Source of the DNA: a virus
Length of the DNA stretch: 64,000 nucleotides
Virus record (IMG/VR): IMGVR_UViG_3300027762_000008
Span: 1 to 64,000 of that record
Direction: 5' to 3' (one strand)
The position numbers and the translations under genes were made by a program. A model generated the notes under the pieces. The model searched no databases, was not told the origin of the DNA, and worked only from the letters and a program-made list of their open reading frames with translations. Shown piece by piece: positions 1 to 64,000 of the stretch. Each line of letters starts with the position of its first letter. The first letter of the stretch is position 1.

Positions 1-227
1 TCCCTGTTGTAGTCCGGCTCCTTGCCCAATGCATCTCGGAAGGGAACAGCATACGGATACCCGGCCTCGGCCTCTTGGAAGTCTTTATCGCATTCGACAT
101 CCGTGGGGATCACATCTCCCAGACCACTTGCTGGGAATGGATCCCAAGGAGGAACTATGGTTGCCCCGAAGGTGAAGATCCTACGCTCAAAGAAGCAATG
201 TGCCTTAAGAGCGTTAAGGCGATCCAT
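1..227 (-). CDS. Possible partial gene leaving the left edge
   Basis: On the minus strand a frame stays open from an ATG at 227 to the window edge, about 75 codons. Its distal half has protein-like composition (acidic, Pro/Gly-containing, for example DVIPTDVECDKDF). Against it: no ribosome binding site precedes the ATG or the in-frame GTG at 113, and its first 70 bases lie antisense to the well-supported HU-like gene. If real, the start is more likely the GTG at 113. No family recognised. Confidence 0.22.
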   Translation of the reverse strand, partial: MDRLNALKAHCFFERRIFTFGATIVPPWDPFPASGLGDVIPTDVECDKDFQEAEAGYPYAVPFRDALGKEPDYNR

Positions 228-687
228 AGGGGAAGAACTAGGAGTACACGACGCCCGAGAAGTAGCACTAGTTATGCAGCGCATAATGTACGCAGTAAAG
301 GACGTCACTCTAAAGCATGGCGAATGTAGTGTTCCTGGGCTCGGAACCTTCTCCCGAAACATCCTGGAACAAACGGAGCTCTCGATACCCAAGATGGGGT
401 CGATAGTCATCCCCACTCGGGTAAACATCGAATTTAGCCTGTGGGTTGAAATAGCCAACGGCGCACAGAATCCTTTTGTCTACCGCCTCTCGGATGCAGA
501 CAAAGCCGAGGCTCAAGAATCCGCCAGACAAAAGAACCGGCTTATCAAGAAGCTCTTAGGCCTCATCGATAAGCCGGAGTCGGCGGTTAACCCTTTCCCA
601 GTCCGTGGGAAGGGTTCAGTCCAGAAGGGAGACAATGACGATAAAGATAACAATCCCTGCGATCCACATCATGCCCCACCCCCTTAG
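157..687 (+). CDS. HU/IHF-like DNA-binding protein
   Basis: 176 residues. The ATG at 157 was chosen because AAGGAGG lies 5 bases upstream; longer in-frame starts have no such signal. Residues about 10-105 match the HU/IHF layout: two N-terminal helices, then the characteristic turn VPGLGTF, then a beta region ending in an IP..VN.EFS segment equivalent to the DNA-binding arm base. HU-family proteins bend and compact DNA non-specifically. The roughly 70-residue C-terminal tail is longer than in typical HU (about 90 residues in total) and is charged, with a basic RQKNRLIKK stretch and an Asp/Asn-rich end. It converges with the next minus-strand gene, the two stop codons overlapping. It is the only plus-strand gene before 9308. 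Role in this phage (genome architecture, replication or regulation) is inference. Confidence 0.7.
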   Translation: MVAPKVKILRSKKQCALRALRRSIGEELGVHDAREVALVMQRIMYAVKDVTLKHGECSVPGLGTFSRNILEQTELSIPKMGSIVIPTRVNIEFSLWVEIANGAQNPFVYRLSDADKAEAQESARQKNRLIKKLLGLIDKPESAVNPFPVRGKGSVQKGDNDDKDNNPCDPHHAPPP

Positions 688-1088
688 GCTTTCTTGGCGG
701 GGAATGTGCCTTTCTCCCATGCAATGGCGACGGTCTTGCCGTCGGGCATCTGCACAGTACGGGTCTTGAGGTTCACGGCCAACGTCCACTTCTCAGGTGC
801 CTCAAACGAATACACCACAGTGTTGTCCGGAAGGACATAGAGAAGTCCCTTTGCCTTGCCGCCTTTGCGTACCGTGGTCGCCTCAAAGAATGCCGGGTGC
901 GACACGTCCACACGAATATCCGGGCGCACTTCATTCCTGAACGCCTTGTTGAGTTTCTTCCGGAGGGCTTCGAAGGATACGCCAAGCTTCTCAGCGTACT
1001 CCGACACCGTGTAGAATTCCTTCTTCTCCAAGTCTTGAATCAAAAAAGTCTTATGCTTTGCGGGCTTGTCCAATACCAATGATACCAT
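684..1088 (-). CDS. Hypothetical protein, 134 aa
   Basis: The start at 1088 is preceded by AAAGGAGA. The N-terminal part (residues about 12-45) contains a short helical segment, FYTVSEYAEKLGVSFEALRKKLN, that resembles a helix-turn-helix or a 'Tyr-Thr-Val-x-Glu' MerR/excisionase-like recognition motif. The C-terminal half is a beta-rich segment ending in a basic tail. Known families with this opening are small DNA-binding adaptors, so a regulatory or DNA-bound role is possible but not shown. It is the last gene of the leftmost minus-strand operon and converges with the HU-like gene. Confidence 0.65.
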   Translation of the reverse strand: MVSLVLDKPAKHKTFLIQDLEKKEFYTVSEYAEKLGVSFEALRKKLNKAFRNEVRPDIRVDVSHPAFFEATTVRKGGKAKGLLYVLPDNTVVYSFEAPEKWTLAVNLKTRTVQMPDGKTVAIAWEKGTFPAKKA

Positions 1089-1143
1089 GTTACAGTCTCC
1101 TTTGTGACGTCCTCCCGATTGGCGGCAACACACCCTTGCGTTG

Positions 1144-1422
1144 CTACAATATCGACAGGAAACTAACGAATAGCACACAAATACTCTTCGGGCAATCCGC
1201 TGTAAGGGCTCGGTCTTTGCGAAGTTTTCCTTCAACAAACACCTTGTCACCAATGCGGATCTGCTCATCTCCCACGAGCTCCTTCAGCTTCCCAGTAAGC
1301 AATACGTAGAAGCTCTCTCCCGATACATCCAACGTAAGCGCGATACTCTCGCTCCCGGCCTTTGATATATGCGGGGCGTGAATATGTGCCACTACTCCAA
1401 TGATACTGAATCTCGACACCAT
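1144..1422 (-). CDS. Small OB-fold-like protein
   Basis: 92 residues from an ATG with GGGAG 9 bases upstream. The pattern resembles single-stranded DNA-binding or PriB-type OB folds: an N-terminal strand pair (SRFSIIGVVAHIHAP), a central LTLDVSG strand and the motif IGDKVFVEGKLRKD, which is the usual GD.V.VEG.L strand-turn-strand of SSB-like proteins. It is shorter than SSB (about 110-180) and has no acidic C-terminal tip. Binding to single-stranded nucleic acid is inferred from the motif only. Confidence 0.55.
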   Translation of the reverse strand: MVSRFSIIGVVAHIHAPHISKAGSESIALTLDVSGESFYVLLTGKLKELVGDEQIRIGDKVFVEGKLRKDRALTADCPKSICVLFVSFLSIL

Positions 1423-1488
1423 GATAAGAATCTCCCGATAAGGTAAGGACATTCCCAGAATAGCATCTCAATCCCTGGGCGCAAGTTT

Positions 1489-1698
1489 CTACTCTCCGAA
1501 TTTCCTCCTCTCTTCTTTCTCTCGGGTTTCAAGGTACATTCCCCAGAACGTCAGGAAGTGATCCAGTTTAACCATAAGGGCACCGATATACCCCAAGGTT
1601 ACCCCAAAGAAATAGGGGTTGATGCCCAACGGCTTGGCAATTTGGGAACCGAATAAGCCGAACAGCACCGATACCAACAGCGTGTGTAAGAGTTTCAT
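1489..1698 (-). CDS. Small two-helix membrane protein
   Basis: 69 residues with two hydrophobic segments (about residues 4-20 and 27-45) and a charged, Glu/Lys/Arg-rich C-terminus (REKEERRKFGE). It overlaps the stop of the upstream zinc-ribbon gene by 4 bases (ATGA), which suggests translational coupling. The topology is compatible with a small holin, but it lies far from the endolysin genes, so a holin role is only a possibility. No family recognised. Confidence 0.6.
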   Translation of the reverse strand: MKLLHTLLVSVLFGLFGSQIAKPLGINPYFFGVTLGYIGALMVKLDHFLTFWGMYLETREKEERRKFGE

Positions 1699-2009
1699 CC
1701 TCTCTCCTGCAAAGCAAGTTGGATCTCGTTTCGGAGCTCTCGGTTATGCATCTCGGTTTCGGTCAACTCCTCCTCTGTGAATTGGAGTTGCTCCCTGAGG
1801 CTCTCAATCTCTCGTTTGAGCTCCTCCAGCTCCTGCCTATCCTCCCATGCGGCAAGGGCATCATCAATGCAGGTCACCCTCAGGTTATTGTGTTTCGTTG
1901 GGCTCTGGGCTCCACACCTGGAGCAGACCACCACGGGAATGCCATCGGAGGTGAAGATACCGGCATATGATTGGCTGGTGCAAAACGGACAACAACGGGT
2001 GGCGGTCAT
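1695..2009 (-). CDS. Lar-like zinc-ribbon protein with coiled coil
   Basis: 104 residues. The N-terminus has CPFC (residues 7-10) and CSRCGA (about 29-34) followed by A...W..R, the arrangement of the Lar restriction-alleviation family of small phage zinc ribbons. Residues about 58-104 are a heptad-rich Glu/Leu coiled coil, which usual Lar proteins lack. Lar proteins are known to modulate type I restriction; whether this fusion does is unknown. ATGA overlaps link it to both neighbours in the operon. Confidence 0.6.
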   Translation of the reverse strand: MTATRCCPFCTSQSYAGIFTSDGIPVVVCSRCGAQSPTKHNNLRVTCIDDALAAWEDRQELEELKREIESLREQLQFTEEELTETEMHNRELRNEIQLALQERG

Positions 2010-2182
2010 GATTTATCCTCCTCCAAAGACAGCAGGCATTCGATTGTCTCCCAGCCGGCCTGTATGCTTCTGTCCTGTATGTGTCGGAAGTTGGCGGCTA
2101 GCCAGCTCTCACACTGGTCTTCTGTCCACTCCGGGCGACAAGCAGCAATATCTTCGGCGCACCATTGTATAGTGTGGCTCAT
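2006..2182 (-). CDS. Small acidic protein, 58 aa
   Basis: ATG at 2182 with GGAGGA upstream; its TGA overlaps the start of the Lar-like gene by 3 bases, and its own start overlaps the stop of the upstream gene by 4. The protein is rich in Trp, Cys and Glu (four Trp, four Cys in 58 residues) and ends SLEEDKS. The Cys residues are not arranged as CxxC pairs. Function unknown; both overlaps and the RBS support it as a real gene. Confidence 0.65.
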   Translation of the reverse strand: MSHTIQWCAEDIAACRPEWTEDQCESWLAANFRHIQDRSIQAGWETIECLLSLEEDKS

Positions 2183-2385
2183 GGTTTATCCTCCTCTTGG
2201 GTCAGGTAGTATGTCCTTTTGGGTGGCCATTTGTTACCTTCTCTTGTTTCTACAATTTTTCCCACTTCCTTTCCGGATTCTGTTTTGAACACTACGGAAT
2301 ACGGATAGGCACCTACCACATGCGGGTGTACGTGCAATTCCCGTATCACTTTCCAGTATTCAGACTCGGTTACCTCTTTTTGCAT
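2179..2385 (-). CDS. Small hypothetical protein, 68 aa
   Basis: Start at 2385, preceded by GGAGGAGGGGGA. The protein is basic and aromatic, with an amphipathic N-terminal helix (ESEYWKVIRELHVHP) and a beta-like middle. It ends EEDKP; the next gene ends EEDKS, because both C-termini are encoded by the ribosome binding site and start region of the following gene (GAGGATAAACC/TC ATG). No known family. Confidence 0.6.
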   Translation of the reverse strand: MQKEVTESEYWKVIRELHVHPHVVGAYPYSVVFKTESGKEVGKIVETREGNKWPPKRTYYLTQEEDKP

Positions 2386-2402
2386 GGCTCCCCCTCCTCC
2401 TC

Positions 2403-2786
2403 TCAATAGACAAGGTTGCAATAGGAATTGGGCAACAGAAGCGGGGCGGCGTCAATGGTTACTCGGAACCAGACACCCTTGCCAAGGTAAGAGCATATCC
2501 CCTCCGTCCAGCCAAGGTTAGAGACATAGCACTTGCAGGTGACAAGCCGCTCACTCGGATAAACGGGATGGGGCACGTCTTGCCGCTGTGCAGGTTCCCA
2601 TGTTTGGGTTTGTTGCAGTTGCTCCCCGCCGGGTTCCCGCCGGGTTCCCGGGTGCTTCCCGGCAACCACCCAAGGCGTGGGGGTTGGCTCGGGCTCGTCG
2701 GCGTCGATACCTCCTCCTCTCACTTCTTTTGAGCAGCAAGCGGCCGACAGGCTTGTAACCATAACCAATAATGCGGTAGTTTTCAT
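2403..2786 (-). CDS. Probable phage lipoprotein
   Basis: 127 residues. The start at 2786 follows GGAGGTG. The N-terminus is a lipoprotein signal: a short basic start (MKT), a hydrophobic core and the lipobox LSAAC at about residues 13-17. The mature protein begins with an acidic, Pro-rich linker (DADEPEPTPTP) and ends in a Cys-containing domain. It would be anchored on the host inner or outer membrane. Known phage lipoproteins of this size include superinfection-exclusion proteins and outer spanins; nothing here decides between them, and it is distant from the lysis genes. Translationally coupled to the upstream gene by an ATGA overlap. Confidence 0.65.
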   Translation of the reverse strand: MKTTALLVMVTSLSAACCSKEVRGGGIDADEPEPTPTPWVVAGKHPGTRREPGGEQLQQTQTWEPAQRQDVPHPVYPSERLVTCKCYVSNLGWTEGICSYLGKGVWFRVTIDAAPLLLPNSYCNLVY

Positions 2787-3013
2787 TCCTGCACCTCCCG
2801 TAAGTTGTGACCCGTGTGCCAAACTACATTGGCTTCCCCGTAGATTGACCACACAGCGTATTCTGTCTTTAATGGTTTCTCTCGCAAAATAATGGTTCCT
2901 TTAACCGGATAGGTAACTTCGTTACCTAATGAGTTGTGTCGCATAATTCGTATGCCCACCACTCGCTTTCCGTTGCACGTGTAGGTTTTTAGTGGGTCTA
3001 TTTTGGTCTTCAT
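2783..3013 (-). CDS. Small beta-rich hypothetical protein, 76 aa
   Basis: The start at 3013 follows AGAGGAG. The opening TYTCNGKRVVGIRI resembles a widespread small phage protein type that begins with a tyrosine-x-Thr-x-(Asp/Asn)-Gly-x-(Lys/Arg) beta hairpin; the 63038-63415 gene opens in a similar way. The rest alternates short strands with loops (VKGTIILR, YAVWSIYGEA). Function unknown. It overlaps the lipoprotein start by 4 bases. Confidence 0.55.
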   Translation of the reverse strand: MKTKIDPLKTYTCNGKRVVGIRIMRHNSLGNEVTYPVKGTIILREKPLKTEYAVWSIYGEANVVWHTGHNLREVQE

Positions 3014-3056
3014 TTTCGATTCTCCTCTTATGTTTTGTTCCTGGGGAGGGCGTTCT

Positions 3057-3566
3057 CTATCCGCCTCTCCCTCCCCTATACTCGAATTCGTGGTCAATGA
3101 TAATCTCTCCACCTTTGCAACGATAGTCGCCTTTGAAACCTACACCACCTTCCCAGTATCTGAGAACGAATAGAAGGTCAGGGAAGTCCCTAGACATCTG
3201 ATAGATGACAGGCAGAGGAGGGCTCCAAGCCGATTCAAAGAATACGTAAGCACTACGTTTGTAGAATACTGGCTCACTTGTGCGATACATCCCCCACTTG
3301 GTTCCCCAATTAGTAACACACCAATCATATCCGCCGGAGTTGTATCCGTCTTTTGACTTGTAAGCTTCATCCCATGGGATTAACCCGGCTTGTGCTTGCT
3401 CTACTAGCCGTTTGTGTGCGGCGTCCATATCCCTGAATTCCTCGGGGTAAGGTATCACTTTGTCTGCGTCCAAGTGCTCTTCGGTACTCTTGTACCGGGA
3501 GAATACCTCGGCAATCCGTGGCAGTTTGCCGTATACCCTTAATTCGTTTTCAACGTGGTTCGGCAT
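3057..3566 (-). CDS. YubB/DUF1281-like ferredoxin-fold protein
   Basis: 169 residues, start at 3566 (GGGGAATAAC before ATG). The opening PNHVENELRVYG and the later motif NWGTKWG (about residues 92-98) are hallmarks of the DUF1281/YubB ferredoxin-like family, common on plasmids and phages. The aromatic stretch YVFFESAWSPPLPVI also fits. The biochemical role of the family is not known. It abuts the next gene upstream, which stops at 3568. Confidence 0.65.
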   Translation of the reverse strand: MPNHVENELRVYGKLPRIAEVFSRYKSTEEHLDADKVIPYPEEFRDMDAAHKRLVEQAQAGLIPWDEAYKSKDGYNSGGYDWCVTNWGTKWGMYRTSEPVFYKRSAYVFFESAWSPPLPVIYQMSRDFPDLLFVLRYWEGGVGFKGDYRCKGGEIIIDHEFEYRGGRGG

Positions 3567-3567
3567 G

Positions 3568-4059
3568 TTATTCCCCTTCTTCTTCGTTGAAATAAGTGAC
3601 GTATGAGTCAAGGGGTTGGACGTGTCCTCTGTTCTGTTTCACTTCAATTATCCCAGCGTCTGTATCATCTTCGCCTTGATACATAACCCGGCCACTGATT
3701 GAGTATCCTTTGGGCGCTAATACCTTTTCAATTAGGTATTCCAACCATTCAACATAGCTATAGAACTTTTCCGCTCCATTCCACTCAAGATACTTTCCAT
3801 CCTGCGTCGGTTCCCATTGAAGCCACAGGCTCGGCTGTGTACTTGGAGGGCGGTTAAAGTCGATAACACTGGGTTCTCGGTCTTGCCCGGCGAATCCCCC
3901 GCCATCGACATAGAATTCCCCCTCTGTCCCGTACTCGGGTGGCAGGTTCCGACGAGCCATCCGCCGGGTATTGGCAAGCTTGGTCAGGAATGTGAGTGTC
4001 TCACTGTCCAATGGTTTGTTGAATTTGAATCGCCCTTTGAATTCTGTTGTGTATCCCAT
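3568..4059 (-). CDS. Conserved phage hypothetical protein, 163 aa
   Basis: It begins MGYTTEFKGRF, an opening shared by a widespread family of uncharacterised phage proteins. Internal features are a Trp-rich patch (LWLQWEPTQDGKYLEWNG) and a helical segment (EWLEYLIEKVLAP), followed by a GRVMYQGED strand pair. No catalytic motif is visible. It ends immediately before the DUF1281-like start, so the two are probably co-translated. Confidence 0.6.
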   Translation of the reverse strand: MGYTTEFKGRFKFNKPLDSETLTFLTKLANTRRMARRNLPPEYGTEGEFYVDGGGFAGQDREPSVIDFNRPPSTQPSLWLQWEPTQDGKYLEWNGAEKFYSYVEWLEYLIEKVLAPKGYSISGRVMYQGEDDTDAGIIEVKQNRGHVQPLDSYVTYFNEEEGE

Positions 4060-4105
4060 TTCTATTGCTCCTCTTATGTGTTGCCCTGTTTAGTGTCCTG
4101 TTGTT

Positions 4106-4459
4106 TCAATACTCGCTCATCAAACATATGGCAAAGGTTTTCTCATCGACCGGTGCTACAAATAGTTTAACCTCTGGCAAAGGGAAGTCGGTGTAGTGTA
4201 TCTCTTGTCGAAAGATCACCTTCTCTTCGTCGCCGATACCCTCTAGCACACCTTTCCCGTCCTGCACCGTAAGGGTAACCACTGTCATATAGTTGTCTTG
4301 ATACCTCTTGAGATAAGATGCTATGGCATCAATCAACCATGCCGCTCCATTTACTGCGAGGTAACGAGCTCCATCGGTCAGCACAAAGGCAGGTATCCAC
4401 CACCTATGATATGATTCTGTGCCAGTAAACTGTGCAAGGTTCTCTTCTGTGATATTCAT
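4106..4459 (-). CDS. DUF6876-like phage protein
   Basis: 117 residues. The N-terminal LAQFTGTE followed by a Trp/Tyr cluster, then LTDGARYLAVNGAAWLIDAIAS, matches the uncharacterised DUF6876 family of phage accessory proteins. The C-terminal half alternates strands. The family has no assigned activity. It lies in the minus-strand accessory operon with 4-base spacing from the gene upstream. Confidence 0.65.
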   Translation of the reverse strand: MNITEENLAQFTGTESYHRWWIPAFVLTDGARYLAVNGAAWLIDAIASYLKRYQDNYMTVVTLTVQDGKGVLEGIGDEEKVIFRQEIHYTDFPLPEVKLFVAPVDEKTFAICLMSEY

Positions 4460-4462
4460 CTT

Positions 4463-4798
4463 TTAGCCCTTTCCATTCTGCATACGGTCTACAATAGCGT
4501 CGACCATGATAGCTAAGAATCCATCGACGTAAACATCTCTTTCCCATTTCCGGGCTCGTCTAAGACGTTTGTACAGTCCTTCTGTCTTGGCGCAAGCGTT
4601 GGCGGAATTGCAGAATCCTAGGGCTCTCTCATATCCGTAGACGATACGCTGACCCACGGGCTGCCATCCCATAAGGTTAATGGTGTCAAAGTCATCTTTC
4701 CCTGCCTGGGAGAGCTCCTGCAATACTCGGTCAGCTGCGCCAGCTGGGAGAACCGCCGACAATTTTGTTGCAGCTGGGTTCGCTTCTGTGTTTACCAT
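4463..4798 (-). CDS. Hypothetical protein, 111 aa
   Basis: The start at 4798 has AAAGGG 7 bases upstream and overlaps the end of the gene before it by 7 bases. The C-terminal half is strongly basic (LYKRLRRARKWERD) and then helical (GFLAIMVDAIVDRM). The N-terminus is Ala-rich and helical. No family recognised; nucleic-acid binding is possible from the charge but not supported by a motif. Confidence 0.55.
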   Translation of the reverse strand: MVNTEANPAATKLSAVLPAGAADRVLQELSQAGKDDFDTINLMGWQPVGQRIVYGYERALGFCNSANACAKTEGLYKRLRRARKWERDVYVDGFLAIMVDAIVDRMQNGKG

Positions 4799-5064
4799 AC
4801 CTTGACCCTTTCGTATTCTGACACCTTGCAAAGGCTGTCGACCATTTCAGGCGACAATACCCGCTTAGCATCTGTTAGGTTGATCCTTCGGGTAGTCTCT
4901 CTCTCAATCATGATATCGACGTCATGGATAGTAGCCTTATGAGCACCTTCTTTCTGGAGGTATTCCTTGAGTGCCCTTTCATGTTCTTTACGCTCCATTT
5001 CAATAGCTACTGCCTGTTGCCGCAATTCAATGATACGCTTTGCCTTGTGATAAATATCAAACAT
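4792..5064 (-). CDS. Helical hypothetical protein, 90 aa
   Basis: Start at 5064 after GAAGGGAAG. Residues 1-50 form a charged heptad-like helix (KAKRIIELRQQAVAIEMERKE), probably a coiled coil, followed by a short beta segment (ATIHDVDIMIERETTRRINL). The layout resembles small phage host-takeover or recombination-accessory proteins, but nothing specific is recognisable. Confidence 0.55.
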   Translation of the reverse strand: MFDIYHKAKRIIELRQQAVAIEMERKEHERALKEYLQKEGAHKATIHDVDIMIERETTRRINLTDAKRVLSPEMVDSLCKVSEYERVKVW

Positions 5065-5065
5065 C

Positions 5066-5263
5066 TTACGCTTCCCTTCTGTTATCTTTGTTGTATTGAC
5101 TATATGCAACCACGGTGCACTGTATGCTATTGCGTGTGTATCTCTTGTTCTCTTGGAATTCCTTTTCCTTCAAGCAATCGGCCAATGCTTCGGCGTATGT
5201 GTCATATGGTTTACTGAACCAATACCCATAGGAATTCGAGTATCTAATCTGATATTGCGGCAT
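5066..5263 (-). CDS. Small aromatic hypothetical protein, 65 aa
   Basis: Start at 5263 with GAGAGGTG upstream. Tyr/Ser-rich N-terminus (YQIRYSNSYGYWFSKPYDT) followed by a helix (YAEALADCLKEKEF). Such Y..A...A..C.KE patterns occur in small uncharacterised phage proteins. Spaced one base from the next gene. Function unknown. Confidence 0.5.
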   Translation of the reverse strand: MPQYQIRYSNSYGYWFSKPYDTYAEALADCLKEKEFQENKRYTRNSIQCTVVAYSQYNKDNRREA

Positions 5264-5264
5264 G

Positions 5265-5528
5265 TTAACACCTCTCATAGGTACGGATAGCAGAATCCCG
5301 ATAGGTATGAATATCCACCACGCCATCTAAGCACTGAGGTTCTCGCCCTGTGGCTTGAAGCCAACCAAGCACATCGCAATCCTCTTCAAGATATACTCTG
5401 TCACCTTTCTGGTAAGAGTACCTACTAGGTTTGAATTCTCCCAGTAGTTGCCTTGGCACTTCAAGCCAAGCGTGCCCTGGGTCGCTGTGCCACACTACAC
5501 TGTTGATTATGCTATCCATTTTATCCAT
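5265..5528 (-). CDS. Conserved phage hypothetical protein, about 87 aa
   Basis: Two starts are possible, 5528 and 5519 (three codons later); AATAGG precedes the first and AGGATGG the second. The pattern GHAWLEVPRQLL, SYQKGDRVYLEEDCD and W (residues about 18-58) is typical of a common phage family in which a Trp-Leu-x-Val-Pro motif precedes a YLEEDCD motif. Its function is unknown; members occur in many unrelated phages. Confidence 0.6.
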   Translation of the reverse strand: MDKMDSIINSVVWHSDPGHAWLEVPRQLLGEFKPSRYSYQKGDRVYLEEDCDVLGWLQATGREPQCLDGVVDIHTYRDSAIRTYERC

Positions 5529-5571
5529 CCTATTGTGATACAGGTTAAGACTAGAATCCCAGTCACTTCAA

Positions 5572-6237
5572 TCATGCTTTTACATATCCCTTCTTCGCTC
5601 CGTGCGCCCTAAGTGCAACACTATATCCTGACACGTAGGCTAATAGGTTATCTAATTCGTCTTTGCTTCCCCAGACGGAACGCTGCCGGAGCTCGGTTTC
5701 GTTTTCCGGGCAAACATATGCTCTAACCATATGGCAAGCGTCAAGCCAAACATCGTCCTTGCCACCTTCTGAAGGTATGGCAACGAAGTTAGGATTAACC
5801 AGAGAATCAAATACCTCCAGCACCATTTTCCACGATTTGGTGTAGCAATAGAACATCACATCAGGGTTAGCCTCAAATATCTCTGCCCACAGCTCAACGT
5901 ACTCGACCGAATAGAAGTCACCACATGGGTGAAGTCTAACGACCAAAGGCAATCCCTTCTTTCTCAGGGCTCTTAATTCTTTGTTAATCTTGTCGATGAA
6001 AACAGACCTTGGCGATAGTTCAGTTAATTCTAGATTGCGCCTATGGTGCAATCTCACATTCTTATACGCTTGCTGTCCCACACTGGCAGAGCAATAGCGA
6101 ACACACTCCCCAGCACAAGGGCAGGTTAACAGCTGGGGAAGGGAGAATCCCACAACGGCACAGCCATTCTGTTGGCTTGTGTATTCAAGCTTGACGTTCT
6201 TAGACTGAAGGCACTTGTGTTTATTCAAATCAATCAT
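5572..6237 (-). CDS. gp88-like cysteine-rich protein
   Basis: 221 residues. Residues about 28-52 hold FSLPQLLTCPCAGECVRYCSAS, the clustered-cysteine signature of the mycobacteriophage 'gene product 88' family. A central LPLVVRLHPCGDFYSVEYV and an FYCYTKSW strand give it a TIM-barrel-like alternation reminiscent of radical-SAM or DUF5131-type proteins, but the canonical CxxxCxxC spacing of radical SAM enzymes is not present. The activity of the family is not established; a metal or iron-sulfur site is inferred from the cysteines. Encoded next to the PAPS-reductase-like gene. Confidence 0.7.
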   Translation of the reverse strand: MIDLNKHKCLQSKNVKLEYTSQQNGCAVVGFSLPQLLTCPCAGECVRYCSASVGQQAYKNVRLHHRRNLELTELSPRSVFIDKINKELRALRKKGLPLVVRLHPCGDFYSVEYVELWAEIFEANPDVMFYCYTKSWKMVLEVFDSLVNPNFVAIPSEGGKDDVWLDACHMVRAYVCPENETELRQRSVWGSKDELDNLLAYVSGYSVALRAHGAKKGYVKA

Positions 6238-6269
6238 GGGCGATAGTTCCTTATGCTGGGAGAGTGCTG

Positions 6270-7043
6270 TTAGCAGTACTCGGTTATGAATTGATTGACC
6301 TTTTGTTTATTCCGCTGTTTGAGCCGGATAGTCCTTCCGAGTTCGAGCTCTAGCTCTGCCATTTTTTGGAATTCTGCGGGATACCGCTTGGCGGATTGTT
6401 GCAGCTCGTGTTTCTTAGCGAACACACAAAACGTGCAGGATAACCTGCTATACCCTTCAGAGTAGATACGGTGCATCGATTGCCCGGCATGGTCAATTTC
6501 GCAGCGCACATCGCATAGGTTAAAGTCAAAGATAGGGTACCAATCCCAGACCGTATGTCCCGGATGTTTTCTCGGTTTTGTCATATCGGAAATCTTGAAT
6601 GGTGGTTTCGCTGCCCGGCTGGGTGACTCTTCTGCCCGGATGCCTACGGCATTGATTGCTCTGGTATATCCGTTCTGTGTCATGTGCTTATGGATGAATT
6701 CTGATATGGGCTCTGTCTTGAGGTACATGGTGCAGAACCGAGCTTTGCCGTCGGGTAGTCTTTTCCATTTGCGGCACAAATCCCAGAATGAGATACCCGG
6801 ATTAACGACATGCAACGGATAACCCAGCGAATTAGCCTCAATCCATTGGTGCATTGGCTCATGCTCCATATCGCCAAGATCACTGTGAACCAGTACAATG
6901 TTACTGGGAATAATACCCTCAATAGCAAGACCATGAAGGTATGCAAGCATGGCTTGGCTATCTTTGCCCCCACTATGGGACACGTAAAGGCAATCGGCTT
7001 GGCGGATTTGCTCTGGTAGTTTTGACCATTCACACTGTGTCAT
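6270..7043 (-). CDS. Phosphoadenosine-phosphosulfate reductase-like enzyme
   Basis: 257 residues. The P-loop-like motif SHSGGKDSQAM (residues about 22-32) identifies the adenine-nucleotide alpha-hydrolase/PAPS reductase superfamily. A conserved VHSDLGDMEH follows, then an RFCTMYLK motif and a CTFCVFAKK pair near the C-terminus. Family members act in sulfate assimilation, tRNA thiolation or DNA phosphorothioation (DndC); phage copies usually lack an assigned substrate. A CxxC close to the C-terminus fits the phage/DndC-like branch better than assimilatory CysH, whose ECGLH motif is absent. Substrate therefore unknown; sulfur chemistry on nucleic acid or nucleotides is an inference. Confidence 0.75.
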   Translation of the reverse strand: MTQCEWSKLPEQIRQADCLYVSHSGGKDSQAMLAYLHGLAIEGIIPSNIVLVHSDLGDMEHEPMHQWIEANSLGYPLHVVNPGISFWDLCRKWKRLPDGKARFCTMYLKTEPISEFIHKHMTQNGYTRAINAVGIRAEESPSRAAKPPFKISDMTKPRKHPGHTVWDWYPIFDFNLCDVRCEIDHAGQSMHRIYSEGYSRLSCTFCVFAKKHELQQSAKRYPAEFQKMAELELELGRTIRLKQRNKQKVNQFITEYC

Positions 7044-7057
7044 GGTTTTTTGTTCCT

Positions 7058-7144
7058 TTACTTAAGTGAGGCTATTGCCAAGGTTAATGCAATCAATCCT
7101 AGCACACCTACTAGAACAGTGAGAGAGAGAAGAGGAAAGAACAT
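7058..7144 (-). CDS. Tiny membrane peptide, 28 aa
   Basis: ATG at 7144 with CGAGGT 5-6 bases upstream, stop at 7058, 14 bases before the PAPS-reductase-like start. The peptide is almost entirely hydrophobic (MFFPLLSLTVLVGVLG...) and ends LK, one predicted transmembrane helix. The frame can be extended upstream to an ATG at about 7183 without an RBS. A small membrane regulator is plausible; chance hydrophobicity cannot be excluded. Confidence 0.4.
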   Translation of the reverse strand: MFFPLLSLTVLVGVLGLIALTLAIASLK

Positions 7145-7564
7145 TGAATACCTCGCTAAGAGAGAAGAGAACCGGGAACACATAAGTAGTACCAGAACCA
7201 AAAAACAGAGTCAATAGAGACTAGCAAAATAATTTGAGAGCCGGAGAATGCAATCAAAACAATAACATCACAAGCGGGTGTAAATAGTTTAGACAGTTAA
7301 GCGTGACAGTGTATACAACTTAGACAGAGAATGTAAAGCAATGATAACACTGTACAATCAGAGAATGTGCAAGATAGTAAACAAGTAAGACGAGTCGTGT
7401 TCATTATTTTGTACATTACCTGGGTAGCTACTGCTATTATGGGAAAAGGGCAACCAGTCTAGTCGACACTGGGGCACCGTGTCAATGTTTTGCCCCATAG
7501 ATATTTTGGATGGGAAAGGCTCTTGGGCATTCATTTTCTTGATAGGAGGCTAATTGGCTCGAGA

Positions 7565-7686
7565 GAGCCACACAGGTGCCAACTGAGTTGTCATGCAAAA
7601 GTATGGTACTGCCAACTGAGTTGGCGCCAACTGAGTTGGCACCTAATCCCCAGGCACTGCCAACTGAGTTGGCACCTGTGTGGCTC
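7565..7686. repeat. Nested palindrome cluster
   Basis: Four copies of the palindrome CCAACT-G-AGTTGG lie at 7579-7591 (last base changed), 7613-7624, 7627-7640 and 7660-7673; copies 2-4 extend to GCCAACTGAGTTGGC. Copies 2 and 3 are directly adjacent. The outermost copies are also flanked by a perfect 16-bp inverted repeat, GAGCCACACAGGTGCC at 7565-7580 and its complement at 7671-7686, so the whole block can fold as one large cruciform containing smaller ones. Confidence 0.8.
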
Positions 7687-7743
7687 CACAGAGCCATGGA
7701 AACCTAGGCAACCCCTTTTAGTCTGGCTGGTCGACCAAGGGAT

Positions 7744-7760
7744 GGATGGCGAAGCCATCC
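7744..7760. other. GGATGGC-GAA-GCCATCC hairpin
   Basis: A perfect 7-bp stem with a 3-base loop, lying between the palindrome cluster and the right-hand TTAGACAGT repeats. No T-tract follows on either strand, so it is not a standard intrinsic terminator. Confidence 0.5.
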
Positions 7761-7857
7761 TGTATAAAGATTGGACACTGTCTAATTATTGGTCACCAAA
7801 GTTTAGACAGTATACTAATCCATTGACACTGTACAATCCTTAGACAGTCAGCCAGGC

Positions 7858-7904
7858 GGGGGAGGGGTGGCCGAAGTGGGGTGTCGACGGTGTGGGGGGG
7901 TGGG
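7858..7904 (+). other. G-tract region with quadruplex potential
   Basis: Five runs of three or more G (G5, G4, G4, G7, G3) within 47 bases on the plus strand. Two loops exceed seven bases, so it only matches relaxed quadruplex definitions. Confidence 0.4.
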
Positions 7905-8007
7905 TCTGAACCCGGTGTGAAACCCCGAGCCAATTTTTCATTTCTGAGCTTGTTAAAAAACCCCGAGGAGCCAATTTTCCAAATTCTCCAATTCAGGGCC
8001 ATTCGGA

Positions 8008-8032
8008 CCCTACCCACCCTACCCCCTCCCCC
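8008..8032 (-). other. Canonical G-quadruplex motif
   Basis: On the minus strand the bases read G5-A-G5-TA-GGG-T-GGG-TA-GGG, five G-tracts with loops of one or two bases, a textbook quadruplex-forming pattern. It lies at the right end of the non-coding island, just downstream of the 8114-8674 gene stop. Confidence 0.5.
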
Positions 8033-8113
8033 ATATACGTAGCTCCTTGGCCCTTAAAATGGAAAAGGAGAAAAAGTCGTTGGCGCAGTTGAATATCTTC
8101 CGGGGCAAGGAGG

Positions 8114-8674
8114 CTATTTCAGCTTAAAAGCCTTCTCGAGCATGGCCTTGAGCTCTGGGCGAAGGCTCGTGAATTCCTCCCCGAGCTTCGCAGACTGGCA
8201 TCTGGCCACTATGTGTTTGGAATCTATAGTGGTGCCAAATTCCCTGTTCTTTACGACACCTTCAGCTATCAAAGCCTCCAATCGAGCCAGATATACTTCC
8301 GGCTTTTCATGGAAATAATCCTCCACTCCGGTGACTGAGGAAATCTCAGTTACGGGGTGTGGGCGACGGGACCATCTCCCATCTTCCCGTTGCTCAGATA
8401 GGTACAGGTGGTAATACGGTGGAAATTCCTTGAACGAGATTCGGCTCACAATGCATCGGAGTCGAATCCCGGTTCGAGGCAAAATGCGCCACACAATCTG
8501 TCCCAGGAAATAAGGACAACAAGACAGAGCTATGTCATGCTCCGTTTGAGCCAGTGAAGCTTGAGTCTCCTTCAGGAGCTGAACCTGTTTCAGTCTCTTC
8601 TGAAACATACCCTCTATCGTCGTGTTCAAATACTTCGGAGTCTTTGGGTCTAATCCCTGATACGGCTGCTGCAT
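8114..8674 (-). CDS. Hypothetical protein, about 186 aa
   Basis: The ATG at 8674 has GGAG 10 bases upstream, but this start makes the gene overlap the previous one by 140 bases in another frame; an in-frame ATG at 8608 after GAGGGT would shorten the overlap. Visible features are an N-terminal helical segment (KRLKQVQLLKETQASL), a basic beta-rich middle (RILPRTGIRLRCIVSRI) and a helical C-terminus (LRPELKAMLEKAFKL). No family recognised. It is the last gene before the non-coding island. Confidence 0.55.
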   Translation of the reverse strand: MQQPYQGLDPKTPKYLNTTIEGMFQKRLKQVQLLKETQASLAQTEHDIALSCCPYFLGQIVWRILPRTGIRLRCIVSRISFKEFPPYYHLYLSEQREDGRWSRRPHPVTEISSVTGVEDYFHEKPEVYLARLEALIAEGVVKNREFGTTIDSKHIVARCQSAKLGEEFTSLRPELKAMLEKAFKLK

Positions 8675-8894
8675 CTATAATTGCTCCACCAGGAAAAATT
8701 CTTACACGTCTGGGATAGGCCACAGCACTTCCTTCAATCCGTTTCTTGATTACGGTGTGAGGAGTTCTCTGCAGCAATCTAATGATAGTAGCATTTGATA
8801 ATGGCATTCCTAAAGCCATTATGTCTCTATACTCATACCATTGAGTTGGTTTGATATACTTCTTCAACAGCTCTGGGGTAGCTTTACGATACAT
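8535..8894 (-). CDS. Hypothetical protein with possible DNA-binding helix pair
   Basis: 119 residues, start at 8894 after AAGG. Residues about 5-45 are helical, including MPLSNATIIRLLQRTPHTVIKKRIEG, which could be a helix-turn-helix followed by a basic strand (AYPRRVRIFPGG). The acidic C-terminal tail (EVFEHDDRGYVSEETETG) lies in the overlap with the 8114-8674 gene. DNA binding is inference. Confidence 0.5.
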   Translation of the reverse strand: MYRKATPELLKKYIKPTQWYEYRDIMALGMPLSNATIIRLLQRTPHTVIKKRIEGSAVAYPRRVRIFPGGAIIDAAAVSGIRPKDSEVFEHDDRGYVSEETETGSAPEGDSSFTGSNGA

Positions 8895-8895
8895 A

Positions 8896-9153
8896 TTATG
8901 CCTTCTTAGTGTGGGTAGCCTCAAACTCTGTGGCATCAAGGACTCTGAATCCGAATACGCTCGGAAGCAGGTAGTCTCCGGGCTTTGCCACTTGCTGGCA
9001 AACTTCGGAGGTCACGATAAGCCGAGCATTGGCTCCCGTGCCTTCTTTTTGAACGTAAGGACTTGAAGCCAGTTCTGCTGGAAGCGTTCCTGTTCCAGTC
9101 CATTTGATGACTTCAATGACTTCTGGGCTCTTGGTGAACTTCTCTTTTGCCAT
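8896..9153 (-). CDS. Small conserved phage protein, 85 aa
   Basis: Begins MAKEKFTKSPEVIEVIKWTGTG and contains KPGDYLLPSVFGFRVLDATEFEATH. The 'PGDYL...F.V.....FE' ending is shared by a family of small beta-rich phage proteins of unknown function. The RBS GGAGGA is 7 bases upstream and can be paired by the hairpin described at 9163-9204. It is the first gene of the leftward operon, transcribed divergently from 9308. Confidence 0.6.
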   Translation of the reverse strand: MAKEKFTKSPEVIEVIKWTGTGTLPAELASSPYVQKEGTGANARLIVTSEVCQQVAKPGDYLLPSVFGFRVLDATEFEATHTKKA

Positions 9154-9162
9154 GGTTCTATT

Positions 9163-9204
9163 TCCTCCAAGTTAATTCACCCTACCATATCTCCGCTTGG
9201 AGGA
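9163..9204 (-). promoter_or_regulatory. RBS-sequestering hairpin upstream of the 9153 gene
   Basis: TCCTCCAAG (9163-9171 on the plus strand) and CTTGGAGGA (9196-9204) form a perfect 9-bp inverted repeat with a 24-base loop. In the leftward transcript the 3' arm contains the GGAGGA ribosome binding site of the 8896-9153 gene, so the fold would hide it. It may alternatively be an operator in this divergent region. Confidence 0.5.
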
Positions 9205-9307
9205 TACGTCAAGATTTTGGGGCAGTCAAATTTTCCCCGAAATACTCATTTCAATTTCTTTGGTGTTGTGATAGGCTCTTCCGATGACTCAACCATAGGA
9301 GACAGGT

Positions 9308-9526
9308 ATGAACGCAAAAGGATGGATGGTAGAAACCAAGAAAGTAAGACGGGCAATGATTAAGTTGATCGAAAAATGGAAAGCTGAAGGACGGGAGAAA
9401 GAGGCGGCTGAGCTGACAGAGGCTTTGATTTGTGCTGTCTGGGATGAGGAGTTCGTTCCACAAATCACAGCCCCAACCGATCCTTCTGATAGATACTACT
9501 TCATACGGAATAAGGGCAATGGCTAA
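9308..9526 (+). CDS. Small helical protein, 72 aa
   Basis: ATG with GGAGACAGGT upstream. First gene of the plus-strand regulatory island. Residues 1-45 are helical and strongly charged (KKVRRAMIKLIEKWKAEGREKEAAEL). No known family. It overlaps the XRE-like start by 8 bases, suggesting coupled translation. Confidence 0.6.
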   Translation: MNAKGWMVETKKVRRAMIKLIEKWKAEGREKEAAELTEALICAVWDEEFVPQITAPTDPSDRYYFIRNKGNG

Positions 9527-9764
9527 GAATCATCTTGTCGGAAGGAATACCTCTTCCCCAGAAGAAGTTGTGGAAGTCCTGCGAGTGCTGAAGGACCAAT
9601 ACGGGTTCAACCAGAAGCAATTGGCAGAAGCGGTGGGAGTCAGTCGGGTGACCATGTCTGACTACTATCGCCGCAGGAGCAATCCTTCCCCCTTAATTCT
9701 TGAACGCCTCAAAATGGTGGTGCTTGCATGCGAACAAAGCGAAAAGAAATTGAGCAAGAGTTAG
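9519..9764 (+). CDS. XRE-family helix-turn-helix regulator
   Basis: 81 residues, start at 9519 (AAGGGC upstream). Residues about 20-75 match the XRE/Cro-CI helix-turn-helix: a first helix, then QKQLAEAVGVSRVTMSDYYRRRSNPSP, where Q, A, G-V-S and the recognition helix are in the usual positions. It is single-domain, Cro-sized, with no LexA/CI-type cleavage or dimerisation domain. Transcribed divergently from the leftward operon, it is a natural candidate for a regulator of that region. Known Cro-like proteins repress lytic or lysogenic promoters; the target here is unknown. Confidence 0.8.
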   Translation: MAKNHLVGRNTSSPEEVVEVLRVLKDQYGFNQKQLAEAVGVSRVTMSDYYRRRSNPSPLILERLKMVVLACEQSEKKLSKS

Positions 9765-10183
9765 CCGACGGTTTCAAAGAAATTCAGGAGAGATACGCAG
9801 AGAAGATGGGAACCATGACCTATTTCTCTCTGTTGAACGCTTTTAAACGAGAGATACTGGCGCTGGCGATAACGATGTGCAAGGGAAACATTCAACTGAC
9901 GTCCAATGTTGTTGGAATTAAAAGATCCACCCTGACGTTGATGCTGCAGAAGTTCAAATTGTTCGAGCTCGTACAGAGGCTGAGAGAGCATGGACAAATC
10001 AAGACAGTTGTCTACAAACGAGATCCCTCCACCGGTCCGAAGGGCTCCAAGAAACATCGCCGTTGTCGCTCCTGTAAGACGATTAGTTATATCTTTGCGT
10101 CCGACTCCTGCCCCAAGTGTAAGTCGCCGAGGCAGTATATTCGTCGCATTTCCCAAACCGAAAGGAAAGCTCATGGCCTTTGA
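9728..10183 (+). CDS. Fis-type HTH protein with zinc ribbon
   Basis: 151 residues, start at 9728 (GGTGG upstream), overlapping the XRE gene by 37 bases. Residues about 45-80 (ALAITMCKGNIQLTSNVVGIKRSTLTLMLQ) match the Fis/NtrC C-terminal helix-turn-helix. Residues about 110-135 hold CRSCKTISYIF..DSCPKCKSP, a CxxC/CxxC zinc ribbon. Between them is a basic linker (KGSKKHRRC). Fis HTH domains bind DNA as dimers; zinc ribbons bind nucleic acid or polymerase subunits. The fusion suggests a phage transcription regulator, possibly of late genes; this is inference. Confidence 0.65.
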   Translation: MRTKRKEIEQELADGFKEIQERYAEKMGTMTYFSLLNAFKREILALAITMCKGNIQLTSNVVGIKRSTLTLMLQKFKLFELVQRLREHGQIKTVVYKRDPSTGPKGSKKHRRCRSCKTISYIFASDSCPKCKSPRQYIRRISQTERKAHGL

Positions 10184-10514
10184 CAGTATTGATGCATCTC
10201 TTACGGCATTTATTAAGCAGGTATTCGAAGATGAGATTCGAGGCACCCTGGTTGGTAACGCTACCAAAGCAGTGGACGCTGTTCAGGACTTGGATTTCGA
10301 GGTGAAGAATCTCACGGACAGGGTGAAAGAACTCCAAGCAGTGTTCTCAGAAGTACGAGAGCTCAACAAGGCATTTATTGATATTAACGACCGGATGGCG
10401 AAGCTCTCTGAGAGAGTTGAGGTTCTCAACTCAAACAGCATCAAGCCTGAAAAGTTCAGGCGTGAGTTGGTTCAAGAGTTGGTAACTAAGATTGCAGCGA
10501 GCATAGACGAGTAA
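10173..10514 (+). CDS. Coiled-coil protein, 113 aa
   Basis: Start at 10173 after AAAGGAAAG, overlapping the previous gene by 11 bases. Residues about 35-90 are a long heptad coiled coil (DFEVKNLTDRVKELQAVFSEVRELNKAF...MAKLSERVEVL). No other motif. Last gene of the plus-strand island, followed at once by a hairpin and the convergent 10550-11194 gene. Confidence 0.6.
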   Translation: MAFDSIDASLTAFIKQVFEDEIRGTLVGNATKAVDAVQDLDFEVKNLTDRVKELQAVFSEVRELNKAFIDINDRMAKLSERVEVLNSNSIKPEKFRRELVQELVTKIAASIDE

Positions 10515-10515
10515 A

Positions 10516-10538
10516 GGAGCCCGGCATCACCGAGCTCC
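10516..10538. terminator. Hairpin between convergent genes
   Basis: GGAGC-C-CGG (10516-10524), a 5-base loop CATCA, and CCG-A-GCTCC (10530-10538) give an 8-bp stem with one mismatch. It sits in the 35-base space between two convergent genes, the right place for a bidirectional terminator, but there is no T-tract on either side. Confidence 0.35.
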
Positions 10539-10549
10539 CGATAGGTAGG

Positions 10550-11194
10550 TTACTTCTTCACTGTGTCAGCGACGTCAGGAAGCTTAGATCTTGGCATATC
10601 TGCCGAGGGCTCAAGAGTGTCAGCGAAATCCGCATCCACATCCGGAGCAATCTCACCGAGAATCTCATACGCAGGAGCGATGATGCCTGTGTCGAACACG
10701 TCGGAACCAGCACCAATCCAGCGAGCCATGCAATCTTCAACAACCTTGAAGAGCTCCTGGATGTCAGCGTGGTCTTCAGCAGCCACGAATCCCTGCGTCG
10801 AAGCAGAGTCGAGACTCAACATAACCTGAACCACGTTGAAAATCTCGGAAGCAATCCTCTTCATCTTCACGTTCCGAATCTTCTGAATCTCAATCGTGTC
10901 GATGATGAGAAGCTTGAAGGCATACTCATGGCTAGGACTTGGGAGATCGTTGTGAGCCATCGAGAACTCAAGCTCTTCTCTGGCGATCTTCCACTGATTG
11001 CGAATGTTTCTCACATCACGAGGCTTGGCCTTCGAGCATGTGTTGTTACTGTCGCACTCGAGGAGGAACAGGAACAGACGTGCAACCTGCTCAAGCACCT
11101 GATGGATGCGATAGTTGCGGATGTTATATTCCACAACACGAATCTTGCGGCCAGCGATAACTCCTGGGTCAACTTTTTCGAGCTCTGAAATCAT
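10550..11194 (-). CDS. Hypothetical protein, 214 aa
   Basis: ATG at 11194 with GGAG upstream. Mostly helical: EYNIRNYRIHQVLEQVARLFLFLLECDSNN in the first third, an ARE.LEFSMAHND segment, then KLLIIDTIEIQKIRNVKMKRIASEIFNVVQVML. The C-terminal 50 residues are acidic and low in complexity. Position next to tail decoration genes suggests a virion or assembly role, but no homology is evident. Confidence 0.6.
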   Translation of the reverse strand: MISELEKVDPGVIAGRKIRVVEYNIRNYRIHQVLEQVARLFLFLLECDSNNTCSKAKPRDVRNIRNQWKIAREELEFSMAHNDLPSPSHEYAFKLLIIDTIEIQKIRNVKMKRIASEIFNVVQVMLSLDSASTQGFVAAEDHADIQELFKVVEDCMARWIGAGSDVFDTGIIAPAYEILGEIAPDVDADFADTLEPSADMPRSKLPDVADTVKK

Positions 11195-11198
11195 GTGA

Positions 11199-11453
11199 TT
11201 ACTCCTTCTTCATTTCGTCGATGATAGCCTGAACCAACTCAGCAATCTCAGCGATATTGATTTCGCTCCACTCGCCCGGTACCAACGAGGAGCCTTTGAC
11301 AGCCTCAAGGAGAGCATCACGCAGAGAAGCATGAGTAGCGATAGCAACGATGAGATCCAACCCATCCTTAGGTTGAAGGCCATCCTTAGCCAGTAGAGCT
11401 ACTTCCTTGTAGAGCTTAACGAGGGCAACAATTACTTCCTTCGACTCTTTCAT
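11199..11453 (-). CDS. Small helical phage protein, 84 aa
   Basis: The ATG at 11453 is preferred over one five codons upstream, because GGAGG lies 7 bases before it (and inside the longer frame). The sequence is helical throughout: SKEVIVALVKLYKEVALLAKDGL..DGLDLIVAIATHASLRDALLEAV and an acidic C-terminus ending KKE. Similar short proteins occur beside structural genes in other phages; role unknown. Confidence 0.6.
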   Translation of the reverse strand: MKESKEVIVALVKLYKEVALLAKDGLQPKDGLDLIVAIATHASLRDALLEAVKGSSLVPGEWSEINIAEIAELVQAIIDEMKKE

Positions 11454-11473
11454 CAACAAATCCTCCATGACAG

Positions 11474-12130
11474 TTAATTAGACAACAGAGACAAAAGCCA
11501 ATCAAACAGTGGACGTAACCATTTGTCGTATTCATTAGGACCAATGAACTTGTCCAGTGTCTTATCCAGAAATCCTACCAGAAAACCAATCGAAAAGCTA
11601 AGGAACGGAATGAGCAGCTTTGGAATCTTTGGAAGTTTCATTTTGGGTTTTGCCGGTTCAGTCGGCGGAGCCTCAGGCTCAATACTAGGTTTTGATGGCT
11701 GTTTTGGAGTCTCCGGTTCTCCTGTGGGAAGGTCCGGAACCACCCCAGAACGCCGCTCAATCAGGAACGATTCCCTGAGTCGCCACAGGGACAGAGTCTT
11801 ATCGAATTTGACCAGGTCTTCCTGGGAAAATCCTTTAAGTTCGGCCATATCCGTAATGGAATTCCACACGGTAGCCGCTTCCTGAATCTGAGCCTGAATA
11901 TCCGGGTTGGTACATCCCGTGCGGAATACGTCAGGAGAGACTTCCGAGAACCACTTGGTGGTAACGACCGCCAGAATGAAAAGTTTTATCCAGTCCACCC
12001 CGAGAGACAGACACGCCCTTTGGCAGTCGTCCGCCAGATTGGGGTGGTTCCGGTTGTATTGCGCCAACCAGAGGTTGAGATCAGAGGGAAGGATCACCTT
12101 GTGGGAGCTTTCATGGGTCAGTCGAACCAT
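11474..12130 (-). CDS. Membrane-associated protein with Pro-rich linker
   Basis: 218 residues, start at 12130 after GGAGG. An N-terminal domain of about 125 residues is followed by a Pro/Glu/Lys-rich linker (PKQPSKPSIEPEAPPTEP) and a hydrophobic segment LLIPFLSFSIGFLVGFL (about residues 172-190), ending in an aromatic amphipathic tail (RPLFDWLLSLLS). The layout (soluble domain, stiff linker, C-terminal membrane anchor) suggests a tail-anchored membrane protein. It lies between tail decoration and small helical genes, and no family is recognised. Confidence 0.6.
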   Translation of the reverse strand: MVRLTHESSHKVILPSDLNLWLAQYNRNHPNLADDCQRACLSLGVDWIKLFILAVVTTKWFSEVSPDVFRTGCTNPDIQAQIQEAATVWNSITDMAELKGFSQEDLVKFDKTLSLWRLRESFLIERRSGVVPDLPTGEPETPKQPSKPSIEPEAPPTEPAKPKMKLPKIPKLLIPFLSFSIGFLVGFLDKTLDKFIGPNEYDKWLRPLFDWLLSLLSN

Positions 12131-12143
12131 ACAGAACCTCCGG

Positions 12144-13304
12144 TTAATCACTCCAAATAGGAGTATCGAACTTGATGGTGGCCGTAACTCTTCCTGCTGA
12201 TGGGGCGATGTTAAGTCGCAGATACCTACATTTCCCGCTATAACTCCATATAAACTGGGACACGGCGGCGATGTTTTGGCTCGAGCCTCCGTAGGTGGAC
12301 GTCACTGGCATCCAGGCAGTTCCATCCAAGGACTCCTCGATATTTGCTGTTCCTGCTGCAGCGGTGGCAGCGAGAGTATGTGTTCCTTCTCCTGCGGCCG
12401 AGGTGATGTCATCCTGAGTTCCCGTGGAGGCATCGGCAAGGGAGAGAGCCAACTTGATTGTGTTGGGATCGACCACGATAATCCAGTGGTTTCCTGCGAC
12501 CAGTCCTCCTGGGAGAGTTCCTGCCGTGGACAGAGTGACCTGCAGCCCCGTGAAATACGAGTGCGTGGATATGGAAAGCGTATCTGCGGTCGAGTTGGTT
12601 CTGAAGTCGGTGAAGTTCTGCACCGCCACGGTGGGAGGGGTCAGCGTATGGGTTCCAGATCCGTCGGCAGTGAGATCTCTCGCAGTGCCAGCTACCGCAT
12701 TGGCGAGCGAGGAAGCCAGTTTAATGGTATCCGGGTCGACAACAATCACCCAAGAGTCTCCTGCAGGAAGTCCTCCAGGAAGAGTTCCGTCCGTGGATAC
12801 CGACACCAGCTGTCCGTCCCGATACCCATGAAGATTGATGTTGATTTCCTCATTGGCGGCATTGATGTTTGCGTCGGTAAACGTCTTCGCCGTGGCAGTA
12901 ACAGGAGTTAGCGTGTGAATATCGTCCAGAAGATTGATAGCCGTACCTGCGAGAGCATTGGCAAGAGAGGAAGCCAATTGGAATGTGTTGTCCGTAAGGT
13001 AAATGAGCCAGTAGTCAGTCAAGGCAGCGAGGGGTTTGGGCAGAGTTCCCGTGGTGGTCACTCTCACCTTGTCTCCAGTAAGTCCTCCGTGAGCCACAAT
13101 GGAGATCACGTTGGATCCAGAGTTAATGTCTGCCGAGGTAATAGCGATATTAGCGGCTACGCCAGTTGTCCAAGTACCTCCAATGGCGCACCCGTTGAGA
13201 GCCTCATACCCGGAGCCATTAACACTTTTGAGATCGATGGTGTCGGCCAATCCACTTGCCGAGACTTCAGCATTGTGAATCGTGACGGGTCCAATCATGG
13301 CCAT
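12144..13304 (-). CDS. Tail/appendage protein with repeated beta modules
   Basis: 386 residues. After about 55 residues come three diverged copies of a roughly 75-residue module (about residues 55-130, 135-225 and 225-310), each with an I.I..H.....G..V...T.GTLP..L segment, a W.I..VD..TI.LA.SLA.A..GT line and a HTL ending. The modules are known from many phage tail and baseplate appendages. The C-terminal 70 residues contain IEESLDGTAWMPVT and RYLRLNIAPSAG, resembling a discoidin/galactose-binding-like fold shared with the 20958-21677 protein. Probably a tail fibre accessory or receptor-binding decoration. An extended -10 promoter lies 30 bases upstream. Confidence 0.7.
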   Translation of the reverse strand: MAMIGPVTIHNAEVSASGLADTIDLKSVNGSGYEALNGCAIGGTWTTGVAANIAITSADINSGSNVISIVAHGGLTGDKVRVTTTGTLPKPLAALTDYWLIYLTDNTFQLASSLANALAGTAINLLDDIHTLTPVTATAKTFTDANINAANEEININLHGYRDGQLVSVSTDGTLPGGLPAGDSWVIVVDPDTIKLASSLANAVAGTARDLTADGSGTHTLTPPTVAVQNFTDFRTNSTADTLSISTHSYFTGLQVTLSTAGTLPGGLVAGNHWIIVVDPNTIKLALSLADASTGTQDDITSAAGEGTHTLAATAAAGTANIEESLDGTAWMPVTSTYGGSSQNIAAVSQFIWSYSGKCRYLRLNIAPSAGRVTATIKFDTPIWSD

Positions 13305-13334
13305 GGGAAACTCCTTTGTTCGGGTTCTGGGGCG

Positions 13335-13343
13335 AGTATAACA
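13335..13343 (-). promoter_or_regulatory. Extended -10 promoter TGTTATACT
   Basis: On the minus strand TGTTATACT lies 30 bases before the ATG of the 12144-13304 gene. It is an extended -10 element of sigma70 type; no convincing -35 is seen. The same TATACT hexamer occurs 28-29 bases ahead of two other leftward genes (15002 and 15266). Confidence 0.45.
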
Positions 13344-13349
13344 TAAAAG

Positions 13350-14126
13350 CTATCCCAAAACATCCGCTATAAGTTTGGCACCGGCTTGCATAGCCTTTTC
13401 AATTCTTGCTTTTATAGGTCCGTCCGAAGTCTCATCGTCCATGAACTCGAGCTCCGAAAGGATGCAGATGGGACATCCGGAATTCTCGGCTCCGTTGAGA
13501 ACGCCAAGCCCTGCGGCCATGACTCCCTTGGGGTACCCAGGGCTACCGGAGAAGACGGGGTTCCCGATGGCTTCGGCCATCTTGATTGCCCACTTGGAGG
13601 CAAATTCTGCCGAGGCAATTTTGGAGTACTTCTTGTGTACCATGGCACAGGTGTAGTGCTCTCTCCCGTCGCAAGCGTTGAGATGCAGGGAGATGAACAT
13701 GTCATATCCCCGAGCCCGGCTTCCAATCTCATAAAGGTCGTCTTCCTGGGGATCGTAAATATCGCAGGTGTGGCCGAGAACCTCCAGATACATCTTCAGG
13801 CACTGGGCTTGGTACATGTTGAGGACTTCTTCCCGGACGAGGGAGGACTTCCCAGTGGCTCCAGGGAGCCGTTTTGAGTGTCCTGGATCGAGCAGGATTC
13901 GTTTCTTCCCGATGGTCGCTGCCGGAGCCACAATCTTGGGAATCGGCTTGGCCACGGGAGCGACCTTCCAGGTCTTAGCCGTGGTCTTCACTTCCTGCAG
14001 TTTGGCGATGAGTTCGTCTACGCTTGGAGACACCAGAACCCACAGGGGCTCCGCTGCGTTGTATCCGATTACGACGCCTTCGCCTCGTTCGGATTGATTG
14101 AATTCTAGCCACGAGGTAGGCTTCAT
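13350..14126 (-). CDS. N-acetylmuramoyl-L-alanine amidase (endolysin)
   Basis: 258 residues, start after AGGAG. The catalytic domain (about residues 75-258) is of the Amidase_3 type: LLDPGHS with the zinc ligand His83, E99/E100 in VREE, ISLHLNA with His148 and a C-terminal LSELEFM with the catalytic Glu at about 225. It hydrolyses the amide bond between muramic acid and the stem peptide. The N-terminal 75 residues are a small separate domain plus a Lys/Pro/Ala linker, perhaps wall or virion anchoring. No signal peptide. It forms a lysis cassette with the membrane protein and glucosaminidase next to it. Confidence 0.85.
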   Translation of the reverse strand: MKPTSWLEFNQSERGEGVVIGYNAAEPLWVLVSPSVDELIAKLQEVKTTAKTWKVAPVAKPIPKIVAPAATIGKKRILLDPGHSKRLPGATGKSSLVREEVLNMYQAQCLKMYLEVLGHTCDIYDPQEDDLYEIGSRARGYDMFISLHLNACDGREHYTCAMVHKKYSKIASAEFASKWAIKMAEAIGNPVFSGSPGYPKGVMAAGLGVLNGAENSGCPICILSELEFMDDETSDGPIKARIEKAMQAGAKLIADVLG

Positions 14127-14232
14127 AATTAGCTCCTTCTTCGCATGTACATGGACAGAATACCTTTGGGTGAACCATAGGACTTACCTGTATGACTCCA
14201 TCACCAAGACAGAGCATACAGGAAACTATCAT
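13975..14232 (-). CDS. Possible small cysteine-rich protein
   Basis: The ATG at 14232 overlaps the stop of the membrane protein before it (TATGA). The first 34 residues read like a zinc knuckle: CMLC followed by GDG and then FCPCTC. After that the frame runs inside the amidase gene for about 150 bases and becomes Arg-rich, as expected of an antisense-free overlapping frame. Only the first part looks protein-like, so the gene may be real with an overlapping tail, or a chance frame. Confidence 0.3.
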   Translation of the reverse strand: MIVSCMLCLGDGVIQVSPMVHPKVFCPCTCEEGANYEAYLVARIQSIRTRRRRRNRIQRSGAPVGSGVSKRRRTHRQTAGSEDHG

Positions 14233-14456
14233 AGCTTAACCTTCAGGTGACTTTCAACTCTTTCGGAGAGCACTGCGTGTTCGATTTGGAGCTTTTCAAG
14301 TTTGGTTTGAAATTCTGTCCGCATCAATCGGACTTCAGATCTAAGATCCCGCAGCTCTTGTGCTGCGGTATTCAGGAGGAAGGTTACGATTGCGAGTAAG
14401 ACTGGTACGCCAATCTTCGAAACCCATTCCATAGTCACTGCTGCCCTCTGAACCAT
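14229..14456 (-). CDS. Small membrane protein with coiled coil, candidate holin or spanin
   Basis: 75 residues; start at 14456 because GGAG lies 8 bases upstream. One transmembrane helix (about residues 11-30, KIGVPVLLAIVTFLL) is followed by a heptad-rich helix (ELRDLRSEVRLMRTEFQTKLEKLQIEHAVL). Its position between the amidase and glucosaminidase genes makes a lysis role likely. The single N-terminal helix with a long coiled coil fits a type III holin or an inner-membrane spanin; no lipobox partner gene is adjacent. Confidence 0.5.
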   Translation of the reverse strand: MVQRAAVTMEWVSKIGVPVLLAIVTFLLNTAAQELRDLRSEVRLMRTEFQTKLEKLQIEHAVLSERVESHLKVKL

Positions 14457-14471
14457 AATACGATCTCCGTA

Positions 14472-15002
14472 TTAAAGGTTAAGTAACTCTTGCGCCTTCG
14501 GGACTAAGGCGATCACTTTCTCTGCGTAACCCTTAACCGGACACCAGTTCTTCCCGATGTGCCGAAGGAATCCTTCAGTGTCGTTCGTATACTTCTCCCA
14601 TCCAGCATAATACGGACGGGTCAAGAATACCCGCCATCCTTTTACTGCCGAATCTACGTCATAAAATTGAGCGAAAACAGCTTTTCCTTCGACTTCGGAC
14701 GTGACAGGAACCTCTTTCGGAGTGGCGATTCCGTCGAGCTCTGAGCGATACTTCATGCCCCAGAAATTGAGACAGGTCTTGGCGACGAGGCTCTCGCCCC
14801 ATCCGCTCTCGAGAGCTGCCTGGGCGAGACAGGCAATCTTCATGGAGCGGGACATGGAACTTCGCTGCAGAGCGGCAATGAGCTGCTCCCAGGGAGGCAT
14901 CGTGATGGGAGTCGTAGAGATTTCCGCGAAGGAATCGGGAGCGAAGGTTATCAAGGCTTTGAGAATGAGTTCAGCTTTGTCACTGGTGGACCGTATTTGC
15001 AT
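14472..15002 (-). CDS. Glucosaminidase-family endolysin
   Basis: 176 residues, start at 15002 (GGAG 6 bases upstream). Residues about 38-176 match the mannosyl-glycoprotein endo-beta-N-acetylglucosaminidase/FlgJ family: MKIACLAQAALESGWGES with the expected catalytic Glu at about 65, then NFWGMKY and a Tyr/Trp-rich C-terminal half. These enzymes cut the glycan backbone. Two endolysins of different specificity side by side is unusual but seen in some phages. Lies in the lysis cassette; a TATACT element is 28 bases upstream. Confidence 0.8.
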   Translation of the reverse strand: MQIRSTSDKAELILKALITFAPDSFAEISTTPITMPPWEQLIAALQRSSMSRSMKIACLAQAALESGWGESLVAKTCLNFWGMKYRSELDGIATPKEVPVTSEVEGKAVFAQFYDVDSAVKGWRVFLTRPYYAGWEKYTNDTEGFLRHIGKNWCPVKGYAEKVIALVPKAQELLNL

Positions 15003-15029
15003 GGAGTTCTCCTTTGGGGTTACTCTCAA

Positions 15030-15035
15030 AGTATA
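15030..15035 (-). promoter_or_regulatory. -10 element TATACT before the glucosaminidase
   Basis: The minus strand reads GGATATACTTT 28 bases upstream of the start at 15002. There is no TG extension and no clear -35; support comes mainly from the matching spacing of the other two TATACT sites. Confidence 0.35.
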
Positions 15036-15062
15036 TCCGATTTCGTGCTCGCTTCCAACCGG

Positions 15063-15266
15063 CTATTTGAGTCCCTTTAGCTTCACCGGAGGTTTCACTT
15101 CCGGGACTTCTGGAGGAGGAGAATCGCCTCGCACCAGCGGATCTTTTGCGTAGCAGGTCTTGCAGAGAAGGCTGTAGCCTTTCTCAATCTCCCGCATGGA
15201 CAAAGGTTTGGAACAGATGGGACAACTCAAATCTACGCCAGTAATCGGAAGCTCCGATGTTGACAC
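15063..15266 (-). CDS. Small zinc-ribbon protein, GTG start
   Basis: 67 residues. GTG at 15266 with GGAGGA 11 bases upstream. Residues about 15-40 contain CPICSKPL and LLCKTCYA, a CxxC...CxxC zinc ribbon; the C-terminus is Pro-rich (PPPEVPEVKPPVKLKGLK), suggesting a flexible tail that contacts a partner. No family recognised. Confidence 0.6.
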   Translation of the reverse strand: MSTSELPITGVDLSCPICSKPLSMREIEKGYSLLCKTCYAKDPLVRGDSPPPEVPEVKPPVKLKGLK

Positions 15267-15295
15267 GATAGGTATTCCTCCGAGGGATTACTTTC

Positions 15296-15304
15296 AGTAT
15301 ACCA
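15296..15304 (-). promoter_or_regulatory. Extended -10 promoter TGGTATACT
   Basis: On the minus strand TGGTATACT lies 29 bases before the GTG start at 15266. It matches the extended -10 consensus in seven of eight defined positions. It lies inside the end of the 15340 gene's downstream region, so it could drive the lysis cassette independently of the tail fibre operon. Confidence 0.45.
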
Positions 15305-15339
15305 GACTCGGAAGAACAATCGGCAGTGTCAGTAAATAC

Positions 15340-16230
15340 TCAAAGAAACTCTTTAGTTTGCAGCAGGAATTTGGCTAAGGATACGTATTCATGTCCGTAT
15401 GAATTTTTCTGACATCCACGTTCAATTTCTTCTCCTATCCATGCATTGCCGGGGGATTCCCAGGATTCCATGCAGGTAGCTAGATCCTCGGCAATAGGCA
15501 GAAATTCTTTGTGGTTGGCAACAGCGTGTGCTGTGCGAAGGAACAAGCTGTGGGGAAATCTTCTGGCAAGAACTGCCGCTGCTTTCGCATGCCCCGTAGT
15601 CAAGGTTCCCAAATGTGCGTGCAGCATGATTTTTCTTGACACTAAATGAGCTTGGTATCCGGGTGGAACGGTGTTTGCTTCTGTTTGGATCGTCCAGTCA
15701 TTCACTGTTTTTTCAGCTTGAGAAATTGGGGTTTTCAGCAATATTTTTACGAGTTCCAAGACTCCGCCAGTCAGATTGCATCTATCGTCACCTGGGCAGA
15801 GTCTTCCGGTGCGTTCGATATATCGCATGGCAGACTTGAGCGAATCGGAGGTATGGGCAGCGGATCCTTCAAGCAGCCCTAGGAGCTGATCTCGGGAAAA
15901 GGAGTTCATGTCGGTGCCACCCACTCGTTTCGGATTTCTCCACGGGCGACCATCTTCTCCGATACTTTTCTCAATCAAGCTCCACGAACCCAAGTTTCCG
16001 TACAGCAGCGTCCAGCCCGTCATTGAGACTGCGTCACCCTCTACGATGCATTCGATGTTCGGGCGGCGAGCAGGAGCTGCTCCGTCACACGTCCAAGCAA
16101 GGAGCGACGTCATGCGCGTTATTTGCGCCTGCAGCCGCTCGGACACAATCTGTGGGATAGAGGGTTTGGTTTCCTGAATGCCGCAGCTATTCAGAAGCCA
16201 CAACATCCCCAGCATCTGGAGGAGTTTCAT
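15340..16230 (-). CDS. Large phage lipoprotein
   Basis: 296 residues, start at 16230 after GGGAG. The signal sequence MKLLQMLGMLWLLNSC ends in the lipobox LNSC, so Cys16 should be lipidated. The mature part is mainly helical, with GEDGRPWRNPKRVGGTDMN-SFSRDQLLGLLEG (about residues 100-135), a pattern I associate with uncharacterised phage proteins encoded next to tail fibres and reminiscent of alpha-toroid enzymes. Several Cys residues (including CPGDDRC) could form disulfides. A host-surface role such as receptor blocking or superinfection exclusion is an inference from the lipid anchor. Confidence 0.6.
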   Translation of the reverse strand: MKLLQMLGMLWLLNSCGIQETKPSIPQIVSERLQAQITRMTSLLAWTCDGAAPARRPNIECIVEGDAVSMTGWTLLYGNLGSWSLIEKSIGEDGRPWRNPKRVGGTDMNSFSRDQLLGLLEGSAAHTSDSLKSAMRYIERTGRLCPGDDRCNLTGGVLELVKILLKTPISQAEKTVNDWTIQTEANTVPPGYQAHLVSRKIMLHAHLGTLTTGHAKAAAVLARRFPHSLFLRTAHAVANHKEFLPIAEDLATCMESWESPGNAWIGEEIERGCQKNSYGHEYVSLAKFLLQTKEFL

Positions 16231-16354
16231 TCTTGATCTCCCTGATTTCAGATTCCATTCCCCGAATGAGGTTGGCGACTTCTTGGTACGGGCGGGTAAC
16301 GAGATAGTTACCAATGGCAGACAACAAATTCTCTGGGACTGAAAATTGCTTCAC
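16187..16354 (-). CDS. Small conserved phage protein, 55 aa, GTG start
   Basis: GTG at 16354 with AAGGAG upstream, 11 bases after the tail fibre stop. It reads KQFSVPENLLSAIGNYLVTRP-YQEVANLIRGME and ends acidic. Short proteins with the 'LP..LL.A..NYL..RPY.EV..LI' pattern follow structural genes in many phages. The last 44 bases overlap the lipoprotein gene in another frame. Function unknown; probably helical. Confidence 0.65.
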   Translation of the reverse strand: MKQFSVPENLLSAIGNYLVTRPYQEVANLIRGMESEIREIKNETPPDAGDVVASE

Positions 16355-16365
16355 GTCGGGACTCC

Positions 16366-19300
16366 TTATGCTGGATTAGAAACTGAATCAACTGTTCCGC
16401 CGATAATGCAGACGCGGATAGACTTTGTGCTACCATATTTGTTTTTGATTGTGAAGTCATTCGAGGTCGCACTTTTATATACGGCATACGTACTTCCCGT
16501 GTCGGTTATTTCGAAAATAGAGGAAGGGTCAGCAATCTCAACAACGGTCGCTGAAATATAACTCAGGAAAAACGTACCTGAGTTACCGCTATTGTCTGTT
16601 ATCACAACCATGTAGCCTGTGGAGCCGCCGTTCATTGTTACTGTGATGGCTTGACCAGTCGTGAGCGTTGTCGCCGTATTACTTGTGTTCATGCCGACGG
16701 AAGCGACGTGTGCAGAAGCTCCAGCAGAAGAAGCTCCAACTATGCGGGTAGCGTTTGCCGCAGGCCCAAGTGTCCATGCGCCTGCATTTGATATACCTCC
16801 TAGATTAGTAAAAGCAGAGTCATTCGCTGACGAATAAAAGGTTAATATGGTTCCGGATGGCTGTATTGCCCAAACGTTATTAGTAGCGTCTATTGTTCCG
16901 CTATTAATCCACTTTAACATCGGATAAGAGCCAGCCCCATCATTTCTTAATAACTTAACAAGTGATCCATTTACTGTATGTGTCAAAGCTCCACTGCTAC
17001 TAGGTCCAAGCGTCCACGCACCTGCATTTGACATGGAGCCAAGATTGTTAGTAATGAGTCCCTTTTTTAAGTCTGCCGTAGAAGAGGAACCAAATACTAA
17101 ACCGTCGAAGCCAGCAGTAGCTCCCGTGCCGATTGCAACATAATTAGTTCCATAACACGCAGCAGCCAGAGAAATTCTTCCTTTGGTAGCAGTTCCTCCA
17201 ATAGTTCCGTAAACCGATTGAAAGAGAAACGGTGTTCTTGTCGTGTCTTCATTCACTGAAGCATCGGTGGGCATGGTGTAGTCGGCATTGGTTTGCTTGT
17301 TGGCAATGGCAAATACGCCGTTACTTGTGTGTGTGGCGGTAGCTGTGGTGCCGCTCGCTCCAAGCGTCCATGCTCCTACTGCTGAAACTTTGCCCACTTC
17401 ATCTGCGTCAGCATCCACACCATCATTATCTTGATTTGCATAAAAATAGATAACAGCAGTAGCATCATTTGCGTTCGCCTGACATTCGATTGCTCCACCG
17501 GTATATGTAGCTTCTGCGCGACCATCTCTCGACCCGGACGTTACTCTACAGTTTGAGTAAATTCCCGTTGTGGAGTTTGGAACCAGCGTTGACACTGGGG
17601 TTGATGCCAACATGTTGAAGCCGGTTCCGTTAGCTGGCCCCAGCGTCCATGCGCCTGCATTTGACACTAAACCTAATGCCTGTGTATAGGAAGATAGAGC
17701 CGCTGGTGTTCCAGAAGCGTCTCCATTTGTGGCCCTAAACTCAAAAGAGTTCTGAGCAGCTAATGTTCCCATGAACAGGGCCGTCGCACGGACGTTTGTT
17801 CCTGTTGTGTACGCCACGTAGCTATTAGCAGACTGCGATGCTGAATAAAGATTCTGTCCTATTACTAGACCTGTTCCGGAATACTGCGAGGATATGGTGG
17901 CGGCATAGGAGGAATTTCCAATTCTCATATGATTTACGCCACTAGACGAACTTCCGGTAAGGGTCAGAACGGTTGGAAGGTCTACTCCACCGGGCCCAAG
18001 CGTCCATGCGCCTGCGGATGAATATTTGCCTATATCAGTAGAACCGGCGTAGAAGGTAAGTTGCTTTGCAGCTCCGATGTATGATAAAGAGCTTATCCAG
18101 TTTTCTGACCCGTCTGCCTTGCTTCCTATTCTTACGATACCACCATTACCTGCTGTTGCGTTTTCAGCATCAAACGAGACAATAAAGTCTCCAAATGCAC
18201 TTCCTTGTTCACCGCGAAGAATATGCCCGACAGTGCTTACCCCGCTCGGCCCAAGCGTCCATGCGCCTGCCGTTGTAGAATAGGCATGGACATTCGTTCC
18301 ATCTGCAGATAACTGTAATTGAGCGGTGCTTGTAATATGCCCAATGGAAAACTTTGCTGTATCCGCGAAAAGGTCTACACGAGCGCCGCCGCCTGCAGAG
18401 CCCGTGATACTAATTCTGGATGCTGCTCCGGTTGCGCCGAAAGCGCCAGATAAGCCAGTGCCGCTAGCTGCTACCGTTGCGTCTTTGAGCAGAACACCAT
18501 CAACCGTCACGCCAGCCGCAGAGGTGTACTCACTGATGGTGTCCGCCGCGACGCTAACCGCGAACTTTTCAGCCAAAGCATGATATTGCCCCGCTACGGC
18601 AATTCTGCGGGTGTTCCCAGCTTCTGCTGTGTTCAGCACCGTGGTTCCGTTGCGTGTGTAGGCTCCTCCTGCAGCAAGGTATCGATACCAAGTATCGGTT
18701 GAGAAAACGTAACTGATCGTGGCGTCTTTCCCGCTCGCCGCTTCTGCTGCAGTCACGTCTGTAAATCGATTTGCCGCTACCTGATCCCAATTGGCCGCAT
18801 CGGTGGCCCACGCAGCCGATGCCGTGTGCGCGGTGTTCGCTCTCCATATGCCGCTATTGAAGAGAACCACATTCCCAATCCGATACGTGCGCCCGGTAGT
18901 CCATGCTTGCAGTGAGTCGTAATCGTCCAGGCGGTCGAGAGCGAGCTGTACACTCGTTTCTGTTGCGCTAAGCTCTCCGTTGAAGTTTGAAGTATCTGTG
19001 GTGACCGTTCCAGCGGAGGAGCTTGAACCACTCGCGAAGTTTACACCGGATACTTGCTTGGCTGGAGTTACTGTAGTTATCGTTCCAGTAGTGAGAGAAT
19101 TTCCAGCTCCACCTTGCATTGTGATGAAACCAAGATTGATTACTTCCAAACCTCCGCTGGCGACTGTCGGAAAAGACGCAACTGTGTTGGCTATGATCTG
19201 GTTGGCCGCAGCCGATGGACCATTGTGCTCTACGCTATCTGGAACAAGAATATATTGCGCTATCTGATCCCCAGCCGAATCACTTAGGTTGTTACTGGCA

Positions 19301-20946
19301 TAGACCCCGACTCGCATGTTGACGTATTTGCCGTTGGTAATTCCAACAAAAGAAGTTCCACTTTGCCTACCGCTAGGTATTGTGGTACTTCCGGAATTAT
19401 AGAAGGTGGCCCCACTAGCTCCCGTGTACAAAACTTTAATGGAAATTGGGTCTACACCACTATCGGCAACCGTAGTATTCAATCCATGATCAAAATAGGT
19501 GGAAGCTCCCACCATTTTTACGGTTCGACTACCTGCCACCAAAACCGTTAAAACGGCATTCGAATCGTTCTTAAGTGTAGATCCTTTGGCATTATGTTCA
19601 TATGACGACACATCTGCCGGGAACGACACGGGATGCGTTTGTTTACTTACCGCATAATTGGTGCCGTCGGAATATATGGAAAATAGTAAAATCTTATCAC
19701 TAAAAGATGGATCGGTTGTCTGCTGGATTAGTCCATCATCGTCAATGTAAATGAAATACGCCGTAAAGTCAGCAGGAAGGGTCACAGTCTGGGGCACTGC
19801 CCACGATACTGGAGAGGAGCGGACAAGACCGATTCCCGCTCGTAATACTGTGAACTCTCTTGTTCCAGCGTTGTAGGAATAATAGGCTCCTGTTCCAGAC
19901 CATTGGACAAAACCAGACTGAGATAGATCGTATGGAGTCACAACGCAAAGACCAGATCCGGTCTTTCCGTAGTTTCCCTCCATGCTCATAAGCCAATCTT
20001 TTTGAGTGTCCGTTGCGCCCACGATAGATGCGTAAATGTTGGCAAAACCTGTGATCCTCATCGAACAACTGCTTGTGGTAAACGTTCCAGAGTTTCCACT
20101 TGTGTCGAGACACGTGCCATTAGCGGTACCGCCGCTGACTCCCTGCAAAACAAAACTACAATTCGATATAAGTCGCGGATAAACAGATGCAGATAGGATG
20201 CAAAAACCTTCTACTGTTCCAGAGAAGGCAGCCTTGGTGTTTATCACTGTGAGGTTATTTGCGTAGAAGTTCAGGCTTGCATCTGCTGAGTTCTCATAGC
20301 ACTTAAGAAAGCCTGAAGCTGATGCCGCTTGCAATAGTATGGTACTATTGGTGAAGAAAATTCCCTGTTGTGTTGAAGTTCCACTCGTGGCGAGAGCATT
20401 GATAGCTTTAGTTGATCCGTCAAAGGTACTGGTTACAACCACATAGCATGCAAAAAAGCTACTTCCATAAGGGCTAGTTGTCTGTGCGAGCGATACTGCG
20501 TTAAAGGCATAATCTCCGGCTGTAGTAACGTTCACAAAGTAGTCGTTTGCGAGAATTGAGCCTGTGGCGTTCAGTGCGCTCTGTCCATCTGCTGTAATGG
20601 TGTACGAATGGTTAATACGATTGAGCAGAACCCACTCTAATCCGGTTGTGGTTGACGTGATCGTTCCCACAATCGTAGGAGCTGCCGGCCCATTGCCTTT
20701 CCCTACTAGAGCCACGTAAGGTTTTAGCGTGATATTCTCCACATACGTCCCTGAATAAATCTCAATGACGTATGGTTTATTGATGGCGGCATCTGTAACG
20801 GCATTAATCGCGGATTGAATGGAGGTATACTGTGCGCCTCCGGCTGCACATACGGTTACTGTTTGTGCCTTGTCCATTGGAAAGCGATCAATGTAGCCAG
20901 TACTAGCGTTATAGACGTAACGGGAGGGGGATGGTGCGATAGTCAT
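16366..20946 (-). CDS. Tail fibre / tail spike, 1526 aa
   Basis: RBS GGAG is 7 bases before the ATG. Residues about 25-120 resemble a pectin-lyase/pectinesterase beta-helix opening (YTSIQSAINAVTDAA, IYSGTYVENITLKPYVALVGKG). Residues about 120-300 continue in beta-helix style. From about residue 895 to 1400 six copies of AGAWTLG(P/A) occur, each starting a beta segment, with 80-120 residues between copies. The composition (Gly/Ser/Thr/Asn/Ala) is that of fibre proteins. The protein probably trimerises at the tail tip and recognises the host surface; possible depolymerase activity of the beta-helix is inference, since no catalytic residues could be assigned. Confidence 0.8.
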   Translation of the reverse strand: MTIAPSPSRYVYNASTGYIDRFPMDKAQTVTVCAAGGAQYTSIQSAINAVTDAAINKPYVIEIYSGTYVENITLKPYVALVGKGNGPAAPTIVGTITSTTTGLEWVLLNRINHSYTITADGQSALNATGSILANDYFVNVTTAGDYAFNAVSLAQTTSPYGSSFFACYVVVTSTFDGSTKAINALATSGTSTQQGIFFTNSTILLQAASASGFLKCYENSADASLNFYANNLTVINTKAAFSGTVEGFCILSASVYPRLISNCSFVLQGVSGGTANGTCLDTSGNSGTFTTSSCSMRITGFANIYASIVGATDTQKDWLMSMEGNYGKTGSGLCVVTPYDLSQSGFVQWSGTGAYYSYNAGTREFTVLRAGIGLVRSSPVSWAVPQTVTLPADFTAYFIYIDDDGLIQQTTDPSFSDKILLFSIYSDGTNYAVSKQTHPVSFPADVSSYEHNAKGSTLKNDSNAVLTVLVAGSRTVKMVGASTYFDHGLNTTVADSGVDPISIKVLYTGASGATFYNSGSTTIPSGRQSGTSFVGITNGKYVNMRVGVYASNNLSDSAGDQIAQYILVPDSVEHNGPSAAANQIIANTVASFPTVASGGLEVINLGFITMQGGAGNSLTTGTITTVTPAKQVSGVNFASGSSSSAGTVTTDTSNFNGELSATETSVQLALDRLDDYDSLQAWTTGRTYRIGNVVLFNSGIWRANTAHTASAAWATDAANWDQVAANRFTDVTAAEAASGKDATISYVFSTDTWYRYLAAGGAYTRNGTTVLNTAEAGNTRRIAVAGQYHALAEKFAVSVAADTISEYTSAAGVTVDGVLLKDATVAASGTGLSGAFGATGAASRISITGSAGGGARVDLFADTAKFSIGHITSTAQLQLSADGTNVHAYSTTAGAWTLGPSGVSTVGHILRGEQGSAFGDFIVSFDAENATAGNGGIVRIGSKADGSENWISSLSYIGAAKQLTFYAGSTDIGKYSSAGAWTLGPGGVDLPTVLTLTGSSSSGVNHMRIGNSSYAATISSQYSGTGLVIGQNLYSASQSANSYVAYTTGTNVRATALFMGTLAAQNSFEFRATNGDASGTPAALSSYTQALGLVSNAGAWTLGPANGTGFNMLASTPVSTLVPNSTTGIYSNCRVTSGSRDGRAEATYTGGAIECQANANDATAVIYFYANQDNDGVDADADEVGKVSAVGAWTLGASGTTATATHTSNGVFAIANKQTNADYTMPTDASVNEDTTRTPFLFQSVYGTIGGTATKGRISLAAACYGTNYVAIGTGATAGFDGLVFGSSSTADLKKGLITNNLGSMSNAGAWTLGPSSSGALTHTVNGSLVKLLRNDGAGSYPMLKWINSGTIDATNNVWAIQPSGTILTFYSSANDSAFTNLGGISNAGAWTLGPAANATRIVGASSAGASAHVASVGMNTSNTATTLTTGQAITVTMNGGSTGYMVVITDNSGNSGTFFLSYISATVVEIADPSSIFEITDTGSTYAVYKSATSNDFTIKNKYGSTKSIRVCIIGGTVDSVSNPA

Positions 20947-20957
20947 GTGCTAACTCC

Positions 20958-21677
20958 TTAAGTCGCTGCGATAGAAACGAGCACTGCCTTTGTGGCGTCG
21001 GTATACGATACAGTTACCGTCTTCTGTGTCGTTCCACCAGAACCACCTGTCTTATACACCCACGTTTCAGTCGCTCCACCATCGGTGTATCCGACATAAT
21101 CGAATTTCTTTGGTACGAAGGAACCGGTAAGTCTGTCGGACAAGATCGTTTCAATGTCTCCAATATCCGTGGCAATGTTTCCTGTGTCTGTAGATATGTC
21201 TCCGGTGTCGGTTTCAATATTCCCGACAGCGGTATCTATGTCGGAAAGAGTTGCTTCGGTTGCAAATCCAGAAGCAGAGATGTTAGCTCTAGGTACGATA
21301 GTTCCATCAGTATTAAATGTTCGATATGCTTTGGAGATATAAAATGTATCTCCTGCTCCGAGGGGGGTAAGCGATAATCTGACCGTAGGAGATATGATTC
21401 CAGAGTTCTCATTAATCCACACGGCCCAAGTTCCTGTGGCATTCACTGTTCCCGTGACCGAGGCAGTCACCGGCACCCAGGAGAGCCCTCCGTCCAGGGA
21501 TTCTTCGATAGATAGATCCGCAGTAGCTCCTACCGACAAAGCGGATACGACTACGGACACCTTCAATGTCGTGGTGTCGTTTCCAGAAATTGCCCCCAAG
21601 CTGACGTGCAAGGGGGTGGTGTCTGAGATGATCCTCTGGTAATTTTCCAGCTTCAGTTCAATCAGTTGATATGACAT
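20958..21677 (-). CDS. Tail appendage protein, 239 aa
   Basis: Residues about 5-130 form a beta domain with IEESLDGGLSWVPVT, matching the C-terminal domain of the 12144-13304 protein. Residues about 148-185 are a heptapeptide repeat of the form T-D-(T/I)-G-(N/D)-I-x (ETDTGDISTDTGNIATDIGD), a trimeric coiled-coil or beta-prism stem. The last 50 residues are beta-rich. Immediately upstream of the fibre gene with 11-base spacing, it is probably an adaptor or second fibre component. Confidence 0.65.
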   Translation of the reverse strand: MSYQLIELKLENYQRIISDTTPLHVSLGAISGNDTTTLKVSVVVSALSVGATADLSIEESLDGGLSWVPVTASVTGTVNATGTWAVWINENSGIISPTVRLSLTPLGAGDTFYISKAYRTFNTDGTIVPRANISASGFATEATLSDIDTAVGNIETDTGDISTDTGNIATDIGDIETILSDRLTGSFVPKKFDYVGYTDGGATETWVYKTGGSGGTTQKTVTVSYTDATKAVLVSIAAT

Positions 21678-21687
21678 CGCAACCTCC

Positions 21688-22119
21688 TTACTTCAAGCCA
21701 CGAATGGTTCGGTAAACAGACGTAAACGTCGCCCCTGATGCAGCCCCGGCCACCACTTTGAAGCGCACATACGGCTTAATGGTGGATCCAACCGAAGGAG
21801 CCTGGGGAGCAATCAGATGCACCGCCGTTGGACTTCCAATGGTGCCGCTTCCGGCAGTCCCAAAGTTTACGGGCCCGTCCACGTCCGTCCAGGCCGCGTC
21901 CGGCGCATTGGGCGTAGTGGCATCCTGCAGCGTGATTTCCACGTCATTCGCCCCGTATCGGGTTCCGATAAACGTGGAGAACACTCCGTGTACCGAGTCG
22001 AGATGGGAAATAGTGTCTACACCGAAGTATTTTGTCTCTCCGGCAGCGACCACTACGATTTCGGCATCCGAACCATACGTCTTGCTGAGAATCGACTTAG
22101 ACCCGAAAAACCATGACAT
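21688..22119 (-). CDS. Tail-associated beta protein, 143 aa
   Basis: Beta-rich with alternating strands (EIVVVAAGETKYFGVDTI, VEITLQDATTPNAPDAAWTDVDG, KPYVRFKVVAGAASGATFTSVYRT). The layout resembles the small discoidin-like domains of the neighbouring tail proteins. Ten bases before the next tail gene. Virion location is inferred from context. Confidence 0.6.
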   Translation of the reverse strand: MSWFFGSKSILSKTYGSDAEIVVVAAGETKYFGVDTISHLDSVHGVFSTFIGTRYGANDVEITLQDATTPNAPDAAWTDVDGPVNFGTAGSGTIGSPTAVHLIAPQAPSVGSTIKPYVRFKVVAGAASGATFTSVYRTIRGLK

Positions 22120-22120
22120 A

Positions 22121-22621
22121 CTAGCTTCCTTTCAATTTCTTCAACTCTTCTTCCAAAGCCTCTACCGACTTGGAAGCAAGGTGTTTAGGAATGTTGGCAG
22201 TTATCTTGAGATTCTGTTGTACCTTTTGTTCCTTCTTTCGTTCCGACTTAAGCAGCAGCTCTGCCGCTTTGAACTTAATCATCAACGTCTTGGAATCCAT
22301 ATCCGGATCGCTGGGGTCAAGGTCCAGTAGGTCAATGACAGTTTCAGCAGCTTTTGTCTTCGCCTTATGCATGGCGATTATGAACGTGTCAGGAGTTAAG
22401 AGCCACTCAAAGAACCCCGGGATAAGACACCACGCTTCTATCTCCGCCAACTTAAAGGGCGATATGTATGGGATCAGCGCAGAAAGGTCATCTTCAGTTA
22501 TCCGCCCCAAGAAGTTCGGAGGGGTTCGTTCGTGCAGTGCGAGCTTGAGAGTAATCTGTCTGTCTGATGGCACAAAAGAAGCCATTTCGTTTACCGTAAG
22601 TATGTCGATTTCACGGGTCAT
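22121..22621 (-). CDS. Candidate small terminase subunit
   Basis: 166 residues; start at 22621 (weak upstream AGGCAG). All-helical: an N-terminal segment (ERTPPNFLGRITEDD), a W-C.IPGFFEWLL motif at about residues 78-90, a helix with KAKTKAAETVIDLLDLDP, and a long basic C-terminal coiled coil (KFKAAELLLKSERKKEQKVQQ). Phage TerS proteins have an N-terminal helix-turn-helix and a C-terminal oligomerisation coil. Divergent from the terminase-large operon by 75 bases, which fits a packaging role, but no TerS signature is decisive. Confidence 0.45.
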   Translation of the reverse strand: MTREIDILTVNEMASFVPSDRQITLKLALHERTPPNFLGRITEDDLSALIPYISPFKLAEIEAWCLIPGFFEWLLTPDTFIIAMHKAKTKAAETVIDLLDLDPSDPDMDSKTLMIKFKAAELLLKSERKKEQKVQQNLKITANIPKHLASKSVEALEEELKKLKGS

Positions 22622-22629
22622 GGTATACT
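22621..22629 (+). promoter_or_regulatory. Extended -10 element TGGTATACT, rightward
   Basis: TGGTATACT lies in the divergent space upstream of the plus-strand structural operon, 67 bases before the first ATG at 22696. Same hexamer as the leftward promoters; no -35 recognised. It overlaps the start codon of the divergent 22121-22621 gene. Confidence 0.4.
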
Positions 22630-22695
22630 GCCTATGTACTGTCTGTTGGGAATCTGGTAAGCTGCCAACTATGAGCCTACCACAGGAGGGACCGA

Positions 22696-22992
22696 ATGAC
22701 CATTCGAGACAAAGTGACAACTGAGGGGGGCAACCGGGGCTACCGCATGATGCGGTCTAAGATAGCTAAAGACAAGAACGGCTACGGCAAAGTAGTCAGT
22801 GTTGCCCGGGAAAAACTGATGCAGAAACTGGGCAAAGACCCTGGATATAATGTTGTCGCTGCCCATGACAAACCGGGTTCTCACTTTGAGAAGGATGGCG
22901 GGGAGTTCGACCCGGCTACCCGGTCGGAGAATACGGCCGAATCGAATAAGCTGCGCAAATTCAAGAAAAAACTGAAGGAGAAGAAACAATGA
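22696..22992 (+). CDS. Small basic protein, 98 aa
   Basis: Start after AGGAGGGACCGA. Strongly basic at both ends: KVTTEGGNRGYRMMRSKIAKDK and NKLRKFKKKLKEKKQ. First gene of the rightward structural operon. Similar basic proteins precede terminase genes in other podoviruses and may bind DNA or RNA; no family is named. ATGA overlap with the next gene. Confidence 0.6.
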   Translation: MTIRDKVTTEGGNRGYRMMRSKIAKDKNGYGKVVSVAREKLMQKLGKDPGYNVVAAHDKPGSHFEKDGGEFDPATRSENTAESNKLRKFKKKLKEKKQ

Positions 22993-23264
22993 GCTTTTCG
23001 GACATTTGGTTCCATGATGATGAGAAGGTTGGCGGTTCTCAGACCAAGGAAGAGAACCAGAAAGTCGTTAAACGGTCACACCTTAAGAACCTCGTTGGCA
23101 AGCACACAGCACCCTTAGCCCGTCCTTCTGCCTTTGAGGCTCGTAAGCTTCTGCAGAAGAAGATGGTGAAGAAGGCCGAAAAAGACGAAGAGAGCAAGAA
23201 GAATAAGAAGAATCTTAAGCAAGTAATTATGGCGCAGCAGTGTGGTAAATCGACCAGAGAGTAG
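22989..23264 (+). CDS. Small basic protein, 91 aa
   Basis: Helical and Lys-rich, particularly residues 55-85 (EARKLLQKKMVKKAEKDEESKKNKKNLKQ). Five bases before the large terminase, so a packaging-associated role is plausible. Unrelated at sequence level to the preceding basic protein apart from composition. Confidence 0.55.
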   Translation: MSFSDIWFHDDEKVGGSQTKEENQKVVKRSHLKNLVGKHTAPLARPSAFEARKLLQKKMVKKAEKDEESKKNKKNLKQVIMAQQCGKSTRE

Positions 23265-23269
23265 GATTC

Positions 23270-24811
23270 GTGGACGACGAAAAGCTAAGGTTAATACAAG
23301 AGTATCAAGAAGAAGTAATCAGACAACGAGGTCGACTGCTCAAGGTTTTTATCCCAGATAAACCTTCTGCAGAGCCGTTTCCAGAACAAATAGCCTTCCT
23401 CAGCGACAAGTCGAATTCTAAGCTGGCTCGCTGCGGAAACCGTGCAGCCAAGACTTTTACCACCATGCGAGACTTGGCATGGAAGATCACCCGTACTCAC
23501 TGGTATAGACAAGACTGGAACGTCCTTAAGATTTCAGACAAGGCATGGAAAGACAAACTGGAAACGCCTGAGTATGAGAAGAAGTATCTCAAGGCAAAGC
23601 CAAGAACGTTCTGGGTGGTTGGTCCTACATACGAGTTCGTTAAAGAAACCATGTGGGGAATGTATCTGGAGCAGATGATTCCCGCATGGTTTATTAAGGA
23701 AATCAAACTCACCAACCAAAAGAATATCGAAGCCGTACACTTTATCAACGGCGATGTACTCAAATGTAAAACCTATGCCCAGCAGGATTCCACCAAGATG
23801 GGTTTCGCTGTGGACGAGGTTTACATCGACGAAGCTCCTCCGGAAAAGAAGACAATTACCGAACTCATAGTTCGTACTTTCGACAAGGATGGTTCCATCA
23901 CCCTGGGCTTTACCCCCATTGTGCAGAACAAGGAGATCCAGGCGTACCTGGACAGCTGCTGTTCAGATGGCACCATGTCCCTGCACTCCTGGAGCGTCTT
24001 GGCGAACCCGCACTACCGGGATCACCCGGAACGCCGGGAGAGGGTGCTTGCCGAATACTCCCACATGTCCGAGGAGGAGCGGAACACCCGTCTTTCCGGA
24101 GCATGGTACATTGAGAGGCCGAACCAGCCAGTCTTCGAAGGGCTCGAGCCAGAGATAGTGGACGACTTCCCTGTCCCCGACCATTGGCGGCAGATTCGCT
24201 ATACCGACCCGGCATCCCATGTGACAGGGCATGCCATCTTCGCTGAAGACCCCGCCACTGGGGAATGGTACACTATCCATGCTCAAGAGATTACCTGGGG
24301 CAAGATAGCCAAAGCTGAGGACATCCTCGACGTAATCGAAGCCCTGAAGCCCACCCGGTACTTTAAGTACTACGACAGCGTCTACGACAACGCAGAAGCT
24401 TGGTTCGGTGCCTACGGTAGACAATATGGGTATCGTCCCTGTATCGTAAAGAACAGAGAAGCGGCCATCATGCAGACCCGCAACGCAGTGGGAACCAAGA
24501 GACTGAAGTTCTTCCGTCGGGCAGCTGCAGGAGCGGTGGAGCAGTTCAAGGAGTACCACTACAAGCCCGATGGACAGGGAGTGGTAAAGAAGAAGGATCA
24601 CATGTTGGATTGCGTCATGTATTTCTGTCGGGAAATCCCTGATCCTCTTCCTACGGCAGAGAATCAACCGACGGTGAAAGAGGAAGCTGTCCAGAATCTG
24701 ATACGCAAGTATGAGGCAGGACCGATGTCTACCCGTAAGCAATGGGCATTCAATCGGGCGGCAAGAAATTCACGGTTTCAGCAGATTGGTAGACTTAGGA
24801 GCATGAGATGA
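23270..24811 (+). CDS. terL: Terminase large subunit
   Basis: 513 residues from a GTG at 23270 with AGGA just upstream. ATPase domain: Walker A-like GNRAAKT (residues 56-62) and Walker B VYIDEAP (about 184-190). Nuclease domain: acidic residues in YTDPAS (Asp313), YYDSVYD (about 369-373) and KKDHMLD (443-447), the RNase H-like two-metal site that cuts concatemeric DNA. It drives packaging through the portal. Sits at the start of the head operon and overlaps the next gene by 4 bases. Assigned with high confidence; the packaging mode (direct repeats or headful) cannot be read from it by eye. Confidence 0.9.
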   Translation: MDDEKLRLIQEYQEEVIRQRGRLLKVFIPDKPSAEPFPEQIAFLSDKSNSKLARCGNRAAKTFTTMRDLAWKITRTHWYRQDWNVLKISDKAWKDKLETPEYEKKYLKAKPRTFWVVGPTYEFVKETMWGMYLEQMIPAWFIKEIKLTNQKNIEAVHFINGDVLKCKTYAQQDSTKMGFAVDEVYIDEAPPEKKTITELIVRTFDKDGSITLGFTPIVQNKEIQAYLDSCCSDGTMSLHSWSVLANPHYRDHPERRERVLAEYSHMSEEERNTRLSGAWYIERPNQPVFEGLEPEIVDDFPVPDHWRQIRYTDPASHVTGHAIFAEDPATGEWYTIHAQEITWGKIAKAEDILDVIEALKPTRYFKYYDSVYDNAEAWFGAYGRQYGYRPCIVKNREAAIMQTRNAVGTKRLKFFRRAAAGAVEQFKEYHYKPDGQGVVKKKDHMLDCVMYFCREIPDPLPTAENQPTVKEEAVQNLIRKYEAGPMSTRKQWAFNRAARNSRFQQIGRLRSMR

Positions 24812-25071
24812 TAGAGTTAATTTTGGTTTTGTGTTTTCTCAATTTCATGGCAACTGTAGCTTTGGGCGTCTGGGTAGTCATTTCGCACAGGAAACAGACC
24901 CACACTCTCGAGCTTTATTCTTCTCATTTCCTTGCGAAAGTAGGGGAGCTGGAGAAGAACAACAACACTTTGGGTAAGGTGATGAAAATCTTCGAAGACG
25001 AAACCCAAATCCTTAAACGCCGCAATGAAAACATGGCTCTCAAAGATCGATTCCAAAGAACTCCGAGGTGA
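24808..25071 (+). CDS. Small membrane-anchored coiled-coil protein
   Basis: 87 residues; the ATG overlaps the terminase stop. One N-terminal transmembrane helix (LILVLCFLNFMATVALGVWVV) then a charged coiled coil (residues 35-80, LAKVGELEKNNNTLGKVMKIFEDETQILKRR). The topology is that of an inner-membrane spanin (Rz-like) or a head-assembly membrane protein. Placement between terminase and portal, away from the endolysins, makes the spanin reading uncertain. Confidence 0.5.
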   Translation: MIELILVLCFLNFMATVALGVWVVISHRKQTHTLELYSSHFLAKVGELEKNNNTLGKVMKIFEDETQILKRRNENMALKDRFQRTPR

Positions 25072-25074
25072 TAA

Positions 25075-27102
25075 ATGCCAAAAGTTCGACTTCTATCCGA
25101 TGCCGAGTTGTCCCGGCTTATCGCTGCTCAGTACCAGGAAGCGAAAGAGAAAGCGGATAAACTCAAGGTGGAATACGACATCTGCGAGATGGCGTATCAG
25201 TGCATCAACAACAAAATTCGTGGCGCTTTGGACTCTGGTCTGGCGACTCAGTTTCTGTTCTCTCCACAAAACGAAGAGAACGTCATGCCGCTTATCGAAG
25301 GACTGGACTTGGCTAAGGCCATCCTGTTCCTTCACAGCAAACTGTGTATCTCCGACCCCGTGGTGACCGCTGCTCCCCGTAAGCAGGATCATGCCACCAA
25401 GATGTCGGCAAAATATGCCCAGCAGCACATGGAATACCTCAAGAACAAGACTCGGATGCAGGAAATCTCCGAAGCCGGAGCATTCCTGAACCTCTGTATC
25501 TACGGCACCGGAATCACTTTCTGGGGCTGGAATCCCCATGGCGGCGAGAAGCCCATGGACGATATTCCGGATAACGTGGACATCGAGAACTTTGACTTCC
25601 GTATGGAAGGAGCTCACGACGTACGAAACGTCAATCCAAAGAAGTTCTTTCCCGATGCTACGGCGGACATGTGGATCAATGCCGAACATTGCTTTGAAGA
25701 GATGGACGTCCCGGCAAAGAAGGCTTACTACGACTTCGATAAACCCGAGCAGCAAGAGATTCTGCGAGCGTCACAGAACGAAGTAAACAACTCCGAAAGT
25801 TCAGGCAATAAAGAGAAGAGCACTATTAAGCTCATCCACTACTGGGAGAAAGGACTTCCTTGGAACGGCTTCCTGGGCTCCCATGTTATCTTTATCCGGC
25901 CTGAGAATCCTCGCATTCTGTATCGGGGTCCGAATCCTTTTGCCCACAAGAAGCTCCCGTACAGTGTGCTCACAGACATCGACATCCCAGACAACGTGAT
26001 GGGAATGAGCCGCATTGTGTACGCATACCAGACCCAGATGAGCATCAACAACATGCTCACCATGGTCATGGACAACATGAGCCTCTTCGGAGCGGCGAAG
26101 GCGATGCTTCCAGAGGGTGGATTCAATGAGGACATGATCGACAACGATAAGTCGCTCATTGGAACGTACAACCCGGCTTCGGGAGGAAAACCTGAGTTCT
26201 TCCGTCCAGTGAATGTGACCTCCGATGTGTGGCGAGCCTATGACATCATGAAGGGATACATCAATAACCTGTATGGTATGAATGAGTTCTCCCAGGGCCA
26301 GATTCCTCGAGAGCTTTCGTCCTATGCGGTTCAGTTGGCCTTGGAGATGGACGACAAGTACCGTATCCGCCTCTTCAATAAGAAGAAGCAGTACGTGAAG
26401 GACATGTACACCTTCGGTCTTGAGATGACCAAACAGTACGTTACTGAACCCATTCGGCTCAGCATTACGGGAGTTGAAGGATTCGAGAACGACGAATTCT
26501 TCATGTCGTCCCAGCTCGAGGGCGAATACGATATTTCCGTGGATTACGGAGCCTACATCCCGGTGGATCCGGCTGCTCGTAAACAGCAGATTCTGGAGTT
26601 CATCAAGTCTGGCATGTTCGAGAAGGCTGGCGGCAATATGAAGAAAGCCGCCTCGCTTCTGGTTGATGGTTCGATGTTGGACGTTAAGGATTCGATGGAA
26701 ACGTCTAGAAACCTGCAGAACGCCGAAATCGCCAGACTCATCAAGGGCGAGAAGGTGAATGTGGAGCCATGGGATGACGATGGGGAACACGCCGCAGCCA
26801 TTGAAGACTTTGCAAGAACCCAGACCTTCGAAACCCTTCCAAGGGACATCAAGGAAGCAATCTGGGCTCATGGAGAAGCCCACATTAAGACTCTCGCCGA
26901 GAAGATTGCCAAATCCGGCGGACAGCCGGGGGCTCCAGGAGGTCCGATGGGAGCGGGTGGTCCTGGTGGGATGCCTCCTCCTGGCGGTCCAGCTGGCGGT
27001 CCAGGGATGCCGCCGATGGGAGGAGCGGGAGCACCTCCTGCGCCGCCTCCAGGAGCAGGTCCGGGGATGCCCATGGCCTCCCCCTCGCAGCCACTGGTTT
27101 GA
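25075..27102 (+). CDS. Portal protein
   Basis: 675 residues. Follows the terminase and precedes the scaffold, the usual portal position. Contains the conserved helical run QTQMSINNMLTMVMDNMSLFGAAK (about residues 320-345) typical of portal wing/clip regions, and DPAARKQQILEFI near the end of the folded part. The last 60 residues are extremely Gly/Pro-rich (GGPMGAGGPGGMPPPGGP), a disordered tail unusual for a portal. It forms the dodecameric ring at the capsid vertex through which DNA is packaged. Confidence 0.85.
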   Translation: MPKVRLLSDAELSRLIAAQYQEAKEKADKLKVEYDICEMAYQCINNKIRGALDSGLATQFLFSPQNEENVMPLIEGLDLAKAILFLHSKLCISDPVVTAAPRKQDHATKMSAKYAQQHMEYLKNKTRMQEISEAGAFLNLCIYGTGITFWGWNPHGGEKPMDDIPDNVDIENFDFRMEGAHDVRNVNPKKFFPDATADMWINAEHCFEEMDVPAKKAYYDFDKPEQQEILRASQNEVNNSESSGNKEKSTIKLIHYWEKGLPWNGFLGSHVIFIRPENPRILYRGPNPFAHKKLPYSVLTDIDIPDNVMGMSRIVYAYQTQMSINNMLTMVMDNMSLFGAAKAMLPEGGFNEDMIDNDKSLIGTYNPASGGKPEFFRPVNVTSDVWRAYDIMKGYINNLYGMNEFSQGQIPRELSSYAVQLALEMDDKYRIRLFNKKKQYVKDMYTFGLEMTKQYVTEPIRLSITGVEGFENDEFFMSSQLEGEYDISVDYGAYIPVDPAARKQQILEFIKSGMFEKAGGNMKKAASLLVDGSMLDVKDSMETSRNLQNAEIARLIKGEKVNVEPWDDDGEHAAAIEDFARTQTFETLPRDIKEAIWAHGEAHIKTLAEKIAKSGGQPGAPGGPMGAGGPGGMPPPGGPAGGPGMPPMGGAGAPPAPPPGAGPGMPMASPSQPLV

Positions 27103-27151
27103 CTAAAGTGAATAAATAGTGTTTGATAGTCACTAAACCAAGGAGAATTGT

Positions 27152-28327
27152 ATGCCAGAGATTAGTACCCCCGCACCCGTATCTGCACCAGCACCTGTAT
27201 CAGCACCTTCTGCTGCACCAGCATCTAGCACCGGATTCAGACAGCCAGAAGGAGCTATGTCTCCGGATGAAATCTTCCGTGAATTCGAATCGAAATTGGA
27301 AGAGCAAGCTCCAGACTTTTCGAAAGCCCGTAAGTATGACGACAGGACTCCAGACGAGATTCTGAGTGCCCTGGACGAGAATGATGGAAATCTCCCTCCT
27401 GAAGAGCCGGAAGATAACATCGATCCGACCACAGGCGTCAGTCCTGAGATGGACGAAGCAGCAACCCCTACTGACGAATTCAAATTCGAATTCGAAGGAG
27501 AGGTTGGCGGGAAGAATTACAAGATCAACTTCAAGAGCCAGGAACAAATCAACAACGCCATCAAGAAGGCGATTGTTGCCGACCAGCTCTATCAGAAGAC
27601 CCGTACGCTTGAGTCTCAGGTTCAGGAGATGGGTCAGTACAAAGAGTTCTCCGACCAGATGGATCACTATCTCGAGAACGATCCAAAGGGGCTTATGGAT
27701 CTCATTATCGAGGATCTCCCCGAGGAAGATGTAAAAGAGTGGCTCATCGCTAAAGCGGAATGGTACGGACAGGATCAGGAAATACGCAAGCAAGCCATGA
27801 TTGCGAAGGAGAACGAACTCCTCCGCAGGAAGATTGCAGCCATCGAAGAGGCGGATAAGAAACTGGACGAGAAGCGGCGTATGGCGGCTGTGGAAGCCGA
27901 TAAGCACGTGCTTCAGTCTTGGGGTTCTGGAGTGATGTCAAAAATGAAATCACGTATTCCAGACTCGTATCATGGTATAATCGAACGTGAACTTAATAAT
28001 TCAGTATTAGAAGCCAAGTATATGCAGAGTAGTGGACAAGACGTTAATGTTAAGACTCTTGATAGGATCTTCGCTCGAAATATGAGGCCCATTCTGGAAC
28101 TCATACAAGAGAAATCCAATGACAGAATCGTAAATACCCAAGTAGCAAAGATTGTGCAGGATAAGAAGAACCAGAACCTCGCAAGAGTTCAGGGGGCAGC
28201 TACTCAGGCTCAGTCTAAGGTAAATCGTAGCAGTACGCTCAGTAAGGAAATTGACGAGAATCCAGCTAAGATGTTCGACCTTCTCCTCAAAGGGATGGAT
28301 GAAGGCCGCATCAGAATGAAGGCATAA
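27152..28327 (+). CDS. Head scaffolding protein
   Basis: 391 residues, RBS AAGGAG. The N-terminus is a Pro/Ala/Ser-rich low-complexity stretch (STPAPVSAPAPVSAPSAAP), then acidic disordered sequence, then helical coiled coils (LLRRKIAAIEEADKKLDEKRRMAAVEADK) and a C-terminal helical region with FDLLLKGMDEGRIRMKA. Acidic, coiled-coil proteins directly ahead of the capsid gene are scaffolds in podoviruses. The upstream 49 bases hold a 5-bp inverted repeat (AGTGA...TCACT) and no obvious promoter. Confidence 0.75.
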   Translation: MPEISTPAPVSAPAPVSAPSAAPASSTGFRQPEGAMSPDEIFREFESKLEEQAPDFSKARKYDDRTPDEILSALDENDGNLPPEEPEDNIDPTTGVSPEMDEAATPTDEFKFEFEGEVGGKNYKINFKSQEQINNAIKKAIVADQLYQKTRTLESQVQEMGQYKEFSDQMDHYLENDPKGLMDLIIEDLPEEDVKEWLIAKAEWYGQDQEIRKQAMIAKENELLRRKIAAIEEADKKLDEKRRMAAVEADKHVLQSWGSGVMSKMKSRIPDSYHGIIERELNNSVLEAKYMQSSGQDVNVKTLDRIFARNMRPILELIQEKSNDRIVNTQVAKIVQDKKNQNLARVQGAATQAQSKVNRSSTLSKEIDENPAKMFDLLLKGMDEGRIRMKA

Positions 28328-28337
28328 GGAGGAAAAA

Positions 28338-30143
28338 ATGCCAGTTATTGCAGAGAACAACGCATTTTCAAATGCGCAGTTTAAGCAGTCAGACCTGCTT
28401 AAGTTTATCCAGGAAAAAGGTTCCAAGACCCTGTGGCGTGTTGTCTCGGGTTTGGACTCGGTCACCAAGAAGGGCGAATGGCCTGGGGGTAAGGAATTCC
28501 GTTACCACATGACCGTTGATGCCGGTGGTGGAGCGTTCAGTGGTTTGAACTCCGTTGGTGGCGTGTTTGCCAACCCTGACCGTGCATACGGAATTCAGGC
28601 GTTCATGGTTCCGAAGTATCAGACGATGACCATGTACTTCGACCGAATCATGGGCAAGTTGACTGACAGCGATGCCAAGGCTTACTTGGGCTCGATGAAG
28701 ATGGAATATGAGCAGAAGACTCTGTTCCAGAAGAGCTTCACGAACCTCCAGCAGATTATGGACGGCACAGGCCGTGTTGCTACTCCTATCGGTCTTGGTG
28801 CATCCAACACCGCAACTGGAAACAGCTTCACGATTGCCAGCCCTTCGACTCTTCTGAAGGTCAAGCTCTCTTCGCTCGACACCGCAACCGGATCTGCCGC
28901 CTACTGTATGGAAGGTATGGTGGTTTCGTTCCTGTATCCGAACTATGACGACGATGACAATGGCACGGTTGCCACCACGAAGGCTGACTGCGTTCCTCGT
29001 TTCGCCGTTCTCGGATTCAAGGCTTCTACGGTTCGCTCGTATTACGATGCTTTCCGTGTTGTCCGTATCAACCAGTCGGCGAACGAGGTTCTTCTCGCTC
29101 CCGCACGTAAGGCCGCTGGAGACAGCGACACCTACACTCCCTATACGACGGTAGACGCCTCGCACATGGTGCAGCAGGGCGGTTCGTCCACGATGTGGTG
29201 CGGCGGAACAGGTACTGTGACTGTCACTCCGTGGCAGGGTCGTACGACTGCTCTCGGTGCTCCGACGGATACCAATGGTCTTACTGGCGGTGCCTCCCTC
29301 GGTCTTGATCACTTCTTCAGCTATGCCGGATTCACCAGCTACGTGGCTGCGGACCATCCGACAGCGACCTTCTTGGTCCTCACCGGGTATATTCCTACGG
29401 GAACCGTTGACTACGGCATCGGCAATTCGGACTTCAGCTCGTTCTCTGGGGCTACCACCACCAATGCTGCAGCGGCTCGTGCGATTCTCGGCCTCGGCTG
29501 GGATGCGAACGTGGACTCTGCCTACGGTGTTACCCAGGACGTGTCGCTTGTGAACCCGTACCTGATGACTGGTATCGAATCGTTGATTTTCAATGATACG
29601 AACCTCGTTCAGGGCGTTCCTCGCTACAGCATCCAGCAGTACCTCCCGACGAAGAAGGACTTGAACTCTCAGGCTCTGACGTTCAACGGACTCTTCGCTG
29701 GTGTGGCTGAGCACTATGTTCGTAACCGTGACAAGGATCCGAACTCGGCAGACGTGATTCAGTGGAACCTTCTCGACATGAACCCGCTGGTGTACACCTC
29801 GCTCCTGTCGCTCTCTGAGGCTGACCGCCGTATCACCGATGACAAGGGCATCCGTGGTACCTCGTGTAAGACCATTCAGGTGGGCAACAAGAAGTTCGAG
29901 CTGAACATGAACTCCTCCATGCGTCTTGACCGTATCGTCGGTATTCCGAAGGATGCGATCCAGATGAAGGGTGGAACTCTTGACCCGGTGGAAGTTGATG
30001 GCCAGCGTCAGTACATGGCTCTCAACAGTTCTGCTCGAAGAGTTAACGCGTATGAGCAGTATTACACCATACAAGGAGAACAGTATGTTGAGAATCTCCG
30101 CGACTGTCTGTTCTTCAGAAACTTTACCATAAGTATACTGTAA
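28338..30143 (+). CDS. Major capsid protein
   Basis: 601 residues with a strong RBS (AAGGAGGAA). Long spine-like N-terminal helices, a central Asp-rich insertion (YPNYDDDDNGTV, about residues 200-210), a Gly/Thr/Ser-rich middle and a C-terminal beta region. HK97-fold capsid proteins are usually 300-500 residues, so this one carries an insertion, most likely the segment of about residues 190-400. High use of G/C-ending codons and long antisense open frames (a codon-bias effect) agree with a highly expressed gene. Gene order (portal, scaffold, capsid) decides the assignment. Confidence 0.85.
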   Translation: MPVIAENNAFSNAQFKQSDLLKFIQEKGSKTLWRVVSGLDSVTKKGEWPGGKEFRYHMTVDAGGGAFSGLNSVGGVFANPDRAYGIQAFMVPKYQTMTMYFDRIMGKLTDSDAKAYLGSMKMEYEQKTLFQKSFTNLQQIMDGTGRVATPIGLGASNTATGNSFTIASPSTLLKVKLSSLDTATGSAAYCMEGMVVSFLYPNYDDDDNGTVATTKADCVPRFAVLGFKASTVRSYYDAFRVVRINQSANEVLLAPARKAAGDSDTYTPYTTVDASHMVQQGGSSTMWCGGTGTVTVTPWQGRTTALGAPTDTNGLTGGASLGLDHFFSYAGFTSYVAADHPTATFLVLTGYIPTGTVDYGIGNSDFSSFSGATTTNAAAARAILGLGWDANVDSAYGVTQDVSLVNPYLMTGIESLIFNDTNLVQGVPRYSIQQYLPTKKDLNSQALTFNGLFAGVAEHYVRNRDKDPNSADVIQWNLLDMNPLVYTSLLSLSEADRRITDDKGIRGTSCKTIQVGNKKFELNMNSSMRLDRIVGIPKDAIQMKGGTLDPVEVDGQRQYMALNSSARRVNAYEQYYTIQGEQYVENLRDCLFFRNFTISIL

Positions 30144-30170
30144 GTCAATTGACGAATGCGGGAGATTCGG

Positions 30171-30205
30171 ATATTGTCCTCCGTCTAACGATTGGAGGAC
30201 AATAT
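30171..30205 (+). promoter_or_regulatory. Hairpin covering the RBS and start of the HNH gene
   Basis: ATATTGTCCTCC (30171-30182) pairs with GGAGGACAATAT (30194-30205) as a perfect 12-bp stem with an 11-base loop. The 3' arm contains the GGAGG ribosome binding site and the first two bases of the ATG at 30204, so translation from a long capsid read-through transcript should be blocked. Known homing endonucleases of T4 (I-TevI and relatives) use the same strategy to avoid expression from the wrong transcripts. Confidence 0.75.
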
Positions 30206-30890
30206 GGCACAGATACCAGTATTCAAGGGCGGGGTTAAGGTTTTCGAGATTGAGGTGGACGACGATATGTACGAGGAACTTTCAAAAAGTGTATGGTATG
30301 CTTGCTCGGGAACGAAGCAATATGCCCAACGCAAAGTGAAAGCTCCCAATGGGATTTTCTGGAATCAAAAACTGCACCAGACAATTCTCGGACTGCCGAG
30401 AAAATCCGGAGTGGTGGTGGATCATATCGACAGAAACCCATTGAATTGTCGTAAAAGCAATCTTCGAATGGTCACCTTTCAGGAGAATTCCTGGAACAGG
30501 AGCAAACGCAAACGGGAGACTACTTCCCGGTATACCGGGGTTTCCTGGGCTACGCACCAGCGATGGGTTGCAACTATCGATGGAGAGCACATCGGCTATT
30601 TTGATTCGGAGGAGAATGCTGCCAAAGCATATGACTACGAAGCAAGACAGCGCAGAGGAGCATTTGCGGTAGTCAATTTCCCAGATGTGAATGAGAAACC
30701 TGCTCCTGACAGGAAAACTTTAACCAAACGCAAGTACGTTACTGTGGTGAATAAGAATGGCAAGCCCAAGTATCATATCCAAATAACTTGCTGCGAACCT
30801 CGAATTATCACCACAAGGACTACTCTTGAAGCAGCTATTGAGTGTCGGAATGAAAAACTGAAGGAGTTGGGTGTTCCAATTCCTGATTGA
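30204..30890 (+). CDS. HNH homing endonuclease with AP2 domain
   Basis: 228 residues. Start at 30204 (RBS GGAGG at 30194-30198, inside the hairpin). Residues about 70-115 are an HNH motif of the HNH_3 type: VVVDHIDRNPLNCRKSNLRMVT with the catalytic His. Residues about 120-165 are an AP2/ERF DNA-binding domain (RYTGVSWATHQRWVATIDGEHIGYFDSEENAAKAYD). This pairing is typical of freestanding HNH homing endonucleases that insert between structural genes. It adds a 700-base block between capsid and decoration genes without disturbing either. Confidence 0.8.
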   Translation: MAQIPVFKGGVKVFEIEVDDDMYEELSKSVWYACSGTKQYAQRKVKAPNGIFWNQKLHQTILGLPRKSGVVVDHIDRNPLNCRKSNLRMVTFQENSWNRSKRKRETTSRYTGVSWATHQRWVATIDGEHIGYFDSEENAAKAYDYEARQRRGAFAVVNFPDVNEKPAPDRKTLTKRKYVTVVNKNGKPKYHIQITCCEPRIITTRTTLEAAIECRNEKLKELGVPIPD

Positions 30891-30918
30891 CTCTTTTGAA
30901 TAACCGAAAGGATACGAT

Positions 30919-31833
30919 ATGCCAGCAATTGGATTATCGAGACTTCAACAGGACACACTTGACCGGCATCTGTCTGCTGGCAAGCGGTCCAACAACGGAC
31001 TCCTTCTCTCTGCTATGCAGTGCGGAATGATTGAGACTTTTCAGGGCAAGGGACTGGTTCACTATGTGCGTACCGACGTGGGCGGCGGCGATGAAGTCGA
31101 TGTCGCCACGTATATCACCGGACTCACCGGTCTGGATGCAGACTTGGATCCTTACTACGTGACTGGAACGGGACACCTCTTGGCTCTTCGTGGGTCGGAT
31201 TCAACCCCCACAGCTTCCACTGTAGGTATCCCTGTGGCTTCTACCACAGCGTCCTCCACGGGTGTTCTTCGCCTCACGAATCGTGACGTCAATGCAGCGA
31301 ACGTGGCGGGTGTTTCTCAGGAAGGAGCTCTCTGGATTCCAGGGTCCACTCCTTGGGTTGCTCAGTTCGAACTTACCGTTCCGAAGAATGCTTATGCTGT
31401 CGGCGTGGCGTTCCAGGAAATCGGATTCATGGGAGCGGGCGATCTCGCCACGCACTTCGTTGATGCATCGAAAGAGTTCGGATACGTGGATGGAACCAGC
31501 GACGTTGCTTTCGTGGCTCTGAAGTTCTACGCCGGAAATGGATACCTTCGGATTCGTCCTGCCACGGCGGGAACGATTCTCACCAGTGCGGCGTTCCCGA
31601 TTCCGACTTCCGGAAAGCACACCTATCGCATTGAGAACAACTACTCGACGACTGGAGGAACTCCCACAGTCTCTTTGTTCATTGACGATGCGTTCGTGGT
31701 TTCGATAGCGGCTACAGTAGCCAGCGGACTTCAGTTTGCGGCCCGTACATGTCACGGAGCGAGCTATGCCGCAGCTACCCATACGCCTCCCGTGTTCGAC
31801 ATCGACACTGTCGTTGTCGCCATCAACCCATAA
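30919..31833 (+). CDS. Probable head decoration or fibre protein
   Basis: 304 residues, RBS GAAAGGAT. Beta-rich with Gly/Thr-rich loops; a hydrophobic N-terminal helix (residues 5-25) then a domain with GTGHLLALRG and a jelly-roll-like C-terminal half (YRIENNYSTTGGTPTVSLFIDDAFVVSI). Placed directly after the capsid gene and its inserted endonuclease, it fits a head fibre or decoration protein. No named family. Confidence 0.6.
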   Translation: MPAIGLSRLQQDTLDRHLSAGKRSNNGLLLSAMQCGMIETFQGKGLVHYVRTDVGGGDEVDVATYITGLTGLDADLDPYYVTGTGHLLALRGSDSTPTASTVGIPVASTTASSTGVLRLTNRDVNAANVAGVSQEGALWIPGSTPWVAQFELTVPKNAYAVGVAFQEIGFMGAGDLATHFVDASKEFGYVDGTSDVAFVALKFYAGNGYLRIRPATAGTILTSAAFPIPTSGKHTYRIENNYSTTGGTPTVSLFIDDAFVVSIAATVASGLQFAARTCHGASYAAATHTPPVFDIDTVVVAINP

Positions 31834-31844
31834 GGAGATAGATC

Positions 31845-32201
31845 ATGCCTATGCCAATGCCTATGGGCGGTAAGCCTCCAATGGGAAATCCTGCGCCACT
31901 TCCGGGTGACGAGGACTCCTCGTATATTGACGACATCATGGGTCAAGACCTTGAAGGCGGAGAAGATGATCTGTTCGGGAAGGAATCTCCTCTCGAATCA
32001 GCTCTGATCGACGCCGGATTCCAGGTTTCGCCTGACCAGCTGTCGCAGATTGAATCCATTCTGTCCAAGCCTGCCCCTAAACCGGGTGAGGGTCTTGCCG
32101 GGAAACCCCCTGTTGGTGCCGGTCCTGCAAAACCGATGGCTAAGCCCACCGGTGGTGCGGTTCCCGCTGGCATGGGCCCTGGCGATCTCCCCGTTCGCTA
32201 G
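31845..32201 (+). CDS. Low-complexity virion-associated protein, 118 aa
   Basis: N-terminus of alternating Met/Pro (MPMPMPMGGKPPMGNP) and a C-terminus of Gly/Pro/Ala/Lys repeats (PAPKPGEGLAGKPPVG), with an acidic core (EDSSYIDDIMGQDLEGGEDD) and a short helix (LSQIESIL). Probably disordered and virion-internal or assembly-related, as similar Pro/Gly proteins occur with the portal here. Followed by the terminator. Confidence 0.5.
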   Translation: MPMPMPMGGKPPMGNPAPLPGDEDSSYIDDIMGQDLEGGEDDLFGKESPLESALIDAGFQVSPDQLSQIESILSKPAPKPGEGLAGKPPVGAGPAKPMAKPTGGAVPAGMGPGDLPVR

Positions 32202-32220
32202 TGGGACTCCTAGAGTGATA

Positions 32221-32260
32221 AGGCCCTGTCGAACTCTCGATGGGGCTTTTTCGTTTTTTG
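32221..32260 (+). terminator. Rho-independent terminator
   Basis: AAGGCCC-TG-TCGA (32221-32233) pairs with TCGA-TG-GGGCTT (32238-32250) with one bulge, and is followed by TTTTTCGTTTTTT. A GC-rich stem and T-tract place a transcription end between the head genes and the tail genes. Confidence 0.75.
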
Positions 32261-32286
32261 GTGTATGATGATTCGTGGAGGATGTC

Positions 32287-32436
32287 ATGCCCGGATTTGT
32301 TAAGACTCCCAAGGACGAGCGCAAATGGGACAAAGCCAAGGAAGCTGCCGGAAAGAAGGGCAAGGAAACCAATTGGGCTTTGGCGAATTACATCTTCCAT
32401 AAAGTGAAGAAGTACAAAAGCAAGAAGGAGAAATAA
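32287..32436 (+). CDS. Small basic phage protein, 49 aa
   Basis: RBS GGAGGATGTC. Reads MPGFVKTPKDERKWDKAKEAAGKKG and ends with a run of lysines. Short proteins beginning 'F(V/I)KT..DE..W..AK' are widespread small phage genes, often just before tail genes. Function unknown; Lys-rich composition suggests nucleic-acid contact. Confidence 0.65.
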   Translation: MPGFVKTPKDERKWDKAKEAAGKKGKETNWALANYIFHKVKKYKSKKEK

Positions 32437-32437
32437 T

Positions 32438-32821
32438 ATGCCACAAGGTGCTATTCTGCCGCAAGCACTGGAGGACTTGGTCAAAGGGTATCGGGAAGGA
32501 AAACCGATGTTCAATGAATCTCCTTCTGCTGCTCCTACTCCGCTTCCTGAGGAAGAGGAAGATTTTTGGAATCTTCGGAATAAGGAAATCCCAGGCGGAC
32601 CCGTTCCAAACAGGGACATAAAGGAAAAAATTATCCGTCCCACACACGGCGACGGACGATATATTCCACCGAAAGGACCAGAGGGAGTCGGCACTGCGCG
32701 GCCTTCACGGGATACTGCACCCTCTCAACCTCTTCCTCCGGGGTATAAGCTTCCTACCCCCGCCCCGCAGCAACAGCAGGGATTGAAGGACAAGCTCCTG
32801 AGAATGCGGGGAGGAAAATAA
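32438..32821 (+). CDS. Hypothetical acidic/Pro-rich protein, 127 aa
   Basis: One base after the previous stop. Acidic stretch EEEEDFWNL and Pro-rich C-terminus with Gln-run (PAPQQQQGLKDKLLRMRGGK). Mostly disordered; may be a virion-internal linker or assembly factor. No homology recognised. Confidence 0.5.
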   Translation: MPQGAILPQALEDLVKGYREGKPMFNESPSAAPTPLPEEEEDFWNLRNKEIPGGPVPNRDIKEKIIRPTHGDGRYIPPKGPEGVGTARPSRDTAPSQPLPPGYKLPTPAPQQQQGLKDKLLRMRGGK

Positions 32822-32822
32822 C

Positions 32823-33920
32823 ATGGCTAAAGACACCTTCAATCCTGATTATCTCGGCATTGTGGACGAAACTGACCCAGCTCTTTTCGATATTGAAGAA
32901 TATCTGAAAGCCATGAAGTCTGGCGGCGTTAAAGGCAGACAGGACGAAGAACCAATCGCAGTGGAAGAGATGCTCAAGGCATTGGGCAGTCTCGAGAAAG
33001 AACAAAAGAGAATAAAAGGACAAAGATGGTATGACCCAGAAGGAGAATCCCCAGCAGAGAAAGAGTTTAAATACGCCGACATCCCTACCACTTTCGATGA
33101 TTCTGAGCCTCGGGGAGAATATCGAGCTCCTCCCGGAGATATTCCGTCCTATGACGAAGAAGGCGCTTCAATCGATGAACTCCTTGAAGAATTCTCTCCG
33201 ACAAAAGAAGAAAAAACTGGTCCGCTCCGCAAAATTCGTGAAGATGACCTTCCTCCTGAGCCTTCAGCTAAAGTGTCTGAGGTTGCAGTGGCTAAAACAC
33301 CCTTCCAAAAGAAACAGGGTGGAGCGAAAACTGTTGGAAAAACTGATTCTGTTGCTAAGAAAACTGTAGAACTCAGCGGAGATGTCTTCGGAGAGAAGAA
33401 GCCTGAGAAAACTCAGACCAAAAAAGACGAAGATCCGCTTACGGGACTGAATGTTCCATGGGAAATGATGAGAGAAGAGGGAGCGGAAGAGGAAGAACTT
33501 CCTTGGCTGCTCGGTTCTCTCGCCACAGGCCCTGTCATGGGGCTTGGAAAAGCTGCAGCGAAAGGAATCGCTGGCAAGCTGGGAAGTAAAGCCGTAAAAC
33601 CTGCTGTAGAGAAACTCGGAAGTGACCTCGCCGGACCTGCTGTCGAGGAAACCACTTCCGCATTACCAAGACTGGTGGAGAAAATGGCAAGAAGTAAAGT
33701 GAAAGAGGACGTAAAACCCGCGATGCAGTACACCCGGGACGTTGGAAACAAGTTCCGTGAGTACGCTAAGAAGGAAGGATTCACTCCGCAGCGGAAACTC
33801 CCTTCAAGTCTCGCTGGCCGCATGAAGGCTAACCCTGAAATCGACAGACTCCTTCGCATGGTGCGTGAAGGAAAGCTTCCTGCTGAGAAAGCCCGACAGC
33901 TTATCAACCAAATGGAGTAA
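32823..33920 (+). CDS. Hypothetical structural-region protein, 365 aa
   Basis: RBS GAGGAAAATA. Long acidic, charged, disordered N-terminal two-thirds with several repeats of Glu/Lys (EEPIAVEEMLKALGSLEKEQKRIKGQ), a hydrophobic Gly/Ala segment around residues 215-255 (LPWLLGSLATGPVMGLGKAAAKGIAGKLG) and a basic C-terminus (RMVREGKLPAEKARQLINQME). The Gly/Ala hydrophobic piece resembles the membrane-active segments of ejection proteins. Role likely internal virion protein or tail-assembly factor. Confidence 0.5.
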   Translation: MAKDTFNPDYLGIVDETDPALFDIEEYLKAMKSGGVKGRQDEEPIAVEEMLKALGSLEKEQKRIKGQRWYDPEGESPAEKEFKYADIPTTFDDSEPRGEYRAPPGDIPSYDEEGASIDELLEEFSPTKEEKTGPLRKIREDDLPPEPSAKVSEVAVAKTPFQKKQGGAKTVGKTDSVAKKTVELSGDVFGEKKPEKTQTKKDEDPLTGLNVPWEMMREEGAEEEELPWLLGSLATGPVMGLGKAAAKGIAGKLGSKAVKPAVEKLGSDLAGPAVEETTSALPRLVEKMARSKVKEDVKPAMQYTRDVGNKFREYAKKEGFTPQRKLPSSLAGRMKANPEIDRLLRMVREGKLPAEKARQLINQME

Positions 33921-33923
33921 TCC

Positions 33924-35195
33924 ATGGACACCAAAGAACTCGAGGCGATTGTCCGAGACAGATTGCTTGAATATCAAACAGATCCTATCGACAGCACCTA
34001 CATTCTTCGGTGTCTTAACGAAGCCTATCGCTTTGCGTACAACCATTTCGTAAAAAGCAACGATACCCACTTTGGAGAGATCTACGAACTGCAGATTATC
34101 GCTGGACAGTCTGAATATACTCTCCCGGAGAACCTCTGGACGAAGAGAATTGAGCATTTTCAGATTCCTTCTCCTCCAAATGAGTCGCAACAGCCCTGGG
34201 GCTGGGTGAAAATACCTAAACACGACTGGAAACAGACGTATCGGTACCAGACCAACAGAATCCGCACGTATTACCCCAATGTGTGGAGCCAGATGAACAA
34301 CAAGATCTACGTCTATCCACCTTCGCTGGTGAGCTTCACGGCGAAGATGGTTATCAGCCGCAGAATCGCACCTCTGGGGACGTATTGTGGACGGATTACG
34401 AATCTTGAGAGCAACGTAATCACTCTGGACGAGCTAGCGGACAGCCGGTTGACCACCTACGCTTCTGATCCGACCATGGCGTTTATCAGCGTGTCGGATC
34501 ACACGACAGGAGAGCTCAAGGCTCTGTATCCGTACAACTCCGTGAACTCCACAACCAAAAAAATCACCTTGGCTTCAGCTCCGTATGGACGGAAATACGC
34601 AGCCTATGTGATTCAGGATCTCACCTGGGTAGCGGCAACGGCTGGGACAGGCGGACAGGCTATCTCGGTGCAGTACACCGACACGGGAGGCGGCGGCTTG
34701 GCTGTCTCGGCCTCAGGAAATGCCATCACAGTCAATTTTGGCGGTGCTACTCCCACGGCCAACCAAGTGCGTGCCGCAGCCATTGCCGTACCTGCTGTCG
34801 TCGCTCTGGCCTCTCCTGTGGTCACAGGAACCGGAACCACAGTGCAGACCCAGCCAGTCTCCGCTGTCTACCTCGTAGGCGGTACTGGGCACTTCATGGA
34901 GTGGGACATCTCAGACCTTCCTGGAACCCAGTGGGGCTCCATCGAGCTCGACGACATCGTTTGCTTTGGCGTGGCCACCGGAGTCTCCATCTTCGGGGAA
35001 GCCTTCGACACCTTCCTGACAGACTGGGCTACCCAGAAAGTCAGAGGAGCCCTTAACGAGACAGATCCTGAAGTGGTAAACTCACTGAAGCTCCAGCTTC
35101 AAGAGCTCGCAGGTGACCTCGGAGGAAGGGTTACCGGAATTCGAATCAATCGCTCCACGATGAACCAATGGGGAGCAAGACCTTTCAGGAGATAA
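33924..35195 (+). CDS. Head-tail adaptor (tail tubular A-like)
   Basis: 423 residues. The N-terminal 100 residues (ELEAIVRDRLLEYQTDPIDSTYILRCLNEAYRFAYN) and the C-terminal region ending MNQWGARPFRR match tail tubular protein A-type adaptors that ring the portal. Between about residues 230 and 320 an inserted beta domain appears (GGQAISVQYTDTGGGGLAV... GTVVQTQPVSAVYLVGGT), a 90-residue immunoglobulin-like or tail-decoration-like module not present in the T7 gp11 archetype. The gene follows the head genes directly and precedes the nozzle gene by 4 bases, as in podoviruses. Confidence 0.7.
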   Translation: MDTKELEAIVRDRLLEYQTDPIDSTYILRCLNEAYRFAYNHFVKSNDTHFGEIYELQIIAGQSEYTLPENLWTKRIEHFQIPSPPNESQQPWGWVKIPKHDWKQTYRYQTNRIRTYYPNVWSQMNNKIYVYPPSLVSFTAKMVISRRIAPLGTYCGRITNLESNVITLDELADSRLTTYASDPTMAFISVSDHTTGELKALYPYNSVNSTTKKITLASAPYGRKYAAYVIQDLTWVAATAGTGGQAISVQYTDTGGGGLAVSASGNAITVNFGGATPTANQVRAAAIAVPAVVALASPVVTGTGTTVQTQPVSAVYLVGGTGHFMEWDISDLPGTQWGSIELDDIVCFGVATGVSIFGEAFDTFLTDWATQKVRGALNETDPEVVNSLKLQLQELAGDLGGRVTGIRINRSTMNQWGARPFRR

Positions 35196-35199
35196 TCCA

Positions 35200-38100
35200 A
35201 TGTCGATAAGACCAGATCCCGCGACACTTGTTCCAATCAACAGTTATCGAGGGGTAGATGGATCTGTGTCTCCATTACGTTTGGCTGATGGATTTTGCCA
35301 AGAGATGGAGAATGCGGACATCAGCACTGCAGGGGTTATCAAGAAGCGGGGCGGATATGTTACTTGCGGAGGAAGATTTCCAGTAAACGGCATGCCGGTT
35401 ACTCCAGGATCTCCTACTTATTACTCATTGTATCGAAAAGAATATCCAATAGGTAAGATACCATATTTGACTCGAGCGTATCCTCTGTCATGGTCTGGAG
35501 GGCTCCAAGAAATTGTAAAAAATATTGGATACATAGATCTTCCCACGAATTTTGGTGATTACTACTTTTTTGCTGAATTTTGGGCGGATGCCGAGTACCC
35601 AGTAACCGAAAATACAATTTTCGTGCATGGAGCGGCCTCAGAAAGTGTTTGTCGTTTTGCTCCGATAAAAATATACGGGAATAAATATGCCATGTTTAGC
35701 CGCAATGTGTGGCAAGCATGGAGCGGATTTAATCTTGCCCCAGCCATTACTTGGGCTGCATTCTTGGGATCTCCGTATCAGGATTTTGATACCGGCACGT
35801 ACAAGACAATAGGCACCCAAGGATTTGTTTGGCCTATGTTCCCTATCGATTTGATCGCTCAAATAGAGAGACTTAGTGCTACTAGCGCAAAAATATACAC
35901 CTCACTCCCTCTCCCCAAGTACACCCCCATTCGCCTACTTGGTGGTGTGGCTGGAATGATAACAGACGCGATTGGACCACGGCATTACCCTATAGAAAAC
36001 TGTTGTTACGTTTCGGATACGGATAATCGGACGTATTTTACCATAACTGAAATGTCTGGATTGAGCGCGGCACGTTTAGACACCCGTCCAGATTCTACTT
36101 TTTTGTTTAGGTATGCTTTACATAAGAAAGTTGATTCTACGATAGATGGCACACCTTTGGTAGACACCTATATCCTAAACTCAGACAATTCTATAGCTAC
36201 CCGGACAGCGTATTTGCCCTGGGGTGTGTCCACCTTTGAGTATGGAACTGGAGTGGATATTGGAGATGTCCAAACAGTAGAGGCGTTCACAAACTTGGCT
36301 GAAGGTCAGCAAAACATTGCTGCTTTGGTGAACGGACGAGTCTTCAAAGGCCCATCCGAATATGAATTTCTTACCGCACTACGTGTGGATCAACCTCCTG
36401 CATTTACTACATATGGGACAGTATCTGCAGTAAATGGAATATTCACGGTGCCATACCCCTCTGCCTCTACTTATTATCGAGTAGGGGATGTTGTCGAGAT
36501 AAAGAAAATAGATCTTTTGGGGGAGGCTACTTCGATTACGCAATTAGATGTGGCTGGAACGACCGGATCGGAATTGCTGCTGTCATCGGATGGACTTACT
36601 TCTCTTTCATATGAATATGGGGAAGTATGGAATTTTACTCGTGAGGATACGCTTATTCCCGGAGCCACGATCGTGACTAATTCTCCCTACGGAGTGGTTT
36701 CTCCGTATGATCCTGTTCATGGGGATACCATATTCTTTGGGGGGCTGGGGTCTGGGTATTCCGCGCATGAGCTCTGGTATACGAATGAATTGGTGGCAGA
36801 GACTCAGTATAGGCTAGTCTTCAAGAATTCCGTAGTATTCTCCTCTTCTGAATTGGTGTATGTGCAGAAAAGGTGGGGAGAGGTTGTTTTCCCGGTCGAA
36901 GCAAATCCCATGCTTCCGTCAGTTGGTTCTCCTGATTTCTCCACCATCACCTCAAATGGCATATCTGCGCGCCCCTCCACAAGTGAAATAGTCTCCAGTG
37001 TTTCGTACTCAGGCTCTTCATTTTTCTCCACAAAAGATGACGGTGTCGTGGTGTTCAATGGAACAGAGGTATACTCACTTAGGCTAGAAAGACCCCAAGT
37101 AGAAACCATACGTTCTCTTCCAGGAACTAAAGGTAGATTTCCAATTAGAGTAGGAAGTAACGGGGAAAAAATAGGAAAACAAATAGAAGCGTTATTTGTA
37201 TATTCATACTATGACTCCAACAACAGATTGATGGAATCCGAACCATCGTCAGCGAGTGAAGGGATTTTTTCTCCGAATGCTGCAAGAGATGGCAGTGATT
37301 ATTCCGAATTGGCGGAATATCGAATTTCTCCTCCCCCCACTCTGTGTGGGCTGGAGACTAGCAGATTAACGATAGATGTTTACGTTAGAGTAGTAGATCC
37401 AACTACTTCTTCTGATTTAGACTATGTTCTGTATCGAAGAGTATCTGCAATCATGGGTTCTGCTACTTCGATTATTTTGGGGGACATATCCCCTGAATAT
37501 CTATCTGGGAATAAACTTATCTATACCCTCTCTGAGGGTAAGTCACACCTGTCCTCCCCTCTGGCTAAGTTCTTAGTTTCAGCAGCCGGAAGACTGGTCG
37601 CTCTGAATTGCAGGTCTAAAGACTATTGGAAACTAAAGATACTAAAAGTATTTAATTCAGATAATACTTTTGGCGCGTATACTTCATTTCACTGGCCGTG
37701 TAGAGACAGATACGCTGGAGGTGGTGCCTTTGATCCGGTATTCTACACTTTTCCTTTGGGGGTAGTCGAAGTCAATCCCGGAGGAGGATTACCTAAAACC
37801 TTTCGTCCAGCTAAAGATAAGACGGAAATCACAGGATACCCGGATTCACTATATCCTGAGTTTACTACTTATTCTTTAGATTACACCAATCTTTGGAACG
37901 GAACTACTGGATGCTCAGTAAATGGGGATACGTTGGCCACGTCCCCCCGAGTGAAACTCAAACTTACGTATGGGGACGTTTCAGATCGTTTCAATGTAAC
38001 CACCACTGTGACTACTGATCAGTCTGTGAAATTCCGATTCGCTGGCAGTGCCACCCCAACGGGTTTGCCAATAGATTTCCTCGGAGACACTTTCAAATCA

Positions 38101-40827
38101 CTTACTAGTCCCCCAGCTAGTCCGACCACCCTTCGTGGTTCTACTCGATGGACGGATGCCTCTCTGGACTCCACCGGCATTCCAATAGCTCTTCGTGACA
38201 CTACGGCTTTGGAGTTCCCAGAAGCATATGTTTCTGGAGGAAGTTGGACAGACGCACTTTCGAAAAGAGTATTGCAGTCTCAGGTGGACAATGCCGACTA
38301 TGGAATCGTTATCTCCACGGAAGCTGGAGAAACCAAGATCTATTACTATTACGACGCCACAATTGCCGCCCCGGTTGCTCCGGCACAGCCAAACAGTTAC
38401 TGCATTATCAATGGCCCCAGCACCCTCGGAAATATCCGAAAAGCCGGAACTACAAAAATACTGTCGTTCGACTCCGATTTGACCTTCATTACTGAAGCGG
38501 TAATAACGGGAACTGTGTCCGTAGGCACTCGCACGTACAAATCCATTCGTCTGTTTCCCATTACCTTCACTCTTGATGCTACCGGAGCATATGCGGCCCA
38601 GAAGTATGAAGTAGTCGCAGATGAAATCATGGATCTTGGAGCGTTTTCTTACTCCATGACGATCTATGAAAGAGCAGCGCTCACTTCTCCCGTGACGTTT
38701 TCAGGATTCACGCTACCATCTACTACCCTGACCGTTTACCATACCACCCTACGCATAGATACTTTGTTTGCTGTAGATGACTATGCCATAGTTGAGTTGT
38801 CCGACGGGGATCAGAAGCGAATACCTCAGGGATTTCCAAAACTGATGCCTGGGGCTTTTAGAGTCAAATCTGTTGGAAATACTGGAGGAGGAAGCCCCTA
38901 CTATATCACTATAGATGTGCCGTATTCCCCTGAATTTCGATCCGCTACCACTGCGACAACCTCCATTGAACTGGATGAGTATAGTTACATCGTCAACGCC
39001 AAAAAAATAATTTATTTGACTTCTGGAAACATAAGGGTATACGTCGGTACCGGAGCCCAACCCTATCAGAGCTTGACTCGGTCACTCACCGTGGGTAATG
39101 CCGCTCAAGCCTATGCGTCTTTTCTGCTGCTGCGGGGAGCGGATTTCACTTCTGCAGATGTCGGACTATCTGGCTATTACTGGAGAGTCGGTGGAGATTC
39201 TTCAGGATACGCCACCCTTCGAACCAATCTTACCGCTATTGATTATTCTAAAATTACCGGGATTAGATACTCCAGTTTCACAAATGTATCTACGTCTTCC
39301 ACCTATGGAATTCCTGTTCCCTGCCCTATTTCTCTGGGATTGGCTGACTCTCTGTTGGACCTCGCACTACCTATATTTTCCAAAACCCCATTATTGGTAG
39401 ATGTGGGGCTAGTTCAGGTAGGGAAAAGAATCACTGGAGCAATAAATTCCCTATATAACCATTTCTTCTATGCATATAATGATAGTTATCCGGCGGGATT
39501 GATGGAGGCAGAGCCGAATGAAATTATAATTTCTGCCAATACTTCAGTATTAAACTATATTACAGACATATATACTGGATACAGCCAATATAACCCATTT
39601 CGATGGACTCAGTATGATTTCTGGTATTCCGCGGCGTTTGTTTCATTGGCCACGGATGCGTTTTATCAGTCAACTCAATTTGTAAATGACGGCACTGGCA
39701 CTTACAAAACACGAAAAGTTATATTCGGCAAGCATCATACTAGCTCCTCTACATCTGGAACCTCGATTCTGGATAATTATCCCAATAGAATTCAGTGGAC
39801 TGATGCTCGTTCGGAAACGGTAATCTCTCCCAATATCCCTATGTTCGGAGAAGGAAATTACTACGACTTAGACACTCAGGATGACTCCGAAATTCTCGGG
39901 GCTTCCTCATTCCAGAATACTTTGATTGTCCAAAAGAAGAATTCTCTCTGGCGCGGAACTTTCGACAACTACGGCGATTTGACTTTTCAGCGTATACAGT
40001 CTCCTGTGGGAGGATACGGCCACAATAACATGCCATCTACCTTGTCCTATATGTACTTCATCAATCCTGAGGGAGTCTATTACACCGACGGCAATGCTGT
40101 GGAACCTGTCCTCAAGCTTAACAAGCTGTTTGAAGACCGGGTGAATAAGAGTCAGTACCTCCTGTCTCGCACAGCCGGATTTGCGGACCAAAAGAACAAG
40201 CAGCTCTATGTTGGAACCCCATACGTCAGTAACTATATCACCGACACGGCGGATATTGATGGGCAGTTTAACTACTGCTACAACGATGGCGTCATGGGAT
40301 GGCAGGTGAATAAAGGATTCGACGCCTACAAGTGGACTTCCATCAACGGAGAGTACTATTTCGCATCGAGCAGAGGACGAGTCTATCGCCTGCGCTCCGA
40401 GCCATTCCTGAGCCGGTATCGTGACGGAGAAGAAGCCGTCCCATTCGCCATGCTGACTCGGTATCTCACGGCAGACGAGGGAGTGAACTTCAAGTTCTGG
40501 CGCAATGTGTTGTTCCAGTTCGGAACCACCAGCGACTTCACCATGAACGTTAGCTACCAGATAGACTTCAAGAGCACCACGTATCCACTAGAGACGTACC
40601 CAATCACTGGGGCCGAAACCGTGGCGGGAGCCAAATGGTACGGAAATGACCGGGTAATGAAAGCCATTCGAGAAACGTTTGGTCAAAGGGTGGCCCAAGT
40701 GTCCTTCCTCTTCACCGAGGCGACGATAGACACGGACTGTCCTATTTATTCCGTACAGGTGCAGGGAATGCTGACAAATACCAGACTCGTACCTCAGAAG
40801 AACACTAGAGCAGGAGGCGATCGATGA
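35200..40827 (+). CDS. Tail nozzle protein (tail tubular B-like), 1875 aa
   Basis: The opening RPDPATLVPINSYRGVDGSVS, followed by LADGFCQEMENADI.AGVIKKRGGY, matches the 'NSY-G-D-x-S ... DG ... N ... G ... KRGGY' start of podovirus tail nozzle (tail tubular B) proteins. T7 gp12 is about 800 residues, so this one is more than twice the usual size; the extra sequence is Thr/Ser/Gly/Tyr-rich beta. The last 300 residues regain the nozzle pattern (WTDARSETVISPNIPM, FGEGNYYDLDTQDDSEILG). The middle part (about 35.4-39.8 kb) looks more AT-rich and uses AT-ending codons more than its flanks. It forms the channel tip below the adaptor and may carry enzymatic or receptor-binding insertions. Confidence 0.7.
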   Translation: MSIRPDPATLVPINSYRGVDGSVSPLRLADGFCQEMENADISTAGVIKKRGGYVTCGGRFPVNGMPVTPGSPTYYSLYRKEYPIGKIPYLTRAYPLSWSGGLQEIVKNIGYIDLPTNFGDYYFFAEFWADAEYPVTENTIFVHGAASESVCRFAPIKIYGNKYAMFSRNVWQAWSGFNLAPAITWAAFLGSPYQDFDTGTYKTIGTQGFVWPMFPIDLIAQIERLSATSAKIYTSLPLPKYTPIRLLGGVAGMITDAIGPRHYPIENCCYVSDTDNRTYFTITEMSGLSAARLDTRPDSTFLFRYALHKKVDSTIDGTPLVDTYILNSDNSIATRTAYLPWGVSTFEYGTGVDIGDVQTVEAFTNLAEGQQNIAALVNGRVFKGPSEYEFLTALRVDQPPAFTTYGTVSAVNGIFTVPYPSASTYYRVGDVVEIKKIDLLGEATSITQLDVAGTTGSELLLSSDGLTSLSYEYGEVWNFTREDTLIPGATIVTNSPYGVVSPYDPVHGDTIFFGGLGSGYSAHELWYTNELVAETQYRLVFKNSVVFSSSELVYVQKRWGEVVFPVEANPMLPSVGSPDFSTITSNGISARPSTSEIVSSVSYSGSSFFSTKDDGVVVFNGTEVYSLRLERPQVETIRSLPGTKGRFPIRVGSNGEKIGKQIEALFVYSYYDSNNRLMESEPSSASEGIFSPNAARDGSDYSELAEYRISPPPTLCGLETSRLTIDVYVRVVDPTTSSDLDYVLYRRVSAIMGSATSIILGDISPEYLSGNKLIYTLSEGKSHLSSPLAKFLVSAAGRLVALNCRSKDYWKLKILKVFNSDNTFGAYTSFHWPCRDRYAGGGAFDPVFYTFPLGVVEVNPGGGLPKTFRPAKDKTEITGYPDSLYPEFTTYSLDYTNLWNGTTGCSVNGDTLATSPRVKLKLTYGDVSDRFNVTTTVTTDQSVKFRFAGSATPTGLPIDFLGDTFKSLTSPPASPTTLRGSTRWTDASLDSTGIPIALRDTTALEFPEAYVSGGSWTDALSKRVLQSQVDNADYGIVISTEAGETKIYYYYDATIAAPVAPAQPNSYCIINGPSTLGNIRKAGTTKILSFDSDLTFITEAVITGTVSVGTRTYKSIRLFPITFTLDATGAYAAQKYEVVADEIMDLGAFSYSMTIYERAALTSPVTFSGFTLPSTTLTVYHTTLRIDTLFAVDDYAIVELSDGDQKRIPQGFPKLMPGAFRVKSVGNTGGGSPYYITIDVPYSPEFRSATTATTSIELDEYSYIVNAKKIIYLTSGNIRVYVGTGAQPYQSLTRSLTVGNAAQAYASFLLLRGADFTSADVGLSGYYWRVGGDSSGYATLRTNLTAIDYSKITGIRYSSFTNVSTSSTYGIPVPCPISLGLADSLLDLALPIFSKTPLLVDVGLVQVGKRITGAINSLYNHFFYAYNDSYPAGLMEAEPNEIIISANTSVLNYITDIYTGYSQYNPFRWTQYDFWYSAAFVSLATDAFYQSTQFVNDGTGTYKTRKVIFGKHHTSSSTSGTSILDNYPNRIQWTDARSETVISPNIPMFGEGNYYDLDTQDDSEILGASSFQNTLIVQKKNSLWRGTFDNYGDLTFQRIQSPVGGYGHNNMPSTLSYMYFINPEGVYYTDGNAVEPVLKLNKLFEDRVNKSQYLLSRTAGFADQKNKQLYVGTPYVSNYITDTADIDGQFNYCYNDGVMGWQVNKGFDAYKWTSINGEYYFASSRGRVYRLRSEPFLSRYRDGEEAVPFAMLTRYLTADEGVNFKFWRNVLFQFGTTSDFTMNVSYQIDFKSTTYPLETYPITGAETVAGAKWYGNDRVMKAIRETFGQRVAQVSFLFTEATIDTDCPIYSVQVQGMLTNTRLVPQKNTRAGGDR

Positions 40828-41339
40828 AATTCGAGGCACAACTATTCAAACCCAATGGTGAGCCACCTGAACTGGCCAGATTCTTCCAGCACTACAACCT
40901 AGTCTGCAAGTATCTTATTGATTTTAATGCTAATCCCCTGAAACTTGGGGCGGACGTGGCACTGCCTGTCCAGCAAGTGACATTGATCCACAATCAGCCC
41001 TCCCAGGTAAACCACCGACAAGGTACTCGGAAAAACGTAGTTTTCTGCGGTAGGGTAGAAATGTTCAACATCTCGGCCTCCACCCAGGATAAAATCACGG
41101 TGGTGCCTAAACTATTGACTACTTCACTGGCGACCGAACCGACTGGACGTTTAACCCAGAAAATTTACGTGAAAGATCCGGCACTTTTTCAAGTGGGGGA
41201 CAAAGTACTCCTTGGATCCAACTTCAGAACCATCGAAAATATCACAGGTAATGAGTTCACGTTGGATGAAAACTTCATGTATGCTAATATCTGGGTAGTG
41301 TCTCTGGCTCTTGAGACTGTCACCGCGCTCATCTTCTGA
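40824..41339 (+). CDS. Tail protein, 171 aa
   Basis: Overlaps the nozzle stop by 4 bases. Beta-rich, with FNANPLKLGADVALPVQQV and AKLLTTSLATEPTGRL segments and a C-terminal YANIWVVSLALET. Its position (immediately after the nozzle) and size suggest a small tail or assembly protein. No named family. Confidence 0.6.
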   Translation: MKFEAQLFKPNGEPPELARFFQHYNLVCKYLIDFNANPLKLGADVALPVQQVTLIHNQPSQVNHRQGTRKNVVFCGRVEMFNISASTQDKITVVPKLLTTSLATEPTGRLTQKIYVKDPALFQVGDKVLLGSNFRTIENITGNEFTLDENFMYANIWVVSLALETVTALIF

Positions 41340-41346
41340 GGTAAAC

Positions 41347-44300
41347 ATGGGACTAAGAACTCCTTCGGCATGGCTGCCGCAAGATACTCGAACCCAAATG
41401 GCCCAAGGCAATATCTCTGGGCTCACGCCAAAGCAGGAGGATATGTCCTTTGCTCGTAGCCCTTTGGCGTCGCAGCAGCAGAATGAGGTCAAGCCCAAGG
41501 AAGAAAAAGGAACCACTGCCGGGGAACGGGCGCAGACAGAACAAGAAGGTCGACAGGAACAACAAACCCAAACCTCGCAGCAAGCTCGACAGCAGCAGCA
41601 GGCTTCTCCCGTAAGTATGGCGGTGGAGAACGTAGCAAGTAAACTGTCCAACTTCTCTTACACCCTGCGTGGATATGTGAACCAATTCCTCCAGGGAGGT
41701 GCGTCAGCTGTTGGGCTGGGGCAAGCCAAAGAGCAGTACAAATATGACCCGGACTCAAAAAAATACGTGCTGTCCATTTCCGAACAGCAAGCAGACATCG
41801 AACCTGTTCTCCAAGAAAAGATGCGCCAGCAGGAGAAACTTAAACAGAGTTTAAGTCCCTTCGCTCAGCAGGTCGGAGAGAAGCTCGTAGGAAAACAGTT
41901 TGGGCAAGTCCTGGAAGAGCAGTTCGGAGAAGACCCACAGATCTCCTCTCTCCTTCAGACGGTGACCGCTCTTCAAGATTTAGAAGCACGAGGACTTTCA
42001 GGTTCCCCGGAAGCAAAAGCTCTCGAAGCGCAGATCCGAGAACAGGATCAGTTCGGAATGGTTTCAAGTCTCCGAGAGGCGATGCAGTCGTACAACAAAC
42101 TCATGGGAGTCGATCCCGCCGGAGAAGAAACCAAGTGGTATGGGGATCAAGCCGACACAGGATACTCCGCACTGGACATCGCCCAGTTGAGTTCGGATAC
42201 TCTCCGCACGGAGATTGAAAAAGCCCGAGAGTTCAGCTCCGGATTATTCGGAGGAGACTTCGAAGAGAACCTCAAGAAGAAATATGACACGGAATCCGCA
42301 GAAGGACAGGCGGCAGCGAGGAGAAAAGAGGCGGTACACTCCGAACTCATGTCCGGATTCCAGAGCTATATGGATGAAGCGGCGGGAGGATTTCAGTCCG
42401 CTAGAGACACCATTGACACCGCATTCAAAGGAGCGGCTGAAGCAGTAAAAGCAGAGCTTGCATTGGACGACAGTGCGGGTGGTGTTGCCGCTATGAAATG
42501 GTTTGAGAGCTTCCAGGAGGGGGGAGATTTTACCTCCATCCTGTATAACGCCATGAACGATCCCAACAGCGGACTTGGGGTAGAACAGCGACAGGCCATA
42601 GCAGACTACATTGGTAAGGCCGGGAGTGGCTCCAAAGAAGGCCAGCTGTATACTTGGATTAACTCTCTGGGCACCACGGGAAAGATTCCGATTAACATCC
42701 AAGGAGAAGACGGATTCGAGAAAACTCAGTTCGTCGAGCCCTCGGTCGAAGATAAGCTGCAGATCAATGCTCTCATGAAAGATAAAACTCTGTCTCCGGA
42801 AGAGAAGACGGAGAAGATGCACGAACTGATCCGAGGCATCGGAGTGGATACTGCGACCAGCATTGGGTCCACGATAGACACAGCCATGGAAACTGCAAAT
42901 CGCACGGGTAGCTTGGCTGCGGGTGTGGTGGCTCTGAACCGTGGAATCGTAGAGAGTCTTAAGACATTCGCCCAGAGTAAGACGGAAGACTTTGTCCGCC
43001 AGTCGCTGCAGATAGACGACAAAACATGGAATGCATTGGACGCCGACGCCAAATCTAGCCTTATTTCCCGTACGCTCACCAACATGACTCCAGAACAGAA
43101 GGAGCAGTTGGTAAGTATTTTTCACGAGAAACAGAATCAGGAAATAACCAAAAAAGACACCTATATCAATCAGTGGAGATCGTCGCTGAAGGGAAGACTC
43201 GCGGAGATTGATGGAGATCCGGAGAAAGGCATTCCCGGAGTTCTGGCGAACGTACAGCAGCAGATTGACGATTTAGGTGCGCAGAAGAACGGAATCTACA
43301 CCAAGTTCGCCAGCAAAGTGCAAGACGTTCTGCGCCGAGATGTGTCCCGATTTAACGCCATCTTTCAGCAGGTGGGGAATAACCCTTGGATACAGGCAAA
43401 CGTCCCAGGCCCAGAAAGAGCTAAGCTGGCAGAATTGATTGAATGGCAGGAGAAACTCAGCCGACTGAATTCTATGGATCCGTTGTTGGTGTCTAGACTT
43501 ACTGGAGGAGCTTACTCTCAGATAGACCCGGTAGATTTAGCTGTCTCCGGAGCCAAGAGCAAAGATTTCACCGCAATGAATAGGCTCTACGACGCATACA
43601 CCAAATCCGTAAATGCTCCAGGTACCTTGGACAAAATGCCTTCTGTGATTACGGATCACATCAATAATCTCTATTCCCAATACAAGTCCGATCCAAACGG
43701 CATTCCCCCCGGGATGCTTACAGTTATGAACGTACTTGGGGAATACGAGAACACCGACGGGGTTCTCCGGCAGAACCTGCAGCAGGTGCAGGAAGCTCGA
43801 GACAAGATCACAAATCCTGAAACTGGGTATCTTGCGCAGGTCGACGAACTCAGCAAGTCAGCTGACTTCCCCTCTTTCACTCCGGATCAGATCCTCGGAT
43901 TCAGTATGGGTGTGGCGAAGGGAGTGGAAACCGGGGTCGACTGGATTACCGGAGACAAACAACCCCCCTCTATCAAGGATATTGATTGGGGCAAGCTTGG
44001 TGGAGAGATTGAGGACATCATCACCAATTGGGCGGGATACGGTCCGGATGCAATCAAAGATGCTCTCGCGGACAAACTCGGATTCCCGGCGGATTCAATC
44101 TCACTCAAAGGCGGTGTTCCCCATATTCAGATGTCTAATGGAGAGTATATCCCGTTCTCTGATGCGCTTATTACGAAGCTCAGCTCAGCAACAACAGAAA
44201 ATCTCACTCCGATGGTTGCAGCATTGCCTGGAGAATACGCGGGGCCTGACATCGCAGCTCGTGGGGATATGCTTACTGGGGCCATGGCGAAGGTTCCGGC

Positions 44301-44886
44301 AATGCCGGTTCCAGAAGAAAAGAAGCCGGGAGAAAAAGGCACCGTGGTGGGAGCTCCCACCTTTATCACTCAGCCTCAAGGAAAGGATCCTTCGTTTATC
44401 ACTCAGCCTCAAGGAAAGGATCCTTCGTTTATCACTCAGCCTCAAGGAAAGGATCCTTCGTTTATCACTCAGCCTCAGGGCGTAGGTCCGTCTTTCATCA
44501 CCCAGCCCCAGTACGGTACGGTTGGGGCTACCCCCACTGCGCAACCTACTTCCAAAGCTCTTCCGAAAAACGTTCAAACAAGTATTGGAAAAGTATATGG
44601 GGCACTCGGAATAGGTCAAGGAATGCTTGCGGCAAGTACCTTTTACCAGCAGAATGGGCGCTGGCCTACTGAGGCGGAGCTTAAGACTTTGAAAAATCCC
44701 CCCAAGAAGGGTACTCGTGCGGCTCCCCCAGTTGAGGTGGATGCTCAGCCCAAGAAAGAATCAAAGAAAAAGACCCCCAAAAAGAAGACTTCTACCCCCA
44801 CTCAAAAACCCTCAAATGTAACTCAACCTTCCGGAGTGTCCTCCGGGCCACAGGGGTCTGGTGGCGGCGCAGGATATAGGAGATAG
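41347..44886 (+). CDS. Large internal (ejection) protein, 1179 aa
   Basis: Start at 41347 (GAGG upstream). Gln/Glu-rich N-terminal 100 residues (EQEGRQEQQTQTSQQARQQQQ) precede a long helical region. Repeated helical motifs, several MetThr/Gln-rich segments and a Pro-rich C-terminus with five 11-residue repeats FITQPQGKDPS (residues about 1006-1056). It ends Lys/Pro-rich (KKESKKKTPKKKTSTP). The size and order (after nozzle, before other helical proteins) match internal core proteins ejected into the host in T7-like phages. No muramidase motif was found. Confidence 0.6.
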   Translation: MGLRTPSAWLPQDTRTQMAQGNISGLTPKQEDMSFARSPLASQQQNEVKPKEEKGTTAGERAQTEQEGRQEQQTQTSQQARQQQQASPVSMAVENVASKLSNFSYTLRGYVNQFLQGGASAVGLGQAKEQYKYDPDSKKYVLSISEQQADIEPVLQEKMRQQEKLKQSLSPFAQQVGEKLVGKQFGQVLEEQFGEDPQISSLLQTVTALQDLEARGLSGSPEAKALEAQIREQDQFGMVSSLREAMQSYNKLMGVDPAGEETKWYGDQADTGYSALDIAQLSSDTLRTEIEKAREFSSGLFGGDFEENLKKKYDTESAEGQAAARRKEAVHSELMSGFQSYMDEAAGGFQSARDTIDTAFKGAAEAVKAELALDDSAGGVAAMKWFESFQEGGDFTSILYNAMNDPNSGLGVEQRQAIADYIGKAGSGSKEGQLYTWINSLGTTGKIPINIQGEDGFEKTQFVEPSVEDKLQINALMKDKTLSPEEKTEKMHELIRGIGVDTATSIGSTIDTAMETANRTGSLAAGVVALNRGIVESLKTFAQSKTEDFVRQSLQIDDKTWNALDADAKSSLISRTLTNMTPEQKEQLVSIFHEKQNQEITKKDTYINQWRSSLKGRLAEIDGDPEKGIPGVLANVQQQIDDLGAQKNGIYTKFASKVQDVLRRDVSRFNAIFQQVGNNPWIQANVPGPERAKLAELIEWQEKLSRLNSMDPLLVSRLTGGAYSQIDPVDLAVSGAKSKDFTAMNRLYDAYTKSVNAPGTLDKMPSVITDHINNLYSQYKSDPNGIPPGMLTVMNVLGEYENTDGVLRQNLQQVQEARDKITNPETGYLAQVDELSKSADFPSFTPDQILGFSMGVAKGVETGVDWITGDKQPPSIKDIDWGKLGGEIEDIITNWAGYGPDAIKDALADKLGFPADSISLKGGVPHIQMSNGEYIPFSDALITKLSSATTENLTPMVAALPGEYAGPDIAARGDMLTGAMAKVPAMPVPEEKKPGEKGTVVGAPTFITQPQGKDPSFITQPQGKDPSFITQPQGKDPSFITQPQGVGPSFITQPQYGTVGATPTAQPTSKALPKNVQTSIGKVYGALGIGQGMLAASTFYQQNGRWPTEAELKTLKNPPKKGTRAAPPVEVDAQPKKESKKKTPKKKTSTPTQKPSNVTQPSGVSSGPQGSGGGAGYRR
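44362..44514 (+). repeat. Tandem 33-bp (11-codon) repeat
   Basis: Five units of 33 bases at 44362-44394, 44395-44427, 44428-44460 (nearly identical), 44461-44493 (diverged) and 44494-44514 (partial), coding FITQPQ(G/Y)KDPS in the C-terminus of the ejection protein. Near-identity at the DNA level shows recent expansion. Confidence 0.9.
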
Positions 44887-44887
44887 C

Positions 44888-45622
44888 ATGCCCGCATTTA
44901 CTCAAGACGTCTTCGACGCCACAAAAGAAAAGCCCATTACTGGGGAGTACGAAAAGTACAACGAACTTTTGCAGAAGCGAGCGAAGGCAGCGCAAGAACA
45001 GTACGGTGGCTGGGGCACATACAAAGCTACCCCGCAGATGTCTGACGTCGATAGGCTCAGAGCCGAAAGGGAATACAAGGGCACAGAATACGGACGTCGG
45101 CAACAAGCAGCTCAACAGAAGTTCGGACTGGCTCAGTCCATTGAGACATCTCGAGGAGGCATTGCCGACCGTGTCCGTGCTGCGCTCACCGGAAGAGAAG
45201 GACTCAAGCAGGACGTATGGGATCAGCAGAAGCGGATGGAACAGGAGTCTGGACTGGCTCAGCAGGAACAGGCCCTCCAGTTCCGCACCCAAATGGGCAA
45301 GATGAACTTCGCCTCGTTCCAGACAGCGGCTGAGAGAATCGACGCTATGCAACAGGCTTACGCTAAGGGCACTCTCAACTTCCAGATGCTGGACGCCGCA
45401 CGAAACAATATGCTCACTATGGTAGACATCGACAAGTACTTTGCCATCCTGAAAAACAATTTCGCAAACGCTTTGGAAGACCTTAAAACAGAGGGCCAAG
45501 TCAAGCTAGATGCGGCTAAGTCGTTGTTCGAAGCAGATAGCAGAAATACCGGAAGCATCATCAGTGGACTGTTTGACATTGCTTCGGTTGCTATGAAATC
45601 GTATGCCAGTAAGGGGTCTTAA
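44888..45622 (+). CDS. Internal virion protein, 244 aa
   Basis: Start at 44888 after AGGAG. Gln- and Ala-rich, helical throughout (RKQAAQQKFGLAQSIETSRG, QQKRMEQESGLAQQEQALQFRTQ). The C-terminus TGSIISGLFDIASVAMKSYASKGS is hydrophobic and nearly matches that of the 45995-46840 protein, suggesting a shared membrane-active end. Likely part of the ejection assembly; coiled-coil packing. Confidence 0.55.
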   Translation: MPAFTQDVFDATKEKPITGEYEKYNELLQKRAKAAQEQYGGWGTYKATPQMSDVDRLRAEREYKGTEYGRRQQAAQQKFGLAQSIETSRGGIADRVRAALTGREGLKQDVWDQQKRMEQESGLAQQEQALQFRTQMGKMNFASFQTAAERIDAMQQAYAKGTLNFQMLDAARNNMLTMVDIDKYFAILKNNFANALEDLKTEGQVKLDAAKSLFEADSRNTGSIISGLFDIASVAMKSYASKGS

Positions 45623-45624
45623 TT

Positions 45625-46014
45625 ATGAACCGACTAGCTCTTTTGTTGAACAAAATGCGTGATGCCAATTGGGTTACCCGTCCGTCGGAAGACGCAGAAG
45701 GGCAAGAATCCGTTGGGCCGCAAACGGACATCGTGAAATCAGAGGTTTCGCCTGGGGGTATGGGTGCCGAAGCGACGGGACAGTCTCCTCAACCTACCAA
45801 ACCTATCAATCCCCAGGCTCTTACTTCAGTGGCTGACACCATTCAGGCGTCAGAACCGGAACAGTCTTACACTGCTCCGAAGATTGGGGAAACCCCTATG
45901 TCCAAGAAAAGAGACAAACTGGCGACTATGGGAAAACTCCAGACAATGAAGTATCCTGAACTGGCTCCGAAGAAGACACTGGCAGGAGGGGGATATGGCT
46001 CTGGAATTTTCTGA
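45625..46014 (+). CDS. Hypothetical protein in the ejection block, 129 aa
   Basis: Two bases after the previous stop. N-terminal helix (LALLLNKMRDANWVTRP), Pro/Gly/Thr-rich middle and basic end (MSKKRDKLATMGKLQTMKYPELAPKK). Overlaps the next gene by 20 bases. Probably disordered; virion association inferred from position. Confidence 0.5.
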   Translation: MNRLALLLNKMRDANWVTRPSEDAEGQESVGPQTDIVKSEVSPGGMGAEATGQSPQPTKPINPQALTSVADTIQASEPEQSYTAPKIGETPMSKKRDKLATMGKLQTMKYPELAPKKTLAGGGYGSGIF

Positions 46015-46840
46015 TTTCGATCTTCCCCCGGAAGAGCGGGTCAAGCTCCGAGAAAAAGCATACGAATCCTTTGCCAATATCGCACAACCTGCGTATCAGG
46101 AGCAGATAGCCCGGGAGCGGGGACAGCTGGCAGAGGACGTATATCGTCAAGCGGCTCAGGCTGCGGCACAGGGACAGCAAGCTAAAATCGGCGGACTTCT
46201 CGGACAGGTGGCACAGACCACGGCGTCCATGCTTCCTGGGCAGCAGCAGAAAGCCGACGAGATGGCGATGCAGGGAGCGCAGATGAAGGAGGATATTACC
46301 ACCTCCCGTCAGACTGCCGCCATCAATCGCTACGTGCAGAACACGGAAGACATGAAGACCAACACGGCTCGACAGCTTGCGAACCAAGCCTTTCAGATGG
46401 GCATGGACTCCAAGCGGTTGGCGTTGGCACAGAATGCATACCTTGCCGACGAAGGCCTTCGACGCATGTACGATGACCTTCAGGCGGGAAGAGCAACTCA
46501 ATACGAGGTGCAAGCTCTCACCAATAAACTTCAGCTCGAGGCAGAGAAGGCTAATTATGCCCTCAAGCAAGAAGAGGCCAAACTGCGTGGAGAGATTGAT
46601 ACTCTGTTGGGTCAGATGAATCTCGATGCTGCCAAGGTTCGTTACGAAAAACTGTTGTCTCTTCAGAAAGACGCTCTACAGAAACAGGCAAAAGCCAATG
46701 CCACTGGATCTATTTTGGCTGGAGTATTCCAGATAGCAGCAACAGCAGTAGGCACGTATTTCGGAGGTCCGGCTGGCGGTGCTGCGGCGAATGTGGCAGC
46801 TAAAGCAGTTACAGATAAAGCGCAGGAAGGGAACCAATAA
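45995..46840 (+). CDS. Internal virion protein, 281 aa
   Basis: RBS GGAGGGGGATA. Helical, Gln/Ala-rich (REKAYESFANIAQPAYQEQIARERGQLAEDVYRQAAQAAAQG), with conserved TGSILAGVFQIAATAVGTYFGGPAGGAAANVAAKAV near the C-terminus, matching the end of the 44888-45622 protein. The hydrophobic Gly/Ala tail is typical of virion proteins that insert into the host envelope during ejection. Overlaps the next gene by one base. Confidence 0.55.
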   Translation: MALEFSDFDLPPEERVKLREKAYESFANIAQPAYQEQIARERGQLAEDVYRQAAQAAAQGQQAKIGGLLGQVAQTTASMLPGQQQKADEMAMQGAQMKEDITTSRQTAAINRYVQNTEDMKTNTARQLANQAFQMGMDSKRLALAQNAYLADEGLRRMYDDLQAGRATQYEVQALTNKLQLEAEKANYALKQEEAKLRGEIDTLLGQMNLDAAKVRYEKLLSLQKDALQKQAKANATGSILAGVFQIAATAVGTYFGGPAGGAAANVAAKAVTDKAQEGNQ

Positions 46841-48759
46841 TGGCTGAAGGACAACCCAACATCTATGACGAAGTCATCGGCAGACTCACCGGCACCGGGT
46901 CCACTTACGGGTATACCCCGGCAGCGCGGGAAATGGACATGCGGTTACTGGAGGCCCGTCTGAAAGACCCCAATGTTCCGCTTGCTGAGAAAGCCCAGCT
47001 CCGAGCCATTTTAGGATCTGCTAAAAGAGAGTTAGAGGCAGGGAAAATGGCGGCTCCTCCCCCGGGTGCGCCTACTCCCAAGCCTCCTCCGGCCACTCCT
47101 GCTCCCACCCCAAAGCCAGCGAGTACGATTCCTCCGGAGTTTGCTCCTCCTCCAGCTATCCCTGCACCAAAGCCAGCTCCTGCGGCCAGGGTACGCCAAG
47201 CATTGGCTCCTAAACCGACCCCTAAACCGACGCCAATTCCGGCTCCAGAGGAAGAAGTTGCCAAGGCTCCGGCTATTCCGGATCAGATGCCTCCAGACCC
47301 TTTTGAGAAACTTAAAAAACAGGAAGCCCCCGCCGAAAAAGGGACGTGGGTATCCGATCTCAAAGGAAAGTTGGGTGCGACGATACCTTCTATGGAAGGC
47401 TCCGCTCCTGCAGCTCCTGCGGCTGTTCCTACTGCGACTCCTCCCCCTCAAGATGATTTCTTGGGGAATTTCCTCGGTAGGATGAAGGGTGAAACCCTTT
47501 ACCCGAGTCTCAAGCCCGGGCCCAACGGATCGTTCTATGCCAGCGAGCCGAAGTACGGAGCAAAGCAGGAAAAGAAGACCACCGAATCCGAATTCGTGTC
47601 TCCCCCCAAGCTGCAGAGCAGCGTCGAGGGCTCGATGTCCGCCCAGGAAACGGCGGCAGAGAACTACCGCAAAGCCATCGCTGCTTACTACGGCACCGAA
47701 GGAGAGCCCGGAAAGGAATCTCCTTACGCTTCCGACCTCGCCGCCAAGGAGAAATCCCGCAAGGAGGCTTACGACCAATTCCTGTCCCGCATGGACGGGG
47801 CGCAGAAAGCGGAGATGTGGGACAAAATCATCGGGGCTCTGGGCAAGATCACCGCAGGTACTGTGGGGCTCAAAGGACTCAGCGGAGTTCCTGGGCTCCC
47901 CAAGATTCCTGCTGGGCTGAACGTCGCCGGAGCGTACCAGTACACTCCGTCGGTCGACCGTGGGCAGCTCGAGGCGTCCGCTGCCAAGTTGCGTGAGGCG
48001 CAGGAAGGCCGGGCGGATGAGGTATTCCAGATGGCGAAGAGCAAGCGACTGGAACCCCAGCAAGCGGCGTTCTTGGCTTCGCTCCCGCCCGAGCAGCAGA
48101 TGAAGTTCTGGGACATGTACGGCAAGTATGCCGGAGGAAAGACTCGTGCCACGGAAACAGGTACCGGAGAAGAGTTCGGAGTGGGCGGAAGAGTTATCAC
48201 GCCTTCTCAGTACTATCCTAGTGCCAAGTCGAGCAAGAAAGAGGGCGAGGACGTAAAATTCATTCAGGGGAAGATAGACGAGGATAAATTCCAAACTGAT
48301 GTGAATGCTATCCGCACAAATCACACTAAAGTGTCTACCAACTTTCCGCCAAATGCTGCTGGATTGAATGATGCTCAGTATATCAAACAAAGAAGTGGGC
48401 TAGGGGCGGATGCAAAGCAGCCCAGCGTACTTCCAAGACAATTCATAGAAGGCTTGCTTAAGCACTACAAGGCCACGGCTAAGACTCCTGCAGATGCTTA
48501 TAGGGCTACAGATGAAGCAATTCTTAGGATATTGACTGTCACTAATATGAGCCCTGAATCAGAAGAATATGATGCTTGGTATGGAGCGGTAGAAGCAGAA
48601 GAAAAGAAAGCTGGAGGGGTCCAGAGCGGGTTACGGGGATTGGTTCCGACTCATCGTGAGCAACACGGAGGTCGATTCGTTCCTCAGTTCGATCCAAACT
48701 CCAATCCCAATAGCTGGAGAAACCAAAACAAAAACAGCAAACAGCCGCAGACCAAATAG
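46840..48759 (+). CDS. Large internal virion protein with Pro-rich linker, 639 aa
   Basis: The first 80 residues are helical (AAREMDMRLLEARLKDPNVPLAEKAQL), then about 70 residues of Pro/Ala repeats (PPATPAPTPKPASTIPPEFAPPPAIPAPKP), then a helical C-terminal 450 residues. Pro-rich linkers of this length act as stiff spacers in bacterial and phage envelope proteins. A structural or ejection role is inferred; no catalytic motif visible. Confidence 0.55.
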   Translation: MAEGQPNIYDEVIGRLTGTGSTYGYTPAAREMDMRLLEARLKDPNVPLAEKAQLRAILGSAKRELEAGKMAAPPPGAPTPKPPPATPAPTPKPASTIPPEFAPPPAIPAPKPAPAARVRQALAPKPTPKPTPIPAPEEEVAKAPAIPDQMPPDPFEKLKKQEAPAEKGTWVSDLKGKLGATIPSMEGSAPAAPAAVPTATPPPQDDFLGNFLGRMKGETLYPSLKPGPNGSFYASEPKYGAKQEKKTTESEFVSPPKLQSSVEGSMSAQETAAENYRKAIAAYYGTEGEPGKESPYASDLAAKEKSRKEAYDQFLSRMDGAQKAEMWDKIIGALGKITAGTVGLKGLSGVPGLPKIPAGLNVAGAYQYTPSVDRGQLEASAAKLREAQEGRADEVFQMAKSKRLEPQQAAFLASLPPEQQMKFWDMYGKYAGGKTRATETGTGEEFGVGGRVITPSQYYPSAKSSKKEGEDVKFIQGKIDEDKFQTDVNAIRTNHTKVSTNFPPNAAGLNDAQYIKQRSGLGADAKQPSVLPRQFIEGLLKHYKATAKTPADAYRATDEAILRILTVTNMSPESEEYDAWYGAVEAEEKKAGGVQSGLRGLVPTHREQHGGRFVPQFDPNSNPNSWRNQNKNSKQPQTK

Positions 48760-48768
48760 GATCCCACA

Positions 48769-51700
48769 ATGGCAGATTATCTGGACGAAGAAAAGCCGAT
48801 TGGGTACCAGTATCCGGAAGAACTTGAATCCGCTATTGGGCCTATCACGCCGATTGAAACGAAAGAAGAACGAGAAGCACGGCTCGCAGCCAAGCGAAGC
48901 CAGACAGCGCATTTCGTTCCCATCTCTCCTGAGTCTGCCACCAAGATTAAACAGTACTGGGACGAAAAAGGAGGGGATGGATATTTCAATCGTCCCACCA
49001 CCTATCTCGAAGAGAAATTCCAAGGGCTGGTTGGGAAGATGTTCAACAAGGACTATGCTCCTCCAGTAATCCCCAAGAAACTTGATGAGTGGATGGACAC
49101 CTCGGGGGATACTCCTCGGGTGGACTATCAGGCTTTACGGCTTGTCGGAATTCCTCCAGAGATTAAGCACGGTGCAATGGCGGACGTAGCGCAGAACGTC
49201 TACGGCGTGGCGAAGAAAATTGCGCTGTCCGGAAATGACATCAAAGAGAAGCCTGACGACACCTTTCCTATTCGCCTGGGCAAAACTTTGACTCAGACAG
49301 TGGATCAATTCGCAGGGGTTTTCGGTTCGTCGGTGTATGAGCACCTAAAATCCGGTGGGCGGTTTGACGATATTTACCTTCCTTCGGTTCTCGATGACGA
49401 AGAGCGCACAGAGATTCAGAATGCCTTGAGTGCAGGAAAACCTGGAGCCATCCTTCGGGGAGGTATCACGGTTTCGCTGCGCCCGTTCCAAGGAGCCCAG
49501 CAAGCCAACATCTCTGACGTCTACGATCATGTGGCGAAGGAGAAAATCAAATTCGTCTGGGATCAAATCAACGACGCCACGGACACGGCTCTCACCAAAG
49601 ACGCAGCTCTTGTTGCCAACTTCATTCCCGTACTCGGGTACTTGAAGTGGCTCGGTAAAGCCGGTGAAGCTTCGAAAGCAGTTAAAGCAGTCTCGGCGGT
49701 GGCCAACCCGCTCACTGCCGCCACCCAAGCTCTGAAGGGCGGAAAGTCTTTGGGACTTCCAGCTCTCGTGGGACTTAGTGCAGCTGAAGCCGCATTGATG
49801 CAGCGTCGGCACCTATCAGAGTCTGCTCAGCAGGAAGAGCTGGCTGGGCGAGGACTCTCTGCGGTATTTGGGGGAGGACTCACCGGAGCCTTGGGTGCGG
49901 TAGGTGTCGCCCTCAACAAAGGCAGCAAAGCAATCGCAGCTCGCCGAGCCGAGACACAGAACCGGGCAGCTCAAGAAGTCGGAAAGCTGGTGGCCGAACT
50001 CCCTCCAGAGCAGGTACACAATATCGCCATGGGTCTGGAGGATTTCCCAGAGCCAAAGGTGGACTTCCCGGCGCAGCAGAAGGCTGAAGGATTTGCCGTT
50101 CCTGCAAGACCCGTGGTTCCGGTGGCCGCTGATCCGCAGTATGTGAAAGAAGTCAAAGCCGGGCTTATCGTCCATGCTTTAGATAAGGAAAAGCAACTCT
50201 CGGCTGACCCTCGAATCATTCAGCAAGTATTCACCAGTCTCCCACATAATAAGAAGCTGCAGGATCTTGCCACCATACGTCGGCAGCAAGCATACGGTGA
50301 AAATCCACAGCAAGCCAAGATGCGGCTGGCTCTTCTCAACGTCCTGAACCAAACCGAAGACAGTGTGGCAGAGGGACAGACGCTGATTAAAAAGGCGATG
50401 GATAAGCAACTGGAGCTTCCTCCGGCACATCAAGAAAGCATTCAGTCCAATGTGAATGATCTCGATGCCATCTCCGACCTTCTCGATGACAATACGTTCG
50501 CCAAGATCACTGCAGGAACCGACCAAGAATTCTTGGCTGCGGTCAGAGCTGTGGCTCCGAACAGAGCCAAAGCGGTTGAGTTGCAGTTGGGACGCATTTC
50601 CGATGCTGACCTGATGCAGCGAGAGTTCGTGGACATCTTCCGGGCTCTTCCTCCCGACAAGGTTACAGACGTAGCAGCTCCCAGGAACTCTGTCTCCCAT
50701 CGCTTCTTGGATTCGATACATAACTGGTGGGATAAACGGGTGAAATCCCAAGAAGACATCGATGCTGTGCTGGACAAATCCAACAAGCTCGGCATCTCCG
50801 TGGAAAACCAGAAAGTCTCCTCGGTTCAGCAGCTCGATTCCGTCATCACCAAGATACAGAAGCAGACTCCAGTGACCGGAGAAGGTGCCGACATCGGCCA
50901 CTCCACCATGCTTGATTCTCTTGCTTCTCTCCGGGACGATATGGAAGCTGCCGCCCGGAACGGAACCACCATCGACCCGCTCCACTCCACCATCCTCGCC
51001 AAGGATGCCAAAAACTTCATGGACGCCGGCGAGCTCGAGGCGATTCAGACGAACATTACCAAGTTCAACGAGCTGCAGGAGCAGCGGCTGCTGGTACATG
51101 ACCAAGCGGCACAGATTCTTGTGGACAAGGTTTACATGAATCGAATGAAGATGGGACAGAAGAAGGATAAGATTTCGACAACGGACGTAATCCTGCAGCG
51201 GCTTACGTCAGGAAAATCCGCAGACGAAATCTACGAAGGTCTGAACCAATACTTCACCAAGTATGCCCGGGATATGAAGATCGATCCGGCGAACCTTCGT
51301 GACGTCACGGGAGACTTCAAAATCGTTGCCGACTCCATGGCAGGAGGAAGCTCCATTCCCGATGCCGTGATCAATCGCTTCATCGTCAATTCCGGCAGGT
51401 TCATTGAATCCGTCCGTCCTTCCAGCTCGGGTCGCTTGCGCCGATTCGGAAGAGCTCTGGAGCAATACAACCGTGAGGCTCACTGGCTCGACACCGTATC
51501 CGACATGATTGAGTTGGGATATGACGACCCGGTAAAATTTGCAGCGCAAATTGTCCCCCGCCTCGGCCACATCGCAGAACATGCCAGGAGCTCAAGTCTG
51601 CTCCGCAGGTTCGAGCTGCTTAAGGCTGCAGGGCACGATATTTACATGAAGGCCATGCGGGAAATCGATCTCCCCGAAACCGCAAAGAGCCAGATGTACG

Positions 51701-54700
51701 AAGCCCAGGCTGGTGGACTCACTGCCAAACTCAGGCTGGCGATGAATCCCAACTTTGTATTCCGCACGGAATCCCACATCCAGAACGTCTTCAAGGCGAC
51801 GAAGGAATGGGACATAGCTCTGTTCAAGGCCATGAACGATGCGTTGGCGGAAGCGGGGATTACTCCGAACAAAGAATTCCTCCTTGGTCACTTCCTCACA
51901 CCTCACAACAATTTCGATAAGAGCGGATACCTGCTGAAACTTGGCATCGACGCTATCGGAGCAGAGAAGTGGGCGAAGATATGGAACCGGAGAAAGAATT
52001 TCTCCAATAGTAAATTCAGTGCCATTGCCAATTTCGTGTCCAATACGGAATACATAATGGGCACGTTGAATGAAGAGCTCGGACGTGGACTGCTCCACGA
52101 GGAGCAAGCCTTCGCCGGAGGAATCAAGACCGCAACAGAGTCCATTTCCAACAATTTCAAAGTGGAATTCTCACTGCTGCTACAAAAGCTCACCAGAGAA
52201 TGGGCGGAACCTGAATTCAAATATGGATTCAATAAGCTGCAGGGCTCAAAGGGAATCTTGGCGGTTAACGGATTCTTCTACGGGTTCGATAACAACACCA
52301 GAAAGATGATCAACACCCCACTTGGGGAGTGGCATCGTCACGCCTTCATTAGAAACAATGCGTACACAGCCCAGCAGATTCAGCGTGGAGACAAAGTCGG
52401 CTTCATTAGGGACACTCAGAAGTTCCTGCGAAACTTCAAGGAGTACATGGACGACGATGCTCTTCGCAAGCAGACCGCCAGTGCATTGTGGGATTACTTC
52501 TACGATGCTGGTGGAGGACCAAATAATCGAACGGTTATGTTGGATGCCCAAGCCTGGAAGAGCATCTGGGAATATATCCAATTTCAATCGGTCACACTAA
52601 ACAAAGCATATACTCTGGCGGCAGAGGCGGTGGCCAACAACAATGAAAAGATGAAAAGCCTCGGGTACAACATCGCCATGCCCGACTGGAGGCAGTACTA
52701 CGTGTACGAGCCCTCCAAGAACCGCTATGACTTGCACGAGTTCACCGACCGGCTGTTCCGGGATATGGACACCACCCGGTGGTTCGGCTCCTCCATGCGA
52801 GGACAGCTCGAGAAGGCGGAAAGAATAGTTCTCGACGGTCCTTCGTATGAGAACCTCGCTCACCCGGCTCAGATTATCTACGACTACGTCCACCACAATC
52901 TCATGTCCGCTCACACTATTCACTCAAGGACTCACCTTGAGAATTTCGGAATGCTTATCCGGGATCAGGGGTACATAAATCTCTCTGATTGGGTGATGGA
53001 TTTGGCTCAAAATAAGCTCCGAGGATCTGGCAAAAATGAGATGTTCGACGGAAGGACGATAGCAGAGCAGTTGGAAAACTGGCTCGTTACCAAGAGGTTG
53101 ACTCGAGCGGTAACTCTTCTTGCCCAACCAGCGGCGGTGGTGTTGGGAGTTACTAGAATAGCCAACGCTCTTAACTCTCCTAAAAGCATTATCAAGAACA
53201 TCGTCCAAGCCTCACTTGAATCTTGGATAGTCCGTGGTCCTGTCAAAGGCCTGAAGACTTCCATGGGTACCGTATACAACACGGTGAAAAACTATTTCTG
53301 GCAGCTCAACAGACCTCTGCCGAATAAGCCATTGCCGTTTGAATCCCTTCGCCGTGAAGTGCTCGAGGCGGATGCTCGAGGAGAATTCATTTCTGGAAGA
53401 GACATCTCTCCTGGAACTGCTGAAGCTATTTATACGGCAAAAAGAGGGCTCAGCGATAACTATGACCGAGCCCGGTTGTATTCCGTACAGCTTATGACAT
53501 CCACTGTTGGTGAGGTTCCTATTCCTAGAAGAAAGGGTGGTTTGACCCGATTAGCTCTGGGAGCCCGTCTTGCCGAAGATGCAATGGAAGACTGGGTGCG
53601 CAAGGCAATGAAAGAGCGGGGGGAAACCTCTATCTCCATGGCTCATCTTCAGCTAGGTGGACGTATTCACGACGCAGCTTTGGTTCACCTTTACCGGGAT
53701 GGAACCCAAAAAGCGTATGAGTATCTGATGAAAGAGATGCCCTCCATGCGAAAGAACTTGGTGTGGGGCTTCGTGACCGAGATGGAGCGGGGGTTAAAGC
53801 AGGGGAATCCCAATTTCGTCACCCTTGATTTCCTCTACACGTTCCATGCTCTGCAGAACGGTCGGTTCTCTCCGACAGCTGCACCTCAGTTGGTGCGTTC
53901 TCCCTATATCCGCTCGACGCTCCCGCAGCTCTTCATGTTCGCAAACGCCAAGGCTCTGCGTCCATTCCGGTATCTGGATCTCATCCGCAATATCCGGGGC
54001 AACGTGTGGGAGAAGTCCACTTCCTTTATGTTCAAGACGAGAGGTATGCCTTCTCAGATGCAGAAGAGAATGTATCTCACTCTGATTCCTGGGCTGGGCA
54101 TTCCGACAGCCTTATTCTCATGGCAGTTTGGCTTGGGGTCCATGGTTCCCGAAAGCGTTGCAGATAAGATGAGAGAGAACACGGAGCCTGGAAGCTTTCT
54201 TCGAAGGTGGGTTGAAGGCTCCGGTTATCCTCTCACTGAATGGGGTCCGCTCCCCGGATTCTTTGCTGACACTCGCTCAAAAACTGTTCCGGTAGGCATG
54301 ACTGCGGCTTTGCAAAACGTGGCCATGAACTATAAGAAGGTGGGAGAAGCCGTGCAGTCAGCATGGTATCACACTATGCGCTCCTTCGGTGAAGTGAATG
54401 ATGCCTGGGAAGACTACCTGCAGGGTGTGCCCGGGGTAAACACAAAGTTGGAGCGTCTTGTCTCCAAGCGCAGAGCCATAATGGAGATAGAAGACGTCAA
54501 TGTCCGTGAGGCCGAAGAGGAGAAGATAAATACGGAGATGTTGGAACTGCAAAAGCACTTCGAAGACACCGTTCTTCCCAAAGCTTTGGACTACATATTC
54601 GCCAACGTACCTGCTTTGGATTTCGTTGACTCCGTTGGAAAGCCGTTGTCCTTCCTGAAAGTGATCAACACTCCGTTCTATCGTGCTCACCTGGAGCGCG

Positions 54701-55185
54701 AAGCCTTGGCAAATGATCGACTCGAGGCAGACGAAACAGCGTTCTTTGCTCTCAACAACGCCGCCATCGGCGGATACACCGGAAACTGGTCCGCTGCCGC
54801 CGCCATGCTCGGACTCAAGGGCGAGCTCGGAAGGATTGCAGATGCTAATGCAGAGGAAACCAAGAAACGCCTCATGCAGGAATATGAATGGCTGGGCGAG
54901 TCCCCTGAATCCGCCGAGGTGTTCGCCAATCTGACCTTTAAACTCGCCAACTGGATGGACGAGGAAGACCTCATAACCATGTACGGGCACCAGACCTACG
55001 GAGAGAAGGTCAAATACCAAGACGTCATCGACAGATTCCTCAAGGCTCAGAAGGATTACGTCCGCCCGGAGAAGATGGACAAGCAGCAGGAGCTGTCGGA
55101 CGTCGAAGCGTTAATGTTGAAAGATACGGCCAGGGAAAGATTCCGAAGACAGATTCTGAACCGGCTTAAAGCGTCTGAGAAATAA
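48769..55185 (+). CDS. Giant internal virion protein, 2138 aa
   Basis: RBS ATAGGATCCCACA. Charged and mainly helical over its whole length, with hydrophobic segments at about residues 281-297 (ALVANFIPVLGYLKWLG), 328-342, 363-383 (GLSAVFGGGLTGALGAVGVAL) and 1767-1790 (YLTLIPGLGIPTALFSWQFG). Large proteins of this kind in podoviruses are ejected into the host to form the DNA conduit. I looked for RNA polymerase motifs (as in N4 virion RNAP), for SLT muramidase and for ADP-ribosyltransferase signatures and saw none. Its stop overlaps the convergent helicase gene by 20 bases. Confidence 0.65.
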   Translation: MADYLDEEKPIGYQYPEELESAIGPITPIETKEEREARLAAKRSQTAHFVPISPESATKIKQYWDEKGGDGYFNRPTTYLEEKFQGLVGKMFNKDYAPPVIPKKLDEWMDTSGDTPRVDYQALRLVGIPPEIKHGAMADVAQNVYGVAKKIALSGNDIKEKPDDTFPIRLGKTLTQTVDQFAGVFGSSVYEHLKSGGRFDDIYLPSVLDDEERTEIQNALSAGKPGAILRGGITVSLRPFQGAQQANISDVYDHVAKEKIKFVWDQINDATDTALTKDAALVANFIPVLGYLKWLGKAGEASKAVKAVSAVANPLTAATQALKGGKSLGLPALVGLSAAEAALMQRRHLSESAQQEELAGRGLSAVFGGGLTGALGAVGVALNKGSKAIAARRAETQNRAAQEVGKLVAELPPEQVHNIAMGLEDFPEPKVDFPAQQKAEGFAVPARPVVPVAADPQYVKEVKAGLIVHALDKEKQLSADPRIIQQVFTSLPHNKKLQDLATIRRQQAYGENPQQAKMRLALLNVLNQTEDSVAEGQTLIKKAMDKQLELPPAHQESIQSNVNDLDAISDLLDDNTFAKITAGTDQEFLAAVRAVAPNRAKAVELQLGRISDADLMQREFVDIFRALPPDKVTDVAAPRNSVSHRFLDSIHNWWDKRVKSQEDIDAVLDKSNKLGISVENQKVSSVQQLDSVITKIQKQTPVTGEGADIGHSTMLDSLASLRDDMEAAARNGTTIDPLHSTILAKDAKNFMDAGELEAIQTNITKFNELQEQRLLVHDQAAQILVDKVYMNRMKMGQKKDKISTTDVILQRLTSGKSADEIYEGLNQYFTKYARDMKIDPANLRDVTGDFKIVADSMAGGSSIPDAVINRFIVNSGRFIESVRPSSSGRLRRFGRALEQYNREAHWLDTVSDMIELGYDDPVKFAAQIVPRLGHIAEHARSSSLLRRFELLKAAGHDIYMKAMREIDLPETAKSQMYEAQAGGLTAKLRLAMNPNFVFRTESHIQNVFKATKEWDIALFKAMNDALAEAGITPNKEFLLGHFLTPHNNFDKSGYLLKLGIDAIGAEKWAKIWNRRKNFSNSKFSAIANFVSNTEYIMGTLNEELGRGLLHEEQAFAGGIKTATESISNNFKVEFSLLLQKLTREWAEPEFKYGFNKLQGSKGILAVNGFFYGFDNNTRKMINTPLGEWHRHAFIRNNAYTAQQIQRGDKVGFIRDTQKFLRNFKEYMDDDALRKQTASALWDYFYDAGGGPNNRTVMLDAQAWKSIWEYIQFQSVTLNKAYTLAAEAVANNNEKMKSLGYNIAMPDWRQYYVYEPSKNRYDLHEFTDRLFRDMDTTRWFGSSMRGQLEKAERIVLDGPSYENLAHPAQIIYDYVHHNLMSAHTIHSRTHLENFGMLIRDQGYINLSDWVMDLAQNKLRGSGKNEMFDGRTIAEQLENWLVTKRLTRAVTLLAQPAAVVLGVTRIANALNSPKSIIKNIVQASLESWIVRGPVKGLKTSMGTVYNTVKNYFWQLNRPLPNKPLPFESLRREVLEADARGEFISGRDISPGTAEAIYTAKRGLSDNYDRARLYSVQLMTSTVGEVPIPRRKGGLTRLALGARLAEDAMEDWVRKAMKERGETSISMAHLQLGGRIHDAALVHLYRDGTQKAYEYLMKEMPSMRKNLVWGFVTEMERGLKQGNPNFVTLDFLYTFHALQNGRFSPTAAPQLVRSPYIRSTLPQLFMFANAKALRPFRYLDLIRNIRGNVWEKSTSFMFKTRGMPSQMQKRMYLTLIPGLGIPTALFSWQFGLGSMVPESVADKMRENTEPGSFLRRWVEGSGYPLTEWGPLPGFFADTRSKTVPVGMTAALQNVAMNYKKVGEAVQSAWYHTMRSFGEVNDAWEDYLQGVPGVNTKLERLVSKRRAIMEIEDVNVREAEEEKINTEMLELQKHFEDTVLPKALDYIFANVPALDFVDSVGKPLSFLKVINTPFYRAHLEREALANDRLEADETAFFALNNAAIGGYTGNWSAAAAMLGLKGELGRIADANAEETKKRLMQEYEWLGESPESAEVFANLTFKLANWMDEEDLITMYGHQTYGEKVKYQDVIDRFLKAQKDYVRPEKMDKQQELSDVEALMLKDTARERFRRQILNRLKASEK

Positions 55186-56407
55186 TCTTCTCTTTCGCTT
55201 TGAGCACCCGGGCTATCTTGGTGTCCACACCCTCTCGGACAATGTCCACCACATGGCAGGTATGCTTCTGGCCTATTCTGCGAATCCTTCCCACAGCCTG
55301 TGCATTCATGGCAGGAATCCATGATAAGTCATTCCGCACCACAGTGTGCGAAGCCGTAAGCGTCAGTCCGGTACCCATCGCTCCGATAGTGCCTACTAGG
55401 AAGGGATATTTGCCCTGCTGGAAGTAGTTCACGAACCTGTCCCTGTCCGACATGGTTGTGGCTCCGTGGATCAACAGCGGAGTCCCAAGCCCATCGGCGA
55501 GATCCTTCGCTGGCTGCACGTGGTCGGTGAAGATAACCAGCGGACCTTGGTCATTGCTGACTAAATGCTGGCAGTATTCCAGCGTGAACGGCACCTTGTT
55601 CTCAGCCGACTCGAGCTTGGCGGACGAGATATGCCCAGGAACAGAGTTGAATTGCTCCATGGTTTCCCATCCGGATTCCAGCTCCTTGTCGCAGAGGAGC
55701 AGGGGGCTGACTTCGGCCTCCACATCCTCGTAGATCACTTCCGGGATGTCGGCGAGCTCGGACAACCGATGCCGGAAATAGATACCCGACAACCAGTTCT
55801 TCAGCTCCGGCAGATTCCTCATTCCCTCAAACTGGGTGATGACTCTTCCGCCGAACCGCTTCTCCACCTTGTTGCTGAACGTGGTGTTGAAAATCCACTG
55901 ATTCGGAAACGCCTTCTTGAATCCCCGAGGAGCTCCGTACTCGATAAGCAGGAGCAGAGAATACAACTCCGGGATCCGGTTCCTCATCGGGGTTCCCGAC
56001 ATCAGAATCAGCTTCTTCGGCTTGAAATCCTTCACATACGAATGCAGAGCCATTGTCCGTCGGGCTTTGATGTTGCAAAAGAGGTGGCATTCATCGACCG
56101 CCAGGGCGTCAAGATTATGGAACAGCGAAGCATCCTTGTGAACCTGATCCGCTGAGATAATCGTGATGTTTCCCTTCTCAGGATAGATACGGGATTCCTT
56201 GCCGGTGAACTTCTTTATCTCCGCTCTCCAGTTTCGACACAGGAAAGCGGGACACACCACCAACGACTTCGTGGTATTTTCCAGCATGGCCATAGCCGGA
56301 AGGGTTTTACCTGTTCCGGCTTCTGAGCCATTCAAACAATAGGGGTGGTCTTGATAATGCTGGATAGACTTCTTCTGGTGCTCAAACAGTACTACTTCCG
56401 GTAACAT
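55166..56407 (-). CDS. SNF2-type SF2 helicase
   Basis: 413 residues. Helicase core: Walker A GSEAGTGKT (27-35), DECH (105-108), SGTP (about 137-140), then a second RecA lobe with VGTIGAMGTGL and QAVGRIRRIGQ (about residues 360-385), diagnostic of Snf2/SWI-type translocases that bind duplex DNA. Phage homologues sit beside DNA polymerase genes and may clear the template or process forks. The start lacks a good RBS; a GGGG 17 bases upstream is weak, so the true start could differ slightly. Opens the DNA-metabolism cassette. Confidence 0.8.
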   Translation of the reverse strand: MLPEVVLFEHQKKSIQHYQDHPYCLNGSEAGTGKTLPAMAMLENTTKSLVVCPAFLCRNWRAEIKKFTGKESRIYPEKGNITIISADQVHKDASLFHNLDALAVDECHLFCNIKARRTMALHSYVKDFKPKKLILMSGTPMRNRIPELYSLLLLIEYGAPRGFKKAFPNQWIFNTTFSNKVEKRFGGRVITQFEGMRNLPELKNWLSGIYFRHRLSELADIPEVIYEDVEAEVSPLLLCDKELESGWETMEQFNSVPGHISSAKLESAENKVPFTLEYCQHLVSNDQGPLVIFTDHVQPAKDLADGLGTPLLIHGATTMSDRDRFVNYFQQGKYPFLVGTIGAMGTGLTLTASHTVVRNDLSWIPAMNAQAVGRIRRIGQKHTCHVVDIVREGVDTKIARVLKAKEKIISQTL

Positions 56408-56416
56408 TGTTGTAGT

Positions 56417-56851
56417 TCAACCCCGCACAACGTTCGTTCTTCGTTCCATGGTGAGTCTGTCGTACTGCCCGTCGGTATTCGTGTGGAGAGAAATATCTCC
56501 AAACTTCACTGTCCACTGTGCTATGGAATCTTTCGCCACCTTTCGGCAGCGGGTGTCATCCCAGTTGGGAGGAAACCAGAAGTTGAATATCCAGCCCGGA
56601 TACGTCTTGCGAACCAGGAAATGGGCATCCGGATCCTCGTCTATTCTCTCAATCCGGATCTCTTCCCCGGTTCTGGCCACCACAAGTTTACACCCGAGAA
56701 CCTCTGGCTCCGGCTCGTCCATCTCGAATTCCTCGACGTCATACCCACTCAGACCGGAGACATATAGCTCCGCTTTCACCTTGTCAGAGAAGCAGCGGAC
56801 GATATGATAATCGGAGTAGTACCCGGCGGTGACCACATATACCTTAGCCAT
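56417..56851 (-). CDS. DUF7336-like protein, 144 aa
   Basis: Start at 56851 (8 bases of overlap with the upstream gene). The opening VYVVTAGYYSDYHIVRCFSDK and the K-A-E-L-Y continuation match the small DUF7336 domain found in phage proteins, here occupying the first half; the second half is acidic then basic with an FNFWFPPNWDD strand. The domain's role is unknown; genes carrying it sit in replication or nucleotide-metabolism neighbourhoods. Confidence 0.6.
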   Translation of the reverse strand: MAKVYVVTAGYYSDYHIVRCFSDKVKAELYVSGLSGYDVEEFEMDEPEPEVLGCKLVVARTGEEIRIERIDEDPDAHFLVRKTYPGWIFNFWFPPNWDDTRCRKVAKDSIAQWTVKFGDISLHTNTDGQYDRLTMERRTNVVRG

Positions 56852-57596
56852 TTTGCTTCGCCTTAATCGCAGCGTCCCACAGTCCGAGATCCTTCGCCTT
56901 GAACGAGCTCGCCACCAACAGAAGAGTTCCAGCACACGGGTTACCGTTGATCATAATGATTTGGGTGCCGTGAATCTTGGCAACAATAGCCTTCGCAAAC
57001 TCGATTGCCTTGGTGGACGTCTTCCACGAGGGCTCAACCTCATCCAGAACCCTTTGCACCAGGAGAGCGTGTTCCCTGTTGGCCTTGTCGTAATAAACTA
57101 CCATCTCCTCAACCTTGGCCTCGACCACGGGAGCAGGTTCTGCAGCAACCGGGGCCGGTGCCACTTCTACTGCTCCCGCAGGAGCCTCTTCCACGGCAGG
57201 AGCTGGAGGAGCGACCTTCGCCGGGCGTCCACGCTTCTTGGTGGTTTCCACTTCCGTGTTGGGAACAGATGAAGGAGCAGGGGAATCACCAGCGTCAACC
57301 GATGACCTCGTGAGAGAAACGACAGTCTCCACAACATGCGGGACTGACGAGTTACCCCCAAGGAACTGCTCCTTCGCCGCCCTCTTCTTCTCTTCTACCC
57401 ATGCCTCAATGACCGCAGCAGACGGCTTGTTGTTAGGGTCGAATTGAAGAAAGAACTCAAAATCTTCTGTGTAGTACTCTTCGATGTCAACGTCCTTATT
57501 TCGTTGACCCTTCGTCAGGTGAAGTCCCAGGCGCACCATGCTGAAATAAATGTCAGTGCCAAATCTCTCTACCTTAGTTTCCATAATTCTGGCCAT
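56844..57596 (-). CDS. Hypothetical protein with AT-hook-like motif, 250 aa
   Basis: Start at 57596 (GGAG upstream). An N-terminal helical domain (residues 1-75), then an acidic/Pro/Ala-rich linker with KKRGRPAKV (about residues 119-127), the core of an AT-hook minor-groove binder, then a C-terminal domain with AKAIVAKIHGTQIIMINGNPCAG. The AT-hook suggests binding to AT-rich DNA; the protein lies between the helicase and the nuclease, so it may be a replication or recombination accessory factor. Confidence 0.5.
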   Translation of the reverse strand: MARIMETKVERFGTDIYFSMVRLGLHLTKGQRNKDVDIEEYYTEDFEFFLQFDPNNKPSAAVIEAWVEEKKRAAKEQFLGGNSSVPHVVETVVSLTRSSVDAGDSPAPSSVPNTEVETTKKRGRPAKVAPPAPAVEEAPAGAVEVAPAPVAAEPAPVVEAKVEEMVVYYDKANREHALLVQRVLDEVEPSWKTSTKAIEFAKAIVAKIHGTQIIMINGNPCAGTLLLVASSFKAKDLGLWDAAIKAKQNG

Positions 57597-57597
57597 G

Positions 57598-58503
57598 TTA
57601 TTTGTTCTCCATTAAAAGGTCTACAGGGGCTTTTGTTCTGTCGTTAATGTTGCTCAGGGTGAACACTTTCACTGAATCCCTGCACTCAGTAAAGGTCTTC
57701 CCGTGGCACCTGCTCCAATACTCGCAGGGGCGATTGTAGTCAATGCACGACTGGCGGTTGCAGATAGCTGTCTCGGACGAGAGAGAATCCATCTCCACCT
57801 TCGCTTGCATCAGATCCTCAAACGCCTCGGTGTAATCCAATTCTCCGGCGTTCACCTCAACGTCATACATCTCAGGCGCAGCCCGAAGACTGTATGCGTC
57901 GAAGGATTCTCCCGTCTTCGGCACATGCTTCGGCTTCGTCACCACCCGGTATCTCACCCCGGCAAATTTTGCCGTGTCGAGCCCGTACTTAAGAGCCACC
58001 TGCCCTGCAAAATTTGCATACAGGTTGAGCTGTGGGTCACGGTGCAGCCGGGCGAAGAGGCTCTGAACCAGCATCCCAGAAGTCTTAAGGTCGCAAATCC
58101 ACCAGAAGCCGTTGGAGTCCACCAAGATGGCGTCGATATATCCGACGATGTCATCGTTGGAGACTTCCATTTCGAGCCCGATGCACTTGAGCCGGGATAC
58201 CAAGTGAAGCTTGTAGTAACTCATCAAACAAGCATAGACCTTAAACACGTCCTCCAATTCAAGATTCTGCTCTTTACAGGCAGTATTGAATATGTCCATC
58301 GTGAACAAAGACTTCTCATGCTTTGTGAGCTCGCAGACCTTATGGAACGCCGAACCGAACCGCAGCGCAACCGCGTCGTCGGTATAGTCCGGGTCTTTCG
58401 GTACATGCAGCTTGTACTTCAGGTATGCCTTCCTGCGGCACTTCCTGAGCATGGACATAGCCGAATACGAAATCTTCTTATCAATCTCTTGCAATATCTC
58501 CAT
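57598..58503 (-). CDS. PD-(D/E)XK (RecB/Cas4-like) nuclease
   Basis: 301 residues. Motifs: G50xxxH54 in FGSAFHKV, Asp124 in GYIDAILV, Asp138-x-Lys140 in ICDLKTS and QLNLYA (about 158-163), the full PD-(D/E)XK set of the RecB/Cas4 family. Cys22 near the N-terminus with Cys248, Cys253, Cys260 and Cys266 at the end could coordinate an iron-sulfur cluster as in Cas4 and AddB. Such phage nucleases process DNA ends for recombination or replication. Positioned between the AT-hook protein and the ssDNA-binding candidate. Confidence 0.75.
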   Translation of the reverse strand: MEILQEIDKKISYSAMSMLRKCRRKAYLKYKLHVPKDPDYTDDAVALRFGSAFHKVCELTKHEKSLFTMDIFNTACKEQNLELEDVFKVYACLMSYYKLHLVSRLKCIGLEMEVSNDDIVGYIDAILVDSNGFWWICDLKTSGMLVQSLFARLHRDPQLNLYANFAGQVALKYGLDTAKFAGVRYRVVTKPKHVPKTGESFDAYSLRAAPEMYDVEVNAGELDYTEAFEDLMQAKVEMDSLSSETAICNRQSCIDYNRPCEYWSRCHGKTFTECRDSVKVFTLSNINDRTKAPVDLLMENK

Positions 58504-58514
58504 CGGGAGACTCC

Positions 58515-58904
58515 TTACAGCAGAGGATTATCTTCGCCCATTTCCGGTGGAGTCGAAATGGTTTCAAGCTGGGGACGGGAGCCACGGCCAGCTCGAGAAG
58601 GATCTCTCTCGATCTTGAACTGGTTGGATTCCTTCCCTGCCATCGGTCCCTTGGTGAGAGTGATGCGCCCGGCGAATGTGATGCGAACGAAGTCTTCCTT
58701 GTTGACGGAGTGGGACAAAGCATAGTCCAATTGACCGGCCTTGTTCAGAACGGTAGTCCTGCCATTCTCGTCGATAAAATAGTGCTGTGGGCCGAACTTT
58801 CCCGGCTTGGTTTCAATGTACCAGCCCTCGACCAGAATCTCCCCATCTTTACACTCTTTGTACTTGGGGTAATTAAACTTTCCGCCTACTTCCTGAAAAC
58901 TCAT
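58515..58904 (-). CDS. Probable single-stranded DNA-binding protein
   Basis: 129 residues, start at 58904 after GGAGGG. Beta-rich with segments IDENGRTTVLNKAG and RITFAGRITLTKGPMAGKE that fit an OB fold, followed by a disordered tail ending GEDNPLL, an acidic-hydrophobic tip similar to SSB or T7 gp2.5 C-termini. Its location between nuclease and polymerase also fits. It is small, lacks a clear SSB core signature, and remains a probable call. Confidence 0.5.
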   Translation of the reverse strand: MSFQEVGGKFNYPKYKECKDGEILVEGWYIETKPGKFGPQHYFIDENGRTTVLNKAGQLDYALSHSVNKEDFVRITFAGRITLTKGPMAGKESNQFKIERDPSRAGRGSRPQLETISTPPEMGEDNPLL

Positions 58905-58963
58905 AAACCCTCCAGAAACTGATTGCGTTGTGGGAACTATACCCAAAGACGCTCGTTGTTACT

Positions 58964-58987
58964 GTCGAAGCCGACTATCGGCTCGAC
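58964..58987 (-). promoter_or_regulatory. Hairpin in the leader of the ssDNA-binding gene
   Basis: GTCGAAGCCGA (58964-58974) and TCGGCTCGAC (58978-58987) pair with a single bulge, giving a stem of about ten base pairs downstream of the promoter. A T-run precedes it on the minus strand rather than following, so terminator function is unlikely; it may control leader folding. Confidence 0.4.
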
Positions 58988-58993
58988 TCAAAA

Positions 58994-59022
58994 ACAATAG
59001 AATACTTTGTGTCCGGTGTCAA
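58994..59022 (-). promoter_or_regulatory. Sigma70-like promoter for the ssDNA-binding gene
   Basis: Minus strand: TTGACA (59017-59022), 17-base spacer, TATTGT (58994-58999). The -35 is a perfect consensus and the -10 matches four of six. The next minus-strand start is 90 bases downstream (58904). It suggests host-polymerase transcription of at least this part of the cassette. Confidence 0.6.
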
Positions 59023-59024
59023 TA

Positions 59025-59303
59025 TCACCCTTTGAAATCCTTAAGGCAATAATTTCCCTCGGCGTATTTTCCCACCGCTCCCAGGGCGGTGGTGTTGGCG
59101 TGAAGCCGGAGCGGAGGAGGAGCCAAGTTGGTACCCTCAACCATTGAGCTAATATCAATTGCATTCTCCCAGTCTTCGATGGCATCACCGATGCCGAAGT
59201 CCGGGCTGGACGGTACCGGGTCGTGAACATTTCCAACCTTGATGCCTACGCTAATCTTGTCTTTACCCGCCTGAATATCCAGGTGATCCAATACTTCGCT
59301 CAT
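59025..59303 (-). CDS. Hypothetical protein, 92 aa
   Basis: Start at 59303 with GGAG upstream. N-terminal helix (SEVLDHLDIQAGKDK), then beta strands (ISVGIKVGNVHDPVPSS), an acidic WENAIDISSM segment and a basic end (GVKYAEGNYCLKDFKG). No family recognised. Immediately downstream of the polymerase gene. Confidence 0.55.
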   Translation of the reverse strand: MSEVLDHLDIQAGKDKISVGIKVGNVHDPVPSSPDFGIGDAIEDWENAIDISSMVEGTNLAPPPLRLHANTTALGAVGKYAEGNYCLKDFKG

Positions 59304-59305
59304 GC

Positions 59306-61375
59306 TTACTCCAATCCTGTTGCTAATGGCCAATCGTTAAACTCTTCTGGGGTCATAAAGTACTTCGCCAGCATTGCGTGAATTCTCTCTCCTCCTTCTT
59401 CAACATACTCCTCCCGGCTGTTCCATGTCTTGGCATCCATCCGAATATCCCTGCCGTAGAAGTCCTTGAACGCTCTGTTCATGCACTCCTTGAGCACCTT
59501 AATCTGCTCCGGCTTGTCCTCCCGATGGATGACGTACAGAGCATCATGCAGCGGAGCCACCACGTGAATCCCGGCTCGCTGGGCATACCGAACCGCTCTC
59601 CGGAGAATTGCTCCTCCCGCACCCTGAATCGGAAAATTGGCGACACTCATCTGGTTTGGGTTATCTGTGAACAACCAAAATCCGTCCCGAGTCTTGAGAG
59701 GCTTTCTCTCCGAATAGTCGTCCAGCTGATCCCGGCTCCAGTCCCAGTAGGTGGAGAAGGTTTCCTTGTGGTGACCATAAAGCTCTCGGGCTTGGTCTTC
59801 AGTAATGGTCTTGTCTCCGGTATCCGCAATCAGCTTACGGTGTAATTTAGGTGCGCCCATACCGAATTGAAGTCCTAGTACTGTAGCCTTTAACTGTGTA
59901 CGTAATTGCGGGTGGCTGCTCTTCGTGGCGGTTGCCGGGAGCACTCCCGCCAGCACACCGAAGTTGACGTAGACGTCCGGCTTTCCTCCCGCCGTGGAGG
60001 TGTCGTACGCTGCCACCATGTTCTCATCCTGCGATTCACACGCAGCGATAATGAATTCCTCGGAGGAATAGTCCACTGCGGTGTAGCACCACCCAGGCGG
60101 CGGCTTGAGGCAGGAGCGAATCCACTTGGCCTGAGCCAACAGAAAGCTTCTTGCTGGTGGTGCGTTTCTTCCCGTCTGAGTTCCATAGGGATTCCAGTAC
60201 ACCCGCAGCCGACCGTCACTCCCGATGCGTTGAAAGATGGATTCCTTCCCTTCGGTGGAAACCATATCCTCCCCGTCCTCTTCGCCAATGATGACTTCCT
60301 CGAACCCCGTCTTGCTGGTGTAGGATTTGGTCTGGCTGTCGAAGTTGCGGATGCGGGTCAGCTCTTTCACTTCAGGATAGAGTTCCTCATATTCCTTGAG
60401 CACATCCTTGGCGAAGGAGAACTTCCCGGTCTTTGCGCTCTTCGGCCACTCTTTGTCGAGTCCCTTGGCTTTGACGAATTCCTCCTTCTTGGCGTCGGAG
60501 TAAACCCACTCGCCCTTCTTGTTCTTCAGGTAGAACGGGAAGAGGGTGTCGCAGAGCATGGTGATCCACTCATCCAGAATGGCCTTCCTCGAGTCGGCGA
60601 TGCGGCGCAGCCGGGCGGTATTTACCGGCATTCCGGTGCGCTCGATAAGAGCCAATCTTGCCGACCATTCCCCCCGCACCAAAGCGTCGTTGAGATACGT
60701 CTGAAACGGCTGTCCCGTGAGAGCCCGTATCTCCTTCTGCAGGATTCGAAACAGGTCGGGAAGGTGAACCACGTCAGAGGCGGCGTACTTGATAATCTCT
60801 TCCCTCTCCCACGGGGAATAGTTCCCCCGGAGAATGATGTCCCGCATGTGATTCTTGTGCTGTAAATCCGGCTCGATTCCCAGGAACGCCCAGAGGGTGG
60901 ATGACAAGTCGATGTTGGTCTTGGCATTGTTGCGCTTCCTCGGGTCGGTCTTCTCGAGGTGAAGCGTCTTCCCCCGGTCGTCCACAATCGGAGGATACGA
61001 AGTCTTTTTGTTTCCCTTGGAGTCAACGTACTTGCCGTAAAGTCGCTTGTAGTTTCCGTTCCTCACCTGCTTGGTTTCGGTCAGGAGGTCTACAAACTCC
61101 CAGTCGGTAACCTTGAGTCTCTTCTCTTCAGAGCAGAGGCTCATGATGGCACTGGCTTCGGCGATGATATTGTACGACAGGATTACCGCACCCTTCTCCA
61201 TGAGCTCCTCGAGCATCCGGAAGAGTGCTATCTTCTCATCGTAATTTCCCTGCAGCCATCGGACTTCTTCGAGGATGGTCACTCCATCCTTTCGGACAAG
61301 AATAGCGCAGCAGACCACATCCATTGCTGATTCACTACTCTGACGATACTCGAAATCAAGATAAATATAGTACAT
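59306..61375 (-). CDS. polA: Family A DNA polymerase
   Basis: 689 residues, no 5'-3' exonuclease. Exonuclease (3'-5') domain: exo I D7-x-E9 in LDFEY, exo II N69...E73 where a Glu replaces the usual Asp, and exo III Y197-x3-D201. Polymerase domain: motif A DYSSEE (Asp435), O-helix RTQLKATVLGLQFGMG (Leu500 and Phe504 at the positions of Klenow Phe762 and Tyr766), motif C HD (610-611). It is the replicative polymerase of the phage. Leu at 762 is a rare state seen in some viral PolAs and linked with slow or temperate replication. Weak RBS (GGAT). Confidence 0.92.
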   Translation of the reverse strand: MYYIYLDFEYRQSSESAMDVVCCAILVRKDGVTILEEVRWLQGNYDEKIALFRMLEELMEKGAVILSYNIIAEASAIMSLCSEEKRLKVTDWEFVDLLTETKQVRNGNYKRLYGKYVDSKGNKKTSYPPIVDDRGKTLHLEKTDPRKRNNAKTNIDLSSTLWAFLGIEPDLQHKNHMRDIILRGNYSPWEREEIIKYAASDVVHLPDLFRILQKEIRALTGQPFQTYLNDALVRGEWSARLALIERTGMPVNTARLRRIADSRKAILDEWITMLCDTLFPFYLKNKKGEWVYSDAKKEEFVKAKGLDKEWPKSAKTGKFSFAKDVLKEYEELYPEVKELTRIRNFDSQTKSYTSKTGFEEVIIGEEDGEDMVSTEGKESIFQRIGSDGRLRVYWNPYGTQTGRNAPPARSFLLAQAKWIRSCLKPPPGWCYTAVDYSSEEFIIAACESQDENMVAAYDTSTAGGKPDVYVNFGVLAGVLPATATKSSHPQLRTQLKATVLGLQFGMGAPKLHRKLIADTGDKTITEDQARELYGHHKETFSTYWDWSRDQLDDYSERKPLKTRDGFWLFTDNPNQMSVANFPIQGAGGAILRRAVRYAQRAGIHVVAPLHDALYVIHREDKPEQIKVLKECMNRAFKDFYGRDIRMDAKTWNSREEYVEEGGERIHAMLAKYFMTPEEFNDWPLATGLE

Positions 61376-61378
61376 TGT

Positions 61379-61525
61379 CTATCCACATGTGCATTTAGAA
61401 AAGAAAAGTATAGCTTTATAGATGCAAAATAGTCCGAACCCAAGTATGCCCGTCACCCCGGCTAGGTACAAAGTAATGATAGCAGGAAAAATAACTTTGT
61501 CTATCCACTCTTCCCGTCCGATCAT
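61379..61525 (-). CDS. Small membrane protein, 48 aa
   Basis: ATG at 61525 adjoins the stop of the next gene upstream, and its TAG is 4 bases before the polymerase start. One hydrophobic helix (about residues 11-41, VIFPAIITLYLAGVTGILGFGLF). Ends KCTCG. Function unknown; likely a small inner-membrane protein. Confidence 0.5.
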   Translation of the reverse strand: MIGREEWIDKVIFPAIITLYLAGVTGILGFGLFCIYKAILFFSKCTCG

Positions 61526-61642
61526 TTATTTCTTCTCCTTCTTAATCTCATCCAGTATCAATAGTGCGGCCAAAACCGCTGCGCCTAGAACGATTCCCAC
61601 CCCACAGATTGCAAGGTGATGATTCGAGAAAAGCTCATTCAT
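61526..61642 (-). CDS. Small membrane peptide, 38 aa
   Basis: MNELFSNHHLAICGVGIV... with a hydrophobic helix (about residues 10-31) and a Lys-rich end (EIKKEKK). The start at 61642 sits in a repeated gene junction (GAGCGATGA). No family. Confidence 0.45.
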   Translation of the reverse strand: MNELFSNHHLAICGVGIVLGAAVLAALLILDEIKKEKK

Positions 61643-61814
61643 CGCTCTTCTCCTCGAGCTTCCCAAACAAGGCATCCAGAGCGAAATAGCACCCCATAGC
61701 CAATTCCAATTCTCTCTGCGCATCCACGAGTGACAGTTCTTCCTTCAGATATTTAACCGTTGGGGTGTCCTTAAGAGCGTCTATTGCTTCGGCTATCTCT
61801 TTAGCATTGCTCAT
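61635..61814 (-). CDS. Helical protein, 59 aa, junction type
   Basis: Start at 61814 in the repeated junction. Helical: KEIAEAIDALKDTP and LSLVDAQRELELAMGCYFALDALFGKL. Its last four residues KSDE are encoded by the junction of the next gene. Function unknown. Confidence 0.5.
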   Translation of the reverse strand: MSNAKEIAEAIDALKDTPTVKYLKEELSLVDAQRELELAMGCYFALDALFGKLEEKSDE

Positions 61815-61903
61815 CGCTCTTCCTCCTCCTCGCTGTCTTCCACCTTCTCCGCAGCTTCTAGCCTTAACCATTCGTCGAACATATCGTCCAAAATCTCACT
61901 CAT
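61811..61903 (-). CDS. Tiny acidic protein, 30 aa
   Basis: Start at 61903 overlaps the stop of the upstream gene (ATGA) with GGAGAAGG before it. Acidic: MSEILDDMFDEWLRLEAAEK and a poly-Glu end. One of the smallest genes in the window; supported mainly by the overlaps at both ends and the junction repeat. Confidence 0.4.
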   Translation of the reverse strand: MSEILDDMFDEWLRLEAAEKVEDSEEEEER

Positions 61904-62175
61904 GCCTTCTCCTTCACATCTACCAAGCACACAAGACCTCTTGCCGGGCTCGCTCGCACCAAAGAAAACTCACACCGACTGATATGCCCATATCCAGACA
62001 TCCGTATAAGCGGTTCCAGGAGGTTCGTGGGCTTGTCAACCACCACTCGGATGTGAGCATTCAGCAGTACCGTGTCTCTTCCTGCCAACAGGACAATCAA
62101 TTTCCATCTAAGGTCGTGCCAAAAGTTTTTCACTGATGCCGTCGATATGAACCCCGTTGCATTACTATCACTCAT
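61900..62175 (-). CDS. Hypothetical protein, 91 aa
   Basis: Start at 62175 in the repeated junction, RBS GGGAG. Beta-like N-terminal half (FISTASVKNFWHDLRWKLIVLLAGRDTVLLNAHIRVVVD) and a mixed C-terminal half with Cys residues. No family recognised. Confidence 0.5.
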   Translation of the reverse strand: MSDSNATGFISTASVKNFWHDLRWKLIVLLAGRDTVLLNAHIRVVVDKPTNLLEPLIRMSGYGHISRCEFSLVRASPARGLVCLVDVKEKA

Positions 62176-62569
62176 CGCTCTTCTCCCTCAATGCTTTCTC
62201 AGCAATACAATAGGGGCAGTAATCAGCCTCATCTGGATCTGGATCATCTCCACAATCGCACATAGTGACGCCAAGTATGGAGTCAAGAGCGTTCCTTAGC
62301 CTGTCAATCCGATTTACCAACTCCAAATTATGTGCCTGTGCCGCATTGTGTTGGGCGAGCATCTTCTCCTCAAGCTCCTCGATCTCCTTTTGCAGTCCAA
62401 GTTTCTCTCCTCTCAGGCGGAATATCTCGGAGCTTTTCTCGGCACATATTTTCTTTAGCGATTCTTTGTCCAATACTTCGTCAGATATTTCACTCTCCCT
62501 TTCTGGAACGTACATGCTATGTCTCCAACAGTCGCAACCAACATCTTCGCAAGTTAATTCTTTACTCAT
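62168..62569 (-). CDS. Zinc-binding coiled-coil protein, 133 aa
   Basis: N-terminal CEDVGCDCW and C-terminal CDCG...CPYC, five cysteines in clusters, around a long Glu-rich coiled coil (residues 46-92, KKICAEKSSEIFRLRGEKLGLQ). The cysteines probably bind one or more metal ions. Resembles the Lar-like coiled-coil gene at 1695 in layout (metal site plus coil). Junction repeat at the start. Confidence 0.5.
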   Translation of the reverse strand: MSKELTCEDVGCDCWRHSMYVPERESEISDEVLDKESLKKICAEKSSEIFRLRGEKLGLQKEIEELEEKMLAQHNAAQAHNLELVNRIDRLRNALDSILGVTMCDCGDDPDPDEADYCPYCIAEKALREKSDE

Positions 62570-62843
62570 CGCTCGGAACCTCCTGCATGCGTCCGTGTCT
62601 CTTCAAGAACTCGTCAACGTAGCTGTTGGTGGTGTTTGGTGCGAACTGGCGTTTTCCTGCTTCCAGATAGTCAAGGGCGAGGTTGAGGTTGTACTCCAGT
62701 TCGTCGATGCGCTTTTCTCGTTCGGACATCTTTGCGGCGATGCGTCGGAGATCGGTTACGAGCGACGGGTTTAGGAGTTTGCTTTGGTAATTCCACGCAG
62801 CGATCCATGTAGCCAGTTCGTGCAGTGTATCTGAGTCACTCAT
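62562..62843 (-). CDS. Helical protein, 93 aa, junction type
   Basis: Start at 62843 in the repeated junction. Entirely helical with a coiled-coil segment (RIAAKMSEREKRIDELEYNLNLALDYLEAGK). Ends PSDE from the next gene's junction. Function unknown. Confidence 0.5.
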   Translation of the reverse strand: MSDSDTLHELATWIAAWNYQSKLLNPSLVTDLRRIAAKMSEREKRIDELEYNLNLALDYLEAGKRQFAPNTTNSYVDEFLKRHGRMQEVPSDE

Positions 62844-63048
62844 CGCTCGGCACCTCCGGCCTTTGTTCGAGACTTTCCTTCCACCGTACACCGGCAATCC
62901 TTGCGGGTGAACTTCTGCCGCTCGGTTCCCACTCTGGGCTATCATCGTAGAATGTTTTTGGCCTTCTCTCATACCACCACCACGCTCCATTGGCGTCCAT
63001 CGCCAAATAATCCGCCCACGGCGGTGCATCTTTCCAATTAGGTTTCAT
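62836..63048 (-). CDS. Small Trp-rich protein, 70 aa
   Basis: Start at 63048 in the repeated junction (RBS GAGGTGCC). Sequence PNWKDAPPWADYLAMDANGAWWWYE: seven Trp and several Tyr. Small phage proteins with 'PW(A).(Y/W)(L)A.D..G.W.WYE' recur in accessory blocks; probably beta-rich. Function unknown. Confidence 0.55.
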   Translation of the reverse strand: MKPNWKDAPPWADYLAMDANGAWWWYERRPKTFYDDSPEWEPSGRSSPARIAGVRWKESLEQRPEVPSDE

Positions 63049-63415
63049 CGCTCGGCACCTCGTAAAATCCGTCTTTATTTGGGACGGCGGGCCAATAACG
63101 GAAACAGTCTCCGAGAACTTCTCGTGCGTGTTCCTCGCTTTCATAAAGGTATGCAGATAGCTCCGTATATCTGTCGTCTTTGAGTAATGCAGGAGCCATT
63201 AATTTTGGCTTCGGAGGCTCTTTCCATTCCCCCACGATGTCGGCATTTCTGTTTACGGCTGTGAGCCCTGTGTCTTTGTCCCAACTTTCATGAAGCCACT
63301 TATCGTCCTCGTCCTGTACGGCTCCAAGCGCCCATCCCTCGCCGTTGTCCAACATAAATACTTGTGCCTTATAACCGCAGCGAGTCCTGTAATACTTTCC
63401 TGATTCAAATCTCAT
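63038..63415 (-). CDS. Small hypothetical protein, 125 aa
   Basis: Start at 63415 after GGAGAGAAAGA. Opens YYRTRCGYKAQVFMLDNGEG, the same hairpin-like opening as the 2783-3013 protein. The end (FYEVPSDET) is encoded by the next junction. Beta-rich middle, mixed C-terminal half. No family. Confidence 0.55.
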   Translation of the reverse strand: MRFESGKYYRTRCGYKAQVFMLDNGEGWALGAVQDEDDKWLHESWDKDTGLTAVNRNADIVGEWKEPPKPKLMAPALLKDDRYTELSAYLYESEEHAREVLGDCFRYWPAVPNKDGFYEVPSDET

Positions 63416-63876
63416 TCTTTCTCTCCTACAATCACACGCTCGTTCGCTTCCTCTCCTTCCACCGGCGTCTTGCCGATGATCCAATAGCCGGATGCGGTTA
63501 CTGTCGCCACTGCATCACCGTTGGATGTGAACACCCAAGGCTCGGCAGATGCTGGCATAGGAGGTATGTACACTGCCCACGGCAATTCCTCTCCGGCACG
63601 ATTGCGCCTTGCTAGTTCATCCCAACACTTTCCCCGGTAGCAGAACCACCGTGGATTTCTCGCATATTCCACCATAACCTCGACTGTCTCACGGCAGAAT
63701 GGGCATTCTTTCTTAACGAGCTTCGGTTTCCATTCTCGTAACTCTTGAGCAAGAGCCATGAGGCAGTCAGGGCAAACACGGACCACTCCGTGCTCACCGC
63801 CCGAAGGATCAAACTCGACAACCTTGGCGTGTTTGTCGCAGTAATCGCATTCAAAAAACCCAAATTCATGGCTCAT
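63412..63876 (-). CDS. Zinc-ribbon phage protein, 154 aa
   Basis: CDYC (10-13), CPDC and CPFC pairs (about 35-38 and 58-61) give two zinc ribbons. The rest is beta-rich with a YARNPRWFCYRGKCW segment. ATGA overlap with the next gene. Related in general layout to the Lar-like gene at 1695, but without a coiled coil. Function unknown. Confidence 0.55.
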   Translation of the reverse strand: MSHEFGFFECDYCDKHAKVVEFDPSGGEHGVVRVCPDCLMALAQELREWKPKLVKKECPFCRETVEVMVEYARNPRWFCYRGKCWDELARRNRAGEELPWAVYIPPMPASAEPWVFTSNGDAVATVTASGYWIIGKTPVEGEEANERVIVGEKE

Positions 63877-64000
63877 CTACTGTCTCCATTTTCGGTATGT
63901 TTTGTTCAAACCAGTTATGATAACATATGAGACAGAAATCAGAGCTGTTGCCGTCCATAGTGAACTTTACGCCATAGCCTTTCGATGATTCCCACCCGCA
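63866..64000 (-). CDS. Partial gene at the right edge
   Basis: The minus-strand frame is open from the window edge to a stop at 63866-63868, overlapping the next gene's start by 11 bases. The 44 visible residues include CLICYHN, probably the last half of a zinc-binding small protein. Start lies outside the window. Confidence 0.55.
   Translation of the reverse strand, partial: CGWESSKGYGVKFTMDGNSSDFCLICYHNWFEQNIPKMETVDEP

Follow-up and report, generated by a model that had tools for sequence, protein, structure and literature searches.

A nested, dyad-symmetric palindrome cluster in a repeat-rich non-coding island, probably an origin or a control region of initiation in a poorly known phage group

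The 64,000-nucleotide window analysed here, part of the 70,791-bp IMG/VR record of a phage (G000), contains a repeat-rich non-coding island with a 142-bp dyad-symmetric element at its core (Table 1), and this region probably serves as an origin or controls initiation in a phage group of which little is known. That the island is the place where replication of the phage is initiated is a reading to which we would give about even chances, and it is put forward because distant relatives carry repeat-rich, differently spelled DNA at the same place. The origins of most uncultured phages are not known, since sequence similarity cannot find them. What is kept across the relatives described here is place and layout, namely a strong inverted repeat, the strongest G-tract, direct repeats and one marker gene, and if the island is a true origin, this would provide a route to predicting where replication starts in a phage group that has no cultured member, as well as a case for studying the joint change of initiator and site.

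Anatomy and statistical strength of the element

The initial annotation had described four 13-base palindromes, two of them directly adjacent, inside a perfect 16-bp inverted repeat in non-coding DNA, and this nested arrangement is confirmed and is in fact stronger than first stated. The 13-base core CCAACTGAGTTGG occurs exactly at 7612-7624, 7627-7639 and 7660-7672, whereas the copy at 7579-7591 has one mismatch, its last base being T, and three rather than four of the palindromes are thus perfect. The TGCCAACTGAGTTGGCA box accordingly occurs four times in the element, in one copy with one base of the core altered, at centre spacings of 33/15/33 bp, and the extended forms of the two central boxes do abut. 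The bracketing repeat is perfect over 20 bp rather than 16, and extends with mismatches to 7555-7593 and 7658-7696 (39 nt, 85%). All parts of the element share a single axis at 7625.5, and this axis, the hairpins at both ends, the absence of any further box copy from the 70.8-kb genome and the existence of a second repeat family in the island had been missed. Two ORFs overlie the element, neither of them with a Pfam match, and the element is not recognisably coding.

Table 1. Positions in the window of the island, its parts and its bordering genes
Feature	Position	Strand	Remark
PAPS-reductase-like gene	6270-7043	leftward	left border of island
Repeat-rich non-coding island, candidate initiation region	7044-8113		1,070 bp, without recognisable gene
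Most AT-rich 300 bp of genome	7141-7440		63% A+T; adjoins element; relatives vary
Second-family left cluster	7289-7358		TTAGACAG at 7289 and 7320; ACACTGTACAAT at 7347
Sigma-70-like promoter match TTGACA-18-TAGACT	7456-7485	-	consensus match only; toward leftward early genes
Dyad-symmetric element	7555-7696		142 bp
Left end hairpin TGGCTC-GAGA-GAGCCA	7555-7570
Left outer arm	7565-7584	+	perfect 20-bp inverted repeat
Palindromic box 1, TGCCAACTGAGTTGTCA	7577-7593		imperfect
Palindromic box 2, TGCCAACTGAGTTGGC	7610-7625
Palindromic box 3, GCCAACTGAGTTGGCA	7626-7641		abuts box 2
Palindromic box 4, TGCCAACTGAGTTGGCA	7658-7674
Right outer arm	7667-7686	-	perfect 20-bp inverted repeat
Right end hairpin TGGCTC-CACA-GAGCCA	7681-7696
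Second-family right cluster	7774-7848		TTAGACAG at 7778 (minus), 7803 and 7840; ACACTGTACAAT at 7826
C-rich tract (G-rich on +)	7858-7906	-	includes genome's second-ranked G/C-biased 24-mer
Direct repeat pair AAACCCCGAGCCAATTTTTC / AAACCCCGAGGAGCCAATTTTC	7920-7979		between G- and C-rich tracts; identified by reading the sequence
Most G-rich 24-mer of genome, 18 G	8008-8031	-	coding strand of gene 8114-8674
Gene without assigned function, marker gene	8114-8674	-	orthologue borders island in G009, G010, G026
Cro/CI-type HTH protein	9432-9764	+	candidate binder in operator reading

Among the inverted repeats of the genome the element ranks first, scoring 23 against 14 for the next independent one. 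The best inverted repeats in 500 dinucleotide shuffles of the island had a mean score of 8.0 and a maximum of 14, and 60 shuffles of the genome likewise did not exceed 15. Furthermore, it is the most symmetric 142-bp window of the genome with a dyad match of 49/71 (runner-up 38), and it accommodates five non-overlapping hairpins, the genome mean being 0.17 per 142 bp.

Searches of phage records revealed no DNA similar to the island region, no annotated phage record matches the structural protein encoded at 28338-30143, and no close relatives were found in IMG/VR by way of the two flanking genes. The box 15-mer is present in 55 IMG/VR contigs, but these occurrences are read as chance, since each is a single copy and the contexts are mostly unrelated. 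The notion that the palindrome is a widespread mobile repeat of the REP or MITE type was likewise rejected, there being no copy elsewhere in the genome and only single matches, in unrelated contexts, in IMG/VR. As a separate observation, GCCAACTCAGTTGGC is present in two exact copies on a contig of a Pseudomonadota MAG (1229-1269), 11 bp apart and near an apparent ExbD-like coding end, and these are the sole copies in that MAG genome.

The island and the gene content of the phage

Repeat density per 1 kb, taken over the genome, peaks in the island (z 5.0), which also has all genome copies (5/5) of the second repeat family, TTAGACAG, and these flank the dyad on both sides. Like iteron origins, the island thus has repeated short sites, here the boxes and TTAGACAG, that are confined to one non-coding region, and an AT-rich region adjoins them in G000 (7141-7440). 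No terminator-like site, in the sense of a short GC-rich hairpin ahead of a run of T, is found within 7000-8200. The island region has no match to an Rfam family, and although the DNA that separates the G-rich from the C-rich tract has a tRNA-like look, a tRNA search was negative.

GC skew, which had been suggested as a check on the origin, goes from -0.09 in the leftward genes to about 0 at the island, and its minimum lies near the island in G000 (6116). In two relatives, G009 (68411) and G010, the minimum is not near the island, and because these disagree, GC skew was dropped as a general proof of an origin.

The termini of the G000 record share 12 bp (a GTTGTCCCGGTT-type repeat) and an ORF, weakly HU-like, spans the joined ends, for which reasons the map is probably circular and complete, though the record is classed as linear. 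HU-like proteins at the termini were not retained as candidates, their matches being only marginal (E 0.07 and 0.21). The gene set includes a family A polymerase, a helicase, an exonuclease, a RuvC-like resolvase and an SF3-type helicase-primase (DUF5906) of 490 aa, encoded on the minus strand at genome positions 65184-66656. The gene of the latter adjoins that of the RuvC-like Holliday junction resolvase, and a similar pair is found in G009 and G010. The SF3-type protein has SF3-like motifs and primase-family matches as well as orthologues in G009, G010 and G016, and none was detected in a further relative, G026. About 12 kb separate its gene from the element, so that the two are not directly adjacent, and its structure model (mean pLDDT 40) is too poor to show a C-terminal winged-helix DNA-binding domain. 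The model of the 8114-8674 protein, which has no Pfam or PHROG match, is likewise too poor. DnaA boxes are found nowhere in G000.

Islands in distant relatives

Related IMG/VR contigs were reached by way of the terminase and the structural protein at 28338-30143, and orthologues of the 8114-8674 protein, at 24-36% identity, are found in G009 (70.9 kb), G010 (63.6 kb) and G026 (75.2 kb). Directly 3' of the orthologous gene, all three have a non-coding, repeat-rich island of 1.1-1.4 kb, and the island sequences of G000 and these relatives are mutually unrelated. In a scan of whole genomes for inverted repeats with a gap of up to 700 bp, the strongest one was in the island in G000, G009 (54874-55037) and G010 (47071-47613). 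The arms enclose about 70-110 bp in G000 and G009, the repeat of the latter bracketing smaller copies of its own half-sites (TTAAAACG), and in G010 the perfect 20-bp arms are 503 bp apart. For G026 the findings had been predicted beforehand, and the island was indeed found at the expected place, but the prediction that it would contain the strongest inverted repeat failed, this one lying elsewhere (score 15 at 28210); a 27-bp palindrome within the island is tied second with a score of 13. In G016 the repeat-densest window (63401) includes the most C-rich 24-mer of the genome, but the top inverted repeat is elsewhere. The more distant G022 and G023, in which no 8114-8674 orthologue is detectable, have their strongest inverted repeat in non-coding gaps. 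Lack of conservation of the palindromes in related phages had been named as a refutation, and the outcome is divided: their letters are not conserved, but the place and the richness in repeats are, as is a strong inverted repeat in the majority of relatives, and the layout thus largely persists while the letters change.

The genome's most G-rich 24-mer is found in the island in 4/4 genomes (G000, G009, G010 and G026), always on the coding strand of the 8114-8674 orthologue and respectively 83, 461, 121 and 52 nt past the end of that gene. A strong C-rich tract follows 150-280 nt after the G-tract in G000, G010 and G026, a weaker one is present in G009, and direct repeats lie between the G- and C-rich tracts in these islands. 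Shuffling of the islands matched the G-tract values in 0, 3, 0 and 0 of 300 trials for G000, G009, G010 and G026, and no other non-coding gap in these genomes attains them; the feature was spotted while reading the islands and was not pre-registered.

Some further observations concern individual relatives. G010 has three perfect tandem families at 47223-47592, CACGCTTGGAACCGAT (16 bp), GGGTTAGTTTAGCAGA (16 bp) and a 47-bp unit, all inside the perfect 20-bp inverted repeat. Its replication-gene block (28-38 kb, corresponding to 55-67 kb of G000) is inverted relative to G000 and G009, and despite this the island still adjoins the marker gene. In G022 (L161) a non-coding gap at 4245-5213 has a 50-bp direct repeat at each end, both copies being followed by a TTGAC promoter-like sequence, and its RNA-like middle matches no Rfam family above threshold. 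In G023 (L166, 15644-16437) GTAAGTG and CACTTAC form arrays, with a period of 8 bp, that are turned toward one another at a distance of about 90-170 bp.

A candidate origin and its alternatives

An origin seems the most economical explanation of the region because of its private symmetric boxes, the adjoining AT-rich DNA, the conserved place and the phage's own replication genes. Further points in its favour are that the best inverted repeat and the peak of repeat density are found here, that the strongest inverted repeat is likewise in the island of G009 and G010 and in non-coding gaps of G022 and G023, that all four islands have their genome's most G-rich 24-mer, and that GC skew changes at the island. 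The palindromic boxes, and perhaps the TTAGACAG boxes too, would then be sites for a dimeric or oligomeric phage initiator, whose assembly on the dyad may open the neighbouring AT-rich DNA or extrude hairpins, and replication proteins encoded by the phage itself could then load. As initiator the SF3 protein is a candidate and no more, since it is undetected in G026 and its DNA-binding domain gave no usable model. The origin reading is furthermore in poor agreement with the strongest inverted repeat lying outside the island in G026 and G016, with a GC-skew minimum that G009 and G010 do not share, with the absence of DnaA boxes and with an SF3 gene that is both some 12 kb away and undetected in one relative, and it should also be mentioned that repeats collect in non-coding DNA generally. 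The initial annotation had listed an origin, a binding array and a recombination or packaging site as possible roles, and this interpretation is half right: the origin fits best, the binding array is either compatible with it or its main rival, and the other two are unsupported.

That the boxes instead form an operator array, binding a dimeric regulator such as the Cro/CI-type HTH protein and controlling the leftward early operon from 7043, and perhaps transcription through 8114-8674, is unlikely in our view, but it is the strongest of the alternatives and does not exclude an origin. Phage origins often overlap control regions, and the island may indeed carry an early promoter and double as an early control region. 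The palindromes are perfect and of operator size, the HTH gene is only 1.8 kb away with a weak HTH match at the equivalent place in G009, and the best promoter match of the island (7485-7456, minus) faces the early genes. However, this match is 70 bp from the element, and the boxes are spread 70-240 bp from it rather than over it, G010 has no recognisable HTH gene at the place in question, and operators leave the large bracketing repeats, the G-tract and the layout differences among relatives, from 27 bp to 500 bp, without explanation.

A more elaborate form of the origin reading, in which this phage lineage has a composite origin of its own that evolves fast, appears improbable as formulated; it is suggested by the G-tract on the transcript strand. 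The transcript of gene 8114-8674 would here enter the genome's strongest G-tract and stay hybridised as an R-loop, the R-loop would prime the phage's family A polymerase in the manner of ColE1, T4 or mitochondria, and the adjacent palindromic dyad would assemble the helicase, all sequence words turning over while the layout is kept. The host polymerase used by ColE1 is also of family A.

It is a rather remote prospect that the island is transcribed leftward and that the palindromes form an RNA hairpin acting as a regulatory, processing or decoy element. The 8114-8674 gene is directed into the island, the G- and C-rich tracts could pair as RNA, and the element folds as RNA with -90 kcal/mol (z -9.3), but it folds equally strongly as DNA, since the folding follows from the inverted repeats. 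Furthermore, no Rfam family is matched, the RNA sequence is not conserved between relatives, and the 20-bp arms of G010 around 503 bp would make a poor RNA hairpin. We consider it just as doubtful that the island is free of constraint and that its repeats and palindromes have grown neutrally by slippage and template switching. The unrelated island sequences, the recent look of the tandem copies in G010 and G023 and the partial failure of the G026 prediction speak for such growth, but four diverged genomes of a compact phage have all retained more than 1 kb at this position, the G-tract is absent from their other non-coding gaps, and the 33/15/33 symmetry and two private families of G000 are more ordered than slippage would give. 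A site for recombination, inversion, partition or packaging is the least probable explanation, since the invertible-segment size of the G010 repeat and the RuvC-like resolvase gene are outweighed by the facts that no site-specific recombinase, transposase or ParA/ParB-like family is among the listed matches to 50 G000 proteins (the PHROG families covered being the 25 commonest of 37), that the terminase genes are 15 kb from the element and that the G000 and G009 arms enclose so little DNA.

Comparison with known systems

Among the closest parallels to the candidate origin are replicons with SF3 proteins, which act as initiators at the P4 and SV40 origins (as described in PMC4234260). In the plasmid pRN1 a stem-loop of about 100 bp, conserved in structure and not in sequence, is necessary and, together with the replication operon, sufficient for replication, and the same stem-loop origin has been predicted for phages BPP-1 and BIP-1 (PMC4234260). 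The likeness of the island to this is partial: a large potential stem-loop is found in non-coding DNA of a replicon with an SF3-type helicase-primase, and the top inverted repeat is in the syntenic island, of unrelated sequence, in G000, G009 and G010, but not in G026, where no SF3 protein was detected either. However, the pRN1 and BIP-1 stem-loops are directly 3' of the replication gene (PMC4234260), whereas the neighbour here is 8114-8674, with the SF3 gene at a distance, and smaller palindromes are nested inside the element. Phage P4 has an origin with iterons to which its alpha protein binds (according to PMC4234260); an SF3 helicase-type replication protein and repeated origin sites are common to both, but the box is here a palindrome within a dyad, and the poor SF3 model does not allow a winged-helix domain to be recognised.

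Repeated semi-palindromic boxes in the non-coding region of a phage-related element are also found at the PLE satellite origin, where RepA binds to such iterons and replication requires them (PMC7145576, PMC8263062). The PLE initiator is however of the RepA_N type, the PLE iterons form three direct repeats, each about 30 bp long, as opposed to one dyad, and binding and need for replication have been shown for PLE, while the element described here is known from its sequence. The Cluster O mycobacteriophages share a 17-bp palindromic phage box without a known binder, but their dyad repeat occurs in more than 30 copies across the genome (PMC4351075) rather than four times in one 142-bp element. 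The hrs of baculoviruses are palindrome-rich repeats that can act as replication origins and are also able to bind a transcription activator (PMC6669502), and the island could similarly have a dual role in replication and control, although these viruses are unrelated and their hrs occur in several places with a 30-bp imperfect palindrome as the unit. Finally, R-loop-primed origins are known from ColE1, T4 and the mitochondrial leading-strand origin (reviewed in PMC4412123), and the phage resembles these in encoding a family A polymerase and in having a G-rich tract in the transcript strand near its candidate origin, the transcript and the RNA-DNA hybrid being proposed for the phage island.
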